A DNA stretch of 37,672 bases, from positions 1 through 37,672 of IMG/VR virus record IMGVR_UViG_3300021963_000317, one strand, 5' to 3'. Positions 1 to 37,672 of the stretch are shown in pieces (position 1 is the first letter of the stretch; each line of letters opens with the position of its first letter). The notes under the pieces are model-generated. The model was not told the DNA's origin and ran no database searches. It saw only the letters and a program-made list of their open reading frames with translations. The translations under genes and the position numbers were made by a program. Source of the DNA: a virus.

Positions 1-521
1 ATTATCCTAAGGATACTAGCGGATTCAACTATACTTATGCTGACTTACCAAAGATTATCAGTACTATCATGCCGTTAATGAAGAAGCATAAACTATGTTT
101 CTCACAACCGCTTGAAGGAACGCAACTCCGCACTATCATCTATCACACAGAAACAGGCGAGTCCATTGAATCCACAACTGAAATACCAATCATTGAACTA
201 GCCAAGATGAATGTCTATCAATCTTTCGGTAGTGGTATAACCTATTATCGCAGATATGCCCTGTCAAGTATACTAGGATTAGTAACTGACAAGGACATTG
301 ATGCCGCAGGTGAACAGGTTAAGACCATAGAATTACCAAAGAAAGTTGTACTACCGAAGGCTGAAACATCACAAGAAATGAACGATATAACTATGATGAA
401 GTTAGTCGCTCGTTATAATGGTGGCGAAACTGATGTATTTGAAAAAGCCAAAGTACATTTCACGTTCAGAGAAAAAGATTTATTAACTATTCAAACATTA
501 CAAGATGATAGAAACGTATAG
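1..521 (+). CDS. erf: ERF-family single-strand annealing recombinase (C-terminal part; split by contig ends)
   Basis: This ERF superfamily protein anneals complementary single strands during phage recombination and genome circularisation. The gene starts at ATG 37461, runs off the right end and continues here; joined through the terminal overlap it encodes about 199 residues. The family core is visible: FNYTYADLP near residues 35-43 and the SFGSGITYYRRYALSSILGL block near 102-120, matching the usual ERF glycine/RRYAL signature. In this left copy the frame is intact only from about base 9, because one A is missing near base 8. The C-terminus overlaps the start of the YqaJ exonuclease by 17 bases, the classic annealase-exonuclease pairing. 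The family call is strong; the indel is most likely a contig-edge error. Confidence 0.9.
   Translation, partial: YPKDTSGFNYTYADLPKIISTIMPLMKKHKLCFSQPLEGTQLRTIIYHTETGESIESTTEIPIIELAKMNVYQSFGSGITYYRRYALSSILGLVTDKDIDAAGEQVKTIELPKKVVLPKAETSQEMNDITMMKLVARYNGGETDVFEKAKVHFTFREKDLLTIQTLQDDRNV
8..133. repeat. Terminal overlap of circular contig, left copy
   Basis: Bases 8-133 are identical to 37547-37672 at the right end (126 bases). Bases 1-7 match 37539-37545, but one A present at 37546 is missing here. This is what an assembler produces from a circular or circularly permuted phage genome. The missing base puts a frameshift into the left copy of the erf reading frame, whereas the right copy is open through the same point. 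Confidence 0.93.
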
Positions 522-1158
522 CCAAGAATGGTTTCAAACCAGATTAGGCAAAATAACAAGTAGCACAATATGGAATTTGATTGTTGAGCCAAAAGAAAAA
601 GCCAAGAAAGAGAATGGCGAATTATCTAGCACAACAAAAGATTACCTGATGGGTAAGTTAGCAGAGAAATTAACAGGTGTATATCGTGATTTCAAGAGTG
701 ATGCCACAGCACATGGATTAGAATTAGAAGCAGAAGCATTACAATTCTATATGGATAAGACAGGTAACAAAGTTACCGAGTGTGGATTCATAGAATGTGT
801 TGAAGGTTTATATGGTGGAACTCCCGATGGCTATGTTAATGATGATGGTATTATCCAAGTTAAATGCCCATACAACTATCAAAACCATATTCACTATGGA
901 TTAGTCAATGATGTTGAGTTCTTTAAATCAAAGTATCGTGAATACTATTGGCAATGTCAAAGTGATATGTTAGTTAGTAGTCGGCAGTATTGTGATTTCG
1001 TTTCGTATTGTAAAGAAATGCCAGAAGGATTGAAAATGTTTACCCTGCGTATTCCAATTAACATGGAAGATTGCGAACTGCTATTATCTAAGATAGACCA
1101 AGCAGGTAAATATATGAATAACCTATATGACTTACTAAATACCAAATGGACAAAATAG
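505..1158 (+). CDS. YqaJ/lambda-exonuclease-like recombination nuclease
   Basis: A predicted 5'-3' double-strand DNA exonuclease of the YqaJ viral recombinase family (PD-(D/E)XK fold), expected to resect ends and load the ERF annealase encoded just upstream. Motifs in order: QEWFQTRLGKITSS (7-20, family N-terminal signature), GLELEAEALQFY (71-82), GGTPDGY (104-110) with catalytic Asp108, and IIQVKCPYNY (116-125) with Lys120, followed by the YYWQCQSDML helix typical of the family. Its 217 residues are close to the usual size. The residue two before Lys120 is Gln118, where lambda exonuclease and most relatives have Glu (ExK), which could lower or retune metal-dependent catalysis. It overlaps erf by 17 bases and the next gene by 13, so it belongs to one operon. 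Confidence 0.88.
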   Translation: MIETYSQEWFQTRLGKITSSTIWNLIVEPKEKAKKENGELSSTTKDYLMGKLAEKLTGVYRDFKSDATAHGLELEAEALQFYMDKTGNKVTECGFIECVEGLYGGTPDGYVNDDGIIQVKCPYNYQNHIHYGLVNDVEFFKSKYREYYWQCQSDMLVSSRQYCDFVSYCKEMPEGLKMFTLRIPINMEDCELLLSKIDQAGKYMNNLYDLLNTKWTK

Positions 1159-1544
1159 AAGATATATTAAAGTATATTCAGTTGTATACAAGTTGTTCCG
1201 ACCATACCCTGAAACGAATACGTGTGTTACTAGATAACTTTGTTGTCATACAGGAAGTACCAATATACAAGGAAAAGATAGTTTACGTTCACAAGAAACG
1301 TATATCAGTTCCGATACTACATTGGGCGAATGAATGGCTAAAACAAAACTCATTGACTTATGCTGATGTATCAAAAAAGAGCAGGTCAAAGAATGTAGTT
1401 AGCATCCGTAATAAGTTTTGTAACGATGCTTTTATCGCAGGGTATGGGTATTCGGAAATAGGTAGGTATCTAAAAAAAGACCATACAACTATTATACATT
1501 GTATTCACAAAATCAAAAGAGTGACACATGAAAAAGATATTTGA
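1146..1544 (+). CDS. Stand-alone DnaA domain IV-like DNA-binding protein
   Basis: A 132-residue protein whose C-terminal third matches the DnaA origin-binding domain IV: NVVSIRNKFCNDAFI (84-97), GYSEIGRYLKKDHTTIIHCIHKIK (101-124). The DHTT(I/V)xH signature at 112-118 is the residue set that contacts DnaA boxes in bacterial DnaA. There is no AAA+ ATPase domain and no Walker motif, so it cannot be an ordinary initiator. It may bind DnaA boxes in the phage origin, recruit the phage DnaB helicase (2827-4164), or compete with host DnaA. The N-terminal 60 residues are unrecognised. The gene overlaps the exonuclease by 13 bases and the next small ORF by 17, within the replication operon. Confidence 0.83.
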   Translation: MDKIEDILKYIQLYTSCSDHTLKRIRVLLDNFVVIQEVPIYKEKIVYVHKKRISVPILHWANEWLKQNSLTYADVSKKSRSKNVVSIRNKFCNDAFIAGYGYSEIGRYLKKDHTTIIHCIHKIKRVTHEKDI

Positions 1545-1650
1545 TATGCTATATTTTTTATTTGTTTGTGTTCCTGTGTTCTGCATAGTATATACAACGA
1601 TAGAAGTATTTTTCTTTATTCATCCACTAATTAAAAACATAAAAAAATGA
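1528..1650 (+). CDS. Small single-span membrane protein (40 aa)
   Basis: ATG at 1528 opens a 40-codon frame beginning MKKIFDMLYFLFVCVPVFC and ending LIKNIKK. Residues 7-32 form one strongly hydrophobic segment flanked by lysines at both ends, which suggests a single inner-membrane helix. It starts inside the end of the DnaA-like gene and its stop (TGA 1648-1650) overlaps the next ATG at 1647 in an ATGA arrangement, typical of translational coupling and the main reason for believing it is translated. I recognise no family and assign no function. Confidence 0.5.
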   Translation: MKKIFDMLYFLFVCVPVFCIVYTTIEVFFFIHPLIKNIKK

Positions 1651-1901
1651 AAAAACCAATCAATCAAAAGACAGAAGTATTGTATTCCTTGTTACAGGGA
1701 GAGCAAACAACAATGAGCATAGTTAAGTTAGGTGTATGTAATCCAACATCAACGATAACACATCTGCGTAGGGCAGGTGTCAATATTGTGTGTGATAATA
1801 AGCCACACAAAAATAAGTTCGGCAGAATGATTAAGTTCGGAAGATTCAACATCCTTAACAAGAAAGAAGCAACCAAGATTTATAACAATTTAACAAAGTA
1901 G
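1647..1901 (+). CDS. Small helix-turn-helix / winged-helix protein
   Basis: An 84-residue basic protein. Residues 5-50 read as a winged-helix fold: KTEVLYSLLQGEQTT, then SIVKLGVCNPTSTITHLRRAGVNI, in which a short helix, a turn and a recognition helix (TSTITHLRRAG) resemble the small phage HTH family that splits a recognition helix before an RxxG turn. Many Lys and Arg residues follow, consistent with DNA binding. It starts in an ATGA overlap with the preceding small membrane ORF and is followed three bases later by another winged-helix gene. Its place between the DnaA-like and DUF4373-like genes suggests a role in replication initiation or early gene control, but the target is unknown. Confidence 0.65.
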   Translation: MKKPINQKTEVLYSLLQGEQTTMSIVKLGVCNPTSTITHLRRAGVNIVCDNKPHKNKFGRMIKFGRFNILNKKEATKIYNNLTK

Positions 1902-1904
1902 ATT

Positions 1905-2141
1905 ATGATTTGTATTGAACGTGATGTGTTTTATGAAAAAGAATTAACGGCAGCAGCGAAACTATTTTATGGATGGTTAAAAGAAAACAATGCTAACCTA
2001 GAAAAGAATAACAACTTCTATGCCCTAGAATTTGATGTTAGCACAATGACTATCAATAATTGGCTATTCGCATTAGAAAAGCATAAGTTAATAAAGATTC
2101 ATTATTACAAAAAAGAAAGAAAAATTTATTTATTAAACTAA
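1905..2141 (+). CDS. Small winged-helix protein (HTH_36-like)
   Basis: A 78-residue protein reading as a replication-initiator type winged helix: ELTAAAKLFYGWLKENNAN (14-32), FDVSTMTINNWLFALEKHKLI (44-64) and a wing KIHYYKKERKIYLL (65-77). The pattern 'K-L-F-Y-x-W-L ... V-S-x-x-T-I-x-x-W-L-x-x-L-E-K-x-x-L-I' is the usual HTH_36 layout seen in plasmid and phage replication proteins. It follows the previous gene by three bases and is followed by a terminator-like hairpin at 2151-2185. It is probably a DNA-binding replication or regulatory accessory; the target site is unknown. Confidence 0.65.
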   Translation: MICIERDVFYEKELTAAAKLFYGWLKENNANLEKNNNFYALEFDVSTMTINNWLFALEKHKLIKIHYYKKERKIYLLN

Positions 2142-2150
2142 ACAAATCCA

Positions 2151-2185
2151 AGCACGAGGCACCTATCTAGGTGCTTTCGTGTTTT
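2151..2185 (+). terminator. Terminator-like hairpin
   Basis: CACGA (2153-2157) and GCACCT (2159-2164) pair with AGGTGC (2169-2174) and TCGTG (2177-2181) around an ATCT loop, with a small internal bulge, followed by TTTT. It closes the winged-helix gene cluster, but its T run ends only 13 bases before the next probable start codon, so it could also work as an attenuator. Confidence 0.7.
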
Positions 2186-2198
2186 GGTAACCATGCGT

Positions 2199-2624
2199 AT
2201 GAAATCAAACTCTTATTATTTTAGCCACGACTACAATGCGGCTAACGATGTGAAGGTGTTATTCCTTCGCCAACAATTAGGTATGGAAGGTTATGGTATA
2301 TATTGGTATTTAGTTGAGGCATTGGCATTGAGTGGTGGTATATTGCCGCTTAACATTACCCCTGTCCTCGCTATGCAGATGCAAGTTACCGAAGCGAAAG
2401 TTGATTGTGTTATTCGGCAGTTCAATTTGTTTGTTATACAAGATGATACGTTTTTCAGCATCCGTTTGACAGAACATTTGAAGTTGAGAAAGACACTATC
2501 CGACAAAGGTAAGGAAGGGGCAAATCGTAGGTGGGGTAATGGGGTGGCTAATAGGGTTGCTAATGCAAAGGAAATAAAGGAAATAAACGAAACAAAGGGA
2601 TTTGTGACCAAAATAAGCATATAA
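2199..2624 (+). CDS. DUF4373 / Lin1244-type replication-associated protein
   Basis: The N-terminal ~90 residues match the Lin1244/Lin1753-like domain (DUF4373): YYFSHDYNAANDVKVLFLRQQLGMEGYGIYWYLVEALALSGG. This domain is common in phage and prophage replication modules of Firmicutes and Bacteroidota, placed before the helicase or its loader, and usually precedes a DNA-binding tail. Here the tail is short and basic (RRWGNGVANRVANAKEIKEINETK). I chose ATG 2199 because the family begins MKSNSYYF; ATG 2193 would add two residues and TTG 2184 would lie in the upstream hairpin's T run. The gene is followed by a C-rich gap and dnaB. A role in replication initiation is inferred from family and context. 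Confidence 0.75.
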   Translation: MKSNSYYFSHDYNAANDVKVLFLRQQLGMEGYGIYWYLVEALALSGGILPLNITPVLAMQMQVTEAKVDCVIRQFNLFVIQDDTFFSIRLTEHLKLRKTLSDKGKEGANRRWGNGVANRVANAKEIKEINETKGFVTKISI

Positions 2625-2826
2625 GGTATAAATCGGTTTATATGCCGTTTTTAGCCGTATATAGCCATTTTAACCCCAAAACCTAGCCAAACCCCTGTTT
2701 TAGCCAAAAACCCCCTAAAAACGACCTAAAATGACCTTAAAACCGACCACCCCCCCCAAATTTTAGCCATAACAGGCAAACCATATAACAGGGCAACCGC
2801 CTATTAATTAACCATAAATGTAACCA
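2625..2826. other. C-rich, G-poor gap with A-tracts before dnaB; origin candidate
   Basis: This 202-base gap has no credible ORF. The + strand is markedly rich in C and A and poor in G, with repeated TTTTAGCC words (2654, 2698, 2761 areas), runs of CCCC, and A-tracts at an 11-base step. It also carries one copy of the 9-mer AACAGGGCA (2787-2795) that recurs three times in the 34.2-34.6 kb control region. Strand asymmetry, phased tracts and position beside dnaB make it a candidate replication origin or control site. I found no perfect DnaA box. Confidence 0.45.
2678..2742 (+). repeat. Helically phased A-tract / CCTAAAA repeats (copy 1)
   Basis: A-tracts start at 2678, 2689, 2706, 2717, 2728 and 2739. 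Within each run (2678-2689 and 2706-2739) the step is exactly 11 bases. CCTAAAA occurs at 2714-2720 and 2725-2731, and CCTTAAAA at 2735-2742. The same word recurs at the same spacing at 34241-34290. Phased A-tracts bend DNA and are common at origins and promoters. Confidence 0.6.
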
Positions 2827-4164
2827 ATGTTTGAATCTAAATCACCGCCGAATGATATATCGGTAGAAAAAAGTATTCTAGGGGTTTTACTTATAGAACC
2901 TAGATGTATTCCCGATGTTGTGAACAAGTTATCAGTTGATTTCTTTTACAATCAGCACCATCAAATCATATATTCTACTATCGTTCACTTGTACGACAAG
3001 ACAATATCCGTAGATATAGTGACAGTCGTTAATCACTTAACACAAACAGAACAACTAGAAAAGATTGGTGGAGCATATGCTATTGTCAAACTCACGAATG
3101 ATGTTGTTAGTGCTGCCCATGTACAAGATTGGGTTGCCATATTACAACATCTGTATCTACAACGACAGGGTATATTGATAGGTCATACACTAATTACTAA
3201 TTCATATACGACAACCGAGATTAGCAACATATTGAATAGTGCTAGTAATGAAATTATCAATGCTCAACAGAAGGTGTATAAGTCCACTGAACTTAATATG
3301 TTTCACTATCTATTTGAACTAGCCAAACAACGAGGGCAGATATTTGAGAATGGGCAGATAGGTATTGACACAGGGTGGCGAAGTTTGAACAGGGTAATCA
3401 GCGGATGGGTTAGTCCTGACCTTATCATACTAGCAGCACGACCAGCACAAGGTAAGACCGCATTCATGTTAAACACTATACTAAATGTTTTACGACAAGA
3501 CAAAGCCGTAGGGGTATTCAGCCTAGAAATGAGTGGAACACAATTAGTGAACAGGCTACTCAGTTTAGTTACCAAAATCAAGCACCACAATTTACGGCAC
3601 AATATTATCACAGAACATGAACAAGGTATAATCAACAGGTCGGAAAACACTATGCTCAAATTCCCATTATACATTGATGATAGTCCAAGCCTGAACATTC
3701 GTGAGTTACGCAGCAAGGCTACTATCATGAAACGCAAGTATGATATCAAGTTACTATGTGTTGATTATCTGCAACTTATGAGTGGAGTTGATAGGAAAGG
3801 TAACAGGGAAAGTGAGATAGCAGAAATCAGTCGTGGTTGTAAAATACTAGCCAAAGAACTTGACATACCTATAATTGCCTTATCACAATTGAGCCGAGCC
3901 GTTGAAAATAGACCCGATAAGTTACCACAACTATCTGACCTGCGTGAGAGTGGTGGTATTGAACAGGATGCCGATAGTGTTATATTCTTGATGCGACCTG
4001 AAACATATAACATACCCGAGATTGAAATAGGCGGTAACACTATCCCAAGTAATGGATTGTGTGTTGTTAAGATAGCCAAGAACAGACATGGTAGTTTGAA
4101 GAATTTACCATACAGGTTTATCGGTGAACTAATGGCATTTGAGGAATATGAAAATCCTTTTTAA
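2827..4164 (+). CDS. dnaB: DnaB-type replicative helicase
   Basis: This hexameric 5'-3' helicase unwinds the fork ahead of the host polymerase. The N-terminal domain begins PPNDISVEKSILGVLLIEP, the usual DnaB start. The RecA-like domain has Walker A AARPAQGKTAFM (about residues 202-213), the SLEMSG motif (about 235-240), Walker B LLCVDYLQLM (about 310-319) and the DLRESGGIEQDADSVIFL block (about 376-393), with the C-terminal KIAKNRHG segment expected to carry the arginine-finger region. The 445 residues match the family size. It follows the possible origin gap and probably depends on host or phage loaders such as the DUF4373 or DnaA-IV-like proteins. No intein or frameshift is seen. Confidence 0.95.
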   Translation: MFESKSPPNDISVEKSILGVLLIEPRCIPDVVNKLSVDFFYNQHHQIIYSTIVHLYDKTISVDIVTVVNHLTQTEQLEKIGGAYAIVKLTNDVVSAAHVQDWVAILQHLYLQRQGILIGHTLITNSYTTTEISNILNSASNEIINAQQKVYKSTELNMFHYLFELAKQRGQIFENGQIGIDTGWRSLNRVISGWVSPDLIILAARPAQGKTAFMLNTILNVLRQDKAVGVFSLEMSGTQLVNRLLSLVTKIKHHNLRHNIITEHEQGIINRSENTMLKFPLYIDDSPSLNIRELRSKATIMKRKYDIKLLCVDYLQLMSGVDRKGNRESEIAEISRGCKILAKELDIPIIALSQLSRAVENRPDKLPQLSDLRESGGIEQDADSVIFLMRPETYNIPEIEIGGNTIPSNGLCVVKIAKNRHGSLKNLPYRFIGELMAFEEYENPF

Positions 4165-4207
4165 AAATAATTAGGTAATATCAAATATATGTTTTTAATT
4201 TTGTGAA

Positions 4208-4588
4208 GTGCTAGAAAAAGATATACATATCATGGTGTGTAATTATTTGAGAACCAAGTATCCAAATGCTATATTCCGTAGTGATTTCGCTAGTGGTATG
4301 CGTATGAGTATTGGCATGGCGAAGCGACACAAAGCATTACAATCTTCACGAGCATTCCCTGATATATTTATCGCAGAACCAAGAGGGCAATACTATGGCA
4401 TGTTCATAGAATTAAAGACAGAGGACAATGTTATATTCAAGAAAGATGGCACATTAAGACAGAACGAGCACCATAAAGAACAAGCACTTATGCTCACAAA
4501 ATTATATATGAGAGGATATAAAGCAGTATTCGGTCAAGGATATAAAGATACCATCAAACAGATAGACGAATACTTTGAAAGCGATTAG
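4208..4588 (+). CDS. VRR-NUC domain nuclease
   Basis: A 126-residue protein that is essentially a single VRR-NUC (PD-(D/E)XK superfamily) domain. Visible motifs: FPDIFIAEPRGQYYGMFIELKTE, with catalytic Asp52 and the E68-x-K70 pair; upstream LEKDIHIMVCNYL supplies the conserved N-terminal Glu helix; downstream are HHKEQALMLTKLYMRGYKAVFGQG and the terminal DxxIKQIDEYF helix. Phage VRR-NUC proteins are thought to resolve branched DNA before packaging. I keep GTG 4208 as the start because ATG 4232 would remove that N-terminal Glu. A TAATTTTG word sits just before the GTG, but no convincing -33 partner supports a promoter. It overlaps the next gene by 14 bases. Confidence 0.85.
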   Translation: MLEKDIHIMVCNYLRTKYPNAIFRSDFASGMRMSIGMAKRHKALQSSRAFPDIFIAEPRGQYYGMFIELKTEDNVIFKKDGTLRQNEHHKEQALMLTKLYMRGYKAVFGQGYKDTIKQIDEYFESD

Positions 4589-5057
4589 ATGGTTATATGA
4601 CAATGAGTTTGAACAAGCATTCAAAAATATAGGTCGCGACCTCTGGGAAGATTTGCGTCAAGAAGTGGCACTCATAGTGTTAGAGTATGATAAGGATAAG
4701 ATAGTTGATTTAGAAAATAAGGGTAAACAAGTATTTAAGTTTTGGATTGTAAGGATTTGTTGTAATCAACTACATAGTAAGTATGGCAAGATGTGGAGAT
4801 TGTATAATCAGTTGTTGCCTGTTGAAGATATTGTAAAGTTTGTTCGTGAAGAAGATGAGGATTTTGATGACCAACCTTTGATAAATTCAATAGAAAAAAA
4901 GATAGAACAACTATATTGGTACGATAAAGAAATACTGAAAATGTATATAGAACTAGGTAGTGTAAGGAAAGTATCAGCCGTAACAGGCATTCCACATACA
5001 TCAATATTCATAACAATTAAAAACATACGCAAATGTATCAAGCAATCATTAGTTTAA
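4575..5057 (+). CDS. Sigma-factor-like transcription regulator
   Basis: A 160-residue protein with the layout of a minimal sigma-70 family factor. The first half (LWEDLRQEVALIVLEYDKDKI ... VFKFWIVRICCNQLHSKYGKMWRLYNQ) resembles sigma region 2, where the helix binds the RNA polymerase clamp and reads the -10 element. The last 45 residues (YDKEILKMYIELGSVRKVSAVTGIPHTSIFITIKNIRKCI) form a region-4-like helix-turn-helix. Between them lies an acidic linker (REEDEDFDDQ). Such proteins occur in Bacteroidota phages and are candidate switches for late transcription. The only start that keeps region 2 is TTG 4575, which overlaps the VRR-NUC gene by 14 bases. It may instead be a non-sigma HTH regulator, since the similarity is judged by eye. 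Confidence 0.65.
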   Translation: MKAIRWLYDNEFEQAFKNIGRDLWEDLRQEVALIVLEYDKDKIVDLENKGKQVFKFWIVRICCNQLHSKYGKMWRLYNQLLPVEDIVKFVREEDEDFDDQPLINSIEKKIEQLYWYDKEILKMYIELGSVRKVSAVTGIPHTSIFITIKNIRKCIKQSLV

Positions 5058-5299
5058 TCGGTGGTGTATTCCTGCCGATTATATGGTTATACATTCTTAA
5101 AGCACCACAAACATATTACAGATGGACTAGGTTGAATATGGACAAGCCATTCAACTGCGGGTTCTGTTTATCCTTTTGGATTACATTTTTTTCTTTATGG
5201 TTGAAAACAAACTTTATGGATGCTATATTTATAGGTAGTATGGCACCCTTTATGTATCTTTACGTAGAGGATTTTATAACTAATAAATGGGAATTATGA
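5033..5299 (+). CDS. Membrane protein with CxxCxxFW motif
   Basis: An 88-residue protein with hydrophobic stretches at about 4-23, 45-57 and 63-80, so two or three membrane helices. Between the first two lies KPFNCGFCLSFWITFF; the C-G-F-C-L-S-F-W pattern is characteristic of a small family of prokaryotic and phage inner-membrane proteins (DUF1360-like). The cysteine pair could bind a metal or form a disulfide. The start overlaps the sigma-like gene by 25 bases and the end overlaps the next gene by four (ATGA), so it is co-translated in the early operon. Function is unknown. Confidence 0.65.
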   Translation: MYQAIISLIGGVFLPIIWLYILKAPQTYYRWTRLNMDKPFNCGFCLSFWITFFSLWLKTNFMDAIFIGSMAPFMYLYVEDFITNKWEL

Positions 5300-5631
5300 T
5301 AAACGAAATTGACAAAGAAATGTTTGAAAGGCATTATCCTTTGTATGAAATGTGGAAGAAGCATCAATTCGTGAAGAACTACGAAAAGGATGTGTATTCA
5401 AATCTAATTTACTTGTACACAAAGTATGTCAGCGATAAGCACAACTTTTCGCATTGGTGTAGCAGTTGTCGTGCTGAATTAGTGAATCACCTTTATACAT
5501 GGTATGTTTCACAGAATGTGGAATTGCCTGTACAAGAACCTGTACAAGTTGATGTACCACTTGAATCAGCACCTGACACAGACCAATCACCTGTTGAGCA
5601 ACCAAAGAAACGAGGCAGAAAAGCAAGATAG
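5296..5631 (+). CDS. Hypothetical protein with Lys/Arg-rich tail
   Basis: A protein of 111 residues counted from ATG 5296, which overlaps the upstream stop as ATGA; ATG 5287 would add three residues. Residues 1-75 look helical and aromatic-rich (HYPLYEMWKKHQFVKNYEKDVYSNLIYLY), with a small CSSC pair in SHWCSSCRAELVNHLYTWY. The rest is a Pro/Glu/Val-rich linker (QEPVQVDVPLESAPDTDQ) ending in the basic tail PKKRGRKAR. The basic tail suggests nucleic acid or protein contact. I do not recognise the family. It sits in the early operon between the membrane protein and the SSB-tip protein. Confidence 0.6.
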   Translation: MINEIDKEMFERHYPLYEMWKKHQFVKNYEKDVYSNLIYLYTKYVSDKHNFSHWCSSCRAELVNHLYTWYVSQNVELPVQEPVQVDVPLESAPDTDQSPVEQPKKRGRKAR

Positions 5632-5684
5632 AATGAACTTTTATTTACTCATAGCATTCGTTAAACAAATCAAATCAAAAAACA

Positions 5685-5927
5685 ATGGAACAAACCAAAT
5701 CAAAAAAAATCCGTCTAGGTAGCGGCAAGAAAAGAAACCCGACATGGCTAACTGCTTCAATATGCCTATCGGAAGCACACAAACACGCATATCATTATGA
5801 AGGTAAGGATTATGTTAGTATCAATATTAACATAGCAGATGCCCCCAACGATTATGGCAAAGATGTGTCAATCACATTGAATGATTACAAGAAAGCCACA
5901 ACCGAATCATCTGACTTACCTTTTTAA
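5685..5927 (+). CDS. Small protein with SSB-like acidic C-terminal tip (DLPF)
   Basis: An 80-residue protein with a basic N-terminus (KSKKIRLGSGKKRN) and a middle part rich in beta-prone residues (YEGKDYVSININIADAPNDYGKDVSITL), followed by a short linker and the last seven residues ESSDLPF. Bacterial single-strand binding proteins end in an acidic tip of the type DDDIPF or DDLPF that recruits replication and repair enzymes, and Bacteroidota SSBs and DUF3127 proteins often end in DLPF. I infer a small OB-like ssDNA-binding or SSB-mimicking protein, but with 80 residues a complete OB fold is doubtful. The stop overlaps the next ATG by one base (TAATG). Function is a proposal. Confidence 0.6.
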   Translation: MEQTKSKKIRLGSGKKRNPTWLTASICLSEAHKHAYHYEGKDYVSININIADAPNDYGKDVSITLNDYKKATTESSDLPF

Positions 5928-6181
5928 TGAAGCCATACACAAAAATATACCTTAATCATTTCGGTTATGGTATAGAGGACTTTATCCCTTGTGAGTTATG
6001 CGGTAATAGAGCAGTTGATATTCACCACATAAACGCAAGGGGTATGGGTTCTTCAAAAGGCAAAGACACGATAGAAAACCTAATGGCATTGTGTAGGTCT
6101 TGTCATATTCAATACGGCGATAAGAAACATCATATAGAATATTTAATAGAAACACACAATGGCAAAATCAAAAGGCGATAG
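5927..6181 (+). CDS. HNH endonuclease-domain protein
   Basis: An 84-residue protein consisting of one zinc-ribbon HNH domain: CELC (22-25) and CRSC (56-59) supply the four zinc-binding cysteines, VDIHHINARGMG carries the catalytic His of the beta-hairpin, and ENLMALCRSCHIQYGDKKHH gives the Asn and second His of the alpha helix. The arrangement is that of a classical McrA/HNH nuclease. It lies in the replication operon far from terminase (10609), so a packaging role is less certain than for HNH genes adjacent to terL; a recombination or host DNA nicking role is equally possible. It starts at the TAATG overlap with the previous gene. Confidence 0.85.
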   Translation: MKPYTKIYLNHFGYGIEDFIPCELCGNRAVDIHHINARGMGSSKGKDTIENLMALCRSCHIQYGDKKHHIEYLIETHNGKIKRR

Positions 6182-6281
6182 CAAAAAAATATCCTTCGGG
6201 AAAAGAAAAACAGGTAGAGCAAAAAAATCTTTTAATAAACACAGTCCAAGACCAAAAGCATACAGAGGTCAAGGGCGATAA
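6159..6281 (+). CDS. Very basic small protein (40 aa)
   Basis: ATG 6159 begins a 40-codon frame, MAKSKGDSKKISFGKRK onward, ending RPKAYRGQGR, with about sixteen Lys/Arg residues, almost no acidic residues and no hydrophobic core. It overlaps the HNH stop by 23 bases and ends ten bases before the next ATG. The composition suggests a disordered nucleic-acid-binding or nucleoid-type peptide. Evidence is limited to the clean position in the operon and the non-random composition. Confidence 0.5.
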   Translation: MAKSKGDSKKISFGKRKTGRAKKSFNKHSPRPKAYRGQGR

Positions 6282-6291
6282 AAACAATCAC

Positions 6292-6516
6292 ATGAGTCAA
6301 GAGTACAAACCCTTCGCACTTAACTTCAACGATGACAAGAAGGTAGTAAGTGTAACCCTGCCACAGAAAGAGTCAATCTTTCAACTAGCCGAAGCATTCA
6401 GCAAATGGCTAACAGAAAATGGTATAGAAAACGTATTAACAGAGCAACCTATTTTACAACCCGAAACAGAAGATTATGGCAACCCAGACGCACTACCAAT
6501 ACTTGAAGATAAATAA
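6292..6516 (+). CDS. Hypothetical small acidic protein
   Basis: A 74-residue protein, MSQEYKPFALNFNDDKKVVSVTL onward, with a short predicted strand region followed by a helix (ESIFQLAEAFSKWLTENGIENVL) and an acidic, proline-containing tail (LQPETEDYGNPDALPILEDK). No family recognised. The 3' end overlaps the ParB-like gene by 41 bases, so it is part of the same operon and may be translationally coupled to it. It could be an accessory of the modification cassette or the last early protein; nothing in the sequence decides. Confidence 0.55.
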   Translation: MSQEYKPFALNFNDDKKVVSVTLPQKESIFQLAEAFSKWLTENGIENVLTEQPILQPETEDYGNPDALPILEDK

Positions 6517-7069
6517 GATACAACCCAACCCCGAGAATCCAAGGGTAATAAAAGACCATAAGTATAAAGCATTAGTAAAATCTATACAGGAGTTCCCAAA
6601 GATGCTTGAAATACGACCTATCGTTGTGAATAGCGACATGGTAGTTCTAGGGGGTAACATGAGGTTAAGAGCCTGTCAAGAAGCAGGACTGAAAGAAATA
6701 CCTGTTATCGTTGCCAAAGATTTAACAGAGAAAGAACAGAGAGAGTTCACCATCAAGGACAATGTATCATTCGGTGAATGGGATTGGGATGTATTGGCTA
6801 ACGATTGGGATGATACCGAGTTAAATGATTGGGGATTGGATGTATGGAAGAAGGCAGAAGAAATAGATTTATCTATCTTGAATGAGGATGATTTATCTAG
6901 CGACCTATCCGATATGACCAAGAACATTAAGAAAGCCATACAGATAGAGTTTGAACTAGAACACTATGAGGCAGCACAGGAATTGGTTAAGTGGTGGAGA
7001 GAACAGGGATTGTATATTGGTGGCTTCCTTATGGAAAAGTTGAAAGAGGAAAAGGAAAAGAATGTATAA
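6476..7069 (+). CDS. ParB/Srx-fold domain protein
   Basis: The first ~110 residues form a ParB N-terminal (ParB/sulfiredoxin) domain: LKINKIQPNPENPRVIKDHKY, then LEIRPIVVNSDMVVLGGNMRLRACQEAG with the GGNMRLRA box at 59-66, and KEIPVIVAKDLTEKEQREFTIKDNVSFGEWDWDVL. This domain uses a nucleotide-binding pocket (CTPase in ParB), and in phages it is frequently next to DNA-modifying enzymes and terminases. There is no ParB helix-turn-helix partition domain, and the C-terminal ~80 residues are acidic and helical. It overlaps the following glycosyltransferase gene by eight bases, placing it at the head of the modification operon. The exact role there (targeting, nuclease, ATPase) is unknown. Confidence 0.82.
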   Translation: MATQTHYQYLKINKIQPNPENPRVIKDHKYKALVKSIQEFPKMLEIRPIVVNSDMVVLGGNMRLRACQEAGLKEIPVIVAKDLTEKEQREFTIKDNVSFGEWDWDVLANDWDDTELNDWGLDVWKKAEEIDLSILNEDDLSSDLSDMTKNIKKAIQIEFELEHYEAAQELVKWWREQGLYIGGFLMEKLKEEKEKNV

Positions 7070-7802
7070 AATTGCCATCCCCTCATATAAAAGAGTTGAT
7101 GTATTTGCTAGTAAGACATTGGCATACTTAAAGAAAACCAATATCAGCCTAGACAATGTGTATCTATTCGTGGCTAACGAACAGGAAAGGCAGGATTATT
7201 CTATTCTAGGATTAAAGAACATAATCGTTGGAGTTGAAACTATCCGTAATCAAAGGAACTACATTAGGCACTATTTCCAAGAAGGCGAAATGGTATTCAG
7301 TTTGGATGATGATATAGCAGGTATATACAAAGCCGTATCAGTCAAAGACCTAGTATTAGTTACAGAGTTACACGAATTGATATTGAGGGGGTTTGAACTA
7401 TCAAAGAAGATAGGTACAAAACTATGGGGAGTGTCAGCAGTTAAGAATGGCTTATTCATGTTCAACAAGAAGCCGAGTGCTGATTTGAGGTATATCGTTG
7501 GTGCTTGTTTCGGTCAAATCATAGACCATGACAACTTTCTAACACAGACCATAGATGATAAAGGCGATTATGAAAGGAGCATATTATATTACATCAAGTT
7601 CGGTAGTGTATTGAGATTCAACAACATAGCGATTGATACCAATTACTACAAGATGAAAGGTGGTATGCAGATAACACGAACAAAGGAAAGAGTGAAGGCG
7701 AGTGGCTTATACCTATTGAATAAATACCCTAATCATTGTCAAGTCAATAATATTAAAAAGAATAAAGAGTTTTTTGAAATCAAATTAAAACACAAGAAAT
7801 GA
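7062..7802 (+). CDS. TET-associated glycosyltransferase (TAGT-like)
   Basis: A 246-residue GT-A-like protein: MYKIAIPSYKRVDVFASKTLAYLKK (1-25), DNVYLFVANEQERQDYS (31-47), NIIVGVETIRNQRNYIRHYFQEGEMVFSLDDDI (53-85). The DDD at 82-84 is the DxD-type metal/nucleotide-sugar site and the QRNYI box (64-68) is typical of the TET-associated glycosyltransferase family. These enzymes are predicted to add a sugar to the hydroxymethyl group that a TET/JBP dioxygenase makes on a DNA base; the dioxygenase is two genes downstream (8365-9174). It overlaps the ParB-like gene by eight bases and the sulfotransferase in ATGA. The sugar donor cannot be read from sequence. Confidence 0.82.
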   Translation: MYKIAIPSYKRVDVFASKTLAYLKKTNISLDNVYLFVANEQERQDYSILGLKNIIVGVETIRNQRNYIRHYFQEGEMVFSLDDDIAGIYKAVSVKDLVLVTELHELILRGFELSKKIGTKLWGVSAVKNGLFMFNKKPSADLRYIVGACFGQIIDHDNFLTQTIDDKGDYERSILYYIKFGSVLRFNNIAIDTNYYKMKGGMQITRTKERVKASGLYLLNKYPNHCQVNNIKKNKEFFEIKLKHKK

Positions 7803-8362
7803 AAAATCGTGGCATCATACTAGAAGATAAGAAGATGGTATATTGGTATTTGCCAAAGACCTGTTGTACCACATTGAAAACATATTTCGCCAAGGAATTA
7901 GGATTGACTATACCATACAAGAATGGTGATGAAATGGATATTCATGGACAGGACATTGGATTCAAGTTCACAGAAGAAGTGCTTGATGATTATTACAACT
8001 TCGCTTATGTTCGTAATCCTTTTGACAGGGTTATGAGTTTGTATAGCCAAAAGATTTACAAGTCAATGGACAGAAAGGTATTCCCGAATGAAGATATATT
8101 CTATATCGGTATGCCGTTCAAGGAGTTCTTACATGCTATCATTAACATTGAAGAAAAGGAAAGGCACTATTTACCACAATCACAGATGCTACAACAGGGC
8201 ATTCATATTCATAAGATGGAAAATGATTTGTTCTTAAAGTTATTGAACCCATTAAATGTTAGTCAGTCCATTAATTTTTGGACTCCCGAAACAAAGGATA
8301 TGGCATACGAATTCTATAAGCAGGACTTTATTAGATTTAACTACTATCCAAACAGACACTAA
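7799..8362 (+). CDS. PAPS-dependent sulfotransferase (Sulfotransfer_2-like)
   Basis: A 187-residue protein with the two signature elements of sulfotransferases. The 5'-phosphosulfate loop is YWYLPKTCCTTLKTYF (15-30, Lys20 and the CCTT turn), of the carbohydrate 2-O-sulfotransferase type (PKxxxT). The 3'-phosphate-binding segment is FAYVRNPFDRVMSLYS (68-83, Arg72 and Ser80). A later ERHYLPQSQMLQ (121-132) matches the His/Gln acceptor-side motif of the family. It would transfer a sulfo group from PAPS to a hydroxyl, here plausibly a sugar or hydroxymethyl on modified DNA, given the glycosyltransferase overlapped upstream (ATGA) and the TET/JBP gene three bases downstream. It might instead act on host surface glycans. 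Family call strong, acceptor inferred. Confidence 0.82.
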   Translation: MKNRGIILEDKKMVYWYLPKTCCTTLKTYFAKELGLTIPYKNGDEMDIHGQDIGFKFTEEVLDDYYNFAYVRNPFDRVMSLYSQKIYKSMDRKVFPNEDIFYIGMPFKEFLHAIINIEEKERHYLPQSQMLQQGIHIHKMENDLFLKLLNPLNVSQSINFWTPETKDMAYEFYKQDFIRFNYYPNRH

Positions 8363-8364
8363 TT

Positions 8365-9174
8365 ATGAAACGCATTGATTTACAGAAGGTTGAACATAGT
8401 ACCAAGATAGGTTCTAGGTGTGATTATCGTGAGCCGAATGTGAATGAGGATTGTATATTGTATGAAAATGGCGAACCGATTGGGTTCTATATCAGCAAGA
8501 TGCCACAACGTATGTGTGATTTAGCGAATGTCGCCAATGCGGAGTTCAATAGTAAGCGAGTACCGAAAACAAAACTAGATAGGTCGGATGTGTTGAAAGC
8601 ACAGATAGAAAATCCTGGAATGACTAGGGAACAGGCGAGGAAGATAGGCACAACACAGATGTCAGTAATACTAGGTAGTGTTCCACCGAAACCACAATTC
8701 ATGCGTTACTATGGAACTATATCTTCTGTTCATGGTGTTCAATCGGCACAGACATTCATCAAGGCGATGTTGATGTTAGCCAAAGAAAGCGAACAAGTTA
8801 TCAAGGAATACTTGCCAACTCAATATGAAAAGCAGATGAAGATATTTGAAGGAGTTGAGCAGAAATGGAAGTTCGCTAATATGTTCACAAGTTCTATTTC
8901 AAACTACAATATATCAGCACCATTCCATCGTGATACAGGAAACATAGTAGGTGCGGTCAATGTTATTATTTGTAAAAGGCTTAATTCAAAAGGTGGCGAC
9001 TTACATGTTCCCGATTACAATGCCACATTCGGACAACAAGATAATTCAATGCTCGTTTACCCTGCGTGGAAGAATGTTCATGGTGTTACTCCCATCATGC
9101 CAACATACGAGGGTGGGTATAGGAATAGTTTAATTTTTTACCCATTAAAAGCATTCTTGAAAGATGATGATTGA
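8365..9174 (+). CDS. TET/JBP-family 2-oxoglutarate/Fe(II) DNA dioxygenase
   Basis: A 269-residue protein ending in the TET/JBP catalytic core: SISNYNISAPFHRDTGNIVGAVNV (177-200) with the HxD iron ligands His188 and Asp190 and the following Asn, GGDLHVPDYNATFGQQDNSMLVYPAWKNVHGVTPI (210-244) with distal iron ligand His239, and GYRNSLIFYPLK (251-262) with Arg253 for the 2-oxoglutarate carboxylate. This matches the metazoan TET order (HRD...N, L-x-V-P-x-Y, H, R-x-S-x-x-FY). The family oxidises the methyl group of 5-methylcytosine or thymine in DNA. Residues 72-100 carry a small helical insert (RSDVLKAQIENPGMTREQARKIG). Phage members sit with TAGT genes, as here. No C5-cytosine methyltransferase is present in this genome, so the substrate base is uncertain. 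Confidence 0.86.
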   Translation: MKRIDLQKVEHSTKIGSRCDYREPNVNEDCILYENGEPIGFYISKMPQRMCDLANVANAEFNSKRVPKTKLDRSDVLKAQIENPGMTREQARKIGTTQMSVILGSVPPKPQFMRYYGTISSVHGVQSAQTFIKAMLMLAKESEQVIKEYLPTQYEKQMKIFEGVEQKWKFANMFTSSISNYNISAPFHRDTGNIVGAVNVIICKRLNSKGGDLHVPDYNATFGQQDNSMLVYPAWKNVHGVTPIMPTYEGGYRNSLIFYPLKAFLKDDD

Positions 9175-9373
9175 TAGAAAAAGGCATATATTGAAAACAA
9201 TATCCTATCGGGTGATAAGCACTTTGATAGGATTCGTTATTATGTATATCGTTAGCGGTTCAGTGAAAGTAGGTGCTACATTTAGTATCGTTGAGATTTT
9301 ATACAAACCACTACAATACTATATTCACGAAAGGATATGGTATAAATATATTAAGTACGGATTAAAAAAATGA
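9164..9373 (+). CDS. DUF2061 small membrane protein
   Basis: A 69-residue protein, RKRHILKTISYRVISTLIGFVIMYIVSG (5-32) followed by ATFSIVEILYKPLQYYIHERIWYKYIKYGLKK. The K-x-I-S-Y-R start, one or two membrane helices and the Y-Y-x-H-E-R-x-W end are the DUF2061 pattern. In bacterial genomes I associate this family with sulfate-activation operons (cysC, cysD/N), so its position immediately before the CysC-like gene is notable. It overlaps the dioxygenase by 11 bases and the kinase-like gene by four (ATGA). A role in sulfate handling at the membrane is possible but unproven. Confidence 0.8.
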   Translation: MMIDRKRHILKTISYRVISTLIGFVIMYIVSGSVKVGATFSIVEILYKPLQYYIHERIWYKYIKYGLKK

Positions 9374-9801
9374 ATATGATTTATTGGTTCTGCGGACAAC
9401 CCGCATCAGGCAAAACAACACTAGCCAAAGCATTGATTGAGAAGTTACAAACAAAGCATGTGCATATTGATGGCGATAACCTTCGTGAAATCTTACAGAA
9501 CTTTGATTACACTAGGGAAGGCAGGGAAAAGAACATTCAATCTGTATTAGATATTGCAAGGTTTATGGATGCCGCAGGTTATGATGTTGTGATTAGTGTG
9601 GTTGCCCCCTATAACGAACACAGGAGGGCATTAAAGGCTTCAAATCAAATGGTTGAGGTATATGTCCATACAAGCGAAATTCGTGGCAGAGAGAAGTTTT
9701 TTGTAGCAGAATTTGAAGTTCCAACAGAAAACTACATAGATATTGATACAACTAATGAATCAGTAGAAAACTGCATACATAAAATACTAAATACTTTATA
9801 A
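9370..9801 (+). CDS. cysC: Adenylylsulfate (APS) kinase-like P-loop protein
   Basis: A 143-residue P-loop kinase of the CysC family: Walker A GQPASGKTT (9-17), HIDGDNLRE (32-40, the DGDN(V/L)R signature that holds APS), the TREGREKNIQSVLDIARFMDAAGYDVVISVVAPYNEHR segment (48-85) corresponding to NIRRxxEVAKLxxDAGxxVxxxxxSPYxxxR, and FEVPTENYIDIDTTN at the end. CysC phosphorylates APS to PAPS, the sulfo donor for sulfotransferases. The protein is shorter than typical CysC (about 175-200 residues), mainly because the loop after the Arg-rich lid is compressed. Its neighbours (sulfotransferase, DUF2061, nucleotidyltransferase) support a PAPS role. A kinase acting on another hydroxyl, for example on modified DNA, cannot be excluded. 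Confidence 0.8.
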   Translation: MNMIYWFCGQPASGKTTLAKALIEKLQTKHVHIDGDNLREILQNFDYTREGREKNIQSVLDIARFMDAAGYDVVISVVAPYNEHRRALKASNQMVEVYVHTSEIRGREKFFVAEFEVPTENYIDIDTTNESVENCIHKILNTL

Positions 9802-9802
9802 G

Positions 9803-10252
9803 ATGGCATGGGTAAAACGAAACTATGGTGGACAACCGACAAAGAACAAGGATAAGAAAAGGGCGATATTCATAGGTCGCTATCAGCCTTATCACTTCGG
9901 TCATATTCAATTGATTGAACAGAAGTTACATAAAGGCATACCTGTACTTATACTTATCAGGGATATTGAACCCGATGCAGGTAATCCGTTCACTTCACAA
10001 CAAACTAGGAACATGATATTGAAATATCATACGGCTAGGAAACAGGATGTTGAGGTTATGATTATACCAGACATCGAATCTGTGAACTTCGGCAGGGGTG
10101 TAGGTTATGAAGTGAACAAATATACCCCGACAGAAGAAATAGCGAACATATCGGCTACCTATATTCGCGAATCAATTAAATCAGGGAATGGTAGTTGGCG
10201 ACATCTAGTTCCTGTGGAATTACAGGAAGATATAATCAGTAACATTATGTAA
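9803..10252 (+). CDS. Small nucleotidyltransferase (cytidylyltransferase-like fold)
   Basis: A 149-residue HxGH-type nucleotidyltransferase: AIFIGRYQPYHFGHIQLIEQ (21-40, with HFGH 31-34), IEPDAGNPFTSQQTRNMI (55-72), VEVMIIPDIESVNFGRGVGYEV (83-104) and the ISATYIRESI box (116-125), equivalent to ISxTxxR. This superfamily includes NMN adenylyltransferase, CTP:phospho-alcohol cytidylyltransferases and ATP sulfurylase. One base separates it from the CysC-like gene. Paired with an APS kinase and sulfotransferase, it may make APS from ATP and sulfate, but it is much smaller than ordinary ATP sulfurylase and lacks its full motif set, so NDP-activation of another compound is a real alternative. Terminase genes follow directly. 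Confidence 0.72.
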   Translation: MAWVKRNYGGQPTKNKDKKRAIFIGRYQPYHFGHIQLIEQKLHKGIPVLILIRDIEPDAGNPFTSQQTRNMILKYHTARKQDVEVMIIPDIESVNFGRGVGYEVNKYTPTEEIANISATYIRESIKSGNGSWRHLVPVELQEDIISNIM

Positions 10253-10253
10253 C

Positions 10254-10619
10254 ATGGCAAACGAAGAAAACCTTATACCATTTGAAAAGGGGAAAAGCGG
10301 TAACCCGAATGGCAGACCGAAAAAGTTTACCACACTCCTAAAAGAAATTGGATATAGACAATCCGAAATCAATGATACCATACAGAATATGTTAGGTATG
10401 AATATGGAACAATTGAAAGATATTGTTCAAAGCGATGATACAACCATACTAGAAAAAACCATAGCCAATGCCTTGTATCGTTCATTTAGAAAAGGTAGTT
10501 TGTATTCTATTGACACACTATTGACAAGGGTATATGGTAAACCAAAAGAACAAATCCAATTAGAAGGCGGTCTAAACCTAACAGGTGTAGAAGTCCAAAT
10601 CATAAAACGTGAGCGATAA
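10254..10619 (+). CDS. terS: Terminase small-subunit-like DNA-binding protein
   Basis: A 121-residue protein beginning ENLIPFEKGKSGNPNGRPKKFTTLLKEIG. The F-x-K-G-x-S-G-N-P-x-G-R-P-K motif is the hallmark of the DUF5681-type proteins found directly upstream of terminase large subunits. The rest is helical (LGMNMEQLKDIVQSDDTTILEKTIANALYRSFRKGSLYSIDTLLTRVYGKPKEQ). It likely recognises the packaging initiation site and feeds DNA to TerL. It starts one base after the nucleotidyltransferase stop and overlaps terL by 11 bases. The small-subunit role is inferred from position and family. Confidence 0.75.
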   Translation: MANEENLIPFEKGKSGNPNGRPKKFTTLLKEIGYRQSEINDTIQNMLGMNMEQLKDIVQSDDTTILEKTIANALYRSFRKGSLYSIDTLLTRVYGKPKEQIQLEGGLNLTGVEVQIIKRER

Positions 10620-11808
10620 ACTTGTCATAAAAGGAAGTGAAGTATACGAAAAGAATGCCTTATCCAATAAGAAAATACGAATCAACAGAGGCGGTACTCG
10701 TAGTACAAAATCATATTCAATCTGTCAAATAGCAGTTGTATGGTTACTGACAGGTCGGATAGGATATACGTTTGATGATAAAGGAACATTCAGCATAGTC
10801 CGTAAATTCTTGCCATCCCTTCGTAGTTCAACATTAAGGGATTTCCTAGAAATACTAGAAGCCACAGGGTTACAACACACGATAGATTACAACAAATCAA
10901 ACTTTGAGTTCAAGTACAATAACAGAATAGTTGAATTCTTTTCAGTAGACCAAGAAACAAAGTTGAGAGGTAGGAAAAGAACCCATCTGTTCATAGATGA
11001 AGCCAACGAAATAAACAAACTAGAATGGCAACAACTACTATTTAGAACCACAGGAACTATATTCCTAGCACTCAACCCATCATCACCAAACCATTTTATC
11101 AAAACAGAATTAGAAGATGTACGGCAGTACACAGAAAATGATGTTCAGGTAATTGTAAGTAATTATAGGGATAACCCATTCTTACAGGATTCTGTGATTA
11201 TGGAGATTGAACTCTTGAAAAAGACAGACCCTGCCTTGTGGAATGTTTATGGCATAGGCGAATGGGGAACGATAGAAGGGTTGATATTCAATAACTTCAA
11301 TGCCTGTGAATCCATACAGGGCGAATTACTAGGTTACGGGTTGGACTTTGGCTATTCTATTGACCCGACTGCATTGGTTGAGGTAAGAAAGCACGAAGGA
11401 CAACTCTATGTTCAAACATTGATTTATGAACGAGGCTTGACAAATCAGGATATCAGTTCAAAGATGCGACAACTCAATATCCCTCAACACATTACAATTA
11501 TTGCAGATAGTGCTGAACCGAAAAGCATTGAGGAACTATACAGGGATGGATGGCGAATGATTAAGGGTGCGAACAAGGGCAAGGATAGTATTAACAATAG
11601 CATAGATATTTTAAAGAGGTATAAAATTAATTTTGTAGCAGAAGATATAATTGGTAAGGAAGTATTAACATATAAGTATAGGACAGAACGAGATGGCACA
11701 CTTACAGGTCAGCCAACAGATTTATACAATCATGCCATAGATGCCCTACGTTACTTTGCCTTGAATGAATTGAAGGTAAGTAACAAAGGATTGTATACTT
11801 TCAGATAA
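10609..11808 (+). CDS. terL: Terminase large subunit (PBSX/Terminase_3 type)
   Basis: The packaging motor ATPase and nuclease. Walker A-like RINRGGTRSTKSYS (24-37), the sequence KLRGRKRTHLFIDEANEINKLEW (118-140) with Walker B Asp130-Glu131, and the coupling LALNPSSPNHFI. The C-terminal RNase H-like nuclease starts at LGYGLDFGYSIDPTALVEV with the first acidic residue in GLDFG, then ADSAEPKSIEEL carries the second, and DLYNHAIDALRYF the third. The 399 residues match the XtmB/Terminase_3 family. The start is GTG 10609, overlapping terS by 11 bases; no ATG precedes the conserved region. Because the contig closes on itself, headful packaging is plausible. Confidence 0.93.
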   Translation: MSDKLVIKGSEVYEKNALSNKKIRINRGGTRSTKSYSICQIAVVWLLTGRIGYTFDDKGTFSIVRKFLPSLRSSTLRDFLEILEATGLQHTIDYNKSNFEFKYNNRIVEFFSVDQETKLRGRKRTHLFIDEANEINKLEWQQLLFRTTGTIFLALNPSSPNHFIKTELEDVRQYTENDVQVIVSNYRDNPFLQDSVIMEIELLKKTDPALWNVYGIGEWGTIEGLIFNNFNACESIQGELLGYGLDFGYSIDPTALVEVRKHEGQLYVQTLIYERGLTNQDISSKMRQLNIPQHITIIADSAEPKSIEELYRDGWRMIKGANKGKDSINNSIDILKRYKINFVAEDIIGKEVLTYKYRTERDGTLTGQPTDLYNHAIDALRYFALNELKVSNKGLYTFR

Positions 11809-11837
11809 ACGATAACCTAAAAAATATATTTACAATT

Positions 11838-12422
11838 ATGTGGGATAAACTGACAGTCGGACAATTCATAACTCTGTATGACATTGAATTAAGCGAACAA
11901 CTAAATATAGTTGAGAAGCAGCAAAAGATGTTAGCCGTAGTTGAAGGCAAGAGTGAAGAAGAATACGACACGATAAAGTATAGGCAATTAGTTCAAGATT
12001 ATGCTACAAAGTTAGAGTTTTTTAACAATGTGCCAGAATGTAAACCTGTTGATTACTTAAATGTAAACGGCAAGTCTTACAAGTTCTGTTTTGAACTGAC
12101 TGAAATTACCGCAGGGCAATATATTGACATCAATCATTTCAGCGGACAGATTATGCAGTTGAATAAAATCGCTGCTTGTTTCTTTCTGCCAATGAAGGGC
12201 GACAGATATATGGAGTACGGGAAAATACCACACGAAGTTGTAGCAGAAGAATTATTGGATGCTAGATTCGTTGATGTTTATGGTTGTATGCTTTTTTTTT
12301 ATCATCTATTCAAGGAATTAATAAGCGATACCATAACCTCTTCAAATCTGACGGAGGAAACGAGAGCGGCTCTACTTCGTTTATGGAACGATGGGGTTGG
12401 GTTCATTCCACAAAAGAAGTAG
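11838..12422 (+). CDS. Probable tail assembly chaperone (upstream ORF)
   Basis: A 194-residue protein, MWDKLTVGQFITLYDIEL onward, then a soluble alpha/beta region (YLNVNGKSYKFCFELTEITAGQYIDI) and a helical end (YHLFKELISDTITSSNLTEETRAALLRLWNDGVGFIPQKK). The 'tVgqfi.L.di' opening and acidic helical composition fit the tail chaperones of Bacteroidota phages. The 3' end is overlapped in the -1 frame by a second short ORF that looks like the chaperone extension (see 12443). A run of nine Ts at 12292-12300 gives a T-TTT-TTT slippery heptamer in frame. The start carries the ATATTTA-N5-ATG context. Its place just after terL rather than next to the tape measure is unusual, so the call is tentative. 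Confidence 0.5.
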   Translation: MWDKLTVGQFITLYDIELSEQLNIVEKQQKMLAVVEGKSEEEYDTIKYRQLVQDYATKLEFFNNVPECKPVDYLNVNGKSYKFCFELTEITAGQYIDINHFSGQIMQLNKIAACFFLPMKGDRYMEYGKIPHEVVAEELLDARFVDVYGCMLFFYHLFKELISDTITSSNLTEETRAALLRLWNDGVGFIPQKK

Positions 12423-12442
12423 CGGACTTTGAAAATATAACT

Positions 12443-12565
12443 ATGACAGAAGCATATAACTTGCCTGTCATACATTATTTGAATAGTCTAGCATACATAA
12501 AAGATTATAACAAACATAAAGAAGCAATATATAAACAATGGGAGTTGCGACACAGGCACAAGTAG
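12443..12565 (+). CDS. Short ORF after chaperone; possible frameshift extension
   Basis: From ATG 12443 the frame encodes 40 residues (MTEAYNLPVIHYLNSLAY onward). The frame is open further upstream, and the residues just before the ATG (EVADFENI) also look protein-like, which would fit a -1 frameshift near the end of the 11838-12422 gene, as in G/GT tail chaperone pairs. Upstream of 12415, however, this frame reads like noise. Either a separate small gene or a chaperone extension is possible. It overlaps the following gene by 28 bases. Confidence 0.45.
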   Translation: MTEAYNLPVIHYLNSLAYIKDYNKHKEAIYKQWELRHRHK

Positions 12566-13191
12566 ATGCTCTATTTAATATAGGTGGCAGAAGGCTCACA
12601 GAAAATGAGTATGTTGTTGAAGTAGATAATACCTTACAACAAAGTGTCAAATCTATATTGGACAGATTAGGTATTGACCTTGTCGCTAGATTAGAACAAT
12701 TAGTTCCACAGGCTTCGGGTAGGTTAGCGAGTTCCATTCAAGTTATCGGTGCGAAAGAAAAGGCAGGAGTATGGCGATTAGAGATAGGCTTCGGTAGTGC
12801 TGATTACACAGATTATATTGATAAGGGTGTGAAGGGAGTGGCAGGTAACCCAAAGAATAAAATGTTCTATAAGAATTCTGATGGGAAATACTATCAATTC
12901 AAAACATACGGAATGCCGCCAGAGGCACTTGCCAATTTAGAAGGATGGGCGAAAAGAAAGAACATAGAATTAAAGGCAAGTAACCTAATAGAAAACACAG
13001 ATAGTAAAAGAAGAAAGAAATTAAAACAGATTACAAGTCCTGCTAGTAGATTGGCATATTACATTAAGAAATATGGTATTGAAGGTAGGAACTTCAAACA
13101 AACGGCGATTGATGATGTTACACCATTCTATTTAACAGAACTTGAAGAAGTAGGTGCGAACTCATTAGTATTAAAAGTAACAAAGAAATGA
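12538..13191 (+). CDS. HK97 gp10-like tail completion / neck protein
   Basis: A 217-residue protein. The segment LVARLEQLVPQASGRLASSIQVIGAKEK (48-75), then WRLEIGFGSADYTDYIDKGVKGVAG (78-102), has the shape of HK97 gp10-type neck proteins ('..vPv.TG.La.SI.v....vgfg...Ya.yie.Gt.'). After it comes a PEALANLEGWAKRKNI helix and the PASRLAYYIKKYGIEGRNF segment, typical of Bacteroidota phage versions. It would sit at the head-tail interface. It overlaps the preceding ORF by 28 bases and the next by four. Residue-level similarity is by eye, so the exact name is uncertain. Confidence 0.6.
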   Translation: MGVATQAQVDALFNIGGRRLTENEYVVEVDNTLQQSVKSILDRLGIDLVARLEQLVPQASGRLASSIQVIGAKEKAGVWRLEIGFGSADYTDYIDKGVKGVAGNPKNKMFYKNSDGKYYQFKTYGMPPEALANLEGWAKRKNIELKASNLIENTDSKRRKKLKQITSPASRLAYYIKKYGIEGRNFKQTAIDDVTPFYLTELEEVGANSLVLKVTKK

Positions 13192-14369
13192 TAACACTAG
13201 TACAACCTTCACCAAGCATACTGCCTACATTCAACAGGATATTATACAGGATATCTAGCACGAATGCCAACGAAACAGGATTCAAATATGTTGTGAAGGT
13301 ATATAACATTAGCAACGAACTGATAGCGACTGCTTATTATGATAGTCCTGCGAATCCTGCTGATGAGGTAGAATTTGATATAAGTAAATTAGTATCAGCA
13401 TATTATAATTTCACAAACGGCTTTTACCAAAGCGGTACATCAGTCAATGATGCAGGTATAATATTCCCATTCTACATTAAGTGCTATGAGTACTATATGT
13501 TGAATGATGAATATGTAATTGTGTTGAACACAGAAGTTGTATCAACAACAAAGTATGGACTTGCGGCTGCGTTGCCATTGTTAGAATTAAAAAATTGGTA
13601 TGCTAACTTCGGTCAATATAACGGAAGTAGTACAAGCATATATAAACCATTAACAGATTGGACAAGTATCAAATGCAGAAGCACAGATTCACAAATCATA
13701 GGATTTTATAATGATGGCAAAGTCACGAATTTAGAATTACTTGTGACATATGCCAACGGAAGTCAAACTACTTTCTATATCACTCCATCTGCACCGAATG
13801 GCCATAAGATTAGTTATTTCAAAGTTACACCATTGACTTATGGTGGAACAACAGATAACATCCAACTCTTTGTGAATTGGGCGAATGGCGGTGCTAGGAG
13901 ATATGCAATAGGAACGATATATGTTCAATCCTGTGGTAAATACGAACCAATTAGATTAGCCTATCTGAATCAGTATGGCACTTATGACTTTTTCAACTTT
14001 GATTTAGTTAGTAAGACAAGTTTTGATATAGAAAAGAAAGGATATCAAAAGGATTATTCGGGTGATATATATAATGCAGATGGTATAATTGTTAAGAACA
14101 CAAATCCTATATACTATACGAAAGAAACACAAAAGTATAGGATAACAAGCGACTACCTCACAGATGCGCAGAGCGTCCTTATAAGACAACTTTATAACTC
14201 GCCTTTGGTTTATATTAATCTAGTCAATGAAAGCCAAATAACCCCATCGTGGATTCCTGTAAAACCTGTTGCTAATAGTTATGAATTAAAACAAAGTATA
14301 AGCGACAAGTTATTTAATTTAGAATTAGATGTTGAATTTGGATTAGTAAACACTAGACAATCTGTATAG
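13188..14369 (+). CDS. Tail structural protein (distal tail / baseplate region)
   Basis: A 393-residue, beta-rich protein without transmembrane segments. It starts MITLVQPSPSILPTFNRILYRIS and contains VKVYNISNELIATAYYDSPANPADEVEFDISKLV, IRLAYLNQYGTYDFFNFDL and a C-terminal ALPLLELKN-type repertoire of aromatic beta strands. The pattern 'YlNqyGtyD.f.F' is repeatedly seen in tail proteins of Bacteroidota phages lying before the large baseplate protein. It overlaps the upstream gene by four bases (ATGA) and is followed by the 726-residue tail protein one base later. I infer a distal-tail or baseplate component; no enzymatic motif is seen. Confidence 0.6.
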   Translation: MITLVQPSPSILPTFNRILYRISSTNANETGFKYVVKVYNISNELIATAYYDSPANPADEVEFDISKLVSAYYNFTNGFYQSGTSVNDAGIIFPFYIKCYEYYMLNDEYVIVLNTEVVSTTKYGLAAALPLLELKNWYANFGQYNGSSTSIYKPLTDWTSIKCRSTDSQIIGFYNDGKVTNLELLVTYANGSQTTFYITPSAPNGHKISYFKVTPLTYGGTTDNIQLFVNWANGGARRYAIGTIYVQSCGKYEPIRLAYLNQYGTYDFFNFDLVSKTSFDIEKKGYQKDYSGDIYNADGIIVKNTNPIYYTKETQKYRITSDYLTDAQSVLIRQLYNSPLVYINLVNESQITPSWIPVKPVANSYELKQSISDKLFNLELDVEFGLVNTRQSV

Positions 14370-14370
14370 A

Positions 14371-16551
14371 ATGGGTGCAAAGTTATATTTAGAAACATAC
14401 GAAGTAGATACATTAGGCGATATAGATGTAGATTTTACATATTCTATTGCCGACATTACAGATATTGAACGCAGGAGTACATCGTATTCTAAAACACTTG
14501 TATTACCATCAACTTCAAGAAACCAAAAGATATTCGGTAACATATTTGATATATCAGTTGAAAACGATTATGATGAGAATGACAGAAATGTGTTATCAAA
14601 CTTCAACCCATCTAAACAAGCGAAGGCTCAAATATTCCTAGATAATGTAAAAATATTTGATGGAGTATTAAGGCTGATTAAGATTAACAATAAGAATGGC
14701 GATATAACTTATGAAACGAATGTGTTCGGTAGGTTGAGGGATATATTACATACACTAGGCGACAAGACATTGGCTGACTTAAACTTTGTGGACTATGACC
14801 ATACATGGAATAACAATACAATCGCACAAAGTTGGAACAGGACTGAATGGGTAGATGGAGCGCAGAACTATGTATATCCTTTGGTAGATTATGGTTACAC
14901 AACAGATGCTATCACATACCCATTAATTAGTTTCAAACCTGCCGTATTTATTCGTGAAATTTTGAAAAGGATATTTGCAGAAAGCGGTTTTGAAATTCGT
15001 GCACCTTTCTTTGATACTCAATACTTTAAAAAATTAATTTTAGTAACTGCTGAAAAGTCAATTACTAAACAGGTTAGTACATTGTTGAATCAAACATCAG
15101 GTTTTGAAGAAGCCATAGGTAATGTAAGTATTTTCAATCAATTAATAAGTTTTACGAGTGTCGCAGCAGAAGGATTTACAATTAGTAATAGCGGAACTAG
15201 ATTTACATGGAATAGAGCACAGACATTGAACACAGGTGTAAACTTTAATCATAGAATACATCTAGTTGCACTTGAATCAGGAACGGCAGTTGTATGGGTG
15301 ATTCGTGTTAAAAAAAATGGCGGTACTATTATGACAGATACTAGGACTGTCTATTTTGGTGGTAGTTATCAAAGTTATTATTGGGATTGGGCAGCGACAT
15401 GGGCAGGAGATATAGCACAGAATGATTATTTTGAAGTAGAAATAGCAGCACAACAAATTGGTGTAATCATATTCCCATACACAAATCCATACATTGATAC
15501 CTTACTTATATGTTTAGATGCTAACCTTATAATAGGTAATACTGTACCTGTTGCCGTAGATTTAACAGAAGGCGACACAATGAAGATAGGCTATACCTTG
15601 CCAAAGTCTATGAAACAAAGGGATTTCTTGAAAAGCATTATTACAATGCATAACCTGTATATCCTACAAGATAAATTACAAGACAACGTATTAGAAATTA
15701 TACCATACCCATTATTTTATAAAGCATATAAAGATGAGGCAGTAGATTGGACATCTAAACTAGATGTGAGCCAAGATGTTGTTATTTTACCAACAAGCGA
15801 AATAACTGCCAAAGAATATAGAATACAATTTGATGAGGATTCGGATTATTGGAGTGGATTTTATAAGGCGAAGTATAACGAAGGGTATGGGGAAAGCAGG
15901 GTAACACTAGACAACGACTTTGAGTTAGATACTAAAACATTGAAGGTTATATTCGGCACTCCTATTATGCGTGAGGAAGTACAGGGTAGAATCATGTTGC
16001 ATTTATACAAGGTAGAAAATGGTGTGAAGGTTAAAGATAACTTCAAGCCAAGAATAGCATATTGGAAACCCGAAGTACAATGTCCAACGATGTGGACAAT
16101 GTCTTTTCAAGCGGGAACGGCATCATATTCAGCCTATCCATACGCGGGGCATTTGAACGACCCGATAGACCCTGTGGCTGATTTATTGTTCGGTACCCCG
16201 AAGGAAGTATATTTTAGTATATCGGTATATCCAGGAGCAAATTTGTATGGTGCTTATTATGAACCACTTATATCATTGATTGGGGATAAGGATAGTCGTG
16301 TGCTTCAAGGTAATTTCTATCTCACTCCACAGGATATTATGGATTTAGATTTTAGGAAGATAGTGAAAGTAGGGAAACATTATTATCAGTTACAGAAGGT
16401 TGATAGGTTTAATCCAATAGCCAATACAACTTCTAATGTATCTTTATTCAAGATACTGAAAGATTTGCAACCGACTGATTATGATTTCATCTTACTAGAA
16501 ACAGACTTCTATATGTTACAAGAAAACGGAATTAGTAGATTTTATATTTAA
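14371..16551 (+). CDS. Large tail / baseplate hub-like protein
   Basis: A 726-residue soluble protein. The start (KLYLETYEVDTLGDIDVDFTYSIADITDIERRSTSYSKTLVLPSTSRNQKIFGNIFDI) is the typical opening of the large tail-tip proteins of Bacteroidota siphophages. The middle includes a FLKSIITMHNLYILQDKLQDNVLEIIPY segment of gp27/Dit-Tal hub character, and the remainder is beta-rich. I see no lysozyme or peptidase active site. It lies between the distal-tail protein and the large fibre, so it most likely forms the tail tip onto which the fibre docks. Confidence 0.65.
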   Translation: MGAKLYLETYEVDTLGDIDVDFTYSIADITDIERRSTSYSKTLVLPSTSRNQKIFGNIFDISVENDYDENDRNVLSNFNPSKQAKAQIFLDNVKIFDGVLRLIKINNKNGDITYETNVFGRLRDILHTLGDKTLADLNFVDYDHTWNNNTIAQSWNRTEWVDGAQNYVYPLVDYGYTTDAITYPLISFKPAVFIREILKRIFAESGFEIRAPFFDTQYFKKLILVTAEKSITKQVSTLLNQTSGFEEAIGNVSIFNQLISFTSVAAEGFTISNSGTRFTWNRAQTLNTGVNFNHRIHLVALESGTAVVWVIRVKKNGGTIMTDTRTVYFGGSYQSYYWDWAATWAGDIAQNDYFEVEIAAQQIGVIIFPYTNPYIDTLLICLDANLIIGNTVPVAVDLTEGDTMKIGYTLPKSMKQRDFLKSIITMHNLYILQDKLQDNVLEIIPYPLFYKAYKDEAVDWTSKLDVSQDVVILPTSEITAKEYRIQFDEDSDYWSGFYKAKYNEGYGESRVTLDNDFELDTKTLKVIFGTPIMREEVQGRIMLHLYKVENGVKVKDNFKPRIAYWKPEVQCPTMWTMSFQAGTASYSAYPYAGHLNDPIDPVADLLFGTPKEVYFSISVYPGANLYGAYYEPLISLIGDKDSRVLQGNFYLTPQDIMDLDFRKIVKVGKHYYQLQKVDRFNPIANTTSNVSLFKILKDLQPTDYDFILLETDFYMLQENGISRFYI

Positions 16552-16555
16552 AGAT

Positions 16556-19500
16556 ATGGCAGATAAAAGGATAAGTCAGTTAGTAGAAAGGGTAACATTA
16601 TTGAACAATGATGTATTCCCTATCGTTGCATCGGGGGCAACTACAACTAACAAAGTAACATTACAGACTATTGATGATTACTTACAAACCAATTTGGACT
16701 TCGGTGTTACATCAGTAGCCATGACAGTACCAACAGGGTTGAGTGTAACAGGTACTCCTATTACATCAACAGGTACGTTTGTAGTTACATTTACGGCAGG
16801 TTATTCTATTCCTACAAATGCCAAACAAACACAATGGGATACGGCATATAGCAATAGAATTGTTAGTGTTACTGCTCCTATCACTTTCGCTAGTAATGTA
16901 CTAGGTATAACACAATCAGGTGCTGCTAGTGATGGCTATTTAAGTTCTACTGATTGGAATACATTCAATAACAAACAGGCAGCATTAACATTCGGCAACC
17001 TAACAGAAGCCACAAGTTCTGTTCTAACTATAACAGGTGGAACAGGAGCAGTCATTGGTGCAGGTACTTCGATTGAAGTAAAACAAGCATCAGGTTCACA
17101 AGATGGTTTCCTTGATTCTGCTGATTGGACTACTTTCAATAACAAACAGAACGCATTGAGTGGTACAGGTATTGTGAAAAGTACAGGTGGTACTATCACA
17201 TACTTAACAGATAATACAAGTAATTGGGATTCAGCATATAACGATAAAATAAATAGTGCATCCGTAACAGGTACAACTACTAAAACACTTACACTTACAC
17301 AACAAGATGGTGGAACTATAACAACTACATGGACTGACCTAGATACAGGTACTGTCACTTCGGTTGGTGTTTCTATGCCATCTGCATTTAGTGTAGCCAA
17401 TAGTCCTATCACTTCTAGTGGCACGATAGCCATAACAGGAGCAGGTACTACGGCACAATACATTGATGGAACAGGTGCTTTACAAACCTTCCCTAATATT
17501 ATTTCACAGGCTACTAATTTAGTAACAGAAGTATATAATAATTCAGGTGCGACATTAAGTAAAGGTACTGTCGTTTATATAACAGGCGGTCAAGGTAACC
17601 TACCTACTATTAGCAAGGCATTAGCGACAGGAGATTCAACTTCTGCTCAAACGTATGGTGTTGTTCAAACGGATATTACCAATATGAACAATGGCTATGT
17701 GGTAGTGGCAGGTAGATTAATTGATTTAGATACACAAGCATACGCAAACGGAACGCAACTTTATTTAAGTAGCACAACGGCAGGTGCTTGGACAAGCACA
17801 AAACAATATGCTCCTGACCATTTAGTGTATGTAGGTATTGTTGTTCGTTCACATCCAACGCAAGGAGTTGTTGAAATTAAGATACAAAACGGCTATGAAA
17901 TGGATGAGTTACACGATGTGTCTGCTCAAAATCCTAACAATAACGACATACTTCAATATAAAACTGCAACAGGACTATGGACTAAAACGGCAGGAACTAC
18001 AACTAATATAGCAGAAGGCACAAACTTATACTATACAGATGATAGGGCGAGAGCCGCATTTAGCGAATCAGTTACAGGATTGGATTATAATAGTTCAACA
18101 GGTGTACTATCAACTACAACAGGATATGCTATTCCAACTACTGCTAGTCAAACAAATTGGGATGCGGCTTATAATGACAAGATAAATAGTGCTGCGGTTA
18201 CAGGAACTACAACCAAGACATTGACATTGAACCAACAAGATGGCGGTACAATTACTGCTAGTTGGACAGACATAAATACTGATGCAGTTACTTCTGTGTT
18301 CGGAAGGACAGGTGCGGTAGTGGCAACAGAAGGCGATTACACATTGACACAACTTGGAGATGTAACTATAACAACTCCTACAAATGGTCAATTCTTAAAG
18401 TACGATGGTACTAGTTGGATTAACGCAGCAGCAGGTACGGTTACTTCAGTAGCATTGGCTACAGGTACAACAGGTACAGATGTAGGTGTTACAGGCAGTC
18501 CGATTACAGGAGCAGGTACAATTACCTTGAATATCCCTGTTGCTTCGGCTACAAATACAGGTAAGTTAAGTAGTACTGATTGGAGTACTTTTAATGGTAA
18601 GCAAGCAGCATTAAATGGTACAGGTTTCGTAAAGATTAGCGGTACAACAATTAGTTATGATAACAATAGTTATGTAGATACTACAAATCCGCAATATATA
18701 AGCGGTTATAAAACATTCTATGATGGTATATCTGTACAGCCGACAGGTGCATTGACTAATGTAATTAATTTTACTGCATCAATGAATCCAACAAATGCTA
18801 ATCCTGTTGGTGCTAATTTTGGTTTTTCATGGATAGCAAATGCAAATAACCAAACATTTTCAGGTGTATATATAAGTGCTGCAAGTCCTAGTAATCCTAG
18901 CGGTTATACAGGATTGACTACTTATGCATTACAAACAAGTGGTAATGTAAAAATAGGTGGAACACTACAAGCAACAGGTAATATTACAGGTGCAAATCTT
19001 AGTGGTACAAACACAGGTGACCAAACACTAGCAGGATTAGGCGGTGTACCTACAAGCAGGACATTAACAATTAATGGTACTGCTTATGATTTAAGTGCTG
19101 ATAGAAGTTGGACAATAGCAGCAGGTGTAACCTCATTCAATACAAGAACAGGTGCAATTACTTTGACAAAAGGTGATGTACAAAATGCAGTAACAAGTGC
19201 AGCAGGTGACCCACCAACAGATGCTAATACATTTTACTATGGTGTATTGTACAACTATTATGGTAGTGCATCAATTACTAATTCTCCTGAAAATAGTTAT
19301 GGTGCATTATATGCATTAGGTGGTGATACAGGTTCAGGTGCTTTAAGTACTCAGATATTTGTTGGTATTAATCATGCAGCAACAAGTGGTCGTACTAGAG
19401 ATATGTATTTTAGAAGTAGTAACAATCTTGGTTATGAGAATGCATGGAGAAAAGTATGGGATAGTACTAACTTGACTAATTTGAACCAATTAACTAATGG

Positions 19501-21400
19501 TCCTGGTTATATAACAAGTTACACAGAAACAGATACACTCGCTAGTGTTACAGGTAGAGGTGCTACAACAAGTACAAGAAGTACATTCGTTGAAATAGGT
19601 GTAACTAGAGCAGGTAGTGATACGATTGGTGATGGTCCTTGGTTTAGATGGACAAATGTTGCAGAAACTAGGCAAATGCTTACTCAATTAAATGCAAGTA
19701 ATGGATTAACTTGGTGGGGATTTAATGGAAGTGATTGGATTAAAAGAATGAGTCTAGACCAAGGTACTGACACAATGCTAACTTTGAGTAGTGTTGGTAA
19801 TAATCCAAGAATTAAGTTTGAACAAGCAGGTGTTATCAATAGAGGTGCTACAAGCCATGAAATGTATATTGGAGAAGATGTAGATACAGGTGGATTTAAT
19901 ATTAGAGGTAGTGGATTAGTTAGCATTGGTGGAGATATACACATGGCATTAAGCAGAAAGATTAGAGTTCAAAACCCCTCAATGATGATTGATGGTTTAA
20001 CTCCTTCTTATTTTGGATATAGTACAGGATATGGGGTATTGATAGTAGGACATACAGGTAATAATAATAGAACATTATCGTTTGGTGTTGATGTGAGTGG
20101 TAACCCAAGTGGATCATTTACAGGTCATGGAAATGAATATTTATGGCGACCTGCGGCAAGTTTTATTACACCTAATCCTAGTAATAATGGCTACTATACA
20201 TTATTATCATGGAATAGTAGTGCTCAAATGACATTCAATAATGCTGCAACTTTTAATAGTACTATATATGCAGCAAGTTTAGTCTATTCAGGAAGTGATA
20301 GAAATTATTTCGGTAGAGGTTTTATTAGATTAACTAATGAAACCAATAATGCAAATGTTCTTGATATAAATGTTGGAACATCAAATACAACAATTAATGG
20401 TAATTATTATGGTGGTGGTTCTGATAATTCAATAACAATTGGAACATATGCATACAATGCCAATCAATTAAGATTAAATACTAATGGTCGTGTAGGTGTT
20501 AGAACAACAGGACCTGATTACACTTTCCATGTAGGTGGATATATGTATAATGAGGGTGGTCTTGTTAATGGAGATAATACCATGGACAAAGATTTAGGTT
20601 CTAAATCATTTCCTGATGGAGTATCAAATCAAGCAGTAGATATTTTATTTGGAGATATTGCACTAGGTGGTTTTGTAGAAGTAACTATTTCAGGTACATA
20701 TTCTTATGCTTCTGCGGCAGGTGGTATCACAAAATGTTTTGGTATATTAACAAATCCCGGAGGTTCAATTTATACTAATGAAACTTTTGTAAGAGAATCA
20801 TTGGGTACTATTCGTGGTCATTTTGCTATTGGAGATTTTCAATGGAGTGCATCAAAAGGTTATTTTATACCAATTTCACATATACATTCAAGCGGTAACC
20901 CTGTATATGTTAGAATTAGATGTTTCTCAAATCAAGGTAAGGCTAGGGCAATGTTTGATTCATCAAGTTTAGGTAATATATATACCTTAACTGCATTAGG
21001 TACTAACAATGTTTATTTTATAAATAACACAGGATTTGGAGGTAAAATTAATCCAAGTTATGCAATACATTCCGCAGGTACTATCTATTCAGATGCAGAT
21101 GTTGTAGCATATTCTGATATGCGAGTGAAAGAAAACATTAGACCAATTGATAACGTAATTGATAGAATTACAAATTCAAGAGGTGTAGTATATGATAGGA
21201 TAGATATTGAATCTAAAAACAATATTGGTTTTATAGCACAAGAATTGGAAACTACATTCCCTGAACTTGTTGAAACAACAGAAGATGGGTTGAAAGGTGT
21301 TAAGTATCAGAATGCGGTTGCCGTTTTGTTTGAGGCAGTCAAAATGCAACAGAAACAAATTGAAGAACTTAAAAATTTAGTCAATGCCATTGCCAAGTAG
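16556..21400 (+). CDS. Large tail fibre with C-terminal S74 chaperone domain
   Basis: At 1614 residues this is the largest gene. The N-terminus (MADKRISQLVERVTLLNNDVFPIVASGATTTNKVTL) is a common fibre attachment domain. Residues ~45-700 are Gly/Thr/Ser-rich repeats, including DW(N/T/S)TFNxKQxAL units and a 41-residue duplication. The C-terminus is an intramolecular chaperone of endosialidase type (peptidase S74): SDMRVKENI with the Ser1520-Asp1521 pair, then NNIGFIAQELETTFPELVETTEDGLKGVKYQNAVAVLFEAVKMQQKQIEEL, ending in a coiled coil. S74 domains trimerise the fibre and self-cleave. The gene starts with an ATATTTA-N5-ATG context and overlaps the next adhesin by 17 bases. Confidence 0.9.
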   Translation: MADKRISQLVERVTLLNNDVFPIVASGATTTNKVTLQTIDDYLQTNLDFGVTSVAMTVPTGLSVTGTPITSTGTFVVTFTAGYSIPTNAKQTQWDTAYSNRIVSVTAPITFASNVLGITQSGAASDGYLSSTDWNTFNNKQAALTFGNLTEATSSVLTITGGTGAVIGAGTSIEVKQASGSQDGFLDSADWTTFNNKQNALSGTGIVKSTGGTITYLTDNTSNWDSAYNDKINSASVTGTTTKTLTLTQQDGGTITTTWTDLDTGTVTSVGVSMPSAFSVANSPITSSGTIAITGAGTTAQYIDGTGALQTFPNIISQATNLVTEVYNNSGATLSKGTVVYITGGQGNLPTISKALATGDSTSAQTYGVVQTDITNMNNGYVVVAGRLIDLDTQAYANGTQLYLSSTTAGAWTSTKQYAPDHLVYVGIVVRSHPTQGVVEIKIQNGYEMDELHDVSAQNPNNNDILQYKTATGLWTKTAGTTTNIAEGTNLYYTDDRARAAFSESVTGLDYNSSTGVLSTTTGYAIPTTASQTNWDAAYNDKINSAAVTGTTTKTLTLNQQDGGTITASWTDINTDAVTSVFGRTGAVVATEGDYTLTQLGDVTITTPTNGQFLKYDGTSWINAAAGTVTSVALATGTTGTDVGVTGSPITGAGTITLNIPVASATNTGKLSSTDWSTFNGKQAALNGTGFVKISGTTISYDNNSYVDTTNPQYISGYKTFYDGISVQPTGALTNVINFTASMNPTNANPVGANFGFSWIANANNQTFSGVYISAASPSNPSGYTGLTTYALQTSGNVKIGGTLQATGNITGANLSGTNTGDQTLAGLGGVPTSRTLTINGTAYDLSADRSWTIAAGVTSFNTRTGAITLTKGDVQNAVTSAAGDPPTDANTFYYGVLYNYYGSASITNSPENSYGALYALGGDTGSGALSTQIFVGINHAATSGRTRDMYFRSSNNLGYENAWRKVWDSTNLTNLNQLTNGPGYITSYTETDTLASVTGRGATTSTRSTFVEIGVTRAGSDTIGDGPWFRWTNVAETRQMLTQLNASNGLTWWGFNGSDWIKRMSLDQGTDTMLTLSSVGNNPRIKFEQAGVINRGATSHEMYIGEDVDTGGFNIRGSGLVSIGGDIHMALSRKIRVQNPSMMIDGLTPSYFGYSTGYGVLIVGHTGNNNRTLSFGVDVSGNPSGSFTGHGNEYLWRPAASFITPNPSNNGYYTLLSWNSSAQMTFNNAATFNSTIYAASLVYSGSDRNYFGRGFIRLTNETNNANVLDINVGTSNTTINGNYYGGGSDNSITIGTYAYNANQLRLNTNGRVGVRTTGPDYTFHVGGYMYNEGGLVNGDNTMDKDLGSKSFPDGVSNQAVDILFGDIALGGFVEVTISGTYSYASAAGGITKCFGILTNPGGSIYTNETFVRESLGTIRGHFAIGDFQWSASKGYFIPISHIHSSGNPVYVRIRCFSNQGKARAMFDSSSLGNIYTLTALGTNNVYFINNTGFGGKINPSYAIHSAGTIYSDADVVAYSDMRVKENIRPIDNVIDRITNSRGVVYDRIDIESKNNIGFIAQELETTFPELVETTEDGLKGVKYQNAVAVLFEAVKMQQKQIEELKNLVNAIAK
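17225..17347 (+). repeat. Fibre internal repeat, copy 1
   Basis: Encodes WDSAYNDKINSASVTGTTTK and continues to WTDLDT, 41 residues. It is closely similar to 18158-18280. Third-position differences are many, so the duplication is old. Confidence 0.75.
18158..18280 (+). repeat. Fibre internal repeat, copy 2
   Basis: Encodes WDAAYNDKINSAAVTGTTTK and continues to WTDINT, the second copy of the 41-residue unit at 17225-17347, differing at a handful of residues. Confidence 0.75.
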
Positions 21401-22310
21401 TGGACAAATGAGTGTTGCAGATATAGCAGCAAATCAAGGTGCTAATTCTGTTGGTGTGGTTACTCCATACTCAATGTTTCAATTGTCAATGTTGACAGGT
21501 AAAAACTTTGTATGGGATGGCATACCTGTTTACTATGAAATGGCAGTTAGTTCATTTTATGGATGGGCAGGTTACGGATACAAATATGGAAGTCCTGCTA
21601 TATTGCATGATTTTGGTTTGAGTTCAAGATTCCCTACTAATTCTAGTAGTATTATAGATACAAGCGGTAATGGAAGAACAGGTACTTTTGTAACAGGTAC
21701 AGGAAATGGTAGTGCAGTTAATGTTACAGGTTATACATCATCTTATGTTGCAAGATTAGCAACTGCACATAGTGGTCAGTATTCTGTAAGATTAGAAGAT
21801 ACTGCAAAGTATGGTGGTACTGCCTCTTTCACATGGGTAGCATGGTTTAGAAACACAAGTTTTGACACAAGTTACAATGGCATCATTGCTTGTGAAGGTA
21901 GAAGTGGTTCTGCTCCTATTGGTCAAACTTTGTATATATCAAATGCTAGTGGCACATTTATTCAATATGAAAGATGGAATGGTACAAGTGGTAGTGGTAC
22001 AGGAATGGGTATAACATTTGGAAGTGGAGGTGTACCTGCTTATGTAAGTGGTAAATGGTATATGATAGCAGTTAGATATAATGGAAGCACAGCAAATATG
22101 CATTTATATGTAGATGGTAACAGATATTCAAATAGTTTGAGTACAAGTATTAGTGTATCAACAAGTGCAAGTTGGAGTTGTTTCGCAGGATTGAGATACA
22201 ATCAATGGATGACAGGTCAACTCGGATATGTTGCTTGTTACTCATCAGACATAGGGCAAAGTGGAGTAGATGAAATTAATTACTATTCAAGATTTAGATA
22301 TGACTTTTAA
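21384..22310 (+). CDS. LamG/concanavalin-like tail adhesin
   Basis: A 308-residue protein. Residues 1-40 (SSGQMSVADIAANQGANSVGVVTPYSMFQLSMLTGKNF) match the short N-terminal docking segment of many phage receptor-binding proteins. Residues ~85-305 form a LamG/laminin-G-type jelly roll: IIDTSGNGRTGTFV at the start, SFTWVAWFRNTSF, GKWYMIAVRYNGSTANMHLYVDGNRYSNSL and GQLGYVACYSSDIGQSGVDEINYYSRFRYDF, the last being the classic C-terminal helix-strand of the fold. It probably binds a host surface glycan. It overlaps the fibre gene by 17 bases, so the two are likely co-translated parts of one adhesion apparatus. Confidence 0.8.
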   Translation: MPLPSSGQMSVADIAANQGANSVGVVTPYSMFQLSMLTGKNFVWDGIPVYYEMAVSSFYGWAGYGYKYGSPAILHDFGLSSRFPTNSSSIIDTSGNGRTGTFVTGTGNGSAVNVTGYTSSYVARLATAHSGQYSVRLEDTAKYGGTASFTWVAWFRNTSFDTSYNGIIACEGRSGSAPIGQTLYISNASGTFIQYERWNGTSGSGTGMGITFGSGGVPAYVSGKWYMIAVRYNGSTANMHLYVDGNRYSNSLSTSISVSTSASWSCFAGLRYNQWMTGQLGYVACYSSDIGQSGVDEINYYSRFRYDF

Positions 22311-22476
22311 ATTAAATATAAGACAGATTATGGTTGCACTTTTTTGGTGCATATTCTTTACCTTGCTTATCGTTATAAAGCAAATAAGCAGTCAATATGT
22401 AGCAATACAACACACGCAGCCTGTATATTTTAATATGTCGGACTCAGTATGGACAAACTTTCACCCTGAAAAATAA
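22300..22476 (+). CDS. Small single-span membrane protein
   Basis: A 58-residue protein from ATG 22300, which overlaps the adhesin stop; ATG 22270 would add ten residues but overlap far more. One strong hydrophobic helix (IMVALFWCIFFTLLIVIK, about 10-27) follows a short basic N-terminus, then a polar outward tail (YVAIQHTQPVYFNMSDSVWTNFHPEK). The sequence gives no family. Its place between adhesin and tape measure genes suggests a minor virion-linked or infection-stage membrane role, which is speculative. Confidence 0.5.
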   Translation: MTFKLNIRQIMVALFWCIFFTLLIVIKQISSQYVAIQHTQPVYFNMSDSVWTNFHPEK

Positions 22477-22481
22477 ATAAA

Positions 22482-22772
22482 ATGAAAAAAATAGAAGCAA
22501 CGCCAATATGGCACAATGGACAAATGAAAAATGCTGAATACCTTGATGTTAGAATTACAAACATTATACTAGGTTCATCTGCATCATTTAACTTTTCTTT
22601 GTATACTAAACAAGAAACAATACTAGAAGAAGGTATTGGGCAAGGAGAAATATTGATTAGTGGAGCATTGGAAATGAATGGACAAGAGTATGCTAATTGG
22701 GGTAGTGATGATGACTATGTGTGGATATGGTCAGCAGACAAGTTGAATTTAACACTCGTACCAAATAATTAA
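22482..22772 (+). CDS. Hypothetical protein in tail region
   Basis: A 96-residue, mildly acidic, beta-rich protein, MKKIEATPIWHNGQMKNAEYLDVR onward, ending DDYVWIWSADKLNLTLVPNN. No membrane segment, no cysteine and no known motif. Similar small proteins are common near fibre genes of Bacteroidota phages, so a minor tail structural or assembly role is plausible. The ATG follows an A-rich stretch after a short gap. Confidence 0.6.
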   Translation: MKKIEATPIWHNGQMKNAEYLDVRITNIILGSSASFNFSLYTKQETILEEGIGQGEILISGALEMNGQEYANWGSDDDYVWIWSADKLNLTLVPNN

Positions 22773-22793
22773 TAACAATAAAACCAAATCAAA

Positions 22794-22949
22794 ATGCAAG
22801 TAACATTTAACGAAGAACAAATCAAGATGCTTCAAAATTGGGCAAGTGAAATTCCAACAAAGTATGGTATGGACTTTCTTAATTTTTTAGGTAAAGCAGT
22901 TCAAGACCAAAACCCCCCACCTGCCGAGGAAATTAAGGCAGAAGAATAA
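22794..22949 (+). CDS. Small hypothetical protein (51 aa)
   Basis: ATG 22794 opens a 51-residue frame: MQVTFNEEQIKMLQNWASEI onward, ending QDQNPPPAEEIKAEE. The first half is a likely amphipathic helix and the end is Pro/Glu-rich. The stop overlaps the tape-measure ATG by one base (TAATG), the same coupling used elsewhere in this genome, and the frame fills an otherwise empty gap. No family is recognised; a small tail-assembly partner of the tape measure is possible. Confidence 0.6.
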   Translation: MQVTFNEEQIKMLQNWASEIPTKYGMDFLNFLGKAVQDQNPPPAEEIKAEE

Positions 22950-25135
22950 TGGCAGAAAATAGTTTAATACTTGATGTTGATGTAAAACCACTAAAATCAC
23001 AACTTAAAGAAGCGACTGTTTCATTACAGGCTGCTAGACAAAAGTTTGGTGAGTTTAGCGAGGAAGCAATACAGGCTGCCAATAAGGTTGCTGCTATCAA
23101 AGATGAGATAGAAGCAGCAGGTGAACAGGCTGCATTGTTTGACCCAGGAAAGCGATTTCAAGCATTGACTACGGCAGCGAGTACGGCTGCGGCAGGTATA
23201 TCAGCGGTATCGGGTGCTATGGCATTGTTTGGCGAACAGAATGAAGATGTAGCCAAAACTTTGCAGAAGGTACAGGGTGCTATGGCATTATCACAAGGTC
23301 TATCTCAATTAAAAGATATTGGGAAGGTCGGTGAACAACTTAAAATTTCTTTCAAAGGCTTGACCGCAGGTGCGAATTCCTTTAAGAAAGCACTTATCTC
23401 TACGGGGATAGGTGCATTAGTTGTTGCCGTTGGGTTATTAGTAGCCTATTGGGATGATATCAAGGCAGCCGTTGGCGGTGTAAGTAAGGAACAGAAAAAA
23501 TTAAATGAAAGTTCCAAAGAAAATCTAAAAACACAGGAAGATAAGTTAGATGCGATAGATGGGCAATCTAATCAACTGAAACTGCAAGGTAAAAGTGAAA
23601 AAGATATACTCAATCTAAAAATAAAACAAAGTGATGAGGCGATAAAGGCTGCCGAAGTGAATCTTGCAAACTCAAAAGCAACAAAAGATGCACAGGTAAA
23701 AGCAGCACAGAGGAATAAAGAAATATTACAGGGTATTATAACATTTCTGTCAGCACCATTGGTTGCCGTATTGGCGATGATTGACCAAGTTGGTAAAGCA
23801 TTAGGCAAAAACTTTGGACTAGCAGAAGGCTTTACAGGTGGACTAGCGAAAATGGTGTTTGACCCAGAGGAAACTGCCAAAGATGGGGATGCTACTATCA
23901 AGGAAGCAGAAGATACTCTGAACAAATTGAAAGAAAAAAGAGCAGGTTATCAAATTGCAGTACAAGGTATAGACAAAGCAGCAGCAGATAAGGCAAAAGG
24001 TGAGAAAGAAAAACAAGATGCCAAAGAATTAGAGGCTCAAAAAATACTTCAAGAAGCAAAAAATAAACTACTTGATAAACAAAAACAAGAGGAAGCAGCC
24101 ATAGAGGAAGCCTATAAAGAGAAATTTAAGAAACTGAAAGAGGCAGGTATCAAAGATGATGGTAGTTTAGAGGCTGCTAAGCAAAAAGAATTGGCTGATA
24201 TTAGAGAAAAATATGCGAAAGAGGAAGCAGATAAGCAATTAGCATTTGATAAAGAGATAAATAAGGCTAGAACAGAGGCTCGTTTGTCTGCAATTAAAGA
24301 TGAAAACGAAAGAGCAAAGCAAGAATTGTTGGCTAACTATCAATCACAATATGCAGATATAGATGCTAACGAAAAATTTACTGCTGAACAGAAACTAGCA
24401 CTAAAAAAAGCCTTACAAGAAAAGGAAAACGCAGAATTAGATAATCTTGAAAATCAAAGGAAAGCACAGAAGTTCAATCAAGATGTGGCTGACCTAGATT
24501 ATCAAATGAAACAATCCGAAATTCAGTTTGGAATACAAAAACAATTAGCAGATAAGAAGTTAGCACTAGCCAAAACGGAGTTTGAAAATGGTAGAATGAC
24601 TCAAACAGAGTACACTAATTTCTTACGAGCCAACGCAGAAGAACAAAAAAAGATAGATGAGGCTAGTGTACAGGCTAAAATGCAGGTTGCTCAACAGGTC
24701 GCAGGTATTTTAAGTTCAATGTCTGACCTAGCAGGTAAAGATACGGCAGCAGGTAAAGGTTTGGCGATTGCCGCTGCCACAATTAACACATATACAGGTG
24801 CGACACAGGCTTTGAATAGCAAAGTTCCCGCTCCTGAACCATTGGCGACTATCATTCGTATAGCACAAGCAGGTGTTATTATCGCTAGTGGTATAAAATC
24901 TATACGCGAAATAGCCAAAACAAAAGTTCCAAGCGGTGGTGGAGCATCTGCACCGAGTGTAAGCATGGGTGCACCTGCAACGGCATCAGCAGTTCCCACT
25001 TTGGGGAGTAGTCCTGTAACGGCGATAGCCAATGTAATGCAAAATCAAAAGCCAATTAGGGCATTTGTAGTAGAAAGTGAGGTAACAGGTACACAAAGAA
25101 GGGTGGCTGATATTGAACGTAGGGCAGGATTTTAA
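22949..25135 (+). CDS. Tape measure protein
   Basis: A 728-residue, largely helical protein: an N-terminal coiled coil (LKSQLKEATVSLQAARQKFGEFSEEAIQAANKVAAIKDEIEAAG), an Ala-rich segment, a hydrophobic span (ALISTGIGALVVAVGLLVAYW, about 148-168) and a second at about 265-280 (ITFLSAPLVAVLAMI), long charged Lys/Glu coiled coils (about 350-560), and the C-terminal RAFVVESEVTGTQRRVADIERRAGF typical of Bacteroidota phage tape measures. Using the common rule of about 0.15 nm per residue, tail length would be near 110 nm. It sets tail length and is injected at infection. It begins at a TAATG overlap. Confidence 0.85.
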   Translation: MAENSLILDVDVKPLKSQLKEATVSLQAARQKFGEFSEEAIQAANKVAAIKDEIEAAGEQAALFDPGKRFQALTTAASTAAAGISAVSGAMALFGEQNEDVAKTLQKVQGAMALSQGLSQLKDIGKVGEQLKISFKGLTAGANSFKKALISTGIGALVVAVGLLVAYWDDIKAAVGGVSKEQKKLNESSKENLKTQEDKLDAIDGQSNQLKLQGKSEKDILNLKIKQSDEAIKAAEVNLANSKATKDAQVKAAQRNKEILQGIITFLSAPLVAVLAMIDQVGKALGKNFGLAEGFTGGLAKMVFDPEETAKDGDATIKEAEDTLNKLKEKRAGYQIAVQGIDKAAADKAKGEKEKQDAKELEAQKILQEAKNKLLDKQKQEEAAIEEAYKEKFKKLKEAGIKDDGSLEAAKQKELADIREKYAKEEADKQLAFDKEINKARTEARLSAIKDENERAKQELLANYQSQYADIDANEKFTAEQKLALKKALQEKENAELDNLENQRKAQKFNQDVADLDYQMKQSEIQFGIQKQLADKKLALAKTEFENGRMTQTEYTNFLRANAEEQKKIDEASVQAKMQVAQQVAGILSSMSDLAGKDTAAGKGLAIAAATINTYTGATQALNSKVPAPEPLATIIRIAQAGVIIASGIKSIREIAKTKVPSGGGASAPSVSMGAPATASAVPTLGSSPVTAIANVMQNQKPIRAFVVESEVTGTQRRVADIERRAGF

Positions 25136-25146
25136 TATTTATAACT

Positions 25147-26082
25147 ATGAAAGTGAAATTACCATTATATAAAATGCTAATCGCCGATGATATTGATGGC
25201 GAGGAAGAAGTTGATTATGTAGCATTGGTTGAATATCCTGCTATCCAGAGGAATTTTTTGGCATTTAACGAAGATACAGATGAGTTTGAAAGTTATGCTG
25301 ACTACCCTGATGGAGTAAAAGGTAACGCAAAAAGGGTATTAGAATATGCTGAAAAGAATGGTTGGGGTAATTGTGGCACTCCTGTTGGGAAACAAAGGGC
25401 GAATCAACTAGCGAATGGGGAGGCTATATCAGTAGAAACCATTAAAAGAATGTACTCGTTTCTAAGTAGGCATGAAGTTGATTTACAATCTAGCAAATCT
25501 TATGGCGATGGGTGTGGTAAATTGATGTATGATGCGTGGGGTGGTAAGGCTGCACTAGGTTGGAGTAGGAATAAATTGAGGCAATTGGGGTTATTAAATG
25601 AAGAACAAAGTGCAGATTTAAGGTTCGCTATACAAGATGAGGAACAAAGAATAGTAACAGGTCCGCTAATGATAGCCGATTTGCCTATTTATAGAAGGGA
25701 TGATGAGGAAGAATACTATGTCGTATTTAGTGCAGAGGAAATAAAAAAGATTGTACAAAGGTTTTTCAAAAAAGGTTATCAAGCCAAAGTTAATATAGAG
25801 CATAGCAAACCTGTTGATGATGTTTACATGTACGAAAGTTATATAATAGACAGGGAAAAGGGTGTTATGCCGCCAAAGGGATTTGAAGATGTGTCTGATG
25901 GTAGTTGGTTTGGTAGTTATAAAGTTGATAATGATAAGATATGGGGTGAAGTTAAGGCAGGTACATTCAAGGGATTTAGTGTGGAAGGTCTATTCAGATA
26001 CCAAAAAACCCAACAAACAATAACAGAAGAAGAAGTTATGATGTCAAAAATCATAAATATTTTAGAGCAAATTGAACACTAA
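25147..26082 (+). CDS. XkdF-type prohead protease with N-terminal inserted domain
   Basis: A 311-residue protein. Residues ~180-290 match XkdF-like capsid maturation proteins: QAKVNIEHSKPVDDVYMYESYIIDREKG, WFGSYKVDNDKIWGEVKAGTFKGFSVEGLF, with the His in NIEH and the GFSVEG Ser as likely catalytic residues of this protease family. N-terminal to it is a ~100-residue block: DYPDGVKGNAKRVLEYAEKNGWGNCGTPVGKQRANQLANGEAISVETIKRMYSFLSRH, a separate DdrB-like phage domain. It precedes scaffold and major capsid genes in the conserved protease-scaffold-capsid order. It has the ATATTTA-N5-ATG context. Confidence 0.72.
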   Translation: MKVKLPLYKMLIADDIDGEEEVDYVALVEYPAIQRNFLAFNEDTDEFESYADYPDGVKGNAKRVLEYAEKNGWGNCGTPVGKQRANQLANGEAISVETIKRMYSFLSRHEVDLQSSKSYGDGCGKLMYDAWGGKAALGWSRNKLRQLGLLNEEQSADLRFAIQDEEQRIVTGPLMIADLPIYRRDDEEEYYVVFSAEEIKKIVQRFFKKGYQAKVNIEHSKPVDDVYMYESYIIDREKGVMPPKGFEDVSDGSWFGSYKVDNDKIWGEVKAGTFKGFSVEGLFRYQKTQQTITEEEVMMSKIINILEQIEH

Positions 26083-26104
26083 TTAAAATTTAATATTTAC
26101 AATT

Positions 26105-26707
26105 ATGAACGCGAAAGAAGCATTACAAGAAATCAAAAAGTTGCTATTCACAGAGAATAGTGAACAGAAGTTTGCCCTCACAGATGGCAAATTAGAAGAT
26201 GGAACTGCTATCAAATACGATTTGGAAAGCGGTGAAATCTATGTGGTTGGTCAGGATGGTGCAAATATGCCTGCTCCTGTTGGCGAACACAAACTTGAAT
26301 CAGGCGAGGTAATCGTTGTGGTTGAAGAAGGTAAAATCGCAGAGGTTAAAAAGGCTGAAAGCGAACCAAAAGTTGAAGTAGAAGTAGAAGCAGCGAAGGA
26401 AGAAGAAGCACCAAAGGAAGATGACAAGATGAAGATTGATGAAAAGATGTCTGCGATGGAAGAAAAATACGCAGAACTTGAAAAGAAGGTTGAGGAAATG
26501 GCTAAAAAGTTGGATGAAATGGGTGCGAAAGAAGAAAAAATGAGTGAGGCAATTAAATTGTCAGCACAAGTTTTGGAATCATTAGCAACTGAACCATCTG
26601 CTGAACCAATCCAAAAACCTAATACTTTTTATAAAGAAGTAAAAGACGCGAAACAACAACAATTTAATAAATTGCAACAAGTATTTCAAAATTTAAAAAC
26701 AAAATAA
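26105..26707 (+). CDS. Capsid scaffold-like protein
   Basis: A 200-residue, highly charged protein. An N-terminal ~75-residue part is beta-rich, followed by a Glu/Lys-rich linker (VEVEVEAAKEEEAPKEDDKMKIDEKM), a heptad-type coiled coil (MEEKYAELEKKVEEMAKKLDEMGAKEEKM, about 117-145) and a basic C-terminal tail (FYKEVKDAKQQQFNKLQQVFQNLKTK), the layout of phage scaffolding proteins whose C-terminus binds the capsid protein. It lies between the protease and the major capsid gene with only one base to the latter. The scaffold call rests on composition and position. Confidence 0.72.
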   Translation: MNAKEALQEIKKLLFTENSEQKFALTDGKLEDGTAIKYDLESGEIYVVGQDGANMPAPVGEHKLESGEVIVVVEEGKIAEVKKAESEPKVEVEVEAAKEEEAPKEDDKMKIDEKMSAMEEKYAELEKKVEEMAKKLDEMGAKEEKMSEAIKLSAQVLESLATEPSAEPIQKPNTFYKEVKDAKQQQFNKLQQVFQNLKTK

Positions 26708-26708
26708 C

Positions 26709-27659
26709 ATGGCTTTAGATTTAACAGCACTTACAAACTATGTAGAAGAAAATGCCCAGCAACTTACTGCTGCTGCAATTTTTAGTGCGAAAACTGCTTC
26801 TTTGATTGAAGCAAAAGGAAATGTACAAGTAGGTATTAAATCAGCAGAAACAATCAACGTATTGACTACGGATGCGGTATTTCAAGCAGGTGGTACTTGC
26901 GGATTCAATGCTAGTGGTACAACTGCTATCACACAAAGACAATTAGCAGTAGGTAAAATCAAGGTACAAGAAGCAATCTGCCCTAAAACTTTTGAAGCGA
27001 AATATACTCAAAAGGCATTGAGAGTGGGTTCTACTTATGATTATATGGCTTATGCTAATGATTATACAAAGCAGAAGATTGAAAGAATCGGTGCTGCTCT
27101 TGAAACTGCGATTTGGCAAGGCGATACTGCGAGTGCTACGGCTAACCTAAATAAATTTAATGGATTTGCGACCATCATCAATGCTCTTGGCTTCGGTGGT
27201 GCAGGCGACCCAATCAATGGTAACGTATCTGCTCTTACAACTTTGACTAAGTCAAACGTAAGACAAGCACTTGATGACATTTTCTTGTCAATCCCTGCTG
27301 CTCTTTTGGATAAAGATGATTTTGTTATCTTCTGTGGTAACGATACATTCCGCGAATATATCGTAGCACTTCGTGAGGCTAACCTTTATCATTATCCTGT
27401 TGATGCTGCTAACATGGAAGTTGTTATCGCAGGTACAAACATCAAGTTGATTGGTGTGAATGGTTTGAACGGAACTGATTATATGGTTGGTATCTGTATG
27501 AGCAACATGTACTTGGGTACAGATATGTTGAATGAGCAAGATAAATTTGAATTGTTCTATGCGAAAGAGGCAGACGAGATGAGATTTGTAGTAGAATTCA
27601 AGTTAGGATGTCAAGTAGCATTCACAGATGAGATTGTTTTCTGGAAGAAAGCATCTTAA
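26709..27659 (+). CDS. Major capsid protein (HK97 fold)
   Basis: A 316-residue protein typical of Bacteroidota-phage HK97-fold major capsid proteins: an N-terminal arm (LTNYVEENAQQLTAAAIFSAKTASLIEAKGNVQVG), the E-loop/P-domain region (VQEAICPKTFEAKYTQKAL), the spine (TKQKIERIGAALETAIWQGD) and the A-domain (RQALDDIFLSIPAALLDKDDFVIFCGNDTFREYIVALREAN) with a C-terminal ELGCQV-type end. It begins one base after the scaffold stop. The stop is followed by a strong terminator hairpin (27674-27696), as is usual for an abundant late transcript. Confident by composition and order. Confidence 0.88.
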   Translation: MALDLTALTNYVEENAQQLTAAAIFSAKTASLIEAKGNVQVGIKSAETINVLTTDAVFQAGGTCGFNASGTTAITQRQLAVGKIKVQEAICPKTFEAKYTQKALRVGSTYDYMAYANDYTKQKIERIGAALETAIWQGDTASATANLNKFNGFATIINALGFGGAGDPINGNVSALTTLTKSNVRQALDDIFLSIPAALLDKDDFVIFCGNDTFREYIVALREANLYHYPVDAANMEVVIAGTNIKLIGVNGLNGTDYMVGICMSNMYLGTDMLNEQDKFELFYAKEADEMRFVVEFKLGCQVAFTDEIVFWKKAS

Positions 27660-27673
27660 TAGGAAAAAAATAT

Positions 27674-27696
27674 GGGTAGGAGAAATCCTACCCTTT
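27674..27696 (+). terminator. Rho-independent terminator after capsid gene
   Basis: GGGTAGGA (27674-27681) pairs perfectly with TCCTACCC (27686-27693) around a GAAA tetraloop and is followed by TTT; a run of A precedes it, so it may also work on the opposite strand. Confidence 0.85.
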
Positions 27697-27716
27697 AACT
27701 AAATAAATTTATCAAT

Positions 27717-28220
27717 ATGGCATGTGCATTAACACAAGGTTATACCCTTGATTGTAAAGATAGCGTAGGTGGTTTAACTGCCGTTTACTTCGCACCATGG
27801 GAAGATTTAGCGACTGTCACTATCGCAGCAGGTGTGGTTACTACTCTTACAATGGATGCTAGTAAAAAATTCTACAAATATGAACTTGTAAAAGAAAGTT
27901 CAAACTTTGCAGAAGCAGTAAATACAAACGTACAGAATGGTACAGTTTTTTATACGCAAACTTTGGAAGTTATTTTGAATAAATTGCAAGTGAATACTAG
28001 AAATGAAATCTTGCTTTTGGCTAAAAATAGACTAGCAGTAATCGCGACTGATAATAATGGCGATAATTGGTTTTTAGGTGTTGCTTACGGATTGGATTTG
28101 ACAGGTGGTGGTAGTGCCACAGGTACTGCATTCGGTGACAGAAGTGGTTACACTTTAACTTTCACAGGAAATGAGAAGGAATTAGCACCGAAAGTAACTG
28201 CTGCTATACCTATTGCATAG
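27717..28220 (+). CDS. Major tail tube protein
   Basis: A 167-residue beta-rich protein: MACALTQGYTLDCKDSVGGLTAVYFAPWEDLATV at the start, KFYKYELVKESSNFAEAVNTNVQNGTVFYTQTLEVILNKL in the middle and GDRSGYTLTFTGNEKELAPKV near the end. The MAC(x)4GYxLDC(K/R)DSxGG opening is characteristic of tail-tube proteins of Bacteroidota siphophages. The gene stands alone between two strong terminators (27674-27696 and 28255-28281), which fits high, separately controlled expression. The start context is AAATTTA-N5-ATG. Confidence 0.8.
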   Translation: MACALTQGYTLDCKDSVGGLTAVYFAPWEDLATVTIAAGVVTTLTMDASKKFYKYELVKESSNFAEAVNTNVQNGTVFYTQTLEVILNKLQVNTRNEILLLAKNRLAVIATDNNGDNWFLGVAYGLDLTGGGSATGTAFGDRSGYTLTFTGNEKELAPKVTAAIPIA

Positions 28221-28254
28221 GATTTGGTTTGTTTACATATGGTTTTTTGAAATT

Positions 28255-28281
28255 AGGCATCCTTTCGGGTGCCTTTTTTTT
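28255..28281 (+). terminator. Rho-independent terminator after tail tube gene
   Basis: AGGCATCC (28255-28262) pairs with GGGTGCCT (28267-28274, one G-T pair) around TTTC and is followed by a run of eight Ts, a textbook intrinsic terminator. The rest of the 28221-28312 gap holds the start-proximal ATATTTA element of the next gene. Confidence 0.9.
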
Positions 28282-28312
28282 ATACAACTACTAATTTATT
28301 ATATTTACTATT

Positions 28313-28669
28313 ATGATTAGACTTACAAAAAATGTAACAGGGTACATATATTTGAGTTTACAGGATAAAAGATTAACGTCTAGTGATTTGTATACCATAT
28401 TATTTGTAAATGAAGTAACAAACGAACAGGTCAGTTTGAATTTAACAGATGTTAGTGCCTTTAAAACAAGATATTCAAAGTTTCAAGTGCTAAATACCGC
28501 CTTCAATACTAAGACAATAGGGTTTTGGAGGTACTATGTAACACAGGCAGGTAGTGGTGCTACTATCATAGCAACAGGAAAATTTGAATTAGTAGATACC
28601 AATTTAAGTGATACGGAAGTCATTAGATACAATGGTTATAATGGCTTATATAAAACATATACAGTATGA
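28313..28669 (+). CDS. Hypothetical structural protein upstream of portal
   Basis: A 118-residue beta-rich protein, MIRLTKNVTGYIYLSLQDKRLTSSDLYTILFVNEVTNEQVSLNL, with FWRYYVTQAGSGATIIATGKFELVD in its second half and a C-terminal RYNGYNGLYKTYTV. It overlaps the portal start by four bases (ATGA). The 'G.a.....tG.f.lvd.....' layout resembles small virion proteins found beside portal or tail genes in related phages, so I infer a minor head or tail structural protein. The family is not named with confidence. Confidence 0.55.
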   Translation: MIRLTKNVTGYIYLSLQDKRLTSSDLYTILFVNEVTNEQVSLNLTDVSAFKTRYSKFQVLNTAFNTKTIGFWRYYVTQAGSGATIIATGKFELVDTNLSDTEVIRYNGYNGLYKTYTV

Positions 28670-30654
28670 TTAAATTCTTAAAGTTTGACCAAGTTCCTTT
28701 GCCTGTTTATAAAGAAGTGAAGGGTAAGGATTGGATATATTACGGCGAAAAGAACGATTATCCCGATTATCTATTACGTTTATACAATAATAGTGCGAAA
28801 CACAATGCCATCATCACAGGGAAGGTAGATTATATATGCGGTAATGGTTGGGATGTTCAGTCCGAAGATGAAATGGCGAAAGCAAAAGCCTATACTATTA
28901 TTGATAAGGTGAATACAAAAGGGGAAAGCCTAACTGATATCACTAAAAAAATGGCTACTGACTTATCTATATTCGGTGGTTATTACTTACAAGTTATTTG
29001 GAGCAAGGCGACAGGAGAAATTGCAGAAATATATCATATTGATTATTACAAGGTTAGAACTAATTCTATCAACAATACATATTTCGTTGCGGATGATTGG
29101 ATTAAAAACGGACAAGTCAATCCTAGACCTAACTATTTAGAATATGCCAAGTTTGATGATAACAATAGAACAGGCAGTCAAATACTTTATTTCAAGGAAT
29201 ATAGAGCAGGATGTAATATATACTCGCTGCCTGATTATAGGGGTGCTATTTCGTATATTGAACTAGATATATGTATAGGCGAATATCATTTGAATAGTAT
29301 CAATAATGGAATGTTCAGTTCTAAATTAATCAACCTAAATGGTGGTAGGGTTAGTGAGGAAGAAGAAAACAGGATTGAGAAACTATTTAAAGACAAATTT
29401 AGCGGCTCTAAGAATGCGGGTAAGTTTATGTTAGCCTTCAACGATAGCAAGGAAAATGAGCCATCTATAATCGATTTAAGCGGTACTGAACTTGACAAGC
29501 ACTTTGACCTGTTAAATAAAACCGTACAACAAGAGATTTTTAGCGGTCATAAGGTTACAAGTCCTATGCTATTTGGTATCAAAACAGAAGGGCAATTAGG
29601 TGGCAGGGCAGAATTACGTGAGGCTAGTGAGTTGTTTCAAAATACATACATAAATGCCAAGCAAAAAGAGATTGAACAGGTTATCAATTACCTATATTCT
29701 TTTAATGATGTAACGGCTGAAATGTTATTGAACAAGACAGAACCTATATCATATCAGTTTAGCGAAACTATCATTAGTGCAAATATGACACAGGATGAGA
29801 TTCGTGAGAAATTGAGCCTACCAATGATTGAAAAACAAGAAACTGATAATAGCCAAAACCTTATTAACTCACTCAATTCATTGAATCCTACACTATTACA
29901 GAAAGTAATAGAAAGTATGAACCCTGATGAATTGAGAGCATTAGTTGGTTTAACTCCGAAAGTACAGGATGTAGCGGTTACAACCCCTGTTGCAGCAGAA
30001 ACTATGCAAGTTTCATGTAGTCATACTAAAAATGATGATGAAATAATCGCATTATTTGAAGGGAAAGGAACTCCACAGGATAATTACATACAACTACAAC
30101 AGGATAGAATGTTTTTTACTGATATGGATGAGTTCAATAGACAACAAGATTTTGCTGAATACACATTAGATGCGGTACAAGAAAACATATTGGCTGCTAT
30201 CAAAGGTAATCCAACGGCTACTATACCAGATATTGCGAAAAAAGCAGGTGTCAGTAAGAATGTTGTAACTGATAGATTAAACACATTATTGGATGATGGA
30301 GTGGTGAAAGAGAAAATTAGTAGGGATGGCACTATAACTAGGACATTGACAAAAGTTGGTGATTCTGCTATCCGTAAATTAACCCCTATCACATCATATA
30401 AAGTGTTGTATAGTTACGAAGAAAGACCGAATGTGCCGAAGCCTATATCACAAAGCCGACCATTATGTCAAAAACTTTATGGTGGCAAGTTATATTTTAC
30501 TAGGGAAGAAATTCAAAATATCAGCGACCAATTAGGTTATTCTGTTTTTCAACTTTGTGGTGGATGGTATACTAACCCAGATACAGGCAGAACAACCCCA
30601 TATTGTAGGCATGAATGGAAAAGAAATGTTGTAATTGAAAAAACGTCAAGATGA
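28666..30654 (+). CDS. Portal protein with C-terminal winged-helix and CRHxW extension
   Basis: A 662-residue protein. Residues 1-~420 are a portal: DWIYYGEKNDYPDYLLRLYNNSAKHNAIITGKVDYICGNGW at the start and ILYFKEYRAGCNIYSLPDYRGAISYIELD in the wing/stem region, QQEIFSGHKVTSPMLFGI near the crown. The rest is not portal: about 505-560 (ENILAAIKGNPTATIPDIAKKAGVSKNVVTDRLNTLLDDGVVKEKISRDG) is a clear winged helix, and about 575-655 (SYKVLYSYEERPNVPKPISQSRPLCQKLYGGKLYFTREEIQNIS ... PYCRHEW) is a Cys/His-rich C-terminal domain. The portal forms the dodecameric DNA gate. Why it carries a DNA-binding domain is unclear. Confidence 0.82.
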   Translation: MIKFLKFDQVPLPVYKEVKGKDWIYYGEKNDYPDYLLRLYNNSAKHNAIITGKVDYICGNGWDVQSEDEMAKAKAYTIIDKVNTKGESLTDITKKMATDLSIFGGYYLQVIWSKATGEIAEIYHIDYYKVRTNSINNTYFVADDWIKNGQVNPRPNYLEYAKFDDNNRTGSQILYFKEYRAGCNIYSLPDYRGAISYIELDICIGEYHLNSINNGMFSSKLINLNGGRVSEEEENRIEKLFKDKFSGSKNAGKFMLAFNDSKENEPSIIDLSGTELDKHFDLLNKTVQQEIFSGHKVTSPMLFGIKTEGQLGGRAELREASELFQNTYINAKQKEIEQVINYLYSFNDVTAEMLLNKTEPISYQFSETIISANMTQDEIREKLSLPMIEKQETDNSQNLINSLNSLNPTLLQKVIESMNPDELRALVGLTPKVQDVAVTTPVAAETMQVSCSHTKNDDEIIALFEGKGTPQDNYIQLQQDRMFFTDMDEFNRQQDFAEYTLDAVQENILAAIKGNPTATIPDIAKKAGVSKNVVTDRLNTLLDDGVVKEKISRDGTITRTLTKVGDSAIRKLTPITSYKVLYSYEERPNVPKPISQSRPLCQKLYGGKLYFTREEIQNISDQLGYSVFQLCGGWYTNPDTGRTTPYCRHEWKRNVVIEKTSR

Positions 30655-31244
30655 GTGCTAATATATTAATGATAAGTGAGCAATCTTTTAAAGATTTTAC
30701 GATTGCTTCAAATAACATAGATTTAAAAAATCTTACGCAAATTATCAAAATGACACAGGATAGATACATTCATCCATTGTGTGGTAGTGCGTTGTACAAT
30801 AAAATCCTAGATTTAATTAACACAGGCGACATTACATTAGTTGGTAATGCAAAATATAAAACACTACTAGATAGTTATCTTACAGATACATTGTTTAATT
30901 ATGTATTAGGAGAGTTGCCGATGGCTATGCAATATAAATTTGTAAATAAAGGGGTGTTGAAAAAAACAAGTGAGAATAGTGAGCAACCGACATTCGCTGA
31001 ATTACAAAGTATTAGCAAATATTATCAAGGTTACGCAGAATGGTATGCTGAAAGAACTATTAATTACTTAACTGCGAATAGTGAAACATATCCTGAATAC
31101 TTAAATCCTGGAAGTGATATAACTGCTATATGGCCGATAAGCAATCAGTATAGAGTGGCTATCAATTTAGGTAATGGCGAATTAGAAGATACTAGACCAT
31201 ATAGTGAAAGATATCAAGGTAATCGTTATAAAAAACCATACTAG
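30651..31244 (+). CDS. Head-tail connector protein (DUF6712-like)
   Basis: A 197-residue protein, mostly helical: SEQSFKDFTIASNNIDLKNLTQIIKMTQDRYIHPLCGSALYNKILDLI (9-56), DSYLTDTLFNYVLGELPMAMQYKFVNKGVLKK (75-106), AEWYAERTINYLTANSETYPEYLNPG, then a short loop region ending SERYQGNRYKKPY. This is the layout of head-tail connectors seen directly after the portal or capsid genes in Bacteroidota phages. It overlaps the portal gene by four bases (ATGA). It probably docks between portal and neck proteins. Confidence 0.75.
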   Translation: MSANILMISEQSFKDFTIASNNIDLKNLTQIIKMTQDRYIHPLCGSALYNKILDLINTGDITLVGNAKYKTLLDSYLTDTLFNYVLGELPMAMQYKFVNKGVLKKTSENSEQPTFAELQSISKYYQGYAEWYAERTINYLTANSETYPEYLNPGSDITAIWPISNQYRVAINLGNGELEDTRPYSERYQGNRYKKPY

Positions 31245-31245
31245 A

Positions 31246-31377
31246 ATGGCATATACCAAAAATGAAAAAAAACTGAAAGAATATTTAAAAAAGAAAGATG
31301 AGTTTAAGCAACCTGATAGCAAAAATAAAAACAATACAACAAAGCCATCCAATGCTAAAAACATTCGGAGAGGGTGA
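31246..31377 (+). CDS. Small lysine-rich ORF (43 aa), doubtful
   Basis: ATG 31246 opens 43 residues (MAYTKNEKKLKEYLKKKDEF onward, ending KPSNAKNIRRG), very Lys/Asn-rich. It begins just after the connector stop and fills a 53-base gap, but 80 of its 132 bases overlap the well-supported gene at 31298 in another frame. The first 17 codons look like a plausible short leader peptide; the rest is probably a shadow. Confidence 0.3.
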   Translation: MAYTKNEKKLKEYLKKKDEFKQPDSKNKNNTTKPSNAKNIRRG

Positions 31378-31729
31378 TATCTATGATTACGTTGATAATG
31401 GCGGTGAAATAGAATATCCTGTTTTGTGGGTTGTAACGCAGCCATCTAGTTATGTAACAGGAACAATGCGTTATAGATTGTTGCTAGTGTTTGCCGACTT
31501 ATTGGCAGAAGATAAATCTAATAGGTTGCAACTACAAAGCGACCAATTACAAGTTGCAATAGATGTTATATCTAAATTAAAATTAGATAATACATACGGA
31601 TTCAATATAAATCAAAATATAAACATAGAGTTTTTCCAAGAAAGGTTTGATGATTTTACGGCAGGTGTTTCTGCTAGTATTGAAATCATAGACCCAACTC
31701 CACTAAATTTATGTCAATTTCCAACTTAA
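31298..31729 (+). CDS. Tail terminator / completion-like protein
   Basis: A 143-residue protein: SLSNLIAKIKTIQQSHPMLKTFGEGDIYDYVDNGGEIEYPVLWVVTQPSSYVTGTMRYRLLLVFADLLAEDKSNRLQLQSDQLQVAIDVISKL, then NINIEFFQERFDDFTAGVSASIEIIDPTPLNLC. The pattern of an N-terminal helix, 'Y P.lwv.', 'D.l.ed.sN.l.vqSD.l.va.Dii..L' and 'erf.D..aG....i.i..p..l..c..P' is recurrent in tail terminator proteins of Bacteroidota phages, at the connector-tail boundary. It follows the connector gene. Family name inferred from position and shape. Confidence 0.65.
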   Translation: MSLSNLIAKIKTIQQSHPMLKTFGEGDIYDYVDNGGEIEYPVLWVVTQPSSYVTGTMRYRLLLVFADLLAEDKSNRLQLQSDQLQVAIDVISKLKLDNTYGFNINQNINIEFFQERFDDFTAGVSASIEIIDPTPLNLCQFPT

Positions 31730-31738
31730 TAATATAAA

Positions 31739-31936
31739 ATGAACATGCTACAACGAGATGAGATTGGTGTGCCATCAACATTAGGTGCAATACTATTCAA
31801 CATGATGCAATTAATGGGTATAGAAACTATCAATATATTTTTCACATGGATAATTTCAATATTATCTATTGTGTATTTAGTGTATAAAATCAAAAACGAA
31901 AAGCAAAATTATGATAGACGAAAAAACAATAAGTAG
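31739..31936 (+). CDS. Holin candidate (small membrane protein)
   Basis: A 65-residue protein with two adjacent hydrophobic stretches: GAILFNMMQLMGIETINIFFTW (about 16-37) and IISILSIVYLVYKIK (about 38-52), then a basic, charged tail (NEKQNYDRRKNNK). Size, charged C-terminus and the 26-base overlap with the M15 endolysin gene at 31911 fit a phage holin. There is no sequence motif that proves it; a second membrane protein (32393) is an alternative or a partner. Confidence 0.6.
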   Translation: MNMLQRDEIGVPSTLGAILFNMMQLMGIETINIFFTWIISILSIVYLVYKIKNEKQNYDRRKNNK

Positions 31937-32396
31937 AATATCAATTTTGCATCCCAAAGTTCGTGAAGAGGCTAGGGATTTATATTTTGAAATATCTGCT
32001 GCATTGACAGGTAAGGCATTTTGTAGGTTCACACACACATTAAGAACATTCGCTGAACAAGATGCGATATACGCACAGGGCAGAACAACGAAAGGTCCAA
32101 TAGTATCAATGGCGAAAGCAGGATTGAGTTATCATAATTACGGATTGGCTATTGATATTGTATTGATAGATGGCAAAAATGCTAGTTGGGATATTAAAAA
32201 AGATTATGATGGGGATGGTAAGGCAGATTGGATGGAAGTTGTTGCTATATTCAAGCAGTATGGTTGGACTTGGGGAGGTGATTGGAAATTCAAAGATGCT
32301 CCACACTTTGAAAAAACATTCGGTTATAGCACAAGAACCTTAATGGATATGTATGTTAAAGGTAAAGTAGATAAGAATAACTATGTATTGATATGA
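31911..32396 (+). CDS. M15-family endolysin (zinc peptidase)
   Basis: A 161-residue peptidase M15 (VanY/Ply-type) endolysin. Zinc and catalytic motifs: CRFTHTLRTFAEQDAIYAQGRT (38-59), SYHNYGLAIDIVL (73-85) with His75 and Asp82 as zinc ligands, and GWTWGGDWKFKDAPHFEKTFG (118-138) with His132 as the third ligand and the general base nearby. The KDYDGDGKADWMEV stretch (97-110) is a common insert. It cleaves a peptide bond in the peptidoglycan stem. It has no signal peptide, so it depends on the holins around it. It overlaps the upstream holin candidate by 26 bases and the next gene by four. Confidence 0.92.
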   Translation: MIDEKTISRISILHPKVREEARDLYFEISAALTGKAFCRFTHTLRTFAEQDAIYAQGRTTKGPIVSMAKAGLSYHNYGLAIDIVLIDGKNASWDIKKDYDGDGKADWMEVVAIFKQYGWTWGGDWKFKDAPHFEKTFGYSTRTLMDMYVKGKVDKNNYVLI

Positions 32397-32581
32397 AAGT
32401 AAAGAATTATAAAGAATGGAAAACTACAACACTAGGGATGATAATTATAGTCGCTTCTATAACGAGTGTTTTTATCAAGGAAATACAATGGTCGGATGCT
32501 TCATTTGGTATAGCAATTGGTCTTGTACTTATATTTAGTCCTGATAGTATTATTAATAATCTAAAACGATTTATGAAATGA
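32393..32581 (+). CDS. Second small membrane protein, holin-like
   Basis: A 62-residue protein: a short amphipathic N-terminus (MKVKNYKEWKTTTLG), helix 1 (MIIIVASITSVFI, 16-28), a short polar loop (KEIQWSDASF) and helix 2 (GIAIGLVLIFS, 39-49), then PDSIINNLKRFMK. Two-helix architecture with a basic end suits a holin or pinholin. It overlaps the endolysin stop by four bases (ATGA). With the membrane protein at 31739 it brackets the endolysin; either could be the holin and the other an antiholin. Confidence 0.6.
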   Translation: MKVKNYKEWKTTTLGMIIIVASITSVFIKEIQWSDASFGIAIGLVLIFSPDSIINNLKRFMK

Positions 32582-32652
32582 AAAAGTGGTGGAAAGAATT
32601 TTGTTATTTATATGATAAATGTCAGCAATATCAAACATTTGGTAAAATATGA
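32578..32652 (+). CDS. Very small ORF (24 aa) in lysis cassette
   Basis: ATG 32578 encodes MKKWWKEFCYLYDKCQQYQT and four more residues. It is coupled at both ends by ATGA-type overlaps with the preceding membrane gene and the spanin candidate (ATG 32649), which is the only evidence for translation. Two cysteines and many aromatic residues, no family. Confidence 0.4.
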   Translation: MKKWWKEFCYLYDKCQQYQTFGKI

Positions 32653-33113
32653 GATATTTAATAATCTGTTTACTATTTATTAGTTGTGCTTCTGAAAAAA
32701 AACTAGCGAAAATTTGTGCTGATAAATTCCCAATCAAGGATAGTACAATCATTATTGAGAAAATTGACACGACATACGAATATATTAAAGGCGATAGTAT
32801 TCGTGTACCTATATATTTGAAAGGTAGTGTGGTATATAAGGACACAATCTGTCCACCTGTTAAGGCTCGTGTAGTTACAAAGACAAAAGAGAAAATCGTG
32901 TATCAAGAAAATACTGCAAAAATTAGAGTTTTTGAATTACAAATTCAAAAGATAAGTCAAGAAAAGCAAAAATTGACTGATGAAAATAACAAATTGAAAG
33001 ATACCATAAAGAACAAAACAAATCAAAGAAACATATTGCTAATCATTTTAGCAATTATTATCTCATTATGGTTCATAAAGATTGGATTGAAGAAATGGTT
33101 ATTAATAAACTAG
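32649..33113 (+). CDS. Probable unimolecular spanin (lipoprotein with C-terminal membrane helix)
   Basis: A 154-residue protein with the full u-spanin layout. It has a lipoprotein signal peptide (MRYLIICLLFISC, lipobox LFISC with the acylated Cys13), a periplasmic part, a coiled coil (VFELQIQKISQEKQKLTDENNKLKDTIKNK, about 97-126) and a C-terminal inner-membrane helix (ILLIILAIIISLWFIKIGL, about 131-149) followed by a basic end. Such a protein can bridge outer and inner membranes and fuse them after endolysin action in Gram-negative hosts. Its position right after the endolysin and holin genes supports it. It overlaps the metallophosphoesterase start by 46 bases. Confidence 0.75.
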   Translation: MRYLIICLLFISCASEKKLAKICADKFPIKDSTIIIEKIDTTYEYIKGDSIRVPIYLKGSVVYKDTICPPVKARVVTKTKEKIVYQENTAKIRVFELQIQKISQEKQKLTDENNKLKDTIKNKTNQRNILLIILAIIISLWFIKIGLKKWLLIN

Positions 33114-33952
33114 GCAACAATATCACGAAAATTGATATAAAAACAAAAGATGTTACACTACTTTTATTATCAGATGTACACTTTGATAGCAAAAGTTGTG
33201 AAAGAGAATTACTGAAAAGCACACTTGACAAGGCACTAGAAAAAAATGCTATCATATTAGTCAATGGCGATTTCTTTGATATGATGCAGAGTAAAAGTGA
33301 TAGACGGCATATGAAGGGTGCTATAAGAAAAGAATACCTAGGAGATAACTATTTTGACCTAGTTATTGAAGATGCCTACGAATTCCTAAAACCTTATGCT
33401 AAAAACATATTAGTAATGGCTGATGGCAACCACGAAACTGCTATTACCAAGAACTATGAAACAAATCCACTAGAAAGATTGTGTTATATGTTACGCAAGG
33501 AAGGTGGCAGCAACACACAACACACAGGCTATCAAGGTTGGGTAGTGTTGTCTTTCAATAATAACGGACAACGTGCTGCGTTTTATATTAAAATGCATCA
33601 TGGTAGCGGTGGGAATGCTAGGGTAACCAAAGGTATAATTGAACATAACAGGATGAGTACCTATGTTGAAGGTGCTGATTTGATATGGCTAGGACACACA
33701 CATACACAATATTGCGTTCATTCAACCATAGAAAAGATAACTAGCAGTAACGTATATGATGTACATTTGCATACAGTATATCATGTTCGCACAGGGTGTT
33801 GGAAACAAGGTTATAAAGCGAATGGTTGGGAAGTTGAAAAGGGATTTAACCCATCGGAGATTGGTGGATATTGGGTTGAATTATCACATAGCAGAAAAAG
33901 ATTAGATGGTAAAAAGAAAACACAGATACAAACAAAAGTATATTCAACGTAG
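33068..33952 (+). CDS. Calcineurin-like metallophosphoesterase
   Basis: A 294-residue protein with the complete metallophosphoesterase motif set: LLLLSDVHFD (Asp36, His38), NGDFFDMM (Asp at about 67), ADGNHETAI (Asn120-His121 region), KMHHGSGGNA (paired His) and LIWLGHTHTQY (GHxH). It hydrolyses a phosphate ester using two metals; the substrate cannot be deduced. Such genes occur in many phages of Gram-negative bacteria. It starts at ATG 33068 inside the spanin 3' end; ATG 33095 would shorten it by nine residues and is equally possible. A link to the sulfo-nucleotide pathway (for instance cleaving the by-product PAP) is only speculation, as known PAP phosphatases belong to other folds. Confidence 0.85.
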   Translation: MVHKDWIEEMVINKLGNNITKIDIKTKDVTLLLLSDVHFDSKSCERELLKSTLDKALEKNAIILVNGDFFDMMQSKSDRRHMKGAIRKEYLGDNYFDLVIEDAYEFLKPYAKNILVMADGNHETAITKNYETNPLERLCYMLRKEGGSNTQHTGYQGWVVLSFNNNGQRAAFYIKMHHGSGGNARVTKGIIEHNRMSTYVEGADLIWLGHTHTQYCVHSTIEKITSSNVYDVHLHTVYHVRTGCWKQGYKANGWEVEKGFNPSEIGGYWVELSHSRKRLDGKKKTQIQTKVYST

Positions 33953-33953
33953 T

Positions 33954-34205
33954 ATGTGGCTTGAAATTGAAGTCTTGTTAAAAGACAGAACAATTAATTG
34001 GCAGGAACTAGGCTTTGACATCCAACACGATTTTGCTAGAAGGATGATTAGGCTAGATGAAATATACTATTTACAAGAATTGTTGCCTGATATACAAATA
34101 CTTACCTTTCAAGACCAAACTTCAATATACATTCGTGGCGATTACGAATCATTGAGGGATAAGATTTTACATTTACAAAATGATATGGATGAGGACGACT
34201 GTTGA
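33954..34205 (+). CDS. Hypothetical acidic protein
   Basis: From ATG 33954 the frame encodes 83 residues, MWLEIEVLLKDRTINWQELGFDIQHDFARRMIRLDEIYYLQELLPDIQ onward, ending in the acidic NDMDEDDC. ATG 33906 would add 16 very basic residues that look like a shadow of the upstream gene. It starts one base after the metallophosphoesterase stop and is the last gene before the 34.2-34.9 kb control region. It is probably a soluble protein; no family is recognised. Confidence 0.55.
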   Translation: MWLEIEVLLKDRTINWQELGFDIQHDFARRMIRLDEIYYLQELLPDIQILTFQDQTSIYIRGDYESLRDKILHLQNDMDEDDC

Positions 34206-34217
34206 ACGAAACCATGC

Positions 34218-34231
34218 TCAACAGGGCAGCA
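34218..34231 (+). repeat. TCAACAGGGCAGCA direct repeat, copy 1
   Basis: An exact 14-mer, repeated at 34524-34537, 306 bases apart. Its core AACAGGGCA also occurs at 34562-34570 and 2787-2795, all in non-coding gaps. Confidence 0.75.
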
Positions 34232-34240
34232 TTTAACCCC

Positions 34241-34290
34241 CCTAAAAATCCCCTAAAATAGCCTAAAAACAGGCTAAAACCCCCCTAAAT
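34241..34290 (+). repeat. Helically phased CCTAAAA array (copy 2)
   Basis: CCTAAAA or one-mismatch forms start at 34241, 34252, 34262, 34273 and 34284, steps of 11, 10, 11 and 11 bases. The A-tracts within them are therefore on one face of the helix. The same motif and spacing occur at 2714-2742 before dnaB, on the same strand. Confidence 0.75.
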
Positions 34291-34343
34291 TGGTCACATA
34301 ACTGACTGATAACCAATAACTTATATTTATACACTAAATAAAT

Positions 34344-34374
34344 TTTGGTATATAATAATAAATTATTAATATTG
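34344..34374 (+). promoter_or_regulatory. Bacteroidota-type promoter for the early operon
   Basis: TTTG at 34344-34347 and TAATATTG at 34367-34374, with 19 bases between. The Bacteroidota consensus is TTTG and TAnnTTTG with about this spacing; the -7 element matches 7 of 8 positions. Transcription would start near 34380 and cross the leader into the early genes from 34882. Confidence 0.6.
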
Positions 34375-34378
34375 TCAT

Positions 34379-34390
34379 AGTTCTTTGAAA
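34379..34390 (+). promoter_or_regulatory. boxA-like element at transcript start
   Basis: AGTTCTTTGAAA, close to the TTCTTTGA-type words that precede rRNA operons in many Bacteroidota and are thought to act in antitermination. It falls right at the predicted transcription start. Confidence 0.4.
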
Positions 34391-34870
34391 TACGGATTCG
34401 GGTTGTGGCCACCATAACCAATTGACAATTCACCCAATCAGTTGTAAAAACTCAGTATAAGTGAAGTACCTAATTAAAGCGAATCCCATCCAGTCAATTC
34501 TATCGCTACTAGCCTAATCATCATCAACAGGGCAGCAAGCCACTACACAAAATGAAATAAGAACAGGGCAATAGAAAACTTGAATAGGACAGGTAACACA
34601 TTCTCAGTCTAGCGATATACAATGAATCTTAGAACCACAGGGACGATAACCAAGAAACTGCTACGAATAAACAATTTAGTTGTATAACCACACAATGGAA
34701 CACTTTGGTAAGTTAATCCATCAATGCAAGTGGTATGGGTGTGCGAAGGTCGGACAATGGTAATCCTTAATTGGAAGTTGTTCATAACGGGTTTGGTGAT
34801 GTGCCGCAGGCGGCCTGAATGTTCAAGTCATTCCATCATCGCTAAAAGTGGAGTCACCACTATAATCTCT
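34381..34870 (+). ncRNA. Long structured leader / candidate noncoding RNA
   Basis: The region from the predicted transcription start to just before ATG 34882 has no coding frame. Its ends fold strongly. At the 5' side GGTTGTGG (34401-34408) pairs with CCATAACC (34412-34419) around a 3-base loop (8 bp, one G-U). At the 3' side a three-way junction and a further hairpin occupy 34795-34861. The roughly 490-base length is far more than a simple untranslated leader needs. No known RNA family is recognised. It may be a cis-acting regulator of the early operon or a separate phage RNA. Confidence 0.45.
34524..34537 (+). repeat. TCAACAGGGCAGCA direct repeat, copy 2
   Basis: Second exact copy of the 14-mer at 34218-34231. 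It lies inside the putative leader RNA, and a further core copy follows 36 bases later at 34562-34570. Confidence 0.75.
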
Positions 34871-34881
34871 GAAAAAACAAA

Positions 34882-35325
34882 ATGGAAACTTTAAAAATCC
34901 AAACAATCAGTTCAATTGAATCAGCAATCAACAACCTTATGCTGAAAGTTAGTGAATCAACAGGTTCGTTACACACAAAAGATGATGTGCGTTCATTACT
35001 TATTAATTTACGCAACCAATGTGTTGATGAACTAGGGCAAGTATTTGACAACGCACCTGTCGTTGAAAACTTTACCGACCAACGATTCACACTTGAAGAA
35101 GTTATGTCAATCGTTGAAAACATGGATTATAGCGATTACATCAAAGCCGATGTTGATTCAGCGGAGTTCTCGTTAAGTTATCGCAATCAAGTTGAGTTAG
35201 AATCATGTGACTTTGAATTTGACCACGATGATTTTTACAAGGATGTTGAACAAGGGTTAGTTGATATGCTAGAAGAAAAGCAGAGAGCAACTGAACCAAC
35301 AGAAGAAGTAACAGAAACTATTTAA
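34882..35325 (+). CDS. Hypothetical acidic early protein
   Basis: A 147-residue, strongly acidic protein, METLKIQTISSIESAINNLMLKV onward, with a central acidic stretch (ESCDFEFDHDDFYKDVEQGLVDMLEEKQ) and a Thr/Glu-rich end (RATEPTEEVTETI). It is mainly helical with no motif I know. It is the first gene of the early operon behind the promoter and long leader, so it should be among the first proteins made. Acidic early phage proteins often bind host targets or mimic DNA; that is only a suggestion here. Confidence 0.7.
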   Translation: METLKIQTISSIESAINNLMLKVSESTGSLHTKDDVRSLLINLRNQCVDELGQVFDNAPVVENFTDQRFTLEEVMSIVENMDYSDYIKADVDSAEFSLSYRNQVELESCDFEFDHDDFYKDVEQGLVDMLEEKQRATEPTEEVTETI

Positions 35326-35344
35326 TAATTCAAAATCAAATCAA

Positions 35345-35446
35345 ATGGGAACACACATTACAATCCTAGAAGCAATTGTGATTAGCGGTCTATCGTTATT
35401 CACTTATGTATTAGTAAAAACTATTTACCAACATTTTAAAAATTAA
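35345..35446 (+). CDS. Small single-span membrane protein (33 aa)
   Basis: ATG 35345 encodes MGTHITILEAIVISGLSLFT onward, ending in a basic YQHFKN. One hydrophobic segment (7-26) suggests an inner-membrane helix. It fills the gap between two early genes (19 bases after one, three before the next) in an A-rich start context, which supports translation. No family. Confidence 0.5.
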   Translation: MGTHITILEAIVISGLSLFTYVLVKTIYQHFKN

Positions 35447-35449
35447 ATC

Positions 35450-35716
35450 ATGTATCAAATTGAACTAACAAAACGCATCAAGACATTTACAAAAGATGGA
35501 CCTTACGAAACAACACACAGGTCTAATCAATGTATTTTCCAATCAGAAGATTACAAACACACAAGAGAAGTATTTGTCACGCAGTTAGAAAGTGAAATAC
35601 AGCATCACTCACTTATTGATTATTCGTGTTTGAGTACAATGGTTGAACTATATGCCTACGATGAAATAACAAAAGAACGTAGGTTACTTAAAACAATTTC
35701 TATTCAAAACTTCTAA
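35450..35716 (+). CDS. Hypothetical early protein
   Basis: An 88-residue protein, MYQIELTKRIKTFTKDGPYETTHRSNQCIFQSEDYKHTREVF, with an alternating strand-helix appearance and a C-terminal MVELYAYDEITKERRLLKTISIQNF. It is mildly basic, with two cysteines and no motif recognised. It begins three bases after the small membrane ORF in the early operon. Function unknown. Confidence 0.6.
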   Translation: MYQIELTKRIKTFTKDGPYETTHRSNQCIFQSEDYKHTREVFVTQLESEIQHHSLIDYSCLSTMVELYAYDEITKERRLLKTISIQNF

Positions 35717-35725
35717 AACAATTTT

Positions 35726-35914
35726 ATGAGTAAAGACAGAAGGCGAGAGAAAATAAGTACATCTTATTATCCCGCAACACAATTATCATTCAACGAATGG
35801 TGTAAAGCATTGAACGTATCAACACAATACATCAACAAGAAGTTGTATGATATGTATCATAGTTCTAATGCAGAAAACAATGTATTATCTAAATTCTTAA
35901 AAGAAAAGAAATGA
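35726..35914 (+). CDS. Small basic early protein, HTH-like
   Basis: A 62-residue protein. Residues 18-40 (TQLSFNEWCKALNVSTQYINKKLYDM) have the spacing of a helix-turn-helix: 'LSFNEWCKALNVSTQYINKKL', with a turn at NV. The N-terminus (SKDRRREKISTSYY) and C-terminus (SKFLKEKK) are basic. A small DNA-binding regulator is plausible. The stop overlaps the next ATG by four bases. Confidence 0.5.
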   Translation: MSKDRRREKISTSYYPATQLSFNEWCKALNVSTQYINKKLYDMYHSSNAENNVLSKFLKEKK

Positions 35915-36093
35915 GTAAGAAACATTATGTATGGGCAGCACAATCAGTGATTGATGAATGCCGTTTCAACGAACTAGCCGACTTCCAATCTGCTAGTTGT
36001 TACGTTCACTATGTAACATTCTTTAAAATCTTCGGTTCTAAATTTAATCAAACAACATTTGACAATTACATTGTCAGCAAACTTTTCAATTAA
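35911..36093 (+). CDS. Hypothetical small early protein
   Basis: A 60-residue protein, MSKKHYVWAAQSVIDECRFNELADFQSASCYVHYVTFFKIFGSKFNQTTFDNYIVSKLFN, aromatic-rich and compact. The stretch 'W..Q.vI.e.' followed by 'F...TF..Y' is reminiscent of small phage host-takeover proteins but is not a recognised family. It overlaps the previous gene by four bases and precedes the DUF932 gene. Confidence 0.5.
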   Translation: MSKKHYVWAAQSVIDECRFNELADFQSASCYVHYVTFFKIFGSKFNQTTFDNYIVSKLFN

Positions 36094-36130
36094 ACCATAA
36101 AGGGTGCAGCATCTTACACTGCGTATTGTT

Positions 36131-37075
36131 ATGAAAAAGAAAGCAGACCAAATCTTAGAACAAGCATTCAGCGGTCTTAAACTACAAGATGATGCTAATG
36201 CAGAACGAGTGGCTAACTTATTAGACAAGTTCGGTTTACGATGGACTGTCAGTAAGCAACCACTATTTTTAGAAGATGGAACACAAACTCCTTTCGTTGG
36301 AGTGGTTAGGGATGATACCCAAACCGTATTTACAACCTGTAAAGATAGTTATGTGCCATACCAAAATAGCGAACTAGCGGAATTACTTATCCGTATCGCT
36401 GACAAGGGTGGTTACAAGATTCATGGTGGTGGAATGTTCAAGGGTGGTGCGAAAGTATACGCACAACTTGAAAGCGGTAACATTATCAAAAGCATCGGTA
36501 AGAATAAGGACAAGGTCGTTGGCTATACGACTGGCATCAATTCTCACGATGGAACTAGGGCATTACGTTGGGGTGCGACTAATATAACTATCAGTTGCCA
36601 AAACACATTCAATGCTGCTAGTAAGGAATTATCCAATAGCATTCGCCACACGAATAACCTACATTCAAAAGTTGATGAGTACCTAAAAGAAATCGGCTTC
36701 GCTATTGAACAGGAGAAATCAATATTTGAAAGATTTATCAAACTATCTGAAATCCCTGTCAAGCAAACCCATATCGCTAAAATCGTACAGAATGTTACAG
36801 GGGTTGATATCATGCTTGATGAATACGAGGCTGAACATAAGTATAGTGGATATAACATCAACCGCTCCAAAGAATTGTTAGAATGTGTCGCAGTTGAAAT
36901 GGAACAGAAAGGCGAAACCATGTGGGGATTATTTAGTGGTGTAACCAATTATACAACTCACAAGATGCCTGTTCCGAAACGTGAAGGGGCAAGACTTGAA
37001 AGTAAGTATATCGGTAAGGCTACTAAAATTGATAACCGAGTGCTATCACTTATCAATTCGCTAAACAAAAATTAA
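36131..37075 (+). CDS. DUF932 (phage/plasmid-like) protein
   Basis: A protein of 314 residues from ATG 36131; GTG 36104 would add nine. Residues match DUF932: LLDKFGLRWTVSKQPLFLEDG, then VFTTCKDSYVPYQNSELAELLIRIADKGG, GGMFKGGAKVYAQLESG, GYTTGINSHDGTRALRWGATNITISCQNTF, and MWGLFSGVTNYTTHKMPVPKRE. DUF932 proteins are common in phages and plasmids, usually beside recombination or replication genes, with no assigned biochemistry. Here the next genes are a small acidic protein and the ERF annealase, so a role in recombination or DNA handling is plausible. A strong terminator follows. Confidence 0.85.
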   Translation: MKKKADQILEQAFSGLKLQDDANAERVANLLDKFGLRWTVSKQPLFLEDGTQTPFVGVVRDDTQTVFTTCKDSYVPYQNSELAELLIRIADKGGYKIHGGGMFKGGAKVYAQLESGNIIKSIGKNKDKVVGYTTGINSHDGTRALRWGATNITISCQNTFNAASKELSNSIRHTNNLHSKVDEYLKEIGFAIEQEKSIFERFIKLSEIPVKQTHIAKIVQNVTGVDIMLDEYEAEHKYSGYNINRSKELLECVAVEMEQKGETMWGLFSGVTNYTTHKMPVPKREGARLESKYIGKATKIDNRVLSLINSLNKN

Positions 37076-37083
37076 TCACAAGA

Positions 37084-37105
37084 GGGGGGCGAACAACCCC
37101 CCTTT
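37084..37105 (+). terminator. Rho-independent terminator after DUF932 gene
   Basis: GGGGGG (37084-37089) pairs with CCCCCC (37097-37102) around CGAACAA and is followed by TTT. A short GC stem with a T run fits intrinsic termination. Confidence 0.85.
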
Positions 37106-37117
37106 CAATTTCAACTT

Positions 37118-37456
37118 ATGCAAACATTCAAAATCAATAACGCAACTATCAGTTTTAATTTTGTTGATGATAATAATTTTATTATTATTGTTGCAGACAC
37201 AAAATTAATTGGTACATTTACAATAATGTTTAATCAAGAACAATTCTTGGAATTCTTGGATAAGCATAACATCCTAGAAGTGATTGATGGGAATATCATA
37301 TACGATGAATATGTTGAGGATGATGAGGGTATTACGCATATGAAATCACATGGAATTGGGGTGTATGATTATATCACGAACTATATCACACAAGATTGTA
37401 TTGAACAAATCACAGAACAGGCATTGACAACCTTTGTAAACAATTTAAAACCATAA
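37118..37456 (+). CDS. Hypothetical acidic protein before erf
   Basis: A 112-residue acidic protein, MQTFKINNATISFNFVDDNNFIIIVADTKLIGTFTIMFNQEQFLEFLDKH onward, with IIYDEYVEDDEGITHMKSHGIGVYDYITNYI in the middle. Mixed alpha/beta, with no recognised motif. It lies between the DUF932 terminator and the ERF gene (four bases), so it probably heads the recombination operon. Function unknown. Confidence 0.6.
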   Translation: MQTFKINNATISFNFVDDNNFIIIVADTKLIGTFTIMFNQEQFLEFLDKHNILEVIDGNIIYDEYVEDDEGITHMKSHGIGVYDYITNYITQDCIEQITEQALTTFVNNLKP

Positions 37457-37460
37457 TCAA

Positions 37461-37672
37461 ATGCAAAAAACACAAGCAGACAAACCAAAGCAACAATCTT
37501 TGTTGAAGTCGTTAGCAGAATTTCAGTATGAATGCCCGATTATCCATAAGGATACTAGCGGATTCAACTATACTTATGCTGACTTACCAAAGATTATCAG
37601 TACTATCATGCCGTTAATGAAGAAGCATAAACTATGTTTCTCACAACCGCTTGAAGGAACGCAACTCCGCAC
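37461..37672 (+). CDS. erf: ERF annealase, N-terminal part (continues at contig start)
   Basis: ATG 37461 begins MQKTQADKPKQQSLLKSLAE, then the conserved KDTSGFNYTYADLPKIISTI region, and runs off the contig after Arg70; the frame continues through the terminal overlap into base 521. This copy is uninterrupted where the left copy lacks one base, so this is the reliable reading of the N-terminus. The basic N-terminal helix and YADLPKI segment belong to the ERF fold. Confidence 0.88.
   Translation, partial: MQKTQADKPKQQSLLKSLAEFQYECPIIHKDTSGFNYTYADLPKIISTIMPLMKKHKLCFSQPLEGTQLR
37547..37672. repeat. Terminal overlap of circular contig, right copy
   Basis: These 126 bases are identical to 8-133. 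Together they mark one circular junction; the unique genome is about 37.54 kb. Confidence 0.93.

Follow-up and report, generated by a model that had tools for sequence, protein, structure and literature searches.

A six-gene operon of a small uncultured phage probably encodes a self-contained DNA hypermodification pathway, which would oxidize a base, add a sugar, add sulfate, and supply its own PAPS. The operon lies at positions 7062–10252 on the plus strand of the window, the whole stretch of 37,672 nt that was analyzed (IMGVR_UViG_3300021963_000317). On balance, we favor the prediction of a phage sulfated glycosyl-pyrimidine whose sulfate is activated to APS by a third, unrecognized class of ATP sulfurylase. 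This would be a compact NMNAT-fold protein (NT), often fused to or located beside CysC and common to phages, Flavobacteriales, Dadabacteria, Nitrospirota, and haloarchaea. If this is true, sulfate joins the chemistry of natural DNA, phages gain an anionic shield against nucleases, and NT is the missing ATP sulfurylase of many APS kinase-positive genomes without Sat and CysDN. We know of no sulfated DNA base so far; to our knowledge, the commonly known sulfur and base chemistry of natural DNA comprises only phosphorothioates, with sulfur in the backbone, and non-sulfated base decorations.

Organization of the operon

In the cassette, three junctions between adjacent genes are overlaps (4, 11, and 4 bases), and the others are gaps of 1–2 bases (Table 1). 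Gene similarities hint at Bacteroidota as possible hosts of the phage, which is a guess. A ParB-domain gene is located in front of the cassette, and a DUF5681 gene and TerL follow behind. A terminator scan detected none within the operon, and a promoter scan gave matches at chance level. The entire cassette was found again in IMG/VR relatives, and dN/dS values of 0.02–0.11 were determined across all six genes against the relative L004. The cassette is therefore not a chance arrangement, and purifying selection acts on all six genes. An earlier note had described the six genes as one tight operon, which is borne out by ORF coordinates, Pfam matches, recurrence, and dN/dS. The motifs that it listed (DDD, PKTCCTT, VRNPFDR, HRD/H/R, Walker A, DGDN, HFGH, and ISATYIR) were all found where it had placed them.

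Table 1. Genes of the cassette and the ParB gene in front of it
Predicted product	Position	Strand	Evidence
ParB N-terminal-domain protein	6476..7069	+	Pfam ParB_N 5.3e-11; head of conserved ParB-X-TET-TerL cassette
TAGT-like DNA glycosyltransferase (predicted)	7062..7802	+	phrog_25200 1.2e-28, phrog_842 2.4e-7, TAGT 9.5e-5 (below cut-off)
PAPS-dependent sulfotransferase, Sulfotransfer_2	7799..8362	+	Pfam 2.2e-15; 5'-PSB PKTCCTT, 3'-PB VRNPFDR
TET/JBP 2OG-Fe(II) dioxygenase	8365..9174	+	Pfam Tet_JBP 6.4e-9; HRD 188, H 239, R 253
DUF2061 small membrane protein	9164..9373	+	Pfam 5.8e-16
Compact CysC-like APS kinase	9370..9801	+	Pfam APS_kinase 8.1e-19; top PDB matches
NT, 149-aa HIGH nucleotidyltransferase	9803..10252	+	Pfam CTP_transf_like 6.8e-7; proposed sulfate adenylyltransferase

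TET dioxygenase and TAGT-like glycosyltransferase

The window TET scored 35.7 bits with Tet_JBP, above the Pfam cut-off of 34.9, and the metal- and 2OG-binding residues are present, including HGV at 239. Sixty TET relatives were found in IMG/VR. The order ParB-X-TET-TerL is conserved in most of these 60 loci; X is in most cases a TAGT, an FkbM methyltransferase, a GT-like gene, or ADDT plus a kinase. Most IMG/VR relatives, as well as phages Acadian and Altadena, have a ParB gene upstream of the TET cassette. Thymine is slightly favored over methylcytosine as the TET substrate, since neither the window nor its closest relatives yielded a C5-cytosine methyltransferase; such a methyltransferase is present in 4 of 16 TET phages.

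The first gene of the cassette had been annotated as a TET-associated glycosyltransferase. This kinship is supported by matches to phrog_25200 and phrog_842 ("beta-glucosyl-HMC-alpha-glucosyltransferase") and by ∼30% identity to the Tet-adjacent genes of Arthrobacter phage Altadena and Mycobacterium phage Acadian. However, the Pfam threshold for TAGT (PF20691) was missed, with 22.8 bits against a cut-off of 27.5, and the protein is therefore labeled TAGT-like rather than TAGT. The DDD motif is located at residues 82–84.

The sulfotransferase and its probable acceptor

The second gene, between the TAGT-like gene and TET, encodes a protein that scored 57.9 bits with Sulfotransfer_2 (Pfam cut-off 22). 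Its 5'-PSB (position 19) and 3'-PB (position 71) motifs are kept in close relatives, and a dN/dS of 0.03 was determined against L004. The search for a sulfotransferase beside TET/TAGT in other phages, suggested in the earlier note, gave positive results. The window-type TAGT adjoins a sulfotransferase in all seven contigs where the neighborhood is visible, and the order TAGT-sulfotransferase-TET-APS kinase-NT is seen a second time, in more divergent form, in L008. At L078/L079, a TAGT (1.6e-42) and a Sulfotransfer_3 protein (1.3e-12) occupy the same slot together with the same PAPS module; neither showed similarity to its window counterpart by BLAST. TET was not found in the 18.7-kb fragment L078 despite the presence of TAGT and sulfotransferase. 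Neither APS kinase nor NT was found in any TET locus that demonstrably lacks a sulfotransferase. A 204-aa protein between TET and a GT-like gene in L080 resembled a sulfotransferase by eye, but this identity was not confirmed: hhalign from a one-sequence profile returned nothing, and the AF2 model from the single sequence had a pLDDT of 37.

The constant pairing of the sulfotransferase with TAGT suggests a sugar as the sulfate acceptor. A different target is possible but unlikely: the PAPS module and sulfotransferase would be real, the sulfate would be placed on a virion glycan or on glycans or lipids of the host surface for receptor masking or superinfection exclusion, and the position in the TET operon would reflect incidental co-packaging of an accessory function. 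Many large phages without a detected TET also carry the module together with sulfotransferases, some of them next to glycan genes, and the module is thus not DNA-specific; a TET search in 26 records of other module-bearing phages gave no match, but its control was also silent. In haloarchaea and Flavobacteriales the module accompanies sulfotransferases outside a DNA modification context, with one flavobacterial locus (L090) reading CysC-NT-DeoC-CysQ-like-flippase followed by two sulfotransferases. PHROG contains a single relative of the window sulfotransferase, annotated as galactose-3-O-sulfotransferase and assigned to the moron/auxiliary class. Against a glycan target stand the position of the gene between TAGT and TET, the invariable association with the window-type TAGT, the presence in the same ParB-TerL slot of another sulfotransferase and TAGT pair, both members of which are unrelated to those of the window, and the occupation of this slot otherwise by DNA-decorating enzymes. 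The claim that the sulfotransferase acts on phage DNA draws its support from context, namely the location in the cassette, the TAGT pairing, and the second unrelated pair; the target could differ, given the presence of the PAPS module with sulfotransferases in phages without detected TET.

Direct sulfation of the base hydroxymethyl group, competing with or replacing the TAGT and yielding 5-(sulfooxymethyl)pyrimidine, appears quite improbable. TET provides a free hydroxyl, and the sulfotransferase gene immediately precedes TET. However, a TAGT accompanies the sulfotransferase in the window type, L008, and L078, three arrangements that favor the sugar as acceptor. Sulfate esterified to a benzylic-type carbon is, moreover, a reactive leaving group, and a stable shield would hardly be expected to rely on it.

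The putative sulfate activation module

Sulfation of a DNA-linked sugar would draw on PAPS from the last genes of the operon. The kinase scored 68.6 bits with Pfam APS_kinase (cut-off 21.1), with the Walker A motif GQPASGKT at position 9 and DGDN at 34, and its best PDB matches are APS kinases. Asp-34, Gly-35, Asp-36, Arg-39, Arg-52, and Asn-55 are invariant with canonical CysC, and the two arginines and the asparagine are APS-contacting residues. The protein lacks the canonical ∼14-residue KKARAGEIKGFTGID lid and reached 73.4 bits with the full NCBIfam model TIGR00455, below the cut-off of 138.7. By homology, it is predicted to be a compact APS kinase variant converting APS to PAPS.

NT carries the motifs HFGH at 31 and ISATYIR at 116. 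Its AF2 model (pLDDT 90.7) has an NMNAT/PPAT fold (Z 13), and NMN adenylyltransferases are closest in both sequence and fold, with archaeal NadM (1f9a/1ej2) aligning at Z 13.3 over 129 residues and 2.7 Å. Equivalog cut-offs were missed for the archaeal NMNAT model TIGR01527 (44 of 181.2 bits) and for NF002243 (52.3 of 127 bits), and relative to archaeal NMNAT (MJ0541 79–110) ∼28 residues are lacking between positions 98 and 101. These scores, the absent segment, and the surrounding sulfur genes weaken the case for a plain NMNAT in NAD salvage. NT matched only CTP_transf_like/NMNAT-type families and gave no match with the Sat PF01747 and CysD/CysN profiles. Sat is not among the matches listed in the fold search, which says nothing either way; in general terms, NT and the Sat catalytic domain are both placed among the HIGH nucleotidyltransferases.

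NT is found in a sulfur gene context. Among 57 viral NT loci, APS kinase is present in 54 and a sulfotransferase in 37 (33 without the four loci of the 204-aa protein of L080, which are included in the tally); several of the rest are cut off. The sulfotransferases represent two Pfam families, Sulfotransfer_2 and Sulfotransfer_3. Single-ORF APS kinase-NT fusions occur in the phage loci L140 and L148, the latter between a Sulfotransfer_3-like gene and DUF2061, and a CysC-NT fusion on haloarchaeal plasmids immediately follows a sulfotransferase gene in all four loci viewed. The Nitrospirota locus L102 is an operon containing NT, CysH, and a sulfite/nitrite reductase-like gene. APS kinase was found in 29 of 30 NT-bearing bacterial genomes, CysD in 1, and Sat in 3, all of them Nitrospirota. 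In 148 Flavobacteriales genomes, 63 of which have APS kinase, CysD is present in 57 of 57 APS kinase-positive genomes without NT versus 0 of 6 with NT (p = 1.5e-8, without phylogenetic correction); Sat is absent from all 6 as well. Divergent fused NT cousins in Stenotrophomonas phages have no sulfotransferase beside them; their neighbor is a NADAR protein (phage Bhz60) or an Fe(II) oxygenase.

The fusions, the operon context, and the mutual exclusion with CysD lend good support to the earlier proposal that NT and the kinase make PAPS. If so, NT must represent a novel kind of ATP sulfurylase, a consequence that had been missed. We propose, from strong genomic context, that NT is a non-orthologous NMNAT-fold sulfate adenylyltransferase converting sulfate and ATP to APS; as such, it would appear to represent a third type of sulfate-activating enzyme that has so far not been described. 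It is highly improbable that the pair makes NAD (as NadR-like ribosylnicotinamide kinase plus NMNAT) or another activated nucleotide, such as a donor resembling the cytidine diphosphoramidate made with a CysC homologue in Campylobacter capsule synthesis, while the sulfotransferase uses host PAPS: the fold and best profiles of NT, the NADAR neighbor, and the TET locus L062, with a sulfotransferase and neither kinase nor NT, would fit, but the missing segment and low NMNAT score, the conserved DGD/R/R/N residues of an APS kinase-like protein, the exclusion of CysD, and the adjacency of NT to CysH, CysC, and sulfotransferases across Bacteria, Archaea, and phages argue for PAPS.

DUF2061 is found beside APS kinase-NT in nearly all viral loci, and of 35 Flavobacteriales genomes with a clear DUF2061, 24 encode it no more than 1 kb away from CysC or CysD. 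This suggests a link to sulfate activation, which the first reading had overlooked, possibly in sulfate entry or as a membrane anchor.

Proposed pathway

In the proposed pathway, TET would act on replicated phage DNA and hydroxylate a pyrimidine at its 5-methyl group, as expected from the TET family, and the TAGT-like enzyme would attach a sugar to the resulting hydroxymethyl group. NT would adenylate sulfate to APS and the compact CysC would phosphorylate APS to PAPS, perhaps assisted by DUF2061 in sulfate supply, which is speculative. The sulfotransferase would then move the sulfuryl group from PAPS to the DNA-linked sugar. The product would be a bulky base with extra negative charge, which presumably would protect the DNA against nucleases of the host.

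Comparison with known systems

TET/JBP-TAGT hypermodification of phage DNA was reportedly predicted by Iyer et al. in 2013, and Burke et al. in 2021 are said to have placed phage TET in cytosine hypermodification. Both lie outside the literature searched here, in which no description of sulfated DNA was found. The window shares with these systems, and with the cultured actinophages Acadian and Altadena, a TET with an adjacent TAGT-like gene, a ParB gene, and the terminase neighborhood, but adds a sulfotransferase and a complete sulfate activation module. Thymine hypermodification by ADDT and a P-loop hmdU kinase is related in position, with ADDT and a P-loop gene in the same pre-TET slot at L036 and L042; however, the decoration there is an amino acid and the sulfur module is absent.

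In animal PAPSS, an N-terminal APS kinase is joined to a C-terminal ATP sulfurylase. The order of kinase first and adenylyltransferase second is the same in L140, L148, and the haloarchaeal fusions, and the two steps from sulfate via APS to PAPS are shared with both PAPSS and Sat/CysDN plus CysC. In contrast to these enzymes, NT is a ∼150-aa NMNAT-fold protein without PF01747 or CysD/CysN matches, and the phage kinase has no canonical lid. NT shares its fold and the HxGH and ISxTxxR motifs with archaeal NadM but is shorter, lacks the internal segment, and is set apart by its own signature IPDxxxVxxGRxVGY and its sulfur gene context.

The six-gene operon

All six plus-strand ORFs described in the earlier note were confirmed at their positions, and the motifs quoted for them are present in the window's proteins. 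Neighboring genes overlap by 4, 11, and 4 bases or are separated by gaps of 1-2 bases. In PHROGs, the TAGT-like protein also matched phrog_25200 and phrog_842, a family of HMC glucosyltransferases. In comparison with the relative L004, dN/dS was 0.023 for TAGT, 0.032 for the sulfotransferase, 0.095 for TET, 0.068 for DUF2061, 0.111 for APSK, and 0.035 for NT, low values that indicate selection maintaining all six genes. The window itself is a 37,672-base virus record of IMG/VR. A 37,502-base relative looks like a circularly permuted, complete genome, because both contig ends lie inside the same APSK gene.

Genes of the operon at 7062-10252 and its flanks
Gene	Product	Position	Strand	Pfam match or location
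ParB_N	ParB_N	6476-7069		upstream of the operon
1	TAGT-like glycosyltransferase		+	TAGT, 9.5e-5 (under family cut-off)
2	sulfotransferase		+	Sulfotransfer_2, 2.2e-15
3	TET		+	Tet_JBP, 6.4e-9
4	DUF2061		+	DUF2061, 5.8e-16
5	compact APS kinase (APSK)		+	APS_kinase, 8.1e-19
6	nucleotidyltransferase (NT)		+	CTP_transf_like, 6.8e-7
DUF5681	DUF5681			downstream of the operon
TerL	TerL			downstream of the operon

Proposed PAPS supply by the kinase and the nucleotidyltransferase

The proposal that kinase and NT supply PAPS was supported by gene pairing, fusions, and nearby sulfotransferases, and we hold it with high confidence. APSK was found in 54 of 57 viral NT loci. Sulfotransferases of two Pfam families accompany NT in 37 of the 57 within the examined stretch (33 without the unconfirmed L080 type), several of the remaining contigs being cut off. 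Kinase and NT form one ORF with the kinase N-terminal in L140 and L148 (299 and 298 aa); in L148 the fusion lies between a Sulfotransfer_3-like gene and DUF2061. Haloarchaeal plasmids encode a fusion of full CysC with an NT domain, the latter showing 41.7-46.1% identity across some 100 residues; a sulfotransferase gene lies just upstream in 4/4 viewed loci. NT is paired with an APS kinase of canonical length in L086-L088. Two large phages (L144:5037-5996 and L155:5031-5996) encode, immediately upstream of NT, an APS kinase with a ~120-aa C-terminal extension that carries a DFDGVIH motif and is HAD-like by eye.

NT is also encoded in forty-odd bacterial loci (56-65% identity) from Flavobacteriales, other Bacteroidota, Dadabacteria, Nitrospirota, and deltaproteobacterial MAGs. 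It adjoins CysC in Flavobacteriales, where one locus (L090) reads CysC, NT, DeoC-like, inositol-phosphatase family (CysQ-like), flippase-like, and two sulfotransferases. Between CysC and NT, L097 (7602-8000) and comparable Flavobacteriales loci have another small ORF that resembles a nucleotidyltransferase (132 aa; GNFDVIHPGY by eye). In the Nitrospirota locus L102 (Rrf2-like, sulfite/nitrite reductase-like, CysH, NT), NT occupies the place where ATP sulfurylase belongs. Across 30 NT-bearing genomes, APS kinase was present in 29, CysD in 1, and Sat in 3, all Nitrospirota with Sat-APSK fusions of 587-588 aa elsewhere. In 148 genomes drawn evenly from the Flavobacteriales, 63 had APS kinase: CysD was present in 57/57 without NT, and the 6 with NT had neither CysD nor Sat. 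The chance of this split is 1.5e-8 assuming independent genomes, which these are not. The exclusion pattern points to non-orthologous gene displacement, and NT is quite probably a sulfate adenylyltransferase.

The NT model (AF2, 34 aligned homologues; pLDDT 90.7, pTM 0.86) has the fold of archaeal NMNAT and PPAT (1f9a, Z 13.3, 129 residues, 2.7 A). A ~28-residue stretch of archaeal NMNAT (MJ0541 79-110), which we take to bear nicotinamide-side contacts, is absent between NT residues 98 and 101; the loss is compatible with a smaller acceptor, for example sulfate, and is no proof of one. The signature IPDxxxVxxGRxVGY...IS(A/G)Txx(I/T)R is common to NT and the haloarchaeal fusion, and occurs more loosely in fused proteins of phages Bhz60 and DLP_6. 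These divergent kinase-NT fusions lie beside a NADAR-domain protein and a DNA methyltransferase in Stenotrophomonas phage Bhz60 (L065:7154-8330) and beside an Fe(II) oxygenase in DLP_6 (L066:4102-6360).

Clear DUF2061 was found in 35 of the 148 Flavobacteriales genomes, at most 1 kb from CysC or CysD in 24 and at most 200 bases away in 15; in NT-bearing Flavobacteriales it does not adjoin CysC. From this proximity DUF2061 appears to be the third operon gene in sulfate activation, and its role might be, as a guess, sulfate passage or anchoring.

The modification slot and the proposed target of sulfation

TET relatives are encoded in 60 IMG/VR loci, most with the order ParB-X-TET-(small gene)-TerL; in about 10 more distant loci TET directly follows ParB. 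X is a TAGT-like cluster in 19 loci (e.g. L011, 1.2e-14), an FkbM-type methyltransferase cluster in 11 (e.g. L020:1042-1740, 3.2e-14), GT-like in further loci, and an amino acid:DNA transferase (ADDT) plus P-loop gene directly before TET in L036 (1137-2436) and L042 (6704-8004). These families suit a role in decorating hydroxymethyl-pyrimidines. The FkbM-type genes suggest O-methylation of the hydroxymethyl group; beside ADDT, TET possibly replaces the nucleotide-level route to hmU in thymine hypermodification.

In the window, TAGT and sulfotransferase fill the slot, and DUF2061-APSK-NT follows TET. This arrangement recurs in near relatives and, without DUF2061, in the more distant L008 (sulfotransferase 69%, TET 79%, APSK 42% identical). 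The sulfotransferase adjoins window-type TAGT in 7/7 contigs where that side is visible. L062 has TAGT-sulfotransferase-TET and lacks the module; its sulfotransferase would draw on host PAPS. No APSK, NT, or DUF2061 occurred in any TET locus demonstrated to lack a sulfotransferase; L005 and L006, which carry the module, are cut off upstream of TET.

A search with NT as query turned up phages that share the window's backbone (TerL E about 1e-256) and keep the module (NT about 89% identical) behind different genes. In a second assembly (L078/L079), ParB, Sulfotransfer_3 (1.3e-12), and TAGT (1.6e-42) precede it; BLAST detected no relationship between the latter two and their counterparts in the window (E 0.77 and 0.80). 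A TET search of this 18.7-kb fragment, with a silent control, gave no match. Possibly there is a third (L077/L080/L081/L083): divergent Tet_JBP (1.7e-24), a 204-aa protein, a 306-aa protein, and the module. The 204-aa protein, with GCGRSGTKY and VRCPLKQIESAY, resembles a sulfotransferase by eye, which further comparison did not confirm. The exchange of sulfotransferase and glycosyltransferase within a DNA-modification slot, with the sulfur module kept, is the best available argument for DNA as the target. The sulfotransferase would put sulfate on a DNA-linked sugar, which we consider fairly likely.

Searches of the window, L003, and L004 yielded no C5-cytosine methyltransferase; 4 of 16 TET phages searched have a C5-methyltransferase. 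Because of the absence from the window, L003, and L004, and because the ADDT that relatives carry in this slot is suggestive of thymine chemistry, we lean slightly toward thymine over cytosine as the modified pyrimidine.

Comparison with cultured phages

The TET homologue of Prochlorococcus phage MED4-184 (L069:5518-6303) carries the label queuine tRNA-ribosyltransferase. Several actinophage TETs and phrog_6059 bear it too; it is a misannotation that has been propagated. In Arthrobacter phage Altadena (L210:2039-4328; 39775-42064), ParB is followed by a Tet-like protein, a TAGT-like glycosyltransferase, and a protein annotated as glucosaminyl deacetylase; the trio suggests DNA-borne N-acetylglucosamine whose deacetylation leaves the sugar positively charged. 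Mycobacterium phage Acadian (ParB, TET, GT, gp4, TerS, TerL) has nearly the same synteny as the window. The window's TAGT is ~30% identical to the neighbor of the Tet-like gene in both phages, models in which the first two steps (TET and TAGT) can be tested.
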